Translations under genes and position numbers: made by a program | Part shown: in pieces, positions 1 to 44,300 of the stretch | Layout of the letters: the number at the start of each line of letters is the position of its first letter | Position numbering within the stretch: the stretch's first letter is position 1 | Assembly (NCBI GenBank): GCA_012517355.1 | Contig: JAAYVD010000132.1 | Coordinates: forward strand, 1 to 44,300 | DNA from: Candidatus Rifleibacteriota bacterium | Lineage (GTDB): Bacteria; Muiribacteriota; Ozemobacteria; Ozemobacterales; Ozemobacteraceae | DNA: 44,300 nucleotides | Direction of reading: 5' to 3' | The notes under the pieces: generated by a model | Databases searched by the model: none | The model's input: the letters and a program-made list of their open reading frames with translations, nothing else | Told to the model about the DNA's origin: nothing

Positions 1-2
1 CG

Positions 3-1904
3 ATCGCCAACGGCGTGCTGGTGAAGACCACCCACGACCCGAAACGCCACACCTCCACCTTCCACTGGAAGATGGAACAGCCCCATTCGATGTACCTGTT
101 CTCGCTCGTGGTGGGCGAGTTCGAGGCCTTCCAGGAGCCGTACCGCAAGGTCCCCCTCTGGTACTACTACCCCCCCGGCCGCAAGGCCGACGCGAAGCGG
201 GGATTGCGGGCCACCCGCTCGGCGATGGACTTCCTGCTGGCCGAGACCGGCGTCGCCTACCCGTACGCGCGCTACGCGCAGGTCACCGCCTTCGACTTCG
301 GCGGCGGCATGGAGAACACGTCGGCCACCACCCAGACCGACCTCGTGCTGCTCGACGCCCGGGCCGCGCTCGACCTCGACTTCGACAAGCTGGTGGCGCA
401 CGAGATGGCCCACCAGTGGTTCGGCGACCTCGTCACCTGCCAGGACTGGACGCACGGCTGGCTCAATGAGAGCTTCGCCACCTACAGCGACGCTTTGTTC
501 CAGAGGTATGACAAGGGGCTCGACGAGTTCCGGTTCGCCTGCTGGCGCATGGCCGAGGAGTATTTCGACGAGTGCGCCTCGTACACGCGCCCGATCGTGA
601 CCCGCGTCTGGCGCGAGTCGTTCCAGATGTTCGACCGGCACCTGTACCAGAAGGGGGCCTGCGTCCTGCACTGGCTGCGGTCGCGGATGGGCGAGGAGGC
701 CTGGCGCCGCGGGGTGAAGGCCTACCTCGAGCGGCACGCCTTCGGGGCCGTCGAGACCGCCGACCTGGTCAAGGCGATGGCCGCCGCCACCGGGGTCAAC
801 CTCGAACCCGAGCTCGAGCAGTGGGTCTTCCGGGCCGGGCATCCCGATTTCAAGATCGTCTACGGCTGGGACGGGAAGCGGAAGGAAGCCACGGTGCGCG
901 TCATCCAGAAGCAGGCCCTCGACGACGGGAAGGCCCTGTTCCGGCTCCCCCTGGCCGTGGCCTTCGACCTGCCCCGCGGCCGCCGCACCGTCTCTTTCGA
1001 GCTGACCGCCGCCGAACAGGCGTTCGCCGTCCGATTGCCCGCCGAGCCGCGCGCCATGGTGATCGACCCCGACAGCTCCCTGCTGCTGAAAAAGCTCGAG
1101 GTGGTCAAACCCCCCGCCCTGTGGGACGCCCAGCTGGACGACGCGAACGTGCTGGTGCGGAACGAGGCGTTCGAGGCGGTGGCGGCCCGCGGCACACCGG
1201 CCGCCGTGGCCCTGCTGCGGCGCCGGTTCGCCGCCGAGCCGTTCTGGTGGGGAAGGGCCCGGATCGCCACCCTCCTCGGCAAGGCCGGTTCCCCCCCCGC
1301 CCTGGCCGCCCTGCGCGGCTGGCTCGGCGACGCCCACCCCCGCGTCCGGCGCGCCGTGGTCAACGCCCTGGCGCCCTGGCGCCGCCCCGACCTGGCCCCG
1401 GTCTTCGCCCGCCTCTGCCACGAGGATCCCAGCCTGTTCGTCGCCGCCGACGCCCTGCGGGCCCTGGCCCGCACCCACGACCCCGCCGCCCGCCCGGCCG
1501 CCGAGGCCGCGCTCGCCGTCGACTCCTGGAACGAGACGATGCGCGTCGCCGCGGTCGATGCCCTGGCCGAGATCGACGGCCGCCCCCGCCCGCTCGAAGC
1601 CTTCCTGCGGCCCGGCACCCCGGCCCAGGTCAAAGCCGCCGCGGTGGGCCACCTCTCCCGGCTGATGCGTGGGGAACCCGCCTGGCGCAAGCGGCTCCTG
1701 GCCCTCCTCGACGACCCCGCCCGGGGGGTGGCCGGGGCGGCCCTCCGCGCCCTGGAGCAGGCCGGCGACCCGGCGGTGGTCCCCGCCCTGCGCCGGCGCC
1801 TGGAACAGACCCGCGATTCCATCGTCCGCAGCCAGCTCGACCGCGTCATCCGCAGCCTGCGCGCCAACCAGTCGGGCGATCCGCCAACCCCGAAACCCCT
1901 GTGA
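3..1904 (+). CDS. M1-family zinc aminopeptidase with C-terminal HEAT repeats (5' end outside window)
   Basis: Gluzincin metallopeptidase that would remove N-terminal residues from peptides. The reading frame is open from the first codon of the window, so the N-terminal beta domain is missing and the start lies upstream. A GGGMEN motif (variant of the GAMEN substrate-binding motif) is followed by HEMAH, encoded at about 399-413, and then by a downstream LNE, giving the HExxH-x18-E zinc site of family M1. From about residue 380 of the visible part the protein becomes alpha-helical, with repeated blocks such as RIATLLGKAG and RRAVVNALAP that look like HEAT repeats. M1 enzymes often carry a helical C-terminal domain, and here it is clearly HEAT-like. 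A GC-rich hairpin follows the stop. Fold and active site are certain; substrate is unknown. Confidence 0.93.
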   Translation: MANGVLVKTTHDPKRHTSTFHWKMEQPHSMYLFSLVVGEFEAFQEPYRKVPLWYYYPPGRKADAKRGLRATRSAMDFLLAETGVAYPYARYAQVTAFDFGGGMENTSATTQTDLVLLDARAALDLDFDKLVAHEMAHQWFGDLVTCQDWTHGWLNESFATYSDALFQRYDKGLDEFRFACWRMAEEYFDECASYTRPIVTRVWRESFQMFDRHLYQKGACVLHWLRSRMGEEAWRRGVKAYLERHAFGAVETADLVKAMAAATGVNLEPELEQWVFRAGHPDFKIVYGWDGKRKEATVRVIQKQALDDGKALFRLPLAVAFDLPRGRRTVSFELTAAEQAFAVRLPAEPRAMVIDPDSSLLLKKLEVVKPPALWDAQLDDANVLVRNEAFEAVAARGTPAAVALLRRRFAAEPFWWGRARIATLLGKAGSPPALAALRGWLGDAHPRVRRAVVNALAPWRRPDLAPVFARLCHEDPSLFVAADALRALARTHDPAARPAAEAALAVDSWNETMRVAAVDALAEIDGRPRPLEAFLRPGTPAQVKAAAVGHLSRLMRGEPAWRKRLLALLDDPARGVAGAALRALEQAGDPAVVPALRRRLEQTRDSIVRSQLDRVIRSLRANQSGDPPTPKPL

Positions 1905-1911
1905 CGATTCC

Positions 1912-1936
1912 CCCGGCGGGGATTCCCCCCGCCGGG
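1912..1936 (+). terminator. GC-rich hairpin after the aminopeptidase gene
   Basis: Perfect 10-bp stem (CCCGGCGGGG / CCCCGCCGGG) with a 5-nt loop, starting 8 bases after the stop codon. There is no T tract, so intrinsic termination is only possible. The rest of 1937-2185 shows nothing I can support. Confidence 0.45.
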
Positions 1937-2185
1937 TGTCCCCCGTCCCCCCGCCGGTATGGCCGACAGGGCCTTTGGGCGTCCCCTCATGCCCCTGGAA
2001 TGGCCTGCCATGGTGCCCGGATCGGGGCCCCCCGTCGCGATGAACCCACCCGGGACATTCGATGACGGGTTCCCCGCAGCCCTCTTTCCCAGACGGGGGA
2101 ACCGCGCCACCCGTGCCTGCCGCCCCCCGATGAACGGTTCCGGGTTCCTCCCGGACCATCGCGGATCCCGGGGGTCGCCCCGCCC

Positions 2186-2215
2186 TTGTCCGGAAGGGTG
2201 GGAATGGGGTATCCT
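2186..2215 (+). promoter_or_regulatory. candidate sigma70-type promoter for the FGE-like operon
   Basis: TTGTCC and TATCCT separated by 18 bases, each 4/6 to consensus, about 47 bases upstream of the chosen start at 2262. Weak match in GC-rich DNA. Confidence 0.3.
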
Positions 2216-2261
2216 GGAATGGTTTCGCGCCCGGAATGACCAGAACGACAGGGGAATGTGC

Positions 2262-3077
2262 ATGCGTCGCATGATGATCGGAGGCCTGGTGATGCTCGGC
2301 CTGGTGGTGGCCGGCGGTGCGGTGGCCGCGCCGCCCACCGACGACCGGGCCCTGGTGGAGGAATACCGCCGCGACCTCGAAGACCGTTTCACCAACACGG
2401 TGGGCATGGAGTTCGTCTACCTCCGGCCCGGCCGGTTCGTCATGGGCAGCGCCGGTGAGGGCGCCGAGCCGGACGAACAGCCGGCCCACGAGGTGACCGT
2501 CGGGCGCGGCTTCTACCTGGGCGTCACCGAGGTCACGCAGGCCCAGTTCACCGCCGTGATGGGCTACAATCCTTCCCTTTTCCAGGATCCCGACCGCCCG
2601 GTCGAGAAGGTGGCCTGGCTCGAAGCCGCCGAGTTCGTCCGCAAGCTCAACGAGAAGGAAGGCACCACGCGCTACGCCCTTCCCACCGAGATCGAGTGGG
2701 AATACGCCTGCCGCGCCGGGGCCGACACGGCCTGGTACTGGGGCGACGCCTTCGACGACCGGTTCGCCTGGGGCCGCGCCAATGCCGAGGGCCAGACCCA
2801 CCCCGTCGCCACCCGCCTGCCCAACGCCTGGGGCCTGCACGACATGGCCGGCAACGTGTCGGAGTGGTGCGCCGACCTCTACGGCCTCTACCCCGGCAGC
2901 TCCATGGAACCCCCCGCCGTCGACGAACACCCCACCTACGTGACCCGCGGCGGGTCGTGGGCTTCCCGGGAACCCGATCTCCGCTGTGCCAACCGCAGCC
3001 GGCTGTGGCACCATTACCGGCTGTCGCTGACCGGGTTCCGGGTCAAGGCCCTGCCGCTTGGGGAGCCTGCCCGGTGA
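2262..3077 (+). CDS. exported formylglycine-generating-enzyme (SUMF1/FGE-sulfatase) family protein
   Basis: A 271-residue protein with a signal peptide (MRRMMIGG..., hydrophobic core, likely cleavage after AVA) and one FGE-sulfatase domain covering nearly all the rest. Family hallmarks are visible: GMEFVYLRPGRFVMGS at the domain start, YLGVTEVTQAQF, LPTEIEWEYACRAG, MAGNVSEWCADLY, VTRGGSW and the closing GFRV. ATG 2262 is preferred over ATG 2256 because AGGGG lies 7 bases before it. True FGE enzymes oxidise a sulfatase Cys to formylglycine using copper-binding cysteines. Most short exported members such as this one have other or unknown roles, and no sulfatase is in view. Its stop overlaps the GTG of the methyltransferase gene, so the two are likely translationally coupled. 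Confidence 0.88.
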   Translation: MRRMMIGGLVMLGLVVAGGAVAAPPTDDRALVEEYRRDLEDRFTNTVGMEFVYLRPGRFVMGSAGEGAEPDEQPAHEVTVGRGFYLGVTEVTQAQFTAVMGYNPSLFQDPDRPVEKVAWLEAAEFVRKLNEKEGTTRYALPTEIEWEYACRAGADTAWYWGDAFDDRFAWGRANAEGQTHPVATRLPNAWGLHDMAGNVSEWCADLYGLYPGSSMEPPAVDEHPTYVTRGGSWASREPDLRCANRSRLWHHYRLSLTGFRVKALPLGEPAR

Positions 3078-3865
3078 CCGAAGCCGCGGCTGCGGCCGCC
3101 ACCGCCACCGCCGGCTCCGCGTTCGAGTTCGACTTCGACGCGGTCTTCGCCGCCGACGATTACCTGTATTTCTACGAGACCACCCTGCCCGAGGAGCGCA
3201 GCCGCCGGGAAGCCGAGTTCATCGAACGCGCCCTCGGCCTCCAGGCCGGCCACCGGGTCCTCGACGTGGCCTGCGGTCACGGGCGCCTGACCAACCGGCT
3301 GGCCGCCCGCGGGTTCCAGATGACCGGCGTCGACCGCAGCGCCGCCTTCCTCGAGCTGGCCAGGAAGGCCGCGATGCAGGCGGGCCTCACCGTCGACTAC
3401 CGCCAGGGCGACATGCGTGACCTGCCCTTCGACGCCGTCTTCGACCGGGTCATGCTCACCTTCACCGCCTTCGGCTACTTCCACGACGAGGACAACCTGC
3501 TCGTCCTGCGCCGCGTCCGGCGCGCCCTCGCCCCGGGCGGCCGGTTCCTCTTCGACGTCCTCAATCGCGACACGTTCCTGCGCCGCGCCGTCCCCTCCAT
3601 CGTCACCGAGCGGGGCCCGGACATGATGATCGACCGGGCGTCCTTCGACCAGCGCACCGGCCGCGTCCGCACGCACCGCACCACGATCCGCGGCGGCCAG
3701 CGTCGCGACATGCGATTTTCCATGCGTCTGTACAACCTGACCGAACTCGAATTCTGGTTGCGGGAGGCCGGCCTGGCGCTGGACGCCGTGTACGGCGGCT
3801 ACACGGGCGCCCCCCTCGACCAGGACGCGCACCGCCTGGTGCTGATCGCCCGCCGGGCCGACTGA
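3074..3865 (+). CDS. class I SAM-dependent methyltransferase
   Basis: A 263-residue cytoplasmic protein. Motif I VLDVACGHGRL, the acidic strand-2 end GVDRS, and YRQGDMRDLPF (motif II region) define a Rossmann-fold methyltransferase of the Methyltransf_25/11 type. FDVLNRDTF and a C-terminal beta region with FWLREAGL follow, as in small-molecule methyltransferases. The start is GTG 3074, overlapping the previous stop by 4 bases (GTGA). The open frame upstream of it is only a shadow of the FGE-like gene. The N-terminus is Ala/Thr-rich for about 12 residues. Substrate is unknown. It is probably cotranscribed with the FGE-like gene before it and the YiiX-like gene 37 bases after it. Confidence 0.85.
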   Translation: MTEAAAAAATATAGSAFEFDFDAVFAADDYLYFYETTLPEERSRREAEFIERALGLQAGHRVLDVACGHGRLTNRLAARGFQMTGVDRSAAFLELARKAAMQAGLTVDYRQGDMRDLPFDAVFDRVMLTFTAFGYFHDEDNLLVLRRVRRALAPGGRFLFDVLNRDTFLRRAVPSIVTERGPDMMIDRASFDQRTGRVRTHRTTIRGGQRRDMRFSMRLYNLTELEFWLREAGLALDAVYGGYTGAPLDQDAHRLVLIARRAD

Positions 3866-3902
3866 CCGTCCCGGCTTCATCGTCATAACGGAGGTGTCCC
3901 CC

Positions 3903-5648
3903 ATGCACGAGCTACGAACGACCCGAGTGACCCGACGTCGGTCATACCCCTTTGCCGCCACGGATTGCGGCGCGAACCGTCCGTTGGGCGCATCGCCAAC
4001 GGGCCGTCTCCTGCTCCTCGGTACCCTCCTGCTGGCCGCGGCCCTCGCCGGCGCGGCCCCCGTGGCCGCCGCTCCCGCCCCGGTCCCGGCTGACGTGATC
4101 GGCCGGGACATCGAGATCAACCCCGTCCTGGAATTGGCGGAGGCGGACCGGTCGACCTACCTCGCCGAACTGAAGCGGGACCACCTCCGGTTCGTGCGGA
4201 GCGCGGGCCGCCTCGAAAAGCTGTCCGAGGCGATGTTCCGCAAGGACTCCCCGCTCGACAAGCTGGGCCGGATCACCCAGGTCAGCAATTCCCGTGGCCT
4301 GAAATCGTTCTACCGGTTCTACCACTCCTTCCTGCTCAACCTGGCGGTGGTGTCCGAGATCTCCGAGAAATACCGCAGCGGCTGGAAGGACCGCCTCACC
4401 GGCACCCTGGCCCGGGCCTTCGAGGGCTACCTGCTGGGCGTCGATGCCAACCTCTGCCGGCTGACCGTGGTGACCCGGCTGGTCGGGTTCGTCGATGACC
4501 GCAGCAAGCTGGAGACCCTGCTCAACGAGGCCAACGCCGGGTTCAAGATCCCCGGCCGGGCCTACGAGAAGATGGCCCTGGAAGCGATCGCTCCGGCGCA
4601 TCTGTACCGTTTGTACCATTTCCATCTTTCCAATCAGGGCGACCTCGAGGCCTTCTATTCCGGGAAATCCGGCGACGGGCCCCAGGTCGACACGCAGGGC
4701 CAGCTCAAGGCCTACTACGATTCCTACCGGCCGGTCCTGGACCAGCTGTTGGCGCGCATCGCCAAAGACGGGTCCTGGTACAAGTACGTGTTCGGCAAGG
4801 TCGGCCACGCCGTCAAGGAGTTCTTCTTCCCCCTCCAGAAGTCGATCTTCACCTGGGTCGGCGACACCCGCGTCAAGGCCCGGAAGACCCGCTGCATCAC
4901 CGAAGCCCAGTTGCACGAAATGCAGAAGCACCTGCTGCCGGGCGACATCATCTTCGAGCGGCAGGAATACTTCCTGTCGAACATCTTCCTGTCGGGGTTC
5001 TGGCCCCACGCCGAGCTCTACCTGGGCACCCCCGAGCAGATGGGCCGGCGCCTGGACGGTGATCCCGCCGTGCAGGAGTTTTGCCGGAAGCAGGGGGCCA
5101 GGGGGTTCGTCGACTACCTCGCGAAGCGCTACCCCAAGCCCGTCGAGATCTGGCAGCATCGCAACCGGGGCGACGGCAATCCCAACGTGGTGCTCGAGGC
5201 GATCAGCGAGGGCGTCGTGTTCAGCTCCATGGAGGAGGCCAACCACGCCGACTTCTGCGCCGCGGTACGGCCGCGACTCGCCCCGATCGACATCGCCCGG
5301 GCCATCGACGTGGCCTTCTCCTACTTCGGCCGCGAGTATGACTTCCGGTTCGACTTCGCCACCGAGGAGGACATCGTCTGCACCGAGCTGGTGGCCAAGA
5401 GCTACGCTCCGGCCCATGGCAAAAAGGGGCTGGCGTTCCGGGCCGAGGAATACATGGGCGACCAGGTGGTGCGCGCCGACTGGATGGTCGAGACCTACGC
5501 CAGGGAGGCGGGCACGCCCGGGGCCCAGCTTTCCTTCGTCTATTTCCTGATGGGCGATCCGAAGAAGGGCGTGGCGGTGGTCGCCGACGAGCCGACCTTC
5601 CGCCGCTCCTACACCTGGAAGGGCGGTCTGCGGAGCCGGCCGGACTGA
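3903..5648 (+). CDS. exported protein with C-terminal YiiX/YaeF-like permuted papain-fold domain
   Basis: A 581-residue protein. An unusually long polar N-terminus (about 35 residues) precedes a hydrophobic stretch (GRLLLLGTLLLAAALAG) and an Ala/Pro segment, suggesting an exported or anchored protein. Residues about 60-320 are helical and unrecognised. From about 345 the order GDIIFERQ, then PHAELYLG with His369, then DIVCTELVAKSY with Cys493 matches the circularly permuted NlpC/P60-like amidase fold (YiiX/YaeF, C92-like), in which His precedes the catalytic Cys. Start chosen at ATG 3903, with GGAGG 8 bases upstream; an in-frame GTG at 3894 sits inside that Shine-Dalgarno. The likely role is amide or thioester hydrolysis in the envelope; the substrate cannot be inferred. 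Confidence 0.75.
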   Translation: MHELRTTRVTRRRSYPFAATDCGANRPLGASPTGRLLLLGTLLLAAALAGAAPVAAAPAPVPADVIGRDIEINPVLELAEADRSTYLAELKRDHLRFVRSAGRLEKLSEAMFRKDSPLDKLGRITQVSNSRGLKSFYRFYHSFLLNLAVVSEISEKYRSGWKDRLTGTLARAFEGYLLGVDANLCRLTVVTRLVGFVDDRSKLETLLNEANAGFKIPGRAYEKMALEAIAPAHLYRLYHFHLSNQGDLEAFYSGKSGDGPQVDTQGQLKAYYDSYRPVLDQLLARIAKDGSWYKYVFGKVGHAVKEFFFPLQKSIFTWVGDTRVKARKTRCITEAQLHEMQKHLLPGDIIFERQEYFLSNIFLSGFWPHAELYLGTPEQMGRRLDGDPAVQEFCRKQGARGFVDYLAKRYPKPVEIWQHRNRGDGNPNVVLEAISEGVVFSSMEEANHADFCAAVRPRLAPIDIARAIDVAFSYFGREYDFRFDFATEEDIVCTELVAKSYAPAHGKKGLAFRAEEYMGDQVVRADWMVETYAREAGTPGAQLSFVYFLMGDPKKGVAVVADEPTFRRSYTWKGGLRSRPD

Positions 5649-5802
5649 CCGGGTGTGGGTCCGGGGCGGCCCACCCGCCCACGATGCCGGCCAGATCGCC
5701 TGGCCGTCCCGGAGGTTGGCCCCCCGAGCCCTTTTCGTGCCTCGCCATGGGACCGGACCCGGTCTCCCGCGCGGCGGTTTTGTGCCAAAGGAGGCCCCGC
5801 TC

Positions 5803-6102
5803 ATGAGCGTTGTGGGAACCGTCACGCGGATCCGGGTGTTCGTCGTCCTGAAGGAGGACTGCTACGAGACGCAGTTCGGCGATGGCTACTACGCCTACTT
5901 CGACCGGATCTTCCCCCATCTCGAAACGGCCGAGGATTTCGTGACCCGGCAATCGAACAAGGATTTCCGCTACCATCTGCGACCGATGACGCTCGAGATC
6001 GAGGGGGAAAAAATCTCTCTCACCGGGGAGTTGCGCGAGAACGAGGTGGTCAAGGCCGACCAGGTGGTGGCCGCCCTCGAGGCCATCCCCGGCAAGGGCT
6101 GA
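5803..6102 (+). CDS. small conserved-looking protein of unknown function
   Basis: A 99-residue soluble protein starting MSVVGTVTRIRVFVVLKED. Start fixed by a strong AAAGGAGG 8 bases before ATG 5803. No signal peptide or membrane segment. It has alternating beta-like segments and aromatic residues (GDGYYAYFDRIFP), and ends with a short helix (ADQVVAALEAIPG). I do not recognise a family. The 154-base gap to the YiiX-like gene holds no clear terminator, so it could share that operon or have its own promoter. Codon use matches its neighbours. Confidence 0.72.
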   Translation: MSVVGTVTRIRVFVVLKEDCYETQFGDGYYAYFDRIFPHLETAEDFVTRQSNKDFRYHLRPMTLEIEGEKISLTGELRENEVVKADQVVAALEAIPGKG

Positions 6103-6144
6103 CGGGAGGTCCTCTCCCCCTGCATCGACGGCGATGGATTTCCG

Positions 6145-6299
6145 GACACTTCAGCATTTCGACTGACGTATCAACCACGTTCTTCATCCACCCATCGATG
6201 TTGATGGCGCCGTTCGTGCTGGCGACTCCCTTCGCCATTTCCCCCATTTCTCCCCTTCCCCTGCCGCCCTCGAGGGTTCTGTCAAACTGCTGAAGTCTC
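6145..6299 (+). mobile_element. MITE-like element, copy 1
   Basis: 155-bp member of a three-copy family (others at 8226-8381 and 29414-29570, same orientation). The ends form a terminal inverted repeat matching at 16 of 19 positions (GACACTTCAGCATTTCGAC against the reverse complement of 6281-6299). The interior has a short hairpin around ATCGAT and a long pyrimidine-rich tract. Flanking 8-mers (6137-6144, 6300-6307) resemble each other only when offset by one base (TTTCCG/TGTCCG), so the target duplication appears decayed. No transposase. Confidence 0.72.
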
Positions 6300-6335
6300 C
6301 TGTCCGTTTCAAGGCTGATAGACCACGCAACAGAG

Positions 6336-6456
6336 TTTCCGCGAGGTGAACACATCAGCGTTCACCTCGCCAGCAGAAAGGGTCCAGGGCCATCGGCCCG
6401 GGTGGGGTGAAGGGGCAAAGGCTATTCGGCAAACCTTGATGCGGGTCGCGGAAAAA
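6336..6456. repeat. 120-bp structured interspersed repeat, copy 1
   Basis: About 87% identical by hand alignment, without gaps, to 29221-29340. It contains a perfect 11-bp hairpin (GCGAGGTGAAC 6341-6351 / GTTCACCTCGC 6360-6370, 8-nt loop), then an imperfect CCAGGGCC-ATC-GGCCCGGG hairpin. Its ends pair as TTTCCGCGA (6336-6344) / TCGCGGAAA (6446-6454). It could be a second palindromic mobile repeat or a structured RNA. The remaining bases to 6589 show nothing recognisable. Confidence 0.65.
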
Positions 6457-6589
6457 TGATGAGCCGTTTCGGCCGGATCAAATGGTGCCAGGGCGCCCAT
6501 AGCGGAGGTTGGCCATCCCCTGCGAAACGGTGGCTTCCCCTGCCCCGCATGGCCTGACAAAGAAGGTCGAGTCTGTACGCCCGCAGATA

Positions 6590-7861
6590 TTAGCGGCTGA
6601 CCTGCTCCCGCAAGGCGGTGAGGCGGGCTTCCAGGTCGGCGAGGCCGGCTTGCAGAACGGCCTTGGAGGCCTTCCCCGAACGGGTTGCCCGGCAGATCCG
6701 CAGCAGGTCGTCCAGGCGGCTGGCCAGGTCGGCCGCCGGCCCCCCGGAGGGCACTGGGGGCAAGGCGCCGCCGGAAGGCGGGGAGGCCGGAGTGGTGCCG
6801 GGGGAAACGCACGCGGAGCCGGGCGAGGTCGGGGTGGTGGAGGAGCCGGCGGCACCGGTGCCGTTGGGGACAGGGCCGGTGATTCCAGCGGCAGAATGGC
6901 CTTGGGAGTGGAGGCCCGCGGTGGGTTCCGGGGATCGGGGGACGGGGATCGGGGGCAGGCCGTGGCGCTGGCGGAAGGCCTCCAACGCGGCCTGGCGGGA
7001 GACCTCGTCGATGTCCTCGGGGCAGATGTTGCGGGTGACGCCCGCCACGCCGGTCACCTGGCCTTCCTCGTTGCGCAGGAACAGGGTCAGGACCTCGGTG
7101 GGCACGATGTGGCCGTCCTTGTGGATCTGGTCGAGGTAGAGGCGCTTGAAGCCCGCGGTACCCGGGGCTGAGGCCTCCCGGGCCAGTTCCGAGGCCAGGG
7201 CTTCCCTGACCACGTTGAGGGCGTGGGGGGTGAGGGTGCGCGTGGGCCCGAGGGCGAGGACCTCCTGGGCGGTGTAGCCGAGCAACCGCTCGATGGAGGG
7301 AGTCACGTAGTCGAACCGCATCTGCAGGTCGCAGGACCAGATGCAGTCGCGCATGGACTCGAGGATCATGCGCAGCCGGCGCTCGGTCAAGGCCAGGGCG
7401 TGTTCGGTGGCCTTGGAGGTGGAGATGTCCTGGCAGATGGTCAGCAGGACGGATTCGCCTTCCTGCCCTGCGGGATAGGCGAAGTCGCGGGCCTGGAACC
7501 AGACCATGGTCCCGTCGGCGCGCCGTCGGCGGTGTTCGTAGATCGGGCTGACGCCGCCCGGGAACGGCCGGGCGACCCAGTCCTGGCGGATAGCTTCGAC
7601 CTCGGCCCGGTCGTCGGCGTGGATGAGGGAACCCAGGTCGGGGCCGGCCATGGTCTCGAGTTTCTGGGGGGTCAGGCCGTGGAACTCCAAGCCGAACGGG
7701 TTCATGGAGTGGATGCGGCTCAGGTGCGGATCCCAGCGGAAGATGATCAGTGGGACCCGGTGGTAGATCAGGGCGACGATCTTGGAGAGGATCGTCGCAT
7801 CCTTGATGTCGAGAAGGGTGCCGGGGTTGGTGCTCCGGAGTGGGGGGGAGGAGGTGGTCAT
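6590..7861 (-). CDS. tandem PAS-domain sensory protein without an output domain
   Basis: A 423-residue cytoplasmic protein. Residues about 28-145 form one PAS domain (IIFRWDPHLSRIHSMNP, then LIHADDRAEVEA, then ICQDISTSKATEHAL). Residues about 155-285 form a second (RMILESMRDCIWSCDL, FDYVTPSIERLLGYTAQEVL, GVTRNICPEDIDE). Then come about 80 residues rich in Pro, Gly, Ser and Thr, and a C-terminal helical segment (LASRLDDLLRICRATRSGKASKAV...) that may dimerise. No histidine kinase, GGDEF, EAL or DNA-binding domain is present, so it probably signals by protein-protein contact or is a scaffold. Start ATG 7859-7861 lies behind a GAGGG. It is monocistronic and flanked on both sides by MITE copies. 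Confidence 0.82.
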   Translation of the reverse strand: MTTSSPPLRSTNPGTLLDIKDATILSKIVALIYHRVPLIIFRWDPHLSRIHSMNPFGLEFHGLTPQKLETMAGPDLGSLIHADDRAEVEAIRQDWVARPFPGGVSPIYEHRRRRADGTMVWFQARDFAYPAGQEGESVLLTICQDISTSKATEHALALTERRLRMILESMRDCIWSCDLQMRFDYVTPSIERLLGYTAQEVLALGPTRTLTPHALNVVREALASELAREASAPGTAGFKRLYLDQIHKDGHIVPTEVLTLFLRNEEGQVTGVAGVTRNICPEDIDEVSRQAALEAFRQRHGLPPIPVPRSPEPTAGLHSQGHSAAGITGPVPNGTGAAGSSTTPTSPGSACVSPGTTPASPPSGGALPPVPSGGPAADLASRLDDLLRICRATRSGKASKAVLQAGLADLEARLTALREQVSR

Positions 7862-7904
7862 GGCACGAACCCTCGGATGCAGTCTCGAAAACGGTCAGAC
7901 AATC

Positions 7905-7933
7905 ACCATAGCAGAACGGAATCAAGCCCACAA
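7905..7933 (-). promoter_or_regulatory. candidate promoter of the PAS-protein gene
   Basis: On the minus strand, TTGTGG (7928-7933) and TATGGT (7905-7910) are separated by 17 bases, about 43 bases before the start codon. Confidence 0.45.
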
Positions 7934-8030
7934 GAGGCCGAAAAGGGAAGGGGCTCCGATGATCGCCCCGACCGACACGGGGTCGGAAGGGCCGCCTGGC
8001 CGCCACGGACGGCGGCGAGAGACGCGGGGT

Positions 8031-8135
8031 TCGCGCGTGGCATGGGGGCCAACCCACGCGCGAGCCGAAGTCGGCAGATTGCCGGGTAGTAGGCCGAGGA
8101 TCATCTGGGCCAGCCCACGCGCCTGCCGAATCCGG
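8031..8135. repeat. non-coding segment with hairpin and direct repeat
   Basis: A perfect 10-bp inverted repeat (TCGCGCGTGG 8031-8040 / CCACGCGCGA 8054-8063) overlaps the first of two about 29-bp direct repeats (8046-8074 and 8107-8135, about 24 matches). The related string CGCGCGTGGCGAAGTCGG occurs again near 8180. Role unknown. It lies in the 607-base gap between the PAS gene and the GNAT-like operon. Confidence 0.5.
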
Positions 8136-8225
8136 TGGCAAGGCCGTCGCCGTCGGCTTCGCCGTAGAGGCCGTGTCCCGCGCGTGGCGAAGTCGGTCCG
8201 CCCGTGGGGATATGCCGCCGTTCAT

Positions 8226-8381
8226 GACACTCCAGCATTTCGACTGACGCATCAATCCACGTTCTTCATCCACCCGTCGATGCGGATGGCGCCGATCGTG
8301 GAGGCGACTCCCTTCGCCGTTTCCCCCCTTTCTCCCTTTCCCCTGCCGCCCTCGAGGTTTCCGTCAAAATGCGGAAGTCTC
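8226..8381 (+). mobile_element. MITE-like element, copy 2, with perfect 8-bp target-site duplication
   Basis: A 156-bp element bounded by terminal inverted repeats matching at 15 of 19 positions (GACACTCCAGCATTTCGAC against the reverse complement of the right end). It is immediately flanked on both sides by the same 8-mer CCGTTCAT (8218-8225 and 8382-8389), as expected for a target-site duplication. The right-hand duplication abuts and overlaps the -35 box of the downstream operon, so the insertion sits at that operon's promoter edge. No coding capacity for a transposase. Confidence 0.8.
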
Positions 8382-8388
8382 CCGTTCA

Positions 8389-8417
8389 TTGACTTTTCCA
8401 AAGGGGGGGAATAGCTT
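8389..8417 (+). promoter_or_regulatory. candidate promoter of the GNAT-thiolase-DUF35 operon
   Basis: TTGACT (5/6) at 8389-8394 and TAGCTT at 8412-8417 with a 17-base spacer. The -35 box begins at the last base of the MITE's right target duplication. Confidence 0.45.
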
Positions 8418-8468
8418 GGGGGCGAGGGCACGTGTGTGGTCCAAAAAACAACTGACTGGAGGACTTTC

Positions 8469-9218
8469 ATGGCTGTTGATCTGGAAAAACTGCTTCGCCC
8501 CGTCGACAACCCCGCGCCTCCCTTTCCCCCCAAGGTGGTCACCCTGGCCAACGGTGAGAAGATGGTCATCCGCCAGATCGGGCGCGATGACATCCCCACC
8601 ATCCTGCCGTTCGTCGAACCCCTGATCCACGTCGAACGCGACTATTACGACATCGTCGCCGCCCGCCTGTATGCGGAACTGTTGGGCTACTACCGCCACC
8701 GGGTGCAGGACGAATACGTCCTGGTCGCCCAGATCAACGGGGAACTGGCGGCCATCGTCAACGGCCGCCGGGTCGACCCCAAGGTCGGCATGTCCTACCA
8801 CACGCTGTCCCTCAAGCGCGGCATGCGCGTCGGCGCCCACGCTTTCGCCGCCAAGATGGAATACCACATCGACATCCTGAAGCAGGACGAAGTGCTGATC
8901 GTCGCCGAATCGCCCATCGGGTTCCGCCGCTGGATGATCGAGTACAAGCTCGAGAAGCGGTTCCACATCCAGCACGAGCTGGGCGGGGTGCCGAGCTTCT
9001 CGCTGACCCGCGAGCTGTTCGAGCGCGCCCGCGGCAGCCTGATCGTCGGCAGCCGCCCGGTGCCCAAGCCCCTGCTGGAAAAGGCCATGGCCGCGATCCT
9101 GCCCCCGGCCGACCCCCCCAAACCGCCGTTCGACACGCTCGCGGCGACCCGCGCCGCCTACGACTCGACCGGCACCGCCCTGCGCATCCAGCGCCGCAAG
9201 CAGGAAAAGGGGAAGTGA
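8469..9218 (+). CDS. GNAT-like N-acetyltransferase-fold protein, first gene of a thiolase operon
   Basis: A 249-residue cytoplasmic protein. VTLANGEKMVIRQIGRDDIP followed by a beta-rich centre (YVLVAQINGELAAIVNGRRV, MSYHTLSLKRGMRVGAHAFAAKM, VLIVAESPIGFRRWMI) resembles the GNAT acyltransferase fold, although a clear Q/RxxGxG/A acetyl-CoA loop is not obvious. Start fixed by GGAGG (8458-8462) 6 bases before ATG 8469; an earlier in-frame ATG at 8436 lacks this. The thiolase gene follows after 3 bases, so the two are coupled. I infer that it handles an acyl-CoA connected to the thiolase product. The family call is moderate, the gene itself is certain. Confidence 0.62.
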   Translation: MAVDLEKLLRPVDNPAPPFPPKVVTLANGEKMVIRQIGRDDIPTILPFVEPLIHVERDYYDIVAARLYAELLGYYRHRVQDEYVLVAQINGELAAIVNGRRVDPKVGMSYHTLSLKRGMRVGAHAFAAKMEYHIDILKQDEVLIVAESPIGFRRWMIEYKLEKRFHIQHELGGVPSFSLTRELFERARGSLIVGSRPVPKPLLEKAMAAILPPADPPKPPFDTLAATRAAYDSTGTALRIQRRKQEKGK

Positions 9219-9221
9219 AGC

Positions 9222-10397
9222 ATGCGTGACGTCTATGTGATCGGGATCGGCATCACCAGTTTTTCCCGGCTCGAGTATCCCCTCGTCGAGATCGCCGCCT
9301 ACCCCGCGATCATGGCGATGAAGGACTGTGGCCTGACCAAGGTCGACCACCTGTTCGTCGCCAACATGGGGGCCAGCCGGCTCAACCACCAGACCGCCCT
9401 GGCCAGCGCCGTCGTCGACCACCTCAGCCTGTGCCCGGCCGGCGCGGAGTGCATCGAGAACGGCCCCGCCTCGGGGGCTTCGGCCATCAAGGCCGGCTAC
9501 ATGGCGATCGCCTCGGGCCTGCACGACACCGTCATGGTGATCGGGGCCGAGCGCCTGCGCGAAGCCAACAACCTGGAGGCCACCGACTTCGTGGCCTCCC
9601 TCACCCACCCTCTCGCCGAGCAGATCTACGGGGTGACCCTGCCCTCCATGGCCGGCATGTTCACCCGGCTCTACATGGAAAAATACGGTGTCACCTCGCG
9701 CCACCTGGCCATGGTGGCCATCAAGAACCACGACAACGCCATGTTCAACAAGTTCGCCCACCTGCACGAGCCGATCTCGTTCGAAGGCATCCTCGATTCC
9801 GAGGACGCCCTGACCAACAACCCGATGGTGGCCGACCCCCTGCGGTTCTACGACATGTGCCCGGTCTCCGACGGCGGCGCCTGCCTGATCCTGGCCAGCG
9901 CCGAGGTCGCCAAGAAGGTCAAGCGGCCGCTGATCCGGCTGGCGGGCGTCGGGCAGGCGACCGACACCCACTGCGTGCACGAGCGCAAGGAACCCACCGA
10001 CCTGCTGGCGGTGCGGGGCGCCGCGGCCCAGGCCTTCAAGATGGCGGGGGTCAAGCCCTCCGAGGTCAGCGTCGCCGAGCTGCACGACGCCTTCACCATC
10101 CTGGAGATCGCCGAGAGCGAGGAGGTCGGGTTCTTCAAGAAAGGCCAGGGGCACATCGCCCTGGCCGAGGGATACACCGGCCTCAAAGGCAAGCTGCCGA
10201 TCAACCCCTCGGGCGGACTCAAGGCCAAGGGGCATCCGGTCGGCGCCACGGGCGTCGGCCAGGCGCACGAGATCGTCACCCAGTTGCGCGGCGAGGCCGG
10301 CGAACGGCAGGTGAAGAACGCGAAGATCGGCTTCACCACCAACTTCGGCGGGTTCGGCAACAACGTGGTCGCCCTGACCTTCATCAAGGAGAAATGA
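9222..10397 (+). CDS. thiolase-family protein (SCP-x/archaeal acetyl-CoA acetyltransferase type) lacking the usual nucleophilic Cys
   Basis: A 391-residue protein, full length for the family, aligning throughout with DUF35-linked thiolases. It carries HDAF (His288), NPSGGLKAKGHPVGATGVGQ (His338) and the closing NFGGFGNN. These enzymes join or cleave acyl-CoA through a Cys in the sequence ACASG. Here the same place reads ENGPASG, with Pro82 where Cys is expected; the nearest Cys is residue 77. It may therefore be a non-condensing acyl-CoA-binding homologue or use different chemistry. Start ATG 9222 lies 3 bases after the GNAT-like gene. Its stop overlaps an ATG of the DUF35 gene. Family certain, activity doubtful. 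Confidence 0.9.
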   Translation: MRDVYVIGIGITSFSRLEYPLVEIAAYPAIMAMKDCGLTKVDHLFVANMGASRLNHQTALASAVVDHLSLCPAGAECIENGPASGASAIKAGYMAIASGLHDTVMVIGAERLREANNLEATDFVASLTHPLAEQIYGVTLPSMAGMFTRLYMEKYGVTSRHLAMVAIKNHDNAMFNKFAHLHEPISFEGILDSEDALTNNPMVADPLRFYDMCPVSDGGACLILASAEVAKKVKRPLIRLAGVGQATDTHCVHERKEPTDLLAVRGAAAQAFKMAGVKPSEVSVAELHDAFTILEIAESEEVGFFKKGQGHIALAEGYTGLKGKLPINPSGGLKAKGHPVGATGVGQAHEIVTQLRGEAGERQVKNAKIGFTTNFGGFGNNVVALTFIKEK

Positions 10398-10399
10398 CG

Positions 10400-10738
10400 A
10401 TGGAACGCCACATTCTCGGCTACAAGTGCCGCGGTTGCGGCCGTGTCTGGTATCCGAACCGGGGCGTCTGCCAGGACTGCCGGGGCATCGAGTTCGAACC
10501 GGTGCCCCTGCCCAAGAACGGCAAGCTCCTGACCTTCACCCACCTGCACAACCTGGCCGCCGACTTCGAGGTGCCTTCCCTGTGGCTGGGCATCGTCGAA
10601 CTGTCGAACGGCAACCGCATCACCGGCCAGCTGCGCATCGACTCCCCCAAGATCGGCATGAAAGTGGTGGGAAAAGTGGAGCCGGTGCGGCAGGTCGGCT
10701 ACCAGACCCACCATGGGATGATCTTCTACAAGGCCTGA
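10400..10738 (+). CDS. zinc-ribbon/OB-fold protein (DUF35 family), thiolase partner
   Basis: A 112-residue protein with an N-terminal rubredoxin-like zinc ribbon, YKCRGCGRVWYPNRGVCQDC (CxxC...CxxC), then an OB-fold (LLTFTHLHNLAADFEVPSLW ... ITGQLRI ... VGKVEPVRQVG). DUF35 proteins form complexes with SCP-type thiolases or HMG-CoA synthase and bridge CoA sites, in line with the gene order here. AAGGAG lies 7 bases before ATG 10400. An ATG at 10394 overlaps the thiolase stop (ATGA) and would add two residues. It is the last gene of the operon, followed by a strong terminator. Confidence 0.92.
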   Translation: MERHILGYKCRGCGRVWYPNRGVCQDCRGIEFEPVPLPKNGKLLTFTHLHNLAADFEVPSLWLGIVELSNGNRITGQLRIDSPKIGMKVVGKVEPVRQVGYQTHHGMIFYKA

Positions 10739-10767
10739 CCCCGGCCCCCTCTCTCCTGACCTCTCCG

Positions 10768-10793
10768 AAAACGGCCCCCGCGGGGGCCGTTTT
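10768..10793 (+). terminator. intrinsic terminator of the thiolase operon
   Basis: A 26-base perfect palindrome, AAAACGGCCCCCG followed by its complement, ending in TTTT. The A-run on the left and T-run on the right make it potentially bidirectional. Confidence 0.88.
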
Positions 10794-10825
10794 CTCTGCC
10801 AGGAAACCCTGATCCCGGGCCGAAA

Positions 10826-10854
10826 TTGACGGTTGGCGGTTTCATCAGTAGGAT
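10826..10854 (+). promoter_or_regulatory. promoter of the exported helical protein gene
   Basis: TTGACG (5/6) and TAGGAT (4/6) with exactly 17 bases between, about 39 bases before the start codon and just after the preceding terminator. Confidence 0.6.
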
Positions 10855-10892
10855 TAACAGGAAATATCGAGCATTGCCTTGGAGGGTACATC

Positions 10893-12065
10893 ATGAAACG
10901 GACGCGCATCGACCGGGTTTTCGGGGTGCTGCTGGTGTTGGGGTTCGTCCTTGCCAGCTCCGTCAGCGAGGCCGGCTTCTTCGACACCGTCGGCAAACTG
11001 GTCAAGGAGCGGCAGCAGGTCTCCAAGTCGTCCCGCAACGTGGCGGCCGCCGTCAAGACCCTGTACCGGGAACGCAAGTCGATCTCGGCCTTCGCCCAGA
11101 GCGCCGCCACCCTGGTGCAGGCCTACAAGGGCATCGCCAACAAGAGTGCCGCGGCGAGCATTCCGAAGCTGCTCGACATCGCCAACGCGATCGGCACGCT
11201 GGTCAAGGAATACGGCAACCTCGCCCCCAAGACCGAGAAGTTGTACAAGGGTATCAAGCCCGACCTCGAGTATCTTTCCGCCCTGGGCGGCGAGGAGGAA
11301 CAGCGCCAGGTCTCCCTCGGCAGCAGCGGCCGCAAGATCGTCCTCAAGACCCTGTCCGACGGCCGCATCGACAAGCTGGCCGGGGCCAATGGCTGGTCGC
11401 GCGTCTGGGATTCCATCAAGGACAACCCGATGAACGTCTTCCGCTGGGGCAAGCTCAGCGACGAGTACAAGTACGGCAAGACCGAGGGGCAGTACGTCCT
11501 CAAGTGCGCCCAGATCGCCTTCGAGACCGAATCCTATCTGAACGCCGCCAAGTCCTCGATGACCCAGCTGCTGGGCATCCGCAGCGAGATCAACTCCATC
11601 CTGAACGGCAACCTCGACGCCCTGCTCGGGATGGGCAACACGATCAACAAGATCCAGGGCGCGGCCGGGTCGGCCGAGCTGCTCGGTGACACCCTGGACT
11701 CCGCGGTGAACAACCTCGGCACCCGCTTCGACCAGCTGAACAAGATCCAGGAAGCCTACGTCAGGCAGCACCAGGAATACGTCAACAAATACGGCACCTC
11801 CTCCCGCGCCACCGCCGCCTCCACCGGGTCGGCTTCCGGCGCCGGCTCCGCCGCCACCCCCTCGACCGTCGAGACCGGCACCACCAGCGGCATCGGGACC
11901 GCCGACCTGCAGAGCGCCATGCAGATGTACCAGGCCGCCTACCAGGAATACATCCGCGTGACCCAGGATCCCGACGCCTCCCAGACCGCCCGCAACAAGG
12001 CCATCAACAACCTCCAGAAGGCCCGCAACCTCGTCGAGACCTTGAAGGCCAACGCCGGGCGCTGA
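10893..12065 (+). CDS. exported, helix-rich protein of unknown function
   Basis: A 390-residue protein with a clear signal peptide (MKRTRIDRVFGVLLVLGFVLASSVSEA, cleavage likely after SEA). The mature part is almost wholly helical, with long Lys/Gln/Ser/Ala-rich segments suggesting coiled coils (LVKERQQVSKSSRNVAAAVK; LQNAMQ-like repeats near the end). A flexible Ala/Ser/Thr/Gly linker lies at about residues 305-345, before a final helical hairpin (MQMYQAAYQEYIRVTQD ... NNLQKARNLVETLKANAG). No family recognised. GGAGG lies 7 bases before ATG 10893. It has its own promoter and terminator, so it is a stand-alone unit. Probably periplasmic or surface-located. Confidence 0.82.
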   Translation: MKRTRIDRVFGVLLVLGFVLASSVSEAGFFDTVGKLVKERQQVSKSSRNVAAAVKTLYRERKSISAFAQSAATLVQAYKGIANKSAAASIPKLLDIANAIGTLVKEYGNLAPKTEKLYKGIKPDLEYLSALGGEEEQRQVSLGSSGRKIVLKTLSDGRIDKLAGANGWSRVWDSIKDNPMNVFRWGKLSDEYKYGKTEGQYVLKCAQIAFETESYLNAAKSSMTQLLGIRSEINSILNGNLDALLGMGNTINKIQGAAGSAELLGDTLDSAVNNLGTRFDQLNKIQEAYVRQHQEYVNKYGTSSRATAASTGSASGAGSAATPSTVETGTTSGIGTADLQSAMQMYQAAYQEYIRVTQDPDASQTARNKAINNLQKARNLVETLKANAGR

Positions 12066-12088
12066 TCCGCCCCCACCCCACGAAACCA

Positions 12089-12116
12089 GGGAAGGGCCGC
12101 CGTCCGGCGGCCCTTC
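12089..12116 (+). terminator. hairpin terminator after the exported helical protein
   Basis: 13-bp perfect stem GGAAGGGCCGCCG / CGGCGGCCCTTCC with a 2-base turn, 23 bases after the stop. No T tract. Confidence 0.6.
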
Positions 12117-12276
12117 CGGCCGTACGGGGGCGTTCCCCCAGCACCCCTCCTGCCTCTCCTGCCTGCCGGCAAGGCTTCACGTGTCGCCGGGGCCGTGCCA
12201 TGACCCCTCGCCCGGGCCGGCTTCCCCCTGCGCGGGATGCCGGCGGCCGCGGGCCGACCCGGGTCCCATTTTCCCA

Positions 12277-12305
12277 TTGAACCCGGACGGCGGCGGCGGT
12301 ACACT
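12277..12305 (+). promoter_or_regulatory. candidate promoter of the SpoIIE-type phosphatase pair
   Basis: TTGAAC (12277-12282) and TACACT (12300-12305), 17 bases apart, in the only AT-richer stretch upstream. Transcription would begin at about 12312-12313, at or next to the ATG at 12313. Confidence 0.5.
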
Positions 12306-12312
12306 GGACCGG

Positions 12313-15300
12313 ATGGGCGCGCCAACGATTCCGGCCGTGGAGGGGGGAGGCCCCCCCACCGTGTCCTCCGGGGCACCGGCGGGCCACCCGTCTCCGGGAG
12401 TGGGAGGGCGCCGGATCGCCTGGCGGCTGGCGCGGGGGCTGTTGTTGCTGGTCGCCCTGCTGGTACTGCCGGTCGCCGGCACCTGGTGGGTGATCGGTCA
12501 GGCCGAGACCGCCGAGCAGCGCCAGGCCCAGGCTGTTGCCGAGGAGGAACTGGCCGACCTGGCGGCCCGCCTGGGCCACCTGGCCTCCCCGCAGGCCCAT
12601 TATCAGGAAGTCCTCCTCCGTCTGGCCCGCAGCTTTGCCTGGAAGACCCCCCAGCAACCCCTGCTCGGCCGGTTGCCCCCCGGGACCAGCCTGTATCTGT
12701 TCGACGCGCGCGGCAAGCGGAAGCCCTGGCCGGGGTTCCGGTCCGACCTGGTCGTGGTCTCCCAGCGGTTCCTGGCCGCGCTCGACCGTCTGGGCGGAGA
12801 AAGCGCCCCCCAGCTGACCAAGGCCGACAAGCAGGTGGGCGACTCGTTCGCCGGGGATGCGGAATGCCTGCCCCGCCTGGCGCGGCAACCCGGTCGTTTG
12901 TGCGATCTGAACGCCCTCGGCATCAAACGCCTGGCCGGCCGCTTCCCGGTCCGGTTCCGGGATGGAACGACCGGAAGCCTGCTGGCCTGGCTGGACACCA
13001 CCCGGCTGCCCCGGCGGCGCCTCGTCCGGGATGCCGTGGCCCGCCTGCAGCGGCTGGCCGGGCCACGGTTCGGTTTCGGGTGGCTGGAACCCGCCCGCCC
13101 TGCCCGCAACGGGTCGGGGCGGGGACGCCGGCTGGCGGCGCGGTGGCTTCCCCTGCTGAGCCGTGAGCGCCTGCCCGGGATCTTCCAGGCGGGGAAGGTG
13201 TTGTTCGGCGTCGGCTCGCTGCCCGACGGGGTGCGGGTGGTGGCCTGCCGGGCGGTTCCCGCCCCGTCCGTCCGGTTCGGCGGCTGGCGGGGTCTGCTGG
13301 TGGCCATCGTCCTGGAGATCCTCATGCTGGCGGCGTGGCAGGGGGCGTTCGGGGCCACCCTCGCCCTGCCGATCCGGGTCCAGTTGATGGGCATCTTCGG
13401 CCTGGCCGGCCTGGCCGCCCTGGGGGCCCTGCTCGGGGTTTCCCAGGCCTACCGGGAGGCCCGCCAGGAGGCGTTGATCCGGAAGGGGCAGGCGAATGCC
13501 CTGAGCACTCTCGAAAAGATCGACGGCACCTTCCCCTCGGCCTACGCCTTTCTGATCCGCGAATACCGGGACCTGGGGCGGACCCTGGCCACTCTCGGAG
13601 GGGCGGTCCCCCCGGCTTTCCGGCCCCTCGACGGGGCCCCCGGGGTCGCCCCCCTGCCCGCCTCTCCCGTCGGGGACGGCAGGGGTGACGACGCTCCGCG
13701 GCCTGCCAACGCGCCGGCCGAAGTGCCTGCCGGTGCCTCCGGAACCGCCGCGCCCCTCCCCGCAGCCCCCTCCAGCGCTTTCGGAACGGTCTCCGCCCCT
13801 GCCCCCGATCGCGCTTCCGAGGCCCGTCCGCTGCCCCCGCTCGACGGCCCCTTCCTGAACCCGCTTCGCCAGAGATTCCAGGAAGGACTGGTCGAGATGG
13901 CCTGCGTGATCGACCGCGAGAACCGGCCGCGCTTCCGCCTGCCGCCCGAAGATCCCACGGCCGCTCCCGACAGCATCACCCAGAACACCTTCCGCCTGCT
14001 GCTCAACCTCGGCATCCAGATCCTGCGCAAGAGCAGCGCCGAGGACGCCCCGCCCGAGGCGGCGGGCGGCGGGTCGATGTTCTCGATCCTCCTGGACCGG
14101 CCGACCGACGACCTGATCAAGAACCGGGCCGGCCTGCAGTCGGTCAGCCTGGCCGGGGAGCAGAAGGCTGCCTTCATCGACCTGGTCTTCGGGCCCGACG
14201 GGAAACCCCGCTACTGCGTGCTCGTGCTGCACGACCGCAAGGTCCTGCAGGACCGCTTCCTGCGGCGTTCCCAGCTCGGGTTCCGGGGGTCGTCGGGCCT
14301 GCGGTTGGTGGCCTTCCCGCGCAGCGAGGAGGCGGAGGTGCGGCCCGTCGGCGATGCCTCGGTCTTCCAGAGCCCGGACATGGTCCACCTGCGGGACCGC
14401 GCCCGGCAGACCAAGACGGTGGTCCACCGGCGTGGCCGGGTCGGGCTGGAGGAGTGCCTGCTGACGGCCATGCCTGGCCGCACCTTGACCGAGTTCTCGC
14501 TGGCCCTGGTGACCCCGTTCGGCCCCATCGCCGAGGGCGCCCGGGCGATCAGCCGGATGTTCCGACTGGTGACGCTGGTGCTGCTGCTGTTCACGCTGCT
14601 GCTCGCCATCCGGCTGGCCGATGCGTTGCTCAAACCGATCCGGGAACTGGGAGTGGGGGTCGAGGACCTGGCCGCCCTCCGCCTGGACCGGCCGGTCATC
14701 CTGGCCACGGGCGACGAGCTCGAGGAGATCGCCCGCGGCCTCAACACGGTGATGGGGGACATGCAGGAGCTCGCCCTGGCCCGCACCGTTCAGGAGCACC
14801 TGCTGCCCGCCGGCCCGCTCCGGGTCGGCGCCCTGGCCTGCCAGGGCTGGATGCGGTCGACCTCGGACATGGGAGGGGAATGGTTCGACCACCTGGCCCT
14901 CCCTGGAGACCGGCTCGCCTTCGTGGTGGCAGGGATCGCCGGGCAGGGCATCAGTTCGGCCCTGGTGATGGCCATGTGCAAGATGGCTCTGCGTCTGCAT
15001 CTGCAGGGAGAGGGGGCGACCCCGGCCGCGGTTCTGAAAGCGCTCGACCAGCACCTGCGGTTTCACGTGCGGCGCCTGACCGATGTGGTGGTCTTTCTGG
15101 GGATCATCGACGCCCGGTCAGGAACCCTCGTCTGCTGCGGGGCCGGGGGTTGCCTGGCCTTCCTCCTGCCGGCCACGGGCCCGATCGGCCTGCTGCCCGT
15201 GAATCCCTGGGGGCTTGGTGGACAGCACCATCCGCGGCTGGACGACCACCAGGAGGTGATCCCCGCCGGGGGGCGGCTCGTGGTCTGCCTGACCGGCCTG

Positions 15301-15642
15301 GCCGGCGCGGGGTCGCCCGTGGCCGGCCAACCCGCCCCGGGGGTTGGAAGTGGTGACGGGCCCGCCCGTCCGCCGTCTCCGGCCACCGCTGCAGGGGATC
15401 CGGCGGCCCCCCGGGTTCCCCCCGGGGCTGCCCCCGCCGCCTCCTTCCTTCCGTCCACGGGGGCGGAGCCCTCCTCCGGCCTTCTCCGGTTGCAGGACAT
15501 CCTCGGCCGGCGGCGTGACCTCCCGTTGGTGGTGTTTGGCCCCGAGGTCTTCCGGATCCTCGACGGCGAGGAGGGGGCCGGGTCTGGCCGGACCGCCCAG
15601 TCGCTGCTCGTGGTCCATCGCGGGGAAGGGGAGGAAGGATGA
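12313..15642 (+). CDS. membrane HAMP-SpoIIE/PP2C protein with degenerate phosphatase site (pseudophosphatase)
   Basis: A 1109-residue protein. Membrane segments lie at about 41-62, 325-345, 357-377 and 748-770, with extracytoplasmic regions between. A HAMP-like linker (LLKPIRELGVGVEDLAAL) leads into a SpoIIE/RsbU fold (ARTVQEHLLPAGPL onward, about 825-1100). The metal-binding residues of the fold are lost: GGD reads GGEWFD (854-859), GDVSGHG reads AGIAGQG (873-879, Gly for Asp874), the late SDG reads LTGLAG, and no NDD motif is seen. It overlaps by four bases (ATGA) the gene for an intact paralogue. Start is uncertain: ATG 12313 would give a leaderless message, and GTG 12361 in frame has GGAGG 10 bases before it. 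Likely a regulator of, or receptor partner for, the next protein. Confidence 0.85.
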   Translation: MGAPTIPAVEGGGPPTVSSGAPAGHPSPGVGGRRIAWRLARGLLLLVALLVLPVAGTWWVIGQAETAEQRQAQAVAEEELADLAARLGHLASPQAHYQEVLLRLARSFAWKTPQQPLLGRLPPGTSLYLFDARGKRKPWPGFRSDLVVVSQRFLAALDRLGGESAPQLTKADKQVGDSFAGDAECLPRLARQPGRLCDLNALGIKRLAGRFPVRFRDGTTGSLLAWLDTTRLPRRRLVRDAVARLQRLAGPRFGFGWLEPARPARNGSGRGRRLAARWLPLLSRERLPGIFQAGKVLFGVGSLPDGVRVVACRAVPAPSVRFGGWRGLLVAIVLEILMLAAWQGAFGATLALPIRVQLMGIFGLAGLAALGALLGVSQAYREARQEALIRKGQANALSTLEKIDGTFPSAYAFLIREYRDLGRTLATLGGAVPPAFRPLDGAPGVAPLPASPVGDGRGDDAPRPANAPAEVPAGASGTAAPLPAAPSSAFGTVSAPAPDRASEARPLPPLDGPFLNPLRQRFQEGLVEMACVIDRENRPRFRLPPEDPTAAPDSITQNTFRLLLNLGIQILRKSSAEDAPPEAAGGGSMFSILLDRPTDDLIKNRAGLQSVSLAGEQKAAFIDLVFGPDGKPRYCVLVLHDRKVLQDRFLRRSQLGFRGSSGLRLVAFPRSEEAEVRPVGDASVFQSPDMVHLRDRARQTKTVVHRRGRVGLEECLLTAMPGRTLTEFSLALVTPFGPIAEGARAISRMFRLVTLVLLLFTLLLAIRLADALLKPIRELGVGVEDLAALRLDRPVILATGDELEEIARGLNTVMGDMQELALARTVQEHLLPAGPLRVGALACQGWMRSTSDMGGEWFDHLALPGDRLAFVVAGIAGQGISSALVMAMCKMALRLHLQGEGATPAAVLKALDQHLRFHVRRLTDVVVFLGIIDARSGTLVCCGAGGCLAFLLPATGPIGLLPVNPWGLGGQHHPRLDDHQEVIPAGGRLVVCLTGLAGAGSPVAGQPAPGVGSGDGPARPPSPATAAGDPAAPRVPPGAAPAASFLPSTGAEPSSGLLRLQDILGRRRDLPLVVFGPEVFRILDGEEGAGSGRTAQSLLVVHRGEGEEG

Positions 15643-18600
15643 ACCCCGCCGCTCTTCGCGATCCGCAGCCGGTTTCGCCCCCGGCCTCCGGTGCTGCCGG
15701 TTCCCCCGGTTCCGCCGATGACGGCGGTTCCGCGATGCCCGCGGCAGCCACCGGCCAGGCGGGTGGCAGGGAAACCGGCGGGCGCCGCCGGCGCTGGGTG
15801 TTCTTCATCCTGACCGTCTGGGGCCTGCCCGCCTTCCTGCTGTGGTGGGGGCTGGGCCGCCTGGCGGGGGTGGTCTTGGAACGCCAGGCCCAGGCGGAAT
15901 CCGACCGTCTGGAACACGAGGTGGAGGCCCTCGGCCTGAGGTCCGACCCGCGGGTGTTCTTCCAGAGGCACCTGGCCCGCGTCTGGTCCTCGCTCGAAGG
16001 GATGGCCGCCCGCCGGGAGGCCCTGGAGAAGGTGGTCAGGGGGTTCCGCCGCGAATGGCCGGCGGGGCTGTTCGACCTCTACCTGTTCGACGGCGAGGGC
16101 GGGCTGTTGCCGGTTGGCGATCCGCCGCCCGAGATGCAGCTGTTCCACGACCTGACCCGGGCGCCCTGGACCGTCCCCCTGGAGCTGGCGCCCCGGCAGG
16201 CTTCGCAATTGTCGCGGGTCCTGCCCTCGCCCCAGTCGATGGTGAAGATCCTGAAGGGGAGGCCGGGCCGCGTTCTGGCCCTGGGCGGGAGCGGCCGGTT
16301 CGCCTGGGGGTTCTACGACCAGAAGGCCGGGATCCCGGGACAGCGGGTGGGAGGGTTGCTGGCCTTCATCCATCCGGAAGCCATGCCGCGCGACCTGGTC
16401 CTGCGCCGGGTGCTGGCCGAGACCCGCAGTTCCGATCTCGGCTTCCTGCTCGAGGGAGAGGCCGGCGTGCTGCCGGCCTCCCTGGGCGGGGTGAGTCCCG
16501 GGGTGGTCGAAGCGAGGTTCCACCAGGAACCGGTCGGCCGGTTCGAGCTGGACGGCAGGCTGGTGGTGGTGCGACGCCAGGACATGGCCACCCTGCTGGT
16601 GGGCGGCGTGGCGGCGCCGGCGCTGGGGCCGGTCCTGCCCCTGCTGATCGGGGCCGCCTTCCTGCTGGGAAGCCTGTGGCTGCTGGTCCGCAGCTACCAG
16701 AACCAGGTGCTGGGCCGGCCGGTGCCGGTCGGGTTGCGGACCAAGCTGATCGGGTATTTCTCGCTGAGCTTCGCCCTGCCGCTGGTGGCCGTGGGGTTCC
16801 TGACCTGGGCGTTCTTGGCGGACCGCCGCGACGGGGCGCTGGAGGCGTCCCGCCGTGAGTCCTTCCGCCGGCTGGTCGAGGTGGATCGGGGGTTCGAGGA
16901 GTTCGTGGCCCGCAAACGCCTGACCTACCAGGCCCTGGCCCGCCGGCTGGCGGGGTGGGTCGCCACCCCCAGTTGCCTGGTGGCCGAGGCGGAGGCGGGT
17001 TTTGCCGATCTGCGCTGGGACAACCTCCATCTCGTGGCCTCGACGGGAGGCCTGCTGGTCAGCCAGGAGAGCACCCCGGCCGAGATGCGCCGCAACTTCC
17101 GCAAACCCTACCGGCAGCGGCTGCCCATCTTCCATTCCTGGATCGACCGGGGGGCGGCCCCGCCCGCCCGCGACATCCTGAACATGATCCTCGAGCACCC
17201 GCGGGACCTGGGTCCCTTGCCGGATACCGAAAGCTTTCAAGGGGTGCTGCGCAAGGCCGCCGCCCAGGCGGGTCAGATCGCCATCCACCAGTTCAACCGC
17301 CTGCACGGGGTGGCGGTGACCGGTCCCGCCAAGGCTTCCCAGCTGGTGATGGAGACCATGATCGAGTCGGAGTCGTTCGGTCTTCTCGATGCCGCGCGGC
17401 ACGGCATGGGCACCTTCGTGCCCATCGAGGGCAACCGGGAAATGGGGCTGATCTACGTGGATGTCCTGCCCGGGCCGGCTGGGGAAGGCTGGTTCGCCCT
17501 GTTCGTGTTCAACAACATCGTGAACTTCGAGCGGGAGTATCTGGAGGGGCTGTTCGGCACCGGCCCGGCCTTGCCCGCCGCCGGGTCCGGGGAGCCGGGA
17601 GGCGGCCCCCCCGCCGGGCGCGAGGGCGATGTGGCGCGCCGCGCCCCGGGGCGGCCAGGGGCGCCGGCCGACTCCGGGCCGGTCGGGACGGGAAGTGTCA
17701 CCCCGTGCGGGGCGGGCCGGCAGGAGGAACCGGTCGCGACCGGGTCGTGGGAGCCCGAAGGGGTGGGAGCGCCGGAGGGGCCTGGAGAGCCGTCGGGCAA
17801 CCGTGAGGCCGTCGGGCCTGACGGGAAGCGGTTCCGCACGGTCACCAGTCCGGTCGGCTGGCTCACGGGGGAGGGCTGGGACTTCCGGGCGATCAGCCTG
17901 CACCAGTCGGCGCCCAATTTCCCCACCACCTGGGAGTTCCGGAAGTTCCGCGACCTGTTCGCCGTGATGGAGGCCTCCCCCCGGCCCCTGGCGCGGACGA
18001 TGGTGGTGGACGGGGTGCGGTCGGATGTCTGCGCGCTGAACAGTTCGTTCCTGAAGCACTACCTGCTGGTGGCGGTGACCGGGCTGGAGGAGCTGGAGGA
18101 GCAGCAGGACCGCTTCGAATGGATGGTCTGGGGGGTGTTCGCGGGGCTGGGGGCCTTCGGGCTGGCGTTGTCCTGGCTGCTGATCCGGAGGTTCCTGGTG
18201 CCGGTGCGGGACCTGACCCGCGGCCTGGCGGCGATGAAGGCGAAGGAGTTCGACTGGCGGCTGCCCGTCCGGTCGGACGACGAACTGGGGCGGTTGTGCG
18301 GGGCCTTCAACGAGGCCCTGGCCAAGCTGCGCGACCTGGAGATCGCCCGCGCCGTCCAGGCCGATCTGTTGCCGCAGCAGAGCCAGCGGTTCGGGGCCTA
18401 CGAGGTGATCGGGGTCAACATCATGACCCAGCAGGTGGGCGGGGATTACTTCGACTTCATCCCGCTGCCGCACGGCCTGGTGGCGGTGGCGATGGGCGAC
18501 GTGTCCGGGCATGGGGTGTCGGCCGCGCTGGTGACGGCCATGGCCAAGGCCGCCTTTTCCATCCTGTGCCCCCGGCAGCCCGACCGGCCGGAGGAGGTCC

Positions 18601-19055
18601 TGCAGGAGGTCAACCGCGAACTGCTGGCCCAGGTCAAGCGGGCCAAGATGATGACCTGCTTTTTGGGCATCCTCGATCCCCAGAGCGACTGCATCATCTG
18701 CGCCAACGCCGGCCAGAGCTATCCCCTGCTGATCGGCGGGGACGGAAAGGCGCAGATGGTGCGGCTGCCCTCCCAGCCGCTCGGGGTGCGGGCGAAGATG
18801 GCCTGCCACCGCGAAGTGGTCTCCCTGCGGGGGAAGACCATGATGCTGTATTCCGACGGCCTGGTCGAGGCGGTGAACGACCGGCAGGAGATGTTCGGCT
18901 ACGAGGCGCTGGCCCGGGCGGCCGAAGTGGCGGTGGCCTCGCGGCATCCTGACCTGGCCGGGCGGGTGCTCGAACAGGTCCGGGAATTTACCGGCGAAGT
19001 TCCCTGGAACGACGACGCCACGCTGGTCGTGATCCGGCCGGTCATCAAGGGGTGA
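15639..19055 (+). CDS. membrane sensor phosphatase: HAMP plus active-site-complete SpoIIE/PP2C domain
   Basis: A 1138-residue protein. A disordered N-terminus of 50 residues, TM1 at about 53-72, an extracytoplasmic domain to about 325, TM2 at about 327-349, TM3 at about 369-393, a second extracytoplasmic domain, a Gly/Pro/Arg-rich linker (about 645-725), TM4 at about 827-850, then HAMP (FLVPVRDLTRGLAAMKAKEF) and a PP2C domain. The metal site is complete: GGDYFD (Asp936), GDVSGHG (Asp954), YSDGLVE (Asp1073), NDDATL (Asp1125/1126). Such enzymes dephosphorylate Ser/Thr of anti-anti-sigma factors in partner-switching. No STAS or RsbW-like gene is in view, so the target is elsewhere. ATG 15639 overlaps the stop of the paralogue, with a GGAGGAAGG Shine-Dalgarno. 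Confidence 0.93.
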   Translation: MNPAALRDPQPVSPPASGAAGSPGSADDGGSAMPAAATGQAGGRETGGRRRRWVFFILTVWGLPAFLLWWGLGRLAGVVLERQAQAESDRLEHEVEALGLRSDPRVFFQRHLARVWSSLEGMAARREALEKVVRGFRREWPAGLFDLYLFDGEGGLLPVGDPPPEMQLFHDLTRAPWTVPLELAPRQASQLSRVLPSPQSMVKILKGRPGRVLALGGSGRFAWGFYDQKAGIPGQRVGGLLAFIHPEAMPRDLVLRRVLAETRSSDLGFLLEGEAGVLPASLGGVSPGVVEARFHQEPVGRFELDGRLVVVRRQDMATLLVGGVAAPALGPVLPLLIGAAFLLGSLWLLVRSYQNQVLGRPVPVGLRTKLIGYFSLSFALPLVAVGFLTWAFLADRRDGALEASRRESFRRLVEVDRGFEEFVARKRLTYQALARRLAGWVATPSCLVAEAEAGFADLRWDNLHLVASTGGLLVSQESTPAEMRRNFRKPYRQRLPIFHSWIDRGAAPPARDILNMILEHPRDLGPLPDTESFQGVLRKAAAQAGQIAIHQFNRLHGVAVTGPAKASQLVMETMIESESFGLLDAARHGMGTFVPIEGNREMGLIYVDVLPGPAGEGWFALFVFNNIVNFEREYLEGLFGTGPALPAAGSGEPGGGPPAGREGDVARRAPGRPGAPADSGPVGTGSVTPCGAGRQEEPVATGSWEPEGVGAPEGPGEPSGNREAVGPDGKRFRTVTSPVGWLTGEGWDFRAISLHQSAPNFPTTWEFRKFRDLFAVMEASPRPLARTMVVDGVRSDVCALNSSFLKHYLLVAVTGLEELEEQQDRFEWMVWGVFAGLGAFGLALSWLLIRRFLVPVRDLTRGLAAMKAKEFDWRLPVRSDDELGRLCGAFNEALAKLRDLEIARAVQADLLPQQSQRFGAYEVIGVNIMTQQVGGDYFDFIPLPHGLVAVAMGDVSGHGVSAALVTAMAKAAFSILCPRQPDRPEEVLQEVNRELLAQVKRAKMMTCFLGILDPQSDCIICANAGQSYPLLIGGDGKAQMVRLPSQPLGVRAKMACHREVVSLRGKTMMLYSDGLVEAVNDRQEMFGYEALARAAEVAVASRHPDLAGRVLEQVREFTGEVPWNDDATLVVIRPVIKG

Positions 19056-19120
19056 GCCCGAGGGGGCGAGGCGGGAAGCGGGAAGGGAAGCGGAAAACGG
19101 GAAGAGGGGCAGCCGCGGGG

Positions 19121-19244
19121 CCTTCAGGCGGCGTGGCGTCCGGTGCCGGGGCGGTGGCGGGGGGTGACGCGGGGGCGGTGGGCCCTCAGGCGGCGCGGGG
19201 GCCGGTGCCGGTGCGGGCGGCGGGTGGCGCGGCGGTGGCGGCGA
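19121..19244. repeat. possible tandem copy of the downstream gene's 3' end
   Basis: Two 62-base units (19121-19182, 19183-19244). The second contains the stop codon and last codons of the minus-strand TPR/HEAT gene. The first repeats it most clearly over its first 30 bases (TCAGGCGGCG...CCGGTGCCGG) and then drifts. High GC inflates such matches. Confidence 0.4.
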
Positions 19245-21432
19245 AGCCCTGCAGGTAGACGATGGCCTTGCGGGCCATGCGCTTGTCCTCCTCGGTGGTG
19301 GCCTTGCGGGCGAACTCGCGGAGGGCCGGCAGGTAGTTGGGGTCCTTCTGCAGGGCCATGGCGAGCAGGACTTCCTGCCGGACACCCACGGCCGGATCGG
19401 CCAGGAGCGAGGTGAGGAGCCGGACGACCTTGTCCCCGCGCATGCGGGCCAGGATGAAGACGCCGGCGGCGCGGACCCGTTCGTCGGGATGACCGGGCAG
19501 GTGGGTGAACGCCTCGAAGATGCGTGGGGCGCCGAACGAAGCCAGGGCCTGGCGGGCGGCTTCGGCGATGGCGGGGACGGAGGACTGGACGAAGGGGCAG
19601 AGGGGGAGGATCGACCCCGCCCCGCCGTTGGTCTGCAAGCCCTGGATGGCGGCCAGCACGACGCGCAGGTCCTCGTGGAAAAGGAGGCTGTCGAGCACGT
19701 CGTTGACGGCGGGGTCGTGGTAGTTCCCCATCTCCCGGGCGAGGAAGGCGAGGCGGGCGGGGTCGGGTTTGGTCAGGATGTATTCGCACAGGTTGGGAAT
19801 GTGGTCGGGGTTGCGCTGCAGCAGGAGTTGGCGCAGTTCCCCGTCGGTGATGGCGAGCATCTTCAGCTTGCCCAGGAGGTCGACCCGGAGGGCTTCGGGG
19901 GTCAGGTCGATGGTGAGGTCGTCGTCGGGGCCGACGTAGCCTTCGTCCAGCGGGCTGGTGGCGGTGAACGAACGAGGGGCCGGGCGGGCCTGCTGGAAGT
20001 CCACCGGCAGGGGCTTGGTCACGGCCTGGCGGCAGAGGCGGTCCCAGACGGCATCGACCTTGGCGTCGGTGGGAATGCTGGGGTGGAACGGGCTGTCGGG
20101 AGAGGGGCGGGGCTGCGCGGCCGAGGTCAGGTCCATTTCCTCGACGGCGGGGGTGGGCTTGCGGGAGGCGGGCGGGGTCGGGGCGGGTGCGGCCTGCGGC
20201 TCGGGGGAAGATTTCGGGGCGGGCTTGGGAGCGGGCCTGGGCGGGGCCTCCGGGGCGGCCTCTTCGGGGGGCGGTGCGGGTTCCGCCGGCTTCGCCGCGG
20301 TGGGGGGGGCGGTCTTGGCGGCTTTGGGCTTGCCCTCGGCGGTGCCCTTCGCGGCGGTCTTGGTTGCGGTCTTGGCGGCCGGCTTGGGGGGAGGGGCATC
20401 GGCGGGCTTCCCTTCCGGGGCCTTGCCCTCGGCAGGTTTGGCCTCGGCCGCCTTTGCCTCGGCCGCTTTGGCGTCGGGGGTCTTGGCGTCGGCCGGCGGG
20501 GCCGCGGGGGCCCCCTCGGAAGCCGCGGCGGCGATGGCCGCAAGGTCGGCGGCGGCGGCCTTGGCCGCCTTCCGTTTCTGGGCAACCTTGACCCCGACCA
20601 CCACCACGATGCCCAGGGCCCCGACCAGGATGGCCCAGTTCTTTCTGGCCCAGACCTTGTAGTAGACCGTTCCGGCGTCCTTGTAGGGTTTCTTCCCGGA
20701 TTTGGCGATGGCCAGGTGTTCCAGGGCCTTGGCCAGGTTGGGCTTGTTCTTTTTTTCGGCGAGGGCGCGGCCCAGGGCGTAGTTGCCGAGGGGATGCTTG
20801 GGGTTGGCGTCCACGAGTTCCTTGGCCTTGCCCTCGATCTCGCCCCAGTTGGGCTTGGCGCAGCCGACCAGGGCCTCGACATAGAGCTCGAGAAGGGCGG
20901 GGGCGCTCGCGAAGGCATACTGCTTGTCCTGCAGCAGGGAGACCGCCTCTGCGCACTTGCCGGCCTGGATGAGGCCCGAGGCCTCGCCCTGCACCGCTTC
21001 GGCGTCCACGGGCGGCGGGGGCGGTTCTTCGCCCTCGGGCGCGCCCTCCCCCCCGCCTTCGGGCGGGGGCTCGCCCTCGGCCGGGGCCGGGGCCTCCCCG
21101 CCTTCGCCGGCGGGCTTGGCCTCGTCAGCGGGCTTGGGGTCACCGCCCTCGTCGGCCGGCTTGGCTTCGTCAGCGGGCTTGGGGTCACCGCCCTCGTCGG
21201 CCGGCTTGGCTTCCTCCGCGGGTTTGGCCTCGCCGCCTTCGGCAGGAGCCGCCTCGGGAGCGGATTCCCCCGCGGCGTCCTGCGCCAGCAGGAGCTGGCT
21301 GGTGCCGTGCATGGCCATCCCGACCAGGAAGACCAGGAGGATCCCGGCCAGGGTGCCCCCGCGGGACCCGGGATGTCCGAAGAACGCCTTCAGCAGGAAG
21401 GCGGCGACTCTATTTTCCCTTCTTCGGGCCAT
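19186..21432 (-). CDS. membrane protein with TPR-like region, disordered Ala/Pro/Lys linker and HEAT repeats
   Basis: A 748-residue protein. Hydrophobic segment at about 27-50 (LAGILLVFLVGMAMHG), then a low-complexity Pro/Ala/Glu/Lys stretch to about 145 with a 15-residue unit (KPADEAKPADEGGDP) repeated. Helical TPR-like region at about 150-260 (EASGLIQAGKCAEAVSLLQD, ELVDANPKHPLGNYALGRALAE), second membrane segment at about 270-285 (WAILVGALGIVVVVG), a long Ala/Lys/Pro linker to about 440, and a C-terminal HEAT domain (about 500-735: VRAAGVFILARMRGD, VRQEVLLAMALQ). No enzymatic motif. Start ATG 21430-21432 lies inside the 3' end of the lipoprotein gene (23-base overlap), so the two are coupled. 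Probably a scaffold of an envelope complex; which one is unknown. Confidence 0.82.
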   Translation of the reverse strand: MARRRENRVAAFLLKAFFGHPGSRGGTLAGILLVFLVGMAMHGTSQLLLAQDAAGESAPEAAPAEGGEAKPAEEAKPADEGGDPKPADEAKPADEGGDPKPADEAKPAGEGGEAPAPAEGEPPPEGGGEGAPEGEEPPPPPVDAEAVQGEASGLIQAGKCAEAVSLLQDKQYAFASAPALLELYVEALVGCAKPNWGEIEGKAKELVDANPKHPLGNYALGRALAEKKNKPNLAKALEHLAIAKSGKKPYKDAGTVYYKVWARKNWAILVGALGIVVVVGVKVAQKRKAAKAAAADLAAIAAAASEGAPAAPPADAKTPDAKAAEAKAAEAKPAEGKAPEGKPADAPPPKPAAKTATKTAAKGTAEGKPKAAKTAPPTAAKPAEPAPPPEEAAPEAPPRPAPKPAPKSSPEPQAAPAPTPPASRKPTPAVEEMDLTSAAQPRPSPDSPFHPSIPTDAKVDAVWDRLCRQAVTKPLPVDFQQARPAPRSFTATSPLDEGYVGPDDDLTIDLTPEALRVDLLGKLKMLAITDGELRQLLLQRNPDHIPNLCEYILTKPDPARLAFLAREMGNYHDPAVNDVLDSLLFHEDLRVVLAAIQGLQTNGGAGSILPLCPFVQSSVPAIAEAARQALASFGAPRIFEAFTHLPGHPDERVRAAGVFILARMRGDKVVRLLTSLLADPAVGVRQEVLLAMALQKDPNYLPALREFARKATTEEDKRMARKAIVYLQGFAATAAPPAARTGTGPRAA
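21124..21213 (-). repeat. two perfect 45-bp tandem repeats inside the TPR/HEAT gene
   Basis: Units 21124-21168 and 21169-21213 are identical and in frame, each encoding 15 residues of the acidic-basic KPADE linker. Identity at DNA level points to recent duplication by slippage. Confidence 0.85.
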
Positions 21433-21709
21433 GGATCACCAATCGCAGCAGTTCCATCTCGGCCTTGATCCGCTCGTGGGTGTCGGTCAGGCGTTCGGGC
21501 AGGCGGTCGATGGGGCGCCGGGTGCCTTCCCAGGCATACCGGTCGCCGACGTATTGCTGGGCCTCGGCCGCCTTCTTGGCCTTGATGACCTCGGCCAGGG
21601 CGGCGGCCTCCTTCTCGTAGAGTTGGGGCGGGTTGGAGGGCGCCCTTCGGCAGCCGGTCGCGGTCAGGGCGGCGACCAGCAGCCATCCGAACAGCCGACG
21701 GCGGTTCAT
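21410..21709 (-). CDS. small lipoprotein of unknown function
   Basis: A 99-residue protein. MNRRRLFGWLLVAALTATGC is a lipoprotein signal peptide, with a slightly unusual lipobox (TATG before the Cys). The mature part is charged and helical (KEAAALAEVIKAKKAAEAQQ; THERIKAEMELLRLVIHG). Start ATG 21707-21709 is chosen because GGAGG lies about 6 bases upstream; a longer frame to 21814 has no such signal. The stop overlaps the start of the TPR/HEAT membrane protein by 23 bases, so the pair probably acts together in the envelope. The 151-base gap to cysK shows nothing clear. Confidence 0.75.
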   Translation of the reverse strand: MNRRRLFGWLLVAALTATGCRRAPSNPPQLYEKEAAALAEVIKAKKAAEAQQYVGDRYAWEGTRRPIDRLPERLTDTHERIKAEMELLRLVIHGPKKGK

Positions 21710-21860
21710 GCGGCCCCTCCCGGGGGGCCGCCGGAGGCCGCGTTCAGAGGGCTGGCAGGCGTGGGGCCGATCATGCAGTTCCACTCCGTGGTACGGACTT
21801 CGCGGACCGGGCATCGCCGATCCACCTCATCCGTTCTTTCGGGCGATGCCGGGAATTCGT

Positions 21861-22796
21861 TTAGCCCTGGGAAGGGAAAAGTTCGGTGGAGAGGTATCGT
21901 TCGCCGGTGTCGGGGAACAGGGTGACGATGGTCAGGGGCCGTTCGGCGGGGGCTTGGCGGCGGGCCCAGGCGAGGCAGGCGGCCAGGGCGGCCCCGCTGC
22001 TGATGCCGACCAGCAGGCCTTCGTGGCGGGCGAGGTCGCGGGCCCGGGCCATGGCCTCCTCGTTGTTCACGGTCACCACCTCGTCGACGAGGGCCCGGTT
22101 GAGGACTCCGGGGACGAACCCGGCGCCGATGCCCTGGATCTTGTGGGGGCCGGCCCGGCCTTCTGAGAGCATCGGGGAGGCGGCGGGTTCGACCGCGACC
22201 AGTTTCGCCGCCATGCCGCGGGCCTTGATCACGCGGCCGATGCCGGTCAGGGTGCCGCCGGTGCCCACGCCGAAGACGAAGGCATCGACGCGCTTCCCTT
22301 CGAGGGCCTCGAGGATCTCCAGGGCGGTCGAGCGTTCGTGGGCGGCGGGATTGTGGGGGTTGTCGAACTGGGACGGGGAGACGGCCCCGGGAGTGGCGGC
22401 CAGGAGCTCGGCCGCGCGGCGGACGGCCCCCTTCATGCCTTCGGCGCCGGGGGTGAGGACGATCTCGGCGCCGTAGGCGGCCAGGATCTTGCGGCGCTCG
22501 ATGCTCATCGTCTCGGGCATGGTGAGGATCAGCCGGTAGCCCTTGACGGCGGCCACCATGGCCAGGCCGATGCCGGTGTTGCCCGAGGTGGGTTCGATCA
22601 GGAGGGCGCCGGGGCGCAGCTTCCCCTCGCGCTCGGCCCCCTCGATCATGGCCAGGGCGATGCGGTCCTTCACCGAGCCGCCGGGGTTGAAGGACTCGAT
22701 CTTGGCCAGGATCTCGCATCCTTCCTCGCGCCCCAGGCGGGCCAGGCGCAGCAGGGGGGTGCACCCGATGGCCTGCAGGATGGAAGACAGGATCAT
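21861..22796 (-). CDS. cysK: cysteine synthase (O-acetylserine sulfhydrylase)
   Basis: A 311-residue PLP enzyme making L-cysteine from O-acetylserine and sulfide. It has SFNPGGSVKDR with PLP lysine Lys43, the substrate loop EPTSGNTGIGLAM (about 69-80), and the glycine-rich phosphate loop GVGTGGTLTGIGRVIK, with a typical C-terminus (GISSGAALAA...). Length is standard for CysK, without the C-terminal CBS domains of cystathionine beta-synthase. ATG 22794-22796 overlaps the cysE stop (ATGA) and has GGAGG 6 bases upstream. With cysE it completes cysteine synthesis from serine. CysK commonly binds the CysE C-terminus, but here CysE ends in a Pro/Arg-rich tail rather than Ile, so that complex may not form. 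Confidence 0.95.
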   Translation of the reverse strand: MILSSILQAIGCTPLLRLARLGREEGCEILAKIESFNPGGSVKDRIALAMIEGAEREGKLRPGALLIEPTSGNTGIGLAMVAAVKGYRLILTMPETMSIERRKILAAYGAEIVLTPGAEGMKGAVRRAAELLAATPGAVSPSQFDNPHNPAAHERSTALEILEALEGKRVDAFVFGVGTGGTLTGIGRVIKARGMAAKLVAVEPAASPMLSEGRAGPHKIQGIGAGFVPGVLNRALVDEVVTVNNEEAMARARDLARHEGLLVGISSGAALAACLAWARRQAPAERPLTIVTLFPDTGERYLSTELFPSQG

Positions 22797-23806
22797 GCGG
22801 GCCTCCTTCCACGGCTGGGGTCGGACGGGATGTCGGCGGCACGCGGGGCAGGGGATGTGGGGGGCGCGGGTTTGCGGGGGGTGATGGACAGGTCGCTCTT
22901 GGCCATGACCACGCGGGAGTTGGGGGGGATCGACTCGGTCAGCCAGACATTGCCGCCGATGACCGACCCGTGGCCGATGACGGTGTTGCCGCCCAGGATG
23001 GTGGCCCCGGCGTAGATGACGACCCCGGCCTCGAGGGTGGGGTGGCGCTTGGCGCGCCGGATGACGTTGCCCTGCGCGTCGCGCGGGAAGTTGAGGGCGC
23101 CGAGGGTGACGCCCTGGTAGAGCGTGACGTTGCAGCCGATGTCGGTCGTCTCGCCGATCACCACGCCAGTGCCGTGGTCGATGAAGAATCCCGGCCCGAT
23201 GCGGGCTCCCGGGTGGATGTCGATGCCGGTGCGGGCGTGGGCCCATTCGGTCATGATGCGGGGGATCAGCACCAGTCCCTGCTCGACGAGCAGGTGGGCG
23301 ACGCGGTAGACGGTGATGGCCTCCAGGCCGGGATAGCTGAAGATGATCTCGTCGTAACTGGAAGCCGCCGGGTCGTTCTTGAAGGCCTCCTGCACATCGA
23401 CGTCGAGGGTTTCGCGGATGCCCGGCAGCCCGGCCAGCAGGTTCTCGGCCACCAGCACCGCGTAGTCCTGGCAATGCCGGCAGCCGGGGTTGGGGAAGCG
23501 GCAGGCGTGCAGCGACTCGCGCAGCACCTGGGTCCGCAACCGTTCCATGACGTGCGCCACGCGGTAGCCGATCTGCTCCTCGATCGCGTCGAACGACAGC
23601 CCCGGCTCCCCGAAATACCCGGGGAACAGCAGGAACTGGACGTCGGCCAGCACCCGGTAGATCTCCTGTTTGTCGGGCAGCGGGCTGCTGTCGAAATGCT
23701 GCACACCCCCCACCCGCGCGCCGCTTTCCTTCCCCGCCCCTCCCTCCAGTTGCTCCCGGAAGGTCTTCAGCAGGTCGGCCGTCAGATCACGCAAGCGTTT
23801 GTTCAT
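22793..23806 (-). CDS. cysE: serine O-acetyltransferase
   Basis: A 337-residue enzyme transferring acetyl from acetyl-CoA to serine. The N-terminal helical domain (about 1-170) is longer than the E. coli type and includes FPNPGCRHCQDYAVLVAENL. It is followed by MTEWAHARTGIDIHPGARIG and left-handed beta-helix hexapeptides (IDHGTGVVIGETTDIGCNVT, VIYAGATILGGNTVIGHGSV), with the catalytic-loop His residues of the SAT family (DIHPGA, FIDHGTG). The long N-terminal form resembles the EpsC/plant-like bacterial SAT subgroup. The last 35 residues are Pro/Arg/Ser-rich and probably disordered. Start ATG 23804-23806 has GGGAGGAG just upstream. First gene of the cysE-cysK operon; a palindrome sits just before the Shine-Dalgarno. 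Confidence 0.94.
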   Translation of the reverse strand: MNKRLRDLTADLLKTFREQLEGGAGKESGARVGGVQHFDSSPLPDKQEIYRVLADVQFLLFPGYFGEPGLSFDAIEEQIGYRVAHVMERLRTQVLRESLHACRFPNPGCRHCQDYAVLVAENLLAGLPGIRETLDVDVQEAFKNDPAASSYDEIIFSYPGLEAITVYRVAHLLVEQGLVLIPRIMTEWAHARTGIDIHPGARIGPGFFIDHGTGVVIGETTDIGCNVTLYQGVTLGALNFPRDAQGNVIRRAKRHPTLEAGVVIYAGATILGGNTVIGHGSVIGGNVWLTESIPPNSRVVMAKSDLSITPRKPAPPTSPAPRAADIPSDPSRGRRPA

Positions 23807-23818
23807 ACTCCTCCCAGA

Positions 23819-23833
23819 GATGGTGCCACCATC
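23819..23833. promoter_or_regulatory. perfect palindrome in the cysE leader (operator candidate)
   Basis: GATGGTG-C-CACCATC, 7-bp arms around one base, immediately upstream of the cysE ribosome-binding site. A -10-like TAGGAT (minus strand, 23831-23836) overlaps its edge, though no good -35 is seen. The rest of 23837-24001 shows nothing clear. Confidence 0.4.
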
Positions 23834-24001
23834 CTATTCCTTTTTCACACCCGCATCCTGAGCGGCCTCCGGCGGGGCAAGGCGTCTCTCTCGTTCCGGC
23901 GCGCCATGAAGGCCTGCTCCATTCCCGGCCCGGGAAGGGGTTCCGGGGTCTGGCGGCCGCGACGACGGGCACGGGGACCGCATGTCCTCCCTCCCCCCTG
24001 G

Positions 24002-27000
24002 TCAGGCACTTCCATCCAGGTTCTGGCGGGCCTGGAAGACGAAGGTGGCCAGGTTGGTCTCGCGGTTGGGCAGGATCGTCCCGTCGTAGATCATGTCGAC
24101 GTAGGGCACCTTCTGCCGCAGGACCACCTTCAAAATCGAGCTGGCGATCGTGCTGGGCATGCAGGTGAAGGGCATGGCATTGACGACGCCGTTGTAGCCG
24201 TCCTTGGCGAACGCCAGGGCGCCGCCGATCGACAGGATCGCCTCCCCGTTGATGTGGTTCGAGAAGATGCCGTCGACCTCGTGCAGGAGGTGGCGCGTCT
24301 CGTGGTCGAACCGGCCGCGCAGCAGGTCGCGGAACGGCAGGCCCAGGGCGCCTGCCACCAGCCTCTGGTACCGCCCGGTCAGCCAGTCCTTGGCCAGGCG
24401 GCCGTAGCTGTCGAGGCCCGGCCGGGCCCGGGCGGCGGCCAGCGAATCCTCGATGCTGGTGTGGGTGGTGTACTCGATCCACTCCGAGACCGAACTGGTG
24501 AAGGTTTCGCAGCCGTTCTCCTCGAGGGTGCGCACCAGATGCTGGTTGCTCTCCTTGTGCGTGCGCACGTAGATCTCGCCGACGATGCCGATCAAAGGCC
24601 GCTTCTCGTGACGCCGTTCGACGGCGTGGAAGGCGGCGGCCGCGCGGCGCGCCGCTTTGACGAGGCGCAATCCGCCGCCGCGGCGGATGGCCTCGACCCC
24701 GTCGCGCATGGCGTCGGCGAACACGCGGTCGGTGGTTCCCTTGACGGTTTCGTAGGGGCGCACCCGCCACAGGGCCTTCTCGACGAGGTCGGCGTAGACG
24801 ATGGCCTCCCAGCCGAGCTGGCGGAAGGCGACCGCCTGGTCGTCGGTGAAGAAGCCGTTGCAGCGGTAGCTGTCCTCGGAGCTGGGCGAGAGGATGGGGA
24901 TGGTGCCGAGCCCGTAGCGGTCGAGCAGCAGGCGGTGGAGGCGGTTGTACTGGCCGAACCGGCAGGGTCCCTCGGTCTCGGGCATGAAGAAGGCGATCTC
25001 GTTCTCGATGTCGACCTTCTCCTGCCGGAGGTCGGTGATCAGGTTGAACATGTCGCCGGTGGTGACGGTGCAGGGGTAGCACTCCTTGCCCGAGGTGTTG
25101 CGCTTGCCGAAGTCGATGCCTTCCTTCGTGTAGGTTTCCATGACGCGGGCACGGCAGCCGACCCCCTCGAAGGCGGCGGCCAACGCGGCCGAGCCTTCCG
25201 ACATCTTGGGCAGGTAGATGATGCGGTCGCGCAGCGGGGCGGTGGCCTTGCGGGGCTGGATGTGGACCGTTTTTCCGAGCACTTGTACATTCCGCTGATT
25301 CTTGATCACGTCGAGGAAGGCCAGCAGGCGGGTTTCGACGCCGGCGCCGGCCGAGTGCTCGTCGAGCTCGAGTTCGAGGTAGGGGCGGCCGGTGCGGGCC
25401 ATCTCGTGGTTGAAGAAGTGCAGGATGAACGAGTCGGGGCCGCAGGAGAAGCTGGTCAGGTAGAGGCCGAACAGCCGGGGGTCCTGGTTGATCAGGCGGG
25501 CGGCGCGCAGGATCTTGCCGCCGAAGCCCCAGTACATGTTGGGGTAGTCCTCCTCGATGGGCAGCCCGTCGAGGTCGAGGAACTCCTGGGGGATGGCCAT
25601 GATGCCGAGGCGGCTGAAGGTGGCGAACAGGTTGAGGTTGGTGCGCGAGTCGTAGGCGCTGTAGGGCCGGCCGACCACGACGATGGCGCGCTGGTTCCCG
25701 AGCTTGTCGAGGAAGGCGGCGCCGATCCGCTTCAATTCGCGGTCGAAGGCGGCGAGCGCCTCGTCGGCCTTCCGCCAGGCGGCGGCGAACCGGTCGGGGT
25801 CGAAGGGCAGGCCGAGCCGCTCGAATTCGGCGCGGAACGAGTCGCGCAGCCGGTCGGGGCCTTCCTTCAGGTAGACGGCGGGCATGATGATCCTGCGGTC
25901 GTCGAGCTTGAGGGCCGCCTTCAGCACGTAGGTGTTGGCCTCGAGGTAGGGGCAGTAGTAGCCCTTCTTGCCGGCCGGGGCGTGCATCTCGATCATCATG
26001 GGCAGGAACAGGTAGTCGCACTGGCCGGCCAGGCGGCGGGTGTGTCCGTGCGAGATCTTGACGGGGAAGCAGGCCTCGCAGGTCATCGCCTCGATCCCCT
26101 CGTCGACGATGCCGTTGTCGGTCTCCGGGGTGATCAGCACGTCGTAGCCAAGGTTGGAGAGCAGGTGCACCCAGGCCAGGCCGAGCTGGAAGAAGGTCAG
26201 CGCGCGCGGGATGCCGACGACCGGCCGGCGGCCGCCGGGGCCGGCGTGGCCGCCCGGGGCGCCGGCGGCGGGGTCTTCCCCCAGCACCCGGTATTTCCCG
26301 GCCATGGCCTTGAAATACAGTTGCTGCCGGATCTTGTTGAAATCGGGGGCGCGCACCTCGGCCTGGGCGCGCGACTCGTACATGCCGCACTCGCCGCCGT
26401 AGACGGCCTCGTCGGTTCCGATGCGGTAGACCTGCAGCTTGCACTGGTTGTGGCAGGTCGGGTTGCGCCGGCAGACCTCCTCGAGGTGCGAGAACGGGGC
26501 GTCGACCACCTGCCAGCCGCGGAACCGCGTAGCATAGGCCTTTCCGGCCTTCAGGCGCGCCTCGCGCTCGTCGCGGGCGTGCAGGGCCGAACCGATGGCG
26601 CCCATCACCTCGCGGTGCGGCAGCGTGACGATCGGCTGCCCGGTCACCATCTCGAAGGCGGCGACCACCGACTTGTTCAGCGACGGGCCGCCCTGGAAGC
26701 TGATCACCTTGCCGATGCGGCCGTCCTGCACCACCCGGTTGAGGTAGTTGTGGACGACGGCCTGCGCCAGCCCGGCCAGCAGGTCCTCCCGCGCCCCGCC
26801 CATCTGCAGGTAGGACATCAGGTCGGACTCCATGTAGACGGTGCAGCGCTCGGTCAGCTTGTAGGGCGCCTTGGCGGCCAGCGCCAGCGACTCGTACTCG
26901 TTGGCGATGTTGATGCCCAGCTTGTGGGCGGTCTCCTCGAGGAAGCTGCCGGTGCCGGCCGCGCAGACCTTGTTCATCCGGAAATCGACCACGAACCCGT

Positions 27001-28345
27001 CGGTCAGCGAGGTGTACTTCGCGTCCTGGCCGCCCAGCTCGAAGATGGTGTCGACGTCCGGCCGGAAGAAGGTGGTGCCGCGGGCGTGCGCGGTGACCTC
27101 GTTGACCACGTCGTCGGCCCCGACGAACAGGTTGGCCACCTCGCGGCCGGACCCGGTGGTGCCGATGCCCAGCACCCGCACGCGACCGGTCTCGACCGTG
27201 GCCATGGCATGCCGGAGCGCTTTCTTGATGGCCACCACGGGCTGGCCTTCGGTAGGAATGTAGCGTTTGTACAAGACCTCACCCGCCGGGTCGATCAACA
27301 CGAGCTTGGTGGTGGTCGAGCCGATGTCGAAGCCCATGTAGACCTCGACCGGGTCTGCCCCCGCGGGCAGGCCCCGCATCTCGCCGCAGGGGGCGAAGGG
27401 GGCCAGCTTCAGGCAGAGGGGCGGGGTGGTGACCGCGGCGAAGGCGGCCGAACCCTTCAGTGCCTCGATCTCGGCGGCGCGCACGGCGCGGCCGGCTCCG
27501 GCCGCCTGGGCCGCCAGGCTGGCGCCGAACGCCCCGATGGCGGTGTGGTGGGGGGGAACGGCCACCGGCATCCCGAGGATGCTCTCGAACGCCTTCCTGG
27601 CCAGCACGTTGGTGGCGTAGCCGCCAATGAAGGCGATCGGGGTCTGCAGCTGGCGGTTGGTGATCAGGGTCGACTTGAAGTTCTTCGCCACGCCCTCGTG
27701 CAGGCCGGCGATGATGTGCTTGATGGCGATCCCCTTGTTCTGCAGGTGGATCATGTCCGACTTGGTGAAGACGGTGCAGCGGCAGGCCACGTTGGCCGGC
27801 TGGTCGGACTTCAGGCCCTCCTCGACGAACCGGCCCAGGATCGCCTCCATGCGCGCCTGCGGGTCGGTGATGCCGGCGAACTGCGGCAGGTCGGCGTAGA
27901 CGCGTTCCGCCTGCTGGTCGATGAAGCTGCCCGTGCCGGCGGCGCAGGCCTCGTTCAGCTTGAAATCCTCGAGCAGGAAGCCCTCGCCCGCCGGCGACAC
28001 CACCAGGAGCGTCGAGTCGTGGCCCCCGATCGAGATCACCGTGCGCGCCTCGGGCAGCAGCCGGTGCAGGCCGCGGGTCTGGGCGGTCGTCTCGATCTCG
28101 AAGAAGGTGCGGGTGGCCTCGGCCACCGCCTTGCCGTGGGTGCCGGTGAAGACGACGCGCTCGATGGCGTCGGCCCCGTGCCGTTGCTCGAGGCCGGCCA
28201 GGATCTGGGCGCACAGGTCGATGGTGCGGCCGAAATGGCGGCGGTAGGGAAGCTCCTCGAGCAGGTCGCCCGCGGCGGAACAGATGACGGTATTGATGCT
28301 GACGGATCCGATGTCGAACCCGACGGTGAGGCGGTGGTGTGACAT
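24002..28345 (-). CDS. fused acyl-CoA dehydratase activator: two BcrAD/BadFG ATPase domains plus DUF2229 and HgdB-like regions
   Basis: A 1447-residue cytoplasmic protein. Two ASKHA-type activase domains occur in tandem: GFDIGSVSINTVI (about 9-21) with NEACAAGTGSF (Cys134), and GFDIGSTTTKLVL (about 338-350) with NKVCAAGTGSF (Cys461). In the known (R)-2-hydroxyacyl-CoA dehydratase activators this Cys binds the bridging 4Fe-4S cluster and ATP drives one-electron transfer. A Cys-rich connector (CRRNPTCHNQC) leads to a DUF2229/COG3580-like domain (IPRALTFFQLGLAWVHLL, MTCEACFPVKI) and a COG3581-like C-terminus with conserved cysteines (SGKECYPC, ETEGPCRFGQYN). This arrangement is known in anaerobes but its substrate is not established. 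No separate dehydratase subunits are adjacent. ATG 28343-28345 has AGGAGG 6 bases upstream. Confidence 0.9.
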   Translation of the reverse strand: MSHHRLTVGFDIGSVSINTVICSAAGDLLEELPYRRHFGRTIDLCAQILAGLEQRHGADAIERVVFTGTHGKAVAEATRTFFEIETTAQTRGLHRLLPEARTVISIGGHDSTLLVVSPAGEGFLLEDFKLNEACAAGTGSFIDQQAERVYADLPQFAGITDPQARMEAILGRFVEEGLKSDQPANVACRCTVFTKSDMIHLQNKGIAIKHIIAGLHEGVAKNFKSTLITNRQLQTPIAFIGGYATNVLARKAFESILGMPVAVPPHHTAIGAFGASLAAQAAGAGRAVRAAEIEALKGSAAFAAVTTPPLCLKLAPFAPCGEMRGLPAGADPVEVYMGFDIGSTTTKLVLIDPAGEVLYKRYIPTEGQPVVAIKKALRHAMATVETGRVRVLGIGTTGSGREVANLFVGADDVVNEVTAHARGTTFFRPDVDTIFELGGQDAKYTSLTDGFVVDFRMNKVCAAGTGSFLEETAHKLGINIANEYESLALAAKAPYKLTERCTVYMESDLMSYLQMGGAREDLLAGLAQAVVHNYLNRVVQDGRIGKVISFQGGPSLNKSVVAAFEMVTGQPIVTLPHREVMGAIGSALHARDEREARLKAGKAYATRFRGWQVVDAPFSHLEEVCRRNPTCHNQCKLQVYRIGTDEAVYGGECGMYESRAQAEVRAPDFNKIRQQLYFKAMAGKYRVLGEDPAAGAPGGHAGPGGRRPVVGIPRALTFFQLGLAWVHLLSNLGYDVLITPETDNGIVDEGIEAMTCEACFPVKISHGHTRRLAGQCDYLFLPMMIEMHAPAGKKGYYCPYLEANTYVLKAALKLDDRRIIMPAVYLKEGPDRLRDSFRAEFERLGLPFDPDRFAAAWRKADEALAAFDRELKRIGAAFLDKLGNQRAIVVVGRPYSAYDSRTNLNLFATFSRLGIMAIPQEFLDLDGLPIEEDYPNMYWGFGGKILRAARLINQDPRLFGLYLTSFSCGPDSFILHFFNHEMARTGRPYLELELDEHSAGAGVETRLLAFLDVIKNQRNVQVLGKTVHIQPRKATAPLRDRIIYLPKMSEGSAALAAAFEGVGCRARVMETYTKEGIDFGKRNTSGKECYPCTVTTGDMFNLITDLRQEKVDIENEIAFFMPETEGPCRFGQYNRLHRLLLDRYGLGTIPILSPSSEDSYRCNGFFTDDQAVAFRQLGWEAIVYADLVEKALWRVRPYETVKGTTDRVFADAMRDGVEAIRRGGGLRLVKAARRAAAAFHAVERRHEKRPLIGIVGEIYVRTHKESNQHLVRTLEENGCETFTSSVSEWIEYTTHTSIEDSLAAARARPGLDSYGRLAKDWLTGRYQRLVAGALGLPFRDLLRGRFDHETRHLLHEVDGIFSNHINGEAILSIGGALAFAKDGYNGVVNAMPFTCMPSTIASSILKVVLRQKVPYVDMIYDGTILPNRETNLATFVFQARQNLDGSA

Positions 28346-28377
28346 GCAAACCTCCTGGCACTTCTGAGGGAAGGGAT

Positions 28378-28406
28378 ATCCTACCATTCTTCAGGGCTCC
28401 GGGCAA
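28378..28406 (-). promoter_or_regulatory. candidate promoter of the activase gene
   Basis: Minus strand: TTGCCC (28401-28406), 17-base spacer, TAGGAT (28378-28383), about 33 bases upstream of the start. Confidence 0.45.
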
Positions 28407-28575
28407 ATCGGGAACCCCCGGGAAGCGCGCCTCCCTGGCGGGCGCGAGGGGGAGACAGGGAATGGGCCCCGCCCGCCGGTTCCCGCCTCCGCCATCGCCG
28501 GCCCCAGGGATGGACGGAGGCCCCCAGCCGATGCCCGGGATCGGTGCCTCGCTTCGGCCTGGGGGGTGGGGAGGG

Positions 28576-28605
28576 TTGACCCCGGCCTTCCGGCGGGTGT
28601 ACGGT
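28576..28605 (+). promoter_or_regulatory. weak candidate promoter for the gene at 28634
   Basis: TTGACC (5/6) and TACGGT (3/6) 18 bases apart, 28 bases before the start codon. Confidence 0.3.
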
Positions 28606-28633
28606 TGGACATCCCTGCCGGCAGGAGGCACCC

Positions 28634-29077
28634 ATGGCCCTGGAAGTCCACCATCGCAATCCCCGTCTGGAACGCTGGGAGGAACGGCTCAACCGGATGT
28701 TCGACCAGGTCGACCACGTGCTCGAGGAGCGGTATGCCGGCCGTTTCCGGCTGAAGCCGAGCCGGCCGCCACACGGCGAGGGGGTGACCCGCGACGCCGA
28801 TGGCCTGTTCGATCTCGGCATCTCCTTCTCGGCCGGACTCACCTCGCAGAACGGGCCGGGCTACGTGTTCCAGGTTCGCCTGGCCACCACCGATCCGGTG
28901 CCGACCGCCTTCCGGCAGCAGATCGAGACCGAGGTCGCCGACCTGGTCAACCGGGAGTTGCCGCGGTTCTTCCCCGGTCTCGACCTTCGCCTGGCGCGGG
29001 AAGGGCAGGCCTTCCGCCTGTTCGGCGACCTGTCCCTCGACGCCGACCTCCCGCCCCTTCCCACAGACCTGGCCTGA
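28634..29077 (+). CDS. small soluble protein of unknown function
   Basis: A 147-residue protein with no signal peptide. The N-terminal half is helical and charged (NPRLERWEERLNRMFDQVDH). The second half contains beta-like and amphipathic stretches (LFDLGISFSAGL, GYVFQVRLATTD, ETEVADLVNRELPRFFPGL) and ends with LRLAREGQAFRLFGDLSL. I recognise no family. AGGAGG lies 6-8 bases before ATG 28634. Divergent from the activase gene (288 bases apart) and monocistronic. Codon use matches the surroundings, so it is very likely a real gene. Confidence 0.75.
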   Translation: MALEVHHRNPRLERWEERLNRMFDQVDHVLEERYAGRFRLKPSRPPHGEGVTRDADGLFDLGISFSAGLTSQNGPGYVFQVRLATTDPVPTAFRQQIETEVADLVNRELPRFFPGLDLRLAREGQAFRLFGDLSLDADLPPLPTDLA

Positions 29078-29220
29078 AAGGGGCCCCTGGAGCCTGCTGG
29101 GAAAACGCGGCCACCTTCAATCCTTGGAGATTGGCTCTGGCGGCTGATGCCGGCGGGGCAAAGGGCCCGCAAAAAAAACGCTACCGTCCGGTCCAGGGCT
29201 AACGGACCGCGAAGCGGCGC

Positions 29221-29340
29221 TTCCGCGAGGTGAACGCGTCAGCGTTTCCCTCGCCAGCAGAAAAAGTCCAGGGCCATCGGCCCTGGTGGGGTGAAGGGGC
29301 AAAGCCCCTTCGGCAAGCCTTTATGCGGATCATTGAAAAA
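29221..29340. repeat. 120-bp structured interspersed repeat, copy 2
   Basis: Partner of 6336-6456. Three hairpins in series: GCGAGGTGAACGC / GCGTTTCCCTCGC (29225-29237 / 29242-29254, two internal mismatches, loop GTCA); CCAGGGCC-ATC-GGCCCTGG (29268-29286, perfect); AAGGGGC-AAA-GCCCCTT (29294-29310, perfect). The bases from 29078 to 29220 include a further short hairpin and an A8 run but no gene. Confidence 0.65.
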
Positions 29341-29413
29341 AAGAGGGCCCCTTTGCCCTGGGGAAACCCTCATCTGGCAATGATCAGGAACATGGTACGG
29401 TGTCACCGGTTTC

Positions 29414-29570
29414 GACACTCCAGCATTTCGACTGACCCATCAATCCACGTTCTTCATCCACCCATCGATGTGGATTGCGCCGATCGTGCTGGCGACCCTC
29501 TCCGCCACTTCCCCCCCTTCCTCCCTTTCCCCTGCGGCCCTCGATATTTCTGTCGAAAGGCTGAAGTCTC
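29414..29570 (+). mobile_element. MITE-like element, copy 3, with 8-bp target-site duplication
   Basis: A 157-bp element with terminal inverted repeats matching at 16 of 19 positions. Flanked exactly by CCGGTTTC (29406-29413) and CCGATTTC (29571-29578), a 7/8 match expected from an ageing target duplication. Same orientation as the other two copies. Located between the structured repeat and the 3' end of the beta-propeller gene. Confidence 0.78.
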
Positions 29571-29584
29571 CCGATTTCCCATCT

Positions 29585-30889
29585 TTACTCCCAGCCGGGG
29601 GAATCGGTGGGAGAAGAAGGGGTGGCCGGGCGGGCCCGCAGGTTCAGGAAGTCGGCGCCGGGCGAGGCGAGGGCGCCCAGGTCTGGGGTGAAGGAGCCGG
29701 CGGCGGCCGGTGGGGCGGGGGCCGGGGTCACCGGCATGCCGTAGAGGGCGCCGTTGCGGCAGACGGCCATGTCGGTGGAACCGAACGCCAGCGGGGGGTG
29801 GAACATCGAGGGTTCGACGCAGACCCAGTCTGGGGAGCCGGTGCGGGCGGGGTAGTAGGCGAACAGGCTCTGGCGGTCGATGAACGAGCCCTTGTGCAGC
29901 AGGGCCATGCCCTCCCGGTGGGGGTAGGCCAACAGGATGGGCCCCAGGTCCTTCTGCCAGCGCGGGGCCCCGGTGGCGGCCTCGAGACAGCGCACCGTCG
30001 AGCGGTCGGCCACCATGACGAGATTGCCCGTGACCGCCGCGTCCAGGAAGGTCGCGGGCAGCGAGACGCTCCAGGAGCCCTTCCCCGAGAAGGACGAGGC
30101 ATCGAGCCGCCGGCCGTCGCTGGCCAGCATCAGCAGCACGTCGCCGTCGGCCTCCAGGTGCCGGCAGGCCATCCCTTCGATCTTCAGGCGCAGTTCGCCG
30201 GTCTCCTGGTCGGCCCCCACGACGGTGCCCTGGGCGGTGACGAACAGGAACATCCCCGCGTGGGCGATGGGGGGGACCGGAGCCACCTCGCCGGGGAAGG
30301 TCCAGAGAGGCTGCCCGAACTCCAGGTCGACGGCCTGCAGCCGCCAGACCGGGTTCTTCACGTCCTGGAACCCGTAGATGCAGGCGACCGCGCTGCCGAC
30401 GGCGACGTGCAGGATGTCGCCGGTGAACTGGGCATCCCAGGCGGGGTCGCCGCTGTCCCCGTCGACGGCGACCAGGGCCTTGGCGCTGGTCTTGACCAGA
30501 AGGCGGTTGTCGGGCAGCGGCAAGGGGGCCAGGGTGGACGGTTCCTGGGTCGCCCGTTCCCAGCGCAGGGTCAGCCCGGTGCCGCCGTAGGCCCGCAGGC
30601 CCTGCTCGCGGTCGGCGACGACCACCACGTTGGTCAGGGCCACGAGGGGGTGTCGGGGCTGGCGGGGCAGGGGCTGGCGGGCCAGGATGCGGCCCTGCGG
30701 ATCGAGCAGGGCGATCTCCTCGCGGCCGCCCAGGACGGCGACGTTGGGGCCCAGGCGGCAGGGGGCGGACAGGATCTCCCGGTCATACCGGGCCTGCCAG
30801 CGGGGAGTGGTGCCGCTGGCCTGGTTCCAGAAATGGAGGCAGGTCAGGAGGGCGAACACCAGGAAGAATCCGACGACCCACCGGTTCAT
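29585..30889 (-). CDS. membrane-anchored PQQ-like beta-propeller protein
   Basis: A 434-residue protein. N-terminal membrane anchor or signal sequence (WVVGFFLVFALLTCLHFW), then repeated blades with the pattern 'variable-xG-x-x-x-W' typical of PQQ/BamB-like propellers: LLDPQGRILARQPL, VALTNVVVVADREQGLRAY, ALVAVDGDSGDPAWDAQF, LQAVDLEFGQPLWTFPG, TVVGADQETGELRL and VRCLEAATGAPRWQKDL. No quinoprotein dehydrogenase catalytic motif, so a scaffold or ligand-binding role is likely. The C-terminal 50 residues are Pro/Ala-rich. ATG 30887-30889 overlaps the stop of the cytidylate-kinase-like gene (ATGA). Confidence 0.82.
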   Translation of the reverse strand: MNRWVVGFFLVFALLTCLHFWNQASGTTPRWQARYDREILSAPCRLGPNVAVLGGREEIALLDPQGRILARQPLPRQPRHPLVALTNVVVVADREQGLRAYGGTGLTLRWERATQEPSTLAPLPLPDNRLLVKTSAKALVAVDGDSGDPAWDAQFTGDILHVAVGSAVACIYGFQDVKNPVWRLQAVDLEFGQPLWTFPGEVAPVPPIAHAGMFLFVTAQGTVVGADQETGELRLKIEGMACRHLEADGDVLLMLASDGRRLDASSFSGKGSWSVSLPATFLDAAVTGNLVMVADRSTVRCLEAATGAPRWQKDLGPILLAYPHREGMALLHKGSFIDRQSLFAYYPARTGSPDWVCVEPSMFHPPLAFGSTDMAVCRNGALYGMPVTPAPAPPAAAGSFTPDLGALASPGADFLNLRARPATPSSPTDSPGWE

Positions 30890-31563
30890 GCGGCGGGCAG
30901 CAGGCGCACCTGTCCGAGGATGAGCTCCACGCAGCGGTCGAGGGGAAGGCGGGTGGTGTTCAGGGTGAAGTGGTAGAGGTGGGGGTCGGTCCAGTCGGCG
31001 TCGAAGAAGTCGGAGATGAAGGAACGGGCCGCCTCGTCGCTCTGGGCGATGACTTCACGGGCCTTGGCCTCGTCGACCTTCTGCTGGTCGATGATACGGG
31101 CGATGCGGGTCGCCTCGTCGGCCACGATGCGCACGTGGACGGCAGTGGGCAGGTCCTTCAGGATGCGGGCCCCGCCGCGCCCCACGATGATCGACCGGTC
31201 CTTGGCCGCCAACTCCTTGACCACCTGCTGCAGGACGGTGAGATACTCGTCCTCCTTGTAGTCGGACTGTGGAAAGGGCGTGAACAGCTCGATGCCGTCC
31301 CAGTCGAGGGGGCCGATGCCGAAGGGGTGGAACACCCGCCCCCCCTTGGCGATGCTGGTCAGGGCTTCCTGGAAGAAGACGCCGACGCGGCTGTAGGTCT
31401 CCTGGTCGAAGTCCTGCAGCTCCTCCTGGGGTTTTCCCATCTTCTTGGCGATCTCGTGCAGGATCTCCTTGTCGGCGCAGGTGTAGGAAAGCGCCTCGCC
31501 GAGCTTGAGGGCGATGAATGATCCTCCCGATCCGATCTCCCGGGAAATCGTGATGACGGCCAT
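30886..31563 (-). CDS. cytidylate kinase-like family protein
   Basis: A 225-residue protein opening with MAVITISREIGSGGSFIALK, the atypical P-loop of the Cytidylate_kin2 family. It continues with YTCADKEILHEIAKKMG, IVGRGGARILKDLPTAVHVRIVA (the conserved GRGG and strand), and DEATRIARIIDQQ followed by a helical C-terminus. Family members are predicted P-loop phosphotransferases, mostly uncharacterised and distinct from Cmk proper. ATG 31561-31563 is chosen because the family motif starts right there; 13 extra residues upstream are Arg/Pro-like. A strong promoter lies about 60 bases upstream. Cotranscribed with the beta-propeller gene. Confidence 0.85.
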   Translation of the reverse strand: MAVITISREIGSGGSFIALKLGEALSYTCADKEILHEIAKKMGKPQEELQDFDQETYSRVGVFFQEALTSIAKGGRVFHPFGIGPLDWDGIELFTPFPQSDYKEDEYLTVLQQVVKELAAKDRSIIVGRGGARILKDLPTAVHVRIVADEATRIARIIDQQKVDEAKAREVIAQSDEAARSFISDFFDADWTDPHLYHFTLNTTRLPLDRCVELILGQVRLLPAA

Positions 31564-31622
31564 CGTTCCATCCTTTCCCACGGAGGGCTGCCGCCTCTCC
31601 ATGCGCGTGCCTCGGTGCCCCC

Positions 31623-31652
31623 ATTATCGGTTTGGCGGGACCGGGAAGTCAA
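31623..31652 (-). promoter_or_regulatory. strong sigma70-type promoter of the kinase-like operon
   Basis: Minus strand: TTGACT (31647-31652, 5/6), 18-base spacer, GATAAT (31623-31628, 5/6). Predicted 5' leader of about 53 bases. Confidence 0.65.
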
Positions 31653-31968
31653 GCCCCGTCATCGGCTGGAACGAGGATCGGCGAGGCCCGGCCACCCGGT
31701 GACCATCCGGCCGGCAGGGAGGGTCGGCCGTTCCCGGGCTTCCAAGCTCACCGGGGACCCCGGGAGGTGGCGTGACCGGCCGGTTCCCTTGGCGGAAACC
31801 GTTTCCCCGACCGCGTTCAGGGGGGAACCTTCGGGCTCCGGTGTCACGGGCCTCTCAACAATTGGGAAAAAAATGCCGATGACCTCTTCGGTACGGAGCG
31901 AGTCCGTACGATGAATTGAGTAGCAGGACCGAGTGGCCAGATCGAGTAGCGAGTTCGAGGAGGAAACC
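31653..31968. other. divergent intergenic region with an inverted repeat
   Basis: No gene on either strand that I can support. The only structure seen is GTACGGA-gcgag-TCCGTAC (31891-31909) and the short direct repeat GAGTAGC just downstream of it, about 60 bases before the small acidic ORF. Either could belong to its leader or promoter. Confidence 0.4.
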
Positions 31969-32118
31969 ATGGTTCACCCAGGAATGGTAGGGATCACCGA
32001 GTTGATGACGGACGACGGCTTCGTGGGTTGGATGGAGGAGCAGGAGGACGACATGCTGTCCAATCTCTCCACTTACGAGGTGTATTCCCTTTACTGTCAG
32101 CAGTCGACGGAGGACTGA
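31969..32118 (+). CDS. 49-residue acidic small protein
   Basis: Sequence begins MVHPGMVGITELMTDDG and ends with SLYCQQSTED. It carries about 12 Asp/Glu, several Met, and one Cys near the end, and has no membrane segment. A very strong AGGAGG (31958-31963) sits 5 bases before ATG 31969, and a GC-rich terminator hairpin follows the stop, so the unit looks like a complete single-gene transcript. An upstream in-frame ATG at 31933 lacks a ribosome site. No family recognised. It may be a small regulatory or adaptor protein. Confidence 0.62.
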   Translation: MVHPGMVGITELMTDDGFVGWMEEQEDDMLSNLSTYEVYSLYCQQSTED

Positions 32119-32159
32119 CCGCCCCCCCCTCTCCGGCCCCAGCGCATCGTGCGCTTCAT

Positions 32160-32191
32160 CCCGCCCCGCGACGGAACGGTCGCGGGGCGGG
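32160..32191 (+). terminator. terminator hairpin after the small acidic ORF
   Basis: 13-bp perfect stem CCCGCCCCGCGAC / GTCGCGGGGCGGG with a 6-base loop, followed by GCCCTTTCC. A smaller AGCGCA-TCG-TGCGCT hairpin precedes it (32141-32155). Confidence 0.7.
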
Positions 32192-32274
32192 CCCTTTCCG
32201 GGCATCCAGGCGGCCCGGGCATCCAGGCGGTCCGGTTCGGGTGGCGGGATCGGGGCGCCGGAAGGTGCCGGGGA

Positions 32275-33156
32275 TCAGCCTTCGGGCGGGAGACCCTCGA
32301 GGAGGTGACGGGCAAGGGCCTGGCCGGCCGTTGCCCGGCGTTCCAGGCAGGCGCGGGCCTTGGCGCGCAGCCGCTGCACGGCGTCACCGCGGGCCATCTC
32401 GGCCAGCAGCCGGAGGGCGAACGGGGCGTCGAGCGAGTCGAGGGCATGCAGGGCGGCATCGCGGTTCCAGACCTCCCCGTCGAGGGCGAGGGCGCGCAGG
32501 AGGCGGGGAATGGAGGTGCCCTCGACCCCCGCCAGGGCCCGGGCCGCATTGGTCTGCACGCGGTGGTCGGGGTCCTGCACGGCGGGGATCAGCTGCACGA
32601 TCGCCTCTTCCGAGCCGATGGCGGCCAGCGCATCCACGGCGTTGGCCCGCACGCGGTGGTCGCGGTCGCCCAGGAACGGGGCCAGCAGGGCGGTCTCGGC
32701 CGGCCCGCCCAGGCGGCCGATGGCGGCCACCAGGGCGGCCCGCACCTCGACGGAGCTCTCCCGGGGCAGGGCGGCCGCCAGCAGGGGAACGAACGTGGGG
32801 GCGGGGTCGGCGACCGCCCGCCGGACGGCGGCGAGACGGCGTCGGGGGTCGAGGGCGCCCAGGTCCTGGGCAAGGCTGGCCAGGCGGGCTTCCTCGCCGG
32901 GGGCGGGAGCCGCTCCGGGCGCATCGGGCGGCGCCGGCGCCGGGCCTTCCCGGCCGGCTCCGGCGGCGGCCTTCAGGGAGCCGAACGCCCGGCGCGCATA
33001 GTAGCGCACGCCGGGGCTGGGATCCTCGGTGGCCAGCCGGAACAGCCGGTCGAGCGGGGCGGGGCCCTGCACCCGCACCAGTTCGAGGAGGGCTTCGATG
33101 CGTTCCCCCTCGTCCGGGGATTCCAGGCGATGCAGGATGCGGGAGAGGGTCGTCAT
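32275..33156 (-). CDS. HEAT-repeat protein in the feo cluster
   Basis: A 293-residue soluble protein built of HEAT repeats of the PBS-lyase/EZ-HEAT type: VRYYARRAFGSLK, VRAALVAAIGRLGG, VRANAVDALAAIGS, VQTNAARALAGVEG and RDAALHALDSLDA. A Pro/Ala/Gly linker lies at about 66-90. No catalytic residues. It starts 38 bases after the end of the DtxR-type regulator gene, without an intervening terminator, so it may be the last gene of the feo operon. Its start lacks a strong ribosome site. A role in iron uptake is only suggested by position. Confidence 0.8.
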   Translation of the reverse strand: MTTLSRILHRLESPDEGERIEALLELVRVQGPAPLDRLFRLATEDPSPGVRYYARRAFGSLKAAAGAGREGPAPAPPDAPGAAPAPGEEARLASLAQDLGALDPRRRLAAVRRAVADPAPTFVPLLAAALPRESSVEVRAALVAAIGRLGGPAETALLAPFLGDRDHRVRANAVDALAAIGSEEAIVQLIPAVQDPDHRVQTNAARALAGVEGTSIPRLLRALALDGEVWNRDAALHALDSLDAPFALRLLAEMARGDAVQRLRAKARACLERRATAGQALARHLLEGLPPEG

Positions 33157-33194
33157 CGGCAGGGGACCGGCCCGGCAGGGGGCCGGGGAACGGG

Positions 33195-33683
33195 TCAGGA
33201 AGAGCGATGGCGGCCGCGGGTGGGGGTTTCGACGGCGGCCAGGAAACGGGCGAAGCCTTCCTGCAGGTCGGTCCGGAGGGTGGTGCCGGCGGGGGTGTCG
33301 TTCAGGAATGCCATGAACTGGGCGATGCGGGCGACCAGGGGCGGGGAGGCGCGGTGCTCGAGCGAGCAGGCCTCCTCCTCGACGAACTCGGCCGGCAGGG
33401 CCAGGACGGTGCGGAACAGGTCGGCCAGCACCCGGTGCCCCGCGCTCAGCCGCCGGATGGCGGCCTTTCCCTGGTTGGTCAGCGTGACGGGACGGTAGGC
33501 CTCGTAGTTGATCAGCTCCAGTTGGGCCAGGCGGCGGAGGGCGCTGGTGGCCGAGGGGGTCTTGCAGCCCATGCGTCCGGCCAGGTCGGTGACGCGCACG
33601 GCCCCGTACTGCTGCTGCAGTTCGTGGATCAGCTCGAGGTAGGATTCAAGGGTGCTCGACAGTCCGCCCCGGGTCTTTTTCAC
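33195..33683 (-). CDS. DtxR/MntR-family metal-dependent transcriptional repressor
   Basis: A 162-residue protein. N-terminal winged helix: STLESYLELIHELQQQYG, VRVTDLAGRMGCKTPSATSALRRL and LTNQGKAAI. Dimerisation/metal domain: HRVLADLF and VEEEACSLEHRAS, matching the DtxR-type EAC..EH metal ligands (the MntR type has no Cys here). At the N-terminal ligand position the DtxR Met is Ser. No C-terminal SH3 domain, as in short family members. It starts at GTG 33681-33683 with AGGAGG 5 bases upstream; the start lies inside the 3' end of feoB (38-base overlap). It probably represses the feo operon when Fe2+ or Mn2+ is sufficient, through the palindrome at 37266-37283. Confidence 0.88.
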   Translation of the reverse strand: MKKTRGGLSSTLESYLELIHELQQQYGAVRVTDLAGRMGCKTPSATSALRRLAQLELINYEAYRPVTLTNQGKAAIRRLSAGHRVLADLFRTVLALPAEFVEEEACSLEHRASPPLVARIAQFMAFLNDTPAGTTLRTDLQEGFARFLAAVETPTRGRHRSS

Positions 33684-36600
33684 AGGATCCTCCTGAATCT
33701 TTCATGGCCTGGCTGCAGGCCTGCCGGGCCGGACAGCCGGCACACCGGCCCCCGCGCAGCTCTGCCCAGGCCCGTCGGACGAGCAGGGAGAGGGACACCC
33801 CGACCAGGATCACGACCGCCAGCAGCTCGGCGGCGGCGGCTCCGGAGGCCGTCGAACAGGCGGCCAGGACCAGTCCGGACTGGAACACCACGAAGCCGAT
33901 GCCCCATGCTAGCACGGCCGGAAAAACCAGAGCAAGGGTGGTGACCGCCCAGGACCCCGACTCGCGCCAGATGACCCCGAGCGTGGACAGGCAGGGCACG
34001 TAGAGCAGGGTGAACAGCATGAAAGCGAGGGCCCCCAGGGGGGTCATGCCCTCGTGGCGCATGGCCGTTCCCAGGTCGCCTCCGACCGGTCCGTAGAGGA
34101 CCGCCAGGGTGGAGATGATGCTTTCCTTGGCCAGGAACCCGGGGATGAGCGAGACCGCCTCCCGCCAGCCGAAGCCGAGCGGCGCCACCAGAGGGTGGAG
34201 GGCCCGGCCCAGGCGCGACATCCAGCGGCCGGCCAGGACCTCCTGGTCACGGGCCCGGACCAGCCGCTCCAGGTGGGCTCCGGGATCATCGACGGCCGTG
34301 ACCGTCGGAGCCGGAGAGGAGGGGCGGGCGGGGCCGTTCCCCGCGCTTGTGGCCTGGTGGGCGAGGGGCGTGGAGGGCGGGGAGGGCGTGGAGGGCGGGG
34401 AACCGGCGGCGTGGCCCCCTGTGCGCGGGGAGGCGGCGGTGCGGCCGTCGGTTCCGGTCCAGGCAGGGGCGGGGCCGGTTCCCGCCTCCGCGGGGGCGGC
34501 CGCGGTTCCCGACCCGGCTGGACGGGCGTCCACGAGGGCCTGCAGGCGGGCGATTTCGGCGTCGTAGTCGCGCGACAGGGGGACGGCGCGGGGAAAGGCC
34601 GTCAGGAACCAGACCACCACCGAGCCGAGCAGGATGACCGAGCCGGCTTTTTCCAGGAAATGCCAGACCTTTTCCCAGAGGAAGCCCCGCATGGTCCGCC
34701 AGGTGGGCACCCGGTAGGGGGGCATCTCGAGCAGGAACAGGCCGGTGTCGACGGGCCCGCCCAGGGAGCGGGCCAGCCGTCCCATCAGGAAGACGGTCAG
34801 GATGTTGAGGGCATACAGAAGAAACAGCATGGCGCCGGGCCAGCGGGGAAAGAAAGCGGCGCATAGCAGCACCAGCACCGGCAGGCGGGCGGAGCAGCCG
34901 ACCAGGGGCAGAAGCAGCATGGTCAGCCGGCGTTGCCAGGGATGTTCGATGATGCGGGTGGCCAGGATGGCGGGCACGTTGCACCCGAACCCCATCAGCA
35001 GGGGGACGAAAGCCCGGCCGTGCAGGCCCATCCGCTGCATGAACCAGTCCATCAGAAAGGCCGCCCGAGCCAGGTAGCCCGAGTCCTCGAGCAGGGCGAG
35101 CCAGAAGAACAGGATGAGCACGTTGGGCAGAAAGATCAGCACGCCGCCCACCCCGGCCAGCAGGCCGTCGACCACCAGGTCGCGCAGCAGGCCTTCGGCC
35201 ATGCGGGAGGCGACCAGGCCCTTGAGCCAGCCCAGCGCCTGCGCGATCCAGGCGGCGGGGGTGGCGCCGAGGGAGAAGGTCGACCAGAAGACCACCGCCA
35301 TCATGAGAGCCAGCAGCGGAAGCCCCCACCAGGGATGGGCCAGGATCGCGTCGAGGCGGGCGGTAAAAGGGTCGGTGGGATGGGCGGATGGGCGGTGGCA
35401 GCCGGCGAGGAGCCGGGTGATCCGCCGGTAGCGGTCGGCCGCCAGCTCGCAGGGAAGCTCCGCCACGTCCAGCGCGGCCCGCCCGGGGGGGCGGGCCCCC
35501 TCCGCCCTGGCGGCCGGGCCCGCGACACCGCCCGGCACCCCGCCTGTCGTCCCGGCGGTTGCCGCTTCCGCCGGCCGGCCTGCGGCCCCGCTCGTTTCCC
35601 CAACCACCGTCCGGCCCGGCCCTTCGCTTGCTTCGCCGTTCGCCCCCTCGCCTGTCGCCCTGCCTGGCACCCCTGCGGTCGCCTCTTCCTCCGGCCGGCC
35701 TGCGGCCTCGCTTGTCGCCTTGCCTGCCGTTGCCGTTGCCACCACCCCGCCCTCCACCCCGTTTGTCGGCGGGGCGGCGTCGGGTTCCGGGGGCGGGGAA
35801 GCGGCCAGGTCGGCGGCCAGCTGCTCCCGGATGGCGGCCAGGTCCGCCGCCTCTGGCCAGGACCGTCCGTCGCCGGCGGTGGCGCGGCGGCCGCCCTGAC
35901 TGCCCGGGTCAGCCGCACCACCCGAATCGTCCGCAACGCCGTCGGCGGGCCATCCCTGCCGCCACGACGGGGCGGTCGCCCCGCCCGCTCGGCTTCCCTC
36001 GTCGGAGGCAACGGGAGTCTGCGAGACGGCGGACCCGGGCGTCGTCTCGCGTTCCACAGCCGGGGCGATCGCCATGGTGGCCGTCCCGGCCGCGGCCGGC
36101 GGCCTGACCTCGACCAGCAGCTGGAGGGCCCGCCGCCGGCGGCTGGGGGGAACGGGTCCGGGAGCCGCCGCATCGCCGGCGCCGGCGAGAAGCCGATCGA
36201 TGGCCCGGTCCCAGGGGGCGGGCAGGCCCGGGTGACCCATGGGCGGGGCACCGAAGGTGGTCAGTCCGGGGTCGAGGAGGGCCTGTCGGAGGTCGTCGAC
36301 GCCGTCGCCGGTACGGGCGACGGTGGGGAAGACCGGGCAGCCGAGGCGCCTGGCCAGGAGCGGGACGTTGAGGGTGGCCCCGCTGTCGCGGAGGCCGTCC
36401 ATGCAGTTGAGGGCGATGACCGGGCGGAATCCGAGTTCCCGCAGTTGCAGGACCAGAAAGAGGTTGCGCTCGAGGGCGGTGGCATCGACCACGGCGACCA
36501 GGATGCCGCGGCTGGCCTCGTCGAGGACGGCTGGGATGACGCCTTCCTCGGGGGTCATCGGCGTGAGGGAGTAGGCCCCGGGGAGATCGACGACGCAGAC

Positions 36601-36816
36601 GGCCGGCTCGGAGCCGCGCAGGCGGCCTTCGAGGCGGTCGACCGTGATGCCCGGCCAGTTGCCGACGTGCTGCCGCTCGCCGGTCAGGGCGTTGAACAGG
36701 CTGGTCTTGCCGCAGTTGGGGTTGCCCACCAGGAAGACCCGCCGGCGGCCCGGGTGGCAATCCCGGGCCGGGAAGGTCACCGGGGCAGCGGGTGGAAGGC
36801 TGCTGGCCTGCGCCAT
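33646..36816 (-). CDS. feoB: ferrous iron transporter FeoB with large low-complexity insertions
   Basis: A 1056-residue inner-membrane Fe2+ transporter; relatives are usually about 650-850. N-terminal G domain: G1 GNPNCGKTS (31-39), G2/switch WPGITVD, G3 DLPGAY (77-82), and G4 as NCMD (137-140) rather than the usual N(K/M)MD. Membrane part from about 495: the Gate motifs LLMGFGCNVPAILATRI and LLPLVGCSARLPV, then PGFLAKESII. Residues about 237-450 are a Gly/Ala/Thr/Glu-rich insertion between the helical part of the NFeoB region and the membrane domain. A second Pro/Ser/Thr insertion lies at about 765-850. The tail carries a Cys cluster (CAGCPARQAC...C). Preceded by feoA and overlapping the regulator gene. 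Confidence 0.95.
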   Translation of the reverse strand: MAQASSLPPAAPVTFPARDCHPGRRRVFLVGNPNCGKTSLFNALTGERQHVGNWPGITVDRLEGRLRGSEPAVCVVDLPGAYSLTPMTPEEGVIPAVLDEASRGILVAVVDATALERNLFLVLQLRELGFRPVIALNCMDGLRDSGATLNVPLLARRLGCPVFPTVARTGDGVDDLRQALLDPGLTTFGAPPMGHPGLPAPWDRAIDRLLAGAGDAAAPGPVPPSRRRRALQLLVEVRPPAAAGTATMAIAPAVERETTPGSAVSQTPVASDEGSRAGGATAPSWRQGWPADGVADDSGGAADPGSQGGRRATAGDGRSWPEAADLAAIREQLAADLAASPPPEPDAAPPTNGVEGGVVATATAGKATSEAAGRPEEEATAGVPGRATGEGANGEASEGPGRTVVGETSGAAGRPAEAATAGTTGGVPGGVAGPAARAEGARPPGRAALDVAELPCELAADRYRRITRLLAGCHRPSAHPTDPFTARLDAILAHPWWGLPLLALMMAVVFWSTFSLGATPAAWIAQALGWLKGLVASRMAEGLLRDLVVDGLLAGVGGVLIFLPNVLILFFWLALLEDSGYLARAAFLMDWFMQRMGLHGRAFVPLLMGFGCNVPAILATRIIEHPWQRRLTMLLLPLVGCSARLPVLVLLCAAFFPRWPGAMLFLLYALNILTVFLMGRLARSLGGPVDTGLFLLEMPPYRVPTWRTMRGFLWEKVWHFLEKAGSVILLGSVVVWFLTAFPRAVPLSRDYDAEIARLQALVDARPAGSGTAAAPAEAGTGPAPAWTGTDGRTAASPRTGGHAAGSPPSTPSPPSTPLAHQATSAGNGPARPSSPAPTVTAVDDPGAHLERLVRARDQEVLAGRWMSRLGRALHPLVAPLGFGWREAVSLIPGFLAKESIISTLAVLYGPVGGDLGTAMRHEGMTPLGALAFMLFTLLYVPCLSTLGVIWRESGSWAVTTLALVFPAVLAWGIGFVVFQSGLVLAACSTASGAAAAELLAVVILVGVSLSLLVRRAWAELRGGRCAGCPARQACSQAMKDSGGSCEKDPGRTVEHP

Positions 36817-36973
36817 GGGGTCATCCGACGCCGGTTCGGGCGGTCAGGGGGGGTCCTGGGTTCCTGGGCGGGGATGCCGACTGGGCATCGCCCCCCGTGC
36901 GGGGTGCGAAACAGGCGTGCCGCGACGTCCGCCGCGGCGGACGGGGGACCCTGCCGGTCTGATTCCGGCCGGA

Positions 36974-37228
36974 TCACCGCCGGGCGGGAGGCAACGGGTC
37001 GATGCCGACCAGGCGGGCCTCGGCGGTGCGCAGCCCGATGCGGTAGCCGCGGACCTGGAAGGTGGCGGGGTCGCCCATCGGCGCGCGGCCCAGGGCGGTG
37101 ATGGGGGTACCCGGGACGAAACCCAGCTCGAGGAGGCGGTGGCCGGTGGGGTGCGACAGGTCGATGTCGCGGATGGTGCCGGTCTGGCCATTCGCGAGAT
37201 CGGTCAACGTGCGGTTGATGCGAACCAT
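36974..37228 (-). CDS. feoA: FeoA-type SH3-like ferrous iron transport protein
   Basis: An 84-residue cytoplasmic protein with the FeoA fold: LTDLANGQTGTIRDID, HRLLELGFVPGTPITALGRAP, MGDPATFQVRGYRIGLRTAEA and a short C-terminus. FeoA is an SH3-like accessory of FeoB. Start ATG 37226-37228 with AAAGG upstream. First gene of the feo operon: the promoter region (37268-37295) is AT-rich against a very GC-rich background. The 157-base gap to feoB shows no terminator. Confidence 0.93.
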   Translation of the reverse strand: MVRINRTLTDLANGQTGTIRDIDLSHPTGHRLLELGFVPGTPITALGRAPMGDPATFQVRGYRIGLRTAEARLVGIDPLPPARR

Positions 37229-37265
37229 GTTCAGCCTTTCCCGAAGTACGATGAACCGACAAGAA

Positions 37266-37283
37266 TTAGTGTATTCTAACTAA
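37266..37283. promoter_or_regulatory. candidate DtxR/MntR operator overlapping the feo promoter
   Basis: Inverted repeat TTAGT-N8-ACTAA, resembling the TTAGG-type half-sites of DtxR-family boxes. It overlaps the predicted -10 box of feoA. Confidence 0.5.
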
Positions 37284-37295
37284 ACAATACATCAA
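37268..37295 (-). promoter_or_regulatory. candidate feoAB promoter
   Basis: Minus strand: TTGATG (37290-37295), 16-base spacer, TACACT (37268-37273), 40 bases upstream of feoA. An alternative pair is TTGCAA with TATTGT, 17 bases apart, slightly further upstream. Bases 37311-37525, up to the end of the AAA+ gene, show nothing recognisable. Confidence 0.5.
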
Positions 37296-37525
37296 GAAAG
37301 AAGATTTTGCAACCTAAAATGGGGGAGGGAGGCGGCAAATCTCCTTCAGCGATCCGAAGCCCTTTTGATGAACGGGGATTGCCGCAGGGCGCGACCCCAT
37401 CGCGAAATCAGGCCGAAGCAGCCCGGAAAACCGCTTCAGATGGAATGTTGAAAATGGCAGCGGGGGGGAGGCCCGCCCTGGCCGACTGGCGCCCGGCGAA
37501 GGTGGGGAAGGGTTGGGGCCGGCGC

Positions 37526-39034
37526 TCAGGCGCGGCCGTCGCCCTGCGGCGCGGCCGAGGCGGAGACGGCGCGTTCGCTGGCCCACAGCTTGATGAACTT
37601 GATCTGTTCCGACATGGTGCGCGACAGGGGAACGGTGCCGCGGATGATGGTGTAGAGGTCGTCCTGGTGCATGGGGGTGCCGCGGTGGAAGGCCTCGACC
37701 ATGGCCGCCTCGACGACGTGCTCGATCTCGGCCCCGTTCCAGTACTCGGTGGCGACGCTGAGCAGGGTGAGGTCGAACTGGGCGGGGTCGTTGCCCCGCC
37801 GCTTGAGGTGCACGCGGAAGATGTCCTCGCGGTCCTTGTCGTTGGGCAGGTCGATGAAGAACACCTGGTCGAACCGGCCTTTGCGGATGATCTCGGCGGG
37901 CAGCAGGTCGATGCGGTTGGCGGTGGCGGCCACGAAGACGTCGGCCGACTTCTCCTGCATCCAGGTCAGGAAGGCGGAGAAGATGTGCGAGCCGGTGCTG
38001 CCGTCTTTCATGGCCACGCTGCTGATGCCGCCCTCGATCTCGTCGATCCACAGGATGGCCGGGGCGACCGCCTCGACGAACTTGATGGCCCGGTGGAAGG
38101 CGCCTTCCGGGGTGCCGTACAGGCCGCTGTAGATCTGGTTCATGTCGAGCCGGAACAGGGGCAGGTTCCAGGAGTGGCTGATGGCTTTGACCGACAGCGA
38201 CTTGCCGCAGCCGGAGATGCCCATCATCAGCAGTCCGCGGGGCGGGGTGATGCCGGCCGCCGCCGCTTCCGGGCTGAACAGTTTCTTGCGCTTGACCAGC
38301 CAGTCCTTCAGGTTCTGCAGCCCGCCGACCTCGTTGATGCTGGAGGAGACGCGCACATACTCGAGGATGCCCGACTTGCGGGCCATCTGCTCCTTCTCGT
38401 CGCTCAGCGCCATCAGCAGGCTGTCATCGATGACCTTCAGGTTCCACAGCACCTTGTTCAGGCTGTACTGGGCCTCAACGCCGGTGAACCCCTTCAGGGT
38501 GACGGCCGCCTGGGTCATCTGGTCGGCGGTCAGCCGGTTCTCGGCCCCCTTCTTGACGGCGGCGGCGACCGCCTTCTCGATGATCTCCCGCAGTTCGACG
38601 GTGTCGGGAAGCAGGAAATCGACCAGGTGGATGTCTTTGGCCAGGGCGGGCGGGGGGAAGATGTCGGCCCCCAGCAGGAACAGGAACCGGTTGGTGCCGC
38701 GGAAGGCCGACCCGATGTCGCGCAGGCGGCGCTGGATGGCCGGCCGGTCGAGGAAGGTCACCAGGTCGCGGCAGACGAAGAAGGCAGGTTCGGTGTGGGC
38801 GACGATGCAGTCGAGGGCGGCCTCCGGGGTGGGCGCGGGATCGACGATGGTCTCGCCGCTGGTCAGGCCGTGGGAGAGGTCCCAGGTGAGGAGGGGACGG
38901 TCGCTGCCGTAGACCGACCGGGAGAAGAGGGCGAGGGCGCCGACGGCCTGCTCCTCTTCGTAGGTGTTGATCCCGATGATGGGATACCCGGCGATCAGGG
39001 CCTTCTTGATCGTGGCGACCCGCTCCGCTCGCAT
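37526..39034 (-). CDS. AAA+ ATPase of the Ycf46-like type
   Basis: A 502-residue cytoplasmic ATPase. An N-terminal non-canonical domain (ALIAGYPIIGINTYEEEQAV, FFVCRDLVTFL) precedes a single AAA+ module with Walker A GISGCGKSLSVKAI, Walker B AILWIDEIEGGI, sensor-1-like AATANRIDLL and arginine-finger region IIRKGRFDQVF, then a helical lid. The organisation matches the Ycf46 family, whose function is poorly defined. ATG 39032-39034 follows the 65-residue ORF after only 4 bases, with a weak ribosome site, so translation is probably coupled. Confidence 0.9.
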   Translation of the reverse strand: MRAERVATIKKALIAGYPIIGINTYEEEQAVGALALFSRSVYGSDRPLLTWDLSHGLTSGETIVDPAPTPEAALDCIVAHTEPAFFVCRDLVTFLDRPAIQRRLRDIGSAFRGTNRFLFLLGADIFPPPALAKDIHLVDFLLPDTVELREIIEKAVAAAVKKGAENRLTADQMTQAAVTLKGFTGVEAQYSLNKVLWNLKVIDDSLLMALSDEKEQMARKSGILEYVRVSSSINEVGGLQNLKDWLVKRKKLFSPEAAAAGITPPRGLLMMGISGCGKSLSVKAISHSWNLPLFRLDMNQIYSGLYGTPEGAFHRAIKFVEAVAPAILWIDEIEGGISSVAMKDGSTGSHIFSAFLTWMQEKSADVFVAATANRIDLLPAEIIRKGRFDQVFFIDLPNDKDREDIFRVHLKRRGNDPAQFDLTLLSVATEYWNGAEIEHVVEAAMVEAFHRGTPMHQDDLYTIIRGTVPLSRTMSEQIKFIKLWASERAVSASAAPQGDGRA

Positions 39035-39038
39035 CGGG

Positions 39039-39236
39039 TCAGGCTTTGGGGTGCTGGTCCGGGCGCCGCGGGCGGCCGGTCGCTGGAACGGGTTGGTCGG
39101 CTGCGGCGGCCGTCGTCACGGTCTGGCGGAACAGGTCGATCTCGAACAACTCGGGCCCGCAGCCGCGGCCGGAGGGGCCGTCGGTCAGGCTGGTGGCGAC
39201 GATGGGGGAAGGGCGGGACTGGGTCTGTGGGTTCAT
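39039..39236 (-). CDS. 65-residue ORF upstream of the AAA+ ATPase
   Basis: Begins MNPQTQSRPSPIVATSLTDG and contains a central GRGCGPELFEIDLFRQTV. It has a basic, Pro-rich C-terminus (RPRRPDQHPKA) and no membrane segment. Preceded by a near-consensus promoter and a GGAG/GGAAG ribosome-site region just before ATG 39234-39236, and its stop is 4 bases before the ATPase start. That spacing and the promoter argue for a real gene; I recognise no family. A substrate tag, adaptor or regulator of the ATPase is a possibility. Confidence 0.6.
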   Translation of the reverse strand: MNPQTQSRPSPIVATSLTDGPSGRGCGPELFEIDLFRQTVTTAAAADQPVPATGRPRRPDQHPKA

Positions 39237-39267
39237 CTTCCGAATCTCCGATGCCGATGTTGGGGAT

Positions 39268-39296
39268 ATTAAACCACATTTCCCGGAGGGTGTCAT
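39268..39296 (-). promoter_or_regulatory. near-consensus promoter of the 65-residue ORF / AAA+ operon
   Basis: Minus strand: ATGACA (39291-39296, 5/6), 17-base spacer, TTTAAT (39268-39273, 5/6). One of the best promoter matches in the window. Predicted leader of about 25 bases. Confidence 0.68.
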
Positions 39297-39565
39297 GAGG
39301 TTTCCCCCCCCCTTTCCCCCGGCCATCAGGCGGGTCCGCATCCCGCCTGGCGTCGTCGATCTCCTGCTGGCCCGCGACGACGGCCTGGACCAGTGGCGGG
39401 CTGCCCGCCGGCCCCGTCGCGGTGCCGACCGACACGACGCCAGCCTTCCCCCCCAGACGCTCTCGGTGGCGGCGGGAAGCAGCCGTCCCGTCCTTCGCCG
39501 CGGGGCCGTCCCCCGGGCCGCCACGTTCCGGCAAGCAGGGGTCGCCAAGAACCCCTGGTGGGGGA

Positions 39566-39594
39566 TTGCGCGGAAAATCCGGGTGTGGTATGAT
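39566..39594 (+). promoter_or_regulatory. promoter of the exported protein gene at 39658
   Basis: TTGCGC (4/6) and TATGAT (5/6), 17 bases apart, about 64 bases before the start codon. The stretch 39297-39565 shows nothing else recognisable. Confidence 0.62.
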
Positions 39595-39657
39595 ACCTCT
39601 CCTGCCTTGATCGGTCCTGAAGAAAAAAATGGGGCAGGGTTCTTCGGAGGAAATACC

Positions 39658-40434
39658 ATGAAAGTCCGTCTCACCGTCGTCGCCGCCCTCGCCGGCCTGC
39701 TCCTGTTGTCCTGGCTCCACGCCGCGGGTGCCACCCCGTTGGCCGAGCTCGACCAGCAGCTGATCACCGAAATCCAGGCCAACCACCAGACCGTCTCCCA
39801 CAAGGCCGGCCTGGTCAACACCATCGACCGCCTCCTCGACTGCGCCGCCGCCGGCCGCATCGAGGTCGCTCTCATCGGCTTCCAGCAGACCCCCGACTGG
39901 GTCGTCGCCACCTGGCAGAAACAGGAACCCGCCGCCAAGGAGGTCAGCCTGTCCCGGTACCGCCTGGTGCTTGAGGAAGGGAAGCCCCCGGCGAAGACCG
40001 ATTTCTACCGGTTCCGCACCGTCCGTGAGGACGGCGTGGTCAGCGAGATCCTGCTGCAGAACCTGCCCAAGGAGAAGCGCGCCGCCATCATCTTCCAGTT
40101 CGAGGACGGCGATCCCACCGGCCAGTACAAGAACCTGGCCGCCACCCTCGAAGACCTGCTCTCCTGCATCGAGGAAGGCCAGATCACCATGACCGGCCTC
40201 GCCTTCACCGAGGTGCCGCAGCGGGTCAACGACCTGTGGAAGGCAAACGCCGACCCCCGCCTCGCCGGCGAGGAGGTCACCGTCCAGCGGTTCGAGGCCG
40301 ACACCCCCGGCGGCATCGACGTCTACTGGCGCCTGTCCGCCACCACCGCCCCCGGCCACTGCGAGCAGACCATGTTGATCTTCCGCGACCGCCTCGTCTT
40401 CGACGTGCTCAACGAGGACATCAAGACCTTCTGA
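39658..40434 (+). CDS. exported protein of unknown function
   Basis: A 258-residue protein with a clear signal peptide (MKVRLTVVAALAGLLLLSWLHAAGA). The mature protein begins with a helix (LAELDQQLITEIQANHQTV). It contains two similarly built segments, each with a short helical Cys motif followed by beta-like sequence: LLDCAAAGRIEVALIGFQQTPDWV and LLSCIEEGQITMTGLAFTEVPQRV. This suggests an internal duplication of about 100 residues. No family recognised; periplasmic location likely. GGAGG lies 7 bases before ATG 39658. Monocistronic, with its own promoter and terminator. Confidence 0.82.
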   Translation: MKVRLTVVAALAGLLLLSWLHAAGATPLAELDQQLITEIQANHQTVSHKAGLVNTIDRLLDCAAAGRIEVALIGFQQTPDWVVATWQKQEPAAKEVSLSRYRLVLEEGKPPAKTDFYRFRTVREDGVVSEILLQNLPKEKRAAIIFQFEDGDPTGQYKNLAATLEDLLSCIEEGQITMTGLAFTEVPQRVNDLWKANADPRLAGEEVTVQRFEADTPGGIDVYWRLSATTAPGHCEQTMLIFRDRLVFDVLNEDIKTF

Positions 40435-40456
40435 CCGACCTTCCTCCATCAACGGG

Positions 40457-40478
40457 CGGGGCCTCTGCGGAGGCCCCG
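40457..40478 (+). terminator. terminator of the gene at 39658
   Basis: 9-bp perfect stem CGGGGCCTC / GAGGCCCCG with a TGCG loop, 22 bases after the stop, followed by TTCGGCTTT. Confidence 0.75.
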
Positions 40479-40516
40479 TTCGGCTTTCCGGCCGCCTGGT
40501 CGTCCGTCGGCCGGCG

Positions 40517-40666
40517 TGGACGGCGGAGGCCGGTTTTCAGCCTTCCGGTGAGGGGTCGGCGGCCGGCCTGGACGGAGGAGGCCGGTTCTCAGCCTTCCGG
40601 TGAGGGGTCGGCGGCCGGCCTGGACGGAGGAGGCGGGTTCTCAGTCTTCCGGTGAGGGGTCGGCGG
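40517..40666. repeat. three tandem 52-bp repeats carrying a gene 3' end
   Basis: Units begin at 40517, 40569 and 40621 (TGGACGG...). Copies 1 and 2 differ at only a few bases. Copy 3 diverges in its last 8 bases and contains the stop codon and the last codons (PSPED) of the minus-strand membrane-protein gene. Copies 1 and 2 also read PSPEG-stop on the minus strand. Confidence 0.85.
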
Positions 40667-41747
40667 GCCCGGTGGGATCGGACGCGGCCGGGCCGGCGAT
40701 GCCGGGGTCGGCGGTCCGGACGAGATCGGCCAGGGCGGCCGGCGCCCAGGCCAGGCCGAGGGCGAGAAACGGCGTGTAGAGCGGACCCCAGTAGGTGTTG
40801 AAGGGTTTGCCGAGGGCGAAGAACAACGCGAGGTAGGCTCCCACGGTCAGGGCCGCCCTCGTCCCGGCGGGGCCGGGCCAGGCCGCCAGCCCGAGCACTC
40901 CCAGGGGCAGGACCAGCGCGGTCACCCACAGGGGCAGGGCGAAGAAGATCCCGTTGACCTGGGCGGTGGCCAGCACGAACGACAAGCCCCCCCACTGCAG
41001 CCAGTGGCTCGGGTAGGCCCGGTCCAGGGGGCCCAGCCGGGCGGTGACCATGCCGGCGTGCCACCACACGTAGAGGGCGTAGAGCAGGAACATGGCCACC
41101 CAGGCGCCCACCTCTCGCCGGCGGTGTTCCCGCCAGGCCAGGCCCAGGCAGAGCAGGGCGTAGGGAGCCGCCAGCTCCCGCACGAGAAGGGCGGCCACCG
41201 CGGCGACGAAGCCGGCCCCCGTCCGGCCCAGCCCGTAGGCCGAGGCGGAAAGCAGGATCAGGACGCCGCAGGTGACCTCGCTGAAAAGGACCGGGTCGCC
41301 GGCGAAGCAGGAAACCAGGCTCGAACCGAGCATCACCCCCAGGACCACGGTCGCCGGGCGGCCGGCCGTGCCTTGGAACAGGCGGACGGTCAGGCCGGCC
41401 GCGACCAGGGCCAAGGCGGCGATCCCCGCCTCGGCCCAGGCCAGGCCCGGGAACCGGCTGAGGAACCACAGGTAGAAGGGAAGCCGCCAGTTGAACACGG
41501 ACCGCGTCCCGTAGCCCCCGGCCAGCAGCTCGTCATGCAGGGCGGGATAGTAGCTTTCCCCGGCCTGCAGACGGCCGACGACCCGGCGATAGACCTCCAT
41601 GTCGCTGCCGGCGGCGCTGGAGGCCGGGGCGGGAGGCTGGTAGCGCAGGGAGAGATGCAGGAAGAGGAGGATCAGGCCGACCGTCGCCAGCAGGACGGCC
41701 CGGCCGGCGGCCCGACCCAGGCCCCGGAAGCGGGTGGCGGGCATCAT
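40641..41747 (-). CDS. polytopic membrane protein, possibly GT-C-type glycosyltransferase
   Basis: A 368-residue protein with about eight to nine hydrophobic segments (AVLLATVGLILLFLHL; AEAGIAALALVAAGL; AGFVAAVAALLV; VGAWVAMFLLYALYVWW; ALPLWVTALVLPLGVLGL). After the first segment, a loop reads SDMEVYRRVVGRLQAGESYYPALHDEL. The acidic-residue-plus-YxxVxxLxxGxxYY pattern is like the first loop of GT-C/GT87 lipid-linked sugar transferases. No other catalytic signature is clear, so the function is tentative. It starts at one of two adjacent ATGs, 34 bases after the TPR gene, and is probably in its operon. The C-terminus is Pro/Asp-rich. Confidence 0.72.
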   Translation of the reverse strand: MMPATRFRGLGRAAGRAVLLATVGLILLFLHLSLRYQPPAPASSAAGSDMEVYRRVVGRLQAGESYYPALHDELLAGGYGTRSVFNWRLPFYLWFLSRFPGLAWAEAGIAALALVAAGLTVRLFQGTAGRPATVVLGVMLGSSLVSCFAGDPVLFSEVTCGVLILLSASAYGLGRTGAGFVAAVAALLVRELAAPYALLCLGLAWREHRRREVGAWVAMFLLYALYVWWHAGMVTARLGPLDRAYPSHWLQWGGLSFVLATAQVNGIFFALPLWVTALVLPLGVLGLAAWPGPAGTRAALTVGAYLALFFALGKPFNTYWGPLYTPFLALGLAWAPAALADLVRTADPGIAGPAASDPTGPADPSPED

Positions 41748-41781
41748 CCGTCCGTGTGCTCCCCGGGCGGCGGGGCCACGG

Positions 41782-43185
41782 TCAGATCCCGCTGCCGACG
41801 CGGTCCATGGCCTTCCAGACGTCGAAGGCGGGGGGCGGGGCGATGCGGAAGTCGCGGAGCGGCAGGCTGGGGCCGCGGCCGCGCGAGGTGCCGAGCTGGA
41901 AGCCCTTGATCAGGAAGGAATCCTGCGCCTCCTCGAACTGCGGGGGCGGGAACCCCTCGCCGAAGGCCTTGTCCGGGCCGAAGACCACGCTCCAGTTGTC
42001 GGGGAGGTCGGGCGAGACGTTGACGTTCGACAGGTCGAGGGAGGGCAGATGGTCCTTGTCGAGATGGACCAGCAGCTTGGTGAACCAGGTCGGGTAGTCG
42101 CCGGCCTTCTCGCGGGTCACCACCCACAGCCGCGTCATGTCCTTCATCGCGGGATCGATGAAGACGTACAGCACGTCGCTGGCCAGGATGTCGATCCCCT
42201 TGATGGCGGTCCAGTCGAACAGCAGGTCGATGGGCATCATGGGGAAGGTGGTGGTCGGGGACAGCGTGGTCTTCAGGTAGAAGCGGTCCTCGTCCTGCTC
42301 GAACGCGTAGGCCTGGCGGAAGGAGTAGATGTCGGGGATCTTCTGCAGGAACTCGGTCTTTCCGGTCATGACCAGGGCTTCGAAATACTTCTTGGCCGTG
42401 TCTGACAGCGTGGGGTCACGGGTGACCGCCTTCACCAGCATGCGGATCATGTTCGGGATGTCGCCCTGCAGGCGGGCCACCCGGCCGGCCATCAGCAGCT
42501 GCCCGCCGGTGGCGTCCGGGGTCGAGGCGAGGGGGACGATCTCGTCGCTGAGCTGGGCGAGCATGCCCTCGTCGTCGTTGCCGGCGACTTCCGGATCTTT
42601 CTCGACCGCTTCCTCGAAGGCGTCGAGGGCCGGGCCCTTCTCGCCGCGCGACCAGTGCTGCATGGCCAGTTCGAACAGCGGGGCCGGGTCGCCGCCGGCG
42701 GCCGCCTCCTTCGCCTTGGCGATCTGGTCGTCGGTGGCCTTGGGATGCCGCTTGCGGACGGGCGGGATGTAGGGTTTGGGCTTCGAGGTGCGGATCTCGA
42801 AATGGCCGACCTCGGGTCCCCAGCGCCAGTTGTCGTATTTGTAATTGCGGGGTCCGAGGGCGCCGTACCGGCGGTAGAGGTCGGCCTTGGCCAGTTCGTT
42901 CCGTTCCCGGTCGAGCTTCTCCTGGCATTTGCGGATCCAGTACATCGCCCCCAGGTTCTTGGGGTCGAGCTGGTAGATCGATTCGAAGACGGGAATCGCC
43001 TCCTCGTACCGGCGGCGGTCGAACAGGTGGATGCCGGCCTGCGTGAGACGGGTGAGACGCACGCTGAGCGGCAGGCGCTGGTACTGTTGCAGGTCGGGTG
43101 ACGGCGGCTCGGGCGGGGTGGTGAACCCGGACAGCAGCGACGCGAGACCGGCCAGGAACAGGCAGAAGACGACAAATCGTTTCAT
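41782..43185 (-). CDS. exported TPR-like protein of unknown function
   Basis: A 467-residue protein. N-terminal signal sequence MKRFVVFCLFLAGLASLLSG, then a TPR-like pair (LTQAGIHLFDRRRYEEAIPV, FESIYQLDPKNLGAMYWIRK) and a Lys/Arg-rich segment. Further helical repeats follow (APLFELAMQHWSRGEKGPAL, AGRVARLQGDIPNMI). The C-terminal third (about 290-467) is beta-rich (FYLKTTLSPTTTFPMMPIDL, DVLYVFIDPAMKDMTRLWVV, LLVHLDKDHLPSLDLSNVNV) and unrecognised. Chosen start ATG 43183-43185 coincides with the signal peptide; the frame upstream is non-coding-like. Possibly part of the same envelope system as the upstream STN-domain protein. Confidence 0.78.
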   Translation of the reverse strand: MKRFVVFCLFLAGLASLLSGFTTPPEPPSPDLQQYQRLPLSVRLTRLTQAGIHLFDRRRYEEAIPVFESIYQLDPKNLGAMYWIRKCQEKLDRERNELAKADLYRRYGALGPRNYKYDNWRWGPEVGHFEIRTSKPKPYIPPVRKRHPKATDDQIAKAKEAAAGGDPAPLFELAMQHWSRGEKGPALDAFEEAVEKDPEVAGNDDEGMLAQLSDEIVPLASTPDATGGQLLMAGRVARLQGDIPNMIRMLVKAVTRDPTLSDTAKKYFEALVMTGKTEFLQKIPDIYSFRQAYAFEQDEDRFYLKTTLSPTTTFPMMPIDLLFDWTAIKGIDILASDVLYVFIDPAMKDMTRLWVVTREKAGDYPTWFTKLLVHLDKDHLPSLDLSNVNVSPDLPDNWSVVFGPDKAFGEGFPPPQFEEAQDSFLIKGFQLGTSRGRGPSLPLRDFRIAPPPAFDVWKAMDRVGSGI

Positions 43186-43492
43186 GGCGGCACCTATCGG
43201 CAGGAGGCGCGGATTTCCTGAGGTTCCCCCGCCGGCGCGGCGGAAGGGGGGGCGGAAGATTCCCCGCGCCTTCCGCCACCGGTGTTTCGCGGCGCCCTCC
43301 AGGGTGCCGCCTGGGAGGGAACCCCCACCATGCCGGCCGGCCCGCTGGTGGAGGCCGGAGCCGGAGTTGGCCCCGCCCGTCGCGGCGGCCACGGGGGCCA
43401 TGGGGCACGTCCGACCTTCGGCCGGTCGGGTCGGCGCCTGGCCTGGTGTGGAGGGTTCCGTTCCCCGCATGGCGGATTGGCCGGGGCCGCGG
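43186..43492. other. intergenic stretch without recognisable features
   Basis: About 307 bases of GC-rich sequence between the TPR and STN-domain genes. No convincing ORF, promoter or terminator seen. Confidence 0.5.
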
Positions 43493-44300
43493 TCAGGGGG
43501 AGATGACGATCGAGAAGTCGGTCTCCATCATGCGCAGGCCGTTCAGGTAGACGATGCCCATCAGCACGCGCTCCCAGGGCATGTCGATGATCCGGAGGGT
43601 CATGTTGCCGGTGATGTGGTCGGTGGTGCGGATCTCGATGCCCGAGTATTTCCGCAGGATCTGGCAGATCATCGGCAGGTCGATGTTCCGGAACTCGGCG
43701 TTCAGCCGCTTGCCGCGGGTGATCTTGGCTTTCAGCGGCTGGTTCATCACCTTCCACAGTTCGTCGAGCTGCCCGCGCTCGGCGACGTACAGGCAGTCCT
43801 CGAACAGCCTCCACTCGAATTCGCGGGGGATCAGGACCTGGTCGAGGACCTCCTGGAGGGTGTCGCCGGCGACGTCGTCGAGGTTGCCCCGCACGCCGTG
43901 GCCGACCATGAGGGAGAGGCCGGCCTGTTGGCTGACGTGGGCCAGCAGGTCGCGGATGTCGATGAACCGCTCGACCGCTTTGAACGGCCGTTTCAGGGGG
44001 GGGCCGGACCACGCGGGCGGCGTGGCCGGGCCGGAGGCGGTGACGGGCGGGGTGGTGCGGGCCGTGGTGGCAACCGTGGCGGCGGCCGTTCGTGGGGTGG
44101 CGGCGGCGGTTCGCGGGGTGGCTCCGGCCAGGGCGGCGGTTCGCGGGGTTCCCGGGATGGAGCGCATGACGGTTCCGGCCGTGGTGGCGGTCCGGGGGGG
44201 GGCCGTGGGGCGGCCGGCGGCGGCGTTGGTGCCGGTCCGGGGGGACTTGGCGGCTTGGGCGGCGGCGGTCTGGGGTTGGTCCTTGGCGTGGGTGGGTGCG
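43493..44300 (-). CDS. STN (secretin/TonB short N-terminal) domain protein with disordered N-terminus (5' end outside window)
   Basis: At least 268 residues; the frame stays open to the window edge, so ATG 44167 is probably internal. The visible N-terminal about 110 residues are a low-complexity Ala/Thr/Pro/Arg linker (TPRTAAATPRTAAAT). The C-terminal part has two STN/secretin-N-like modules: FIDIRDLLAHVSQQAGLSLM, VRGNLDDVAGDTLQEVLDQV, FRNIDLPMICQILRKYSG, GNMTLRIIDMPWERVLMGIV and a closing FSIVISP. These modules occur in PilQ/GspD-type secretins and FecA-type receptors. Here no secretin barrel follows, so it would be a soluble or anchored periplasmic accessory. Confidence 0.75.
   Translation of the reverse strand, partial: APTHAKDQPQTAAAQAAKSPRTGTNAAAGRPTAPPRTATTAGTVMRSIPGTPRTAALAGATPRTAAATPRTAAATVATTARTTPPVTASGPATPPAWSGPPLKRPFKAVERFIDIRDLLAHVSQQAGLSLMVGHGVRGNLDDVAGDTLQEVLDQVLIPREFEWRLFEDCLYVAERGQLDELWKVMNQPLKAKITRGKRLNAEFRNIDLPMICQILRKYSGIEIRTTDHITGNMTLRIIDMPWERVLMGIVYLNGLRMMETDFSIVISP

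What the first reader, a model, noticed from the sequence alone, without database searches (positions are those of the whole stretch)
8218..8389. Three-copy MITE family with 19-bp terminal inverted repeats and 8-bp target duplications
Elements at 6145-6299, 8226-8381 and 29414-29570 share about 156 bp, the same orientation and ends of the form GA(C/G)ACTNC.GCATTT.GAC. Copy 2 is flanked exactly by CCGTTCAT on both sides and copy 3 by CCGGTTTC/CCGATTTC, at the same distance from the inverted repeats. That is the signature of insertion by a DDE transposase making 8-bp duplications (IS256, ISL3 and IS66 families do so). No transposase is encoded, so they would be mobilised in trans. Differing decay of the duplications suggests several rounds of movement.
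Basis: seen in the sequence. Interest (0 to 1): 0.72.

Follow-up and report, generated by a model that had tools for sequence, protein, structure and literature searches.

The report
High-copy MITE with 8-bp target duplications
The three look-alike 156-base stretches are copies of a small parasitic DNA element that cannot move on its own; about 90 copies and fragments are scattered through this one bacterial genome, most of the complete ones still flanked by an 8-base duplication of their target, which makes it a new family of a well-known kind whose helper enzyme was not found.

Summary
The three copies are real and belong to a family of about 90 copies and fragments at E<=1e-10 in the window's own 7.1-Mb genome. 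Sequence identity stops sharply at 17/19-bp terminal inverted repeats. Flanking duplications are 8 bp: 67% left-right identity in 40 copies against 32% after shuffling, and 71% against 34% in 17 further copies. One copy lies inside another repeat family with a perfect duplication (CTTTATGC), and 18 uninterrupted stretches of that repeat serve as empty sites. The family is essentially confined to this species: 39 other genomes of the phylum show nothing beyond one or two relics in a congener. Divergence (8.6% from consensus, about 15% between the two halves of a duplication) points to an old burst. No transposase with matching ends was found. IS256 and IS6 transposases are absent, and the ISL3, IS4/IS5-type and IS1595 transposases present have other ends. 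It is therefore a type II MITE with an unidentified, perhaps lost, partner. New family, known kind.

The parts
6145..6299 (+). MITE copy 1 (155 bp, no recognisable target duplication)
   Evidence: alignment; one search match 90%, E 1.1e-53 to copy 2
8218..8225 (.). 8-bp target duplication, left of copy 2 (CCGTTCAT)
8226..8381 (+). MITE copy 2 (156 bp), non-coding
8226..8244 (+). left terminal inverted repeat of copy 2 (GACACTCCAGCATTTCGAC)
   Evidence: exact TIR pattern match
8363..8381 (-). right terminal inverted repeat of copy 2 (GAGACTTCCGCATTTTGAC read from the end inwards)
   Evidence: exact TIR pattern match
8382..8389 (.). 8-bp target duplication, right of copy 2 (CCGTTCAT)
29406..29413 (.). 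8-bp target duplication, left of copy 3 (CCGGTTTC)
29414..29570 (+). MITE copy 3 (157 bp)
29571..29578 (.). 8-bp target duplication, right of copy 3 (CCGATTTC, 7/8)

Best explanation
A non-autonomous DNA transposon (MITE) about 156 bp long. Its 19-22-bp imperfect terminal inverted repeats (GA(C/G)ACT(C/T)CAGCATTTCGAC) were recognised in trans by a transposase that made 8-bp staggered cuts in AT-centred targets (roughly G/C-A-W-W-W-W-T-C), so each insertion duplicated 8 bp. Shown: the sharp ends, the 8-bp duplications, pre-insertion (empty) sites in other repeats, copy number, species restriction, and decay consistent with an old burst. Inferred: that the enzyme was a DDE transposase of an IS now lost, decayed or unassembled, and that movement has ceased.
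For: Sharp boundaries of identity in 40 aligned copies. Left-right flank identity peaks at 8 bp: 0.669 against 0.324 +/- 0.028 shuffled, repeated in 17 further copies at 0.706 against 0.345 +/- 0.047. TIR pattern found 177 times in the genome against 6 for the reversed control. 92 sequence-model matches at E<=1e-10. Paralogous empty sites: one copy inside a rep2 repeat with perfect CTTTATGC duplication and 18 uninterrupted rep2 stretches aligning across the junction, plus insertions into a third repeat family and into another MITE. The duplications match in age: about 15% left-right mismatch in the 27 copies with 6/8 or better, and 15.2% pairwise element divergence. No Rfam match in the window, and covariation is essentially absent.
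Against: No autonomous element with these ends was found in the genome, in 39 relatives or by a TIR pattern scan of the GTDB contigs. About 13 of 40 copies, window copy 1 among them, have no clear duplication. The 15% TSD figure is taken only from copies selected for 6/8 or better, so it is biased low.
Confidence: 0.95

Rival explanations
1. A MITE mobilised by the ISL3-family IS that is still present in this genome, despite different inverted repeats.
For: That IS is multi-copy (fragments at four contig ends with near-identical sequence), inserts in AT-rich tracts and in one case beside the rep2 repeat, and ISL3 elements make 8-bp duplications (general knowledge).
Against: Its right end reads GGTTCATCCGACAAGAG, unlike GA(C/G)ACT(C/T)CAGCATTTCGAC. 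The MITE family is old (8.6% from consensus) whereas the IS copies are almost identical over the stretch seen.
Confidence: 0.07
2. A dispersed structured RNA or regulatory repeat (REP-like or terminator-like) kept for its function rather than a transposon.
For: Short, no Pfam-like coding sequence expected at 156 bp, lies between the likely genes in the window, and can fold.
Against: No Rfam match; folding no better than shuffles (z about -1.2); covariation term -0.08 kcal/mol, with 2 of 13 pairs showing a compensatory change in one sequence each. 8-bp duplications and empty sites show insertion.
Confidence: 0.03
3. A variant of the best explanation: the autonomous partner is still in the genome, but in the contig gaps or in a transposase family not searched (IS66, ISAs1, IS1182, ISKra4, ISLre2 and others).
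For: The assembly is 184 contigs at 96% completeness; a multi-copy IS in it is broken at contig ends. Only five Pfam transposase families were searched.
Against: 32 fetched regions around TIR sites show only MITEs or their fragments, none a TIR pair at IS distance enclosing new sequence. The family's age makes loss plausible.
Confidence: 0.3

Closest known systems
Prokaryotic MITEs, type II (as defined in PMC10969869)
   Same: Under 500 bp, imperfect TIRs of 4-30 bp, direct repeats that decay with age, no coding capacity for a transposase, high copy number, lies between likely genes in the window, lower GC than the host
   Different: No autonomous relative identified; family found in one species only; 8-bp duplications (length differs between MITE families)
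Chunjie MITE of Geobacter uraniireducens (PMC10969869)
   Same: About 95 full and partial copies of a roughly 200-bp mostly intergenic MITE, many lacking TIRs or duplications
   Different: No sequence relation was tested or claimed; different host
S. pneumoniae BOX/RUP/SPRITE clusters (PMC10969869)
   Same: Several small repeat families clustering and inserting into one another, as seen here with rep2 and rep3
   Different: Different host; sequence relation and mobilising enzymes not compared

Membership tests
MITE | Short (<500 bp) with TIRs of about 4-30 bp | tested here: met
   155-160 bp in most copies; TIR 17/19 in consensus
MITE | Target-site duplication of fixed length | tested here: met
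   8 bp
MITE | No transposase encoded; multi-copy | tested here: met
   156 bp, too short for a transposase; about 90 copies and fragments at E<=1e-10
MITE | Lower GC than host | tested here: met
   56-60% GC against 69.7% for the window
MITE | Located between genes | tested here: inconclusive
   The three window copies lie in gaps between the likely genes; not measured genome-wide
MITE | Autonomous IS with the same ends | tested here: inconclusive
   None found; assembly incomplete and not all IS families searched
IS256-derived | IS256 transposase in the genome | tested here: not met
   PF00872: no match in own genome
IS6-derived | IS6/IS240 transposase in the genome | tested here: not met
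   PF13610: no match in own genome
ISL3-derived | ISL3 element with matching inverted repeats | tested here: not met
   ISL3 present but its right end is GGTTCATCCGACAAGAG
IS1595-derived | IS1595 transposase flanked by matching inverted repeats | tested here: not met
   One PF12762 match; no TIR pair around it
IS66-derived | IS66 transposase with matching inverted repeats | not tested

The most novel reading that the evidence does not exclude
The family was spread by a transposase of an undescribed IS family (ends GA(C/G)ACTYC..., target about GAWWWWTC), in a genome where at least two MITE-like families with 8-bp, AT-centred duplications insert into or beside one another and build nested repeat islands.
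Probability: 0.12. Interest if true: 0.45.

Novelty: new member of a known kind. Interest (0 to 1): 0.27.

Why it matters
It adds a well-documented high-copy MITE family in a phylum for which only 40 genomes were held for search. The family shows insertion history unusually clearly because other repeats provide empty sites. It otherwise behaves as MITEs are expected to behave.

Tried and rejected
Structured RNA: rejected. Solo right ends as ends of a longer IS (L044, L052, L059, L064, L067): printed and compared; no shared sequence of IS length next to them was found, so they look like truncated MITEs. Partner search by family (PF00872, PF01610, PF01609, PF13610, PF12762) with TIR checks of every locus returned: nothing. 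GTDB-wide exact TIR pattern: 5 single hits, none paired. Viral-contig scans with internal motifs: chance hits only. Plasmid search: none. Empty sites in congeneric genomes were not attempted; paralogous repeats served instead.

Full report
Observation. The three copies are at the stated places and identity stops at the stated ends. Copy 2 has an exact 8-bp duplication and copy 3 a 7/8 one; copy 1 has none that can be recognised. A match of 7/8 or better at that spacing has a chance of about 0.001 in this window.

Genome-wide family. The window is a whole contig (C32) of a 7.11-Mb, 184-contig genome. A BLAST search with copy 2 gave 41 matches with only 40 candidates scored. A sequence-only model built from 35 copies gave 131 matches at E<=0.01 and, by my count of the list, 92 at E<=1e-10, including fragments. 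The 19-bp TIR pattern with up to 3 mismatches occurs 177 times against 6 for the reversed control. Copies lie in both orientations.

Ends and target duplications. In 40 copies aligned with 100-bp flanks, conservation starts at GACACTCC and stops at GAAGTCTC, with nothing conserved directly outside. Comparing left and right flanks for lengths 3-12, 8 bp stands out: identity 0.669 against 0.324 +/- 0.028 for shuffled partners, with 27 of 40 copies at 6/8 or better. The smaller excess at 7 bp (0.421 against 0.291) comes from poly-T/A and shifted matches of the same duplications. The result repeats in 17 further copies, of which one (L053 284-439) was also in the first set (0.706 against 0.345 +/- 0.047). 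Base counts over the duplicated 8 bp suggest a symmetric target near G/C-A-W-W-W-W-T-C.

Empty sites. The copy in L065 lies inside a copy of another repeat (rep2) with a perfect CTTTATGC duplication. Joining the flanks and removing one CTTTATGC restores a sequence that aligns across the junction to 18 uninterrupted rep2 stretches, without a gap in most of those shown. Copies in L026, L006, L045 and L035 similarly restore members of a third repeat family, and L060 restores part of another MITE, less cleanly. These are paralogous, not orthologous, empty sites, but they show precise insertion.

Age and spread. Mean divergence from the consensus is 8.6% and pairwise divergence 15.2%. The left-right mismatch of the 27 recognisable duplications is about 15% (33 of 216 positions), the same as the pairwise element divergence, though this figure is biased low by the 6/8 selection. 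That fits one main old burst followed by neutral decay. A subfamily (L027, L035, L037-L039) shows there was more than one source copy. Among 39 other genomes of the phylum none has an excess of the TIR pattern comparable to this one; the congener G002 has one diverged 159-bp TIR pair and one solo end.

Mechanism and partner. The anatomy is that of a non-autonomous element moved in trans by a transposase making 8-bp staggered cuts; a DDE enzyme is inferred. I looked for the partner by fetching 32 regions around TIR sites (none encloses a longer element), by transposase family, and by a GTDB-wide TIR pattern scan. IS256 and IS6 transposases are absent. An ISL3-family IS is present at contig ends but with a different end. 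IS4/IS5-type (PF01609) and IS1595 transposases have no MITE TIRs around them. The partner is therefore unidentified: lost, unassembled, or in a family not searched.

Not an RNA. No Rfam family matches in the window, copy 2 does not fold better than shuffles on either strand, and the 35-copy alignment has essentially no covariation.

Comparison with what is known. By the features listed in the review PMC10969869 this is a type II MITE: size, TIRs, duplications, copy number and lower GC than the host (56-60% against 70%) were met; a partner IS was not found; intergenic location was checked only for the three window copies. Families of similar copy number (Correia, Chunjie, ERIC) are described in that review. 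The finding is real and well supported, but of a known kind.

Noticed in passing
window 6302-6456 and 29181-29341; L157-L186: A second, younger repeat family (rep2, about 160 bp, CTACCGTCCGGTCC...GCGGATCATTG, several apparent internal hairpins, about 95% identical, at least 40 copies with 143 candidates) also carries 8-bp AT-rich target duplications (0.835 against 0.375 shuffled), so it too looks like a MITE. Its ends share RTCCG at positions 6-10 with the ISL3 end, which may be chance.
   Followed up: partly
L005, L009, L044, L048, L055, L059, L064, L065, L067: rep2 often lies directly beside or around the MITE; in L005/L169 the rep2 duplication TTTTTTGA includes the first two bases of the MITE, so rep2 inserted later there, while in L065 the MITE inserted into rep2.
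   Followed up: partly
L118, L119, L120, L122 (ends of contigs C77, C153, C6, C14): A multi-copy, nearly identical ISL3-family IS breaks the assembly; right end GGTTCATCCGACAAGAG, inserted in AT-rich tracts, once beside rep2.
   Followed up: partly
L006 1658-1761, L046 2054-2169, L048 3379-3490, L052 1272-1532: A third dispersed repeat (rep3, about 110 bp, ATCGATCCGAAGCTTTTCTGATGAACAGG...) that has served as insertion target for the MITE several times; further short repeat families appear.
   Followed up: no
L049 4001-4133; L058; L067; L073; contig C77 80370-80822: Head-to-head, tail-to-tail and tandem arrangements of MITE halves or copies, such as two right ends joined in L049.
   Followed up: no
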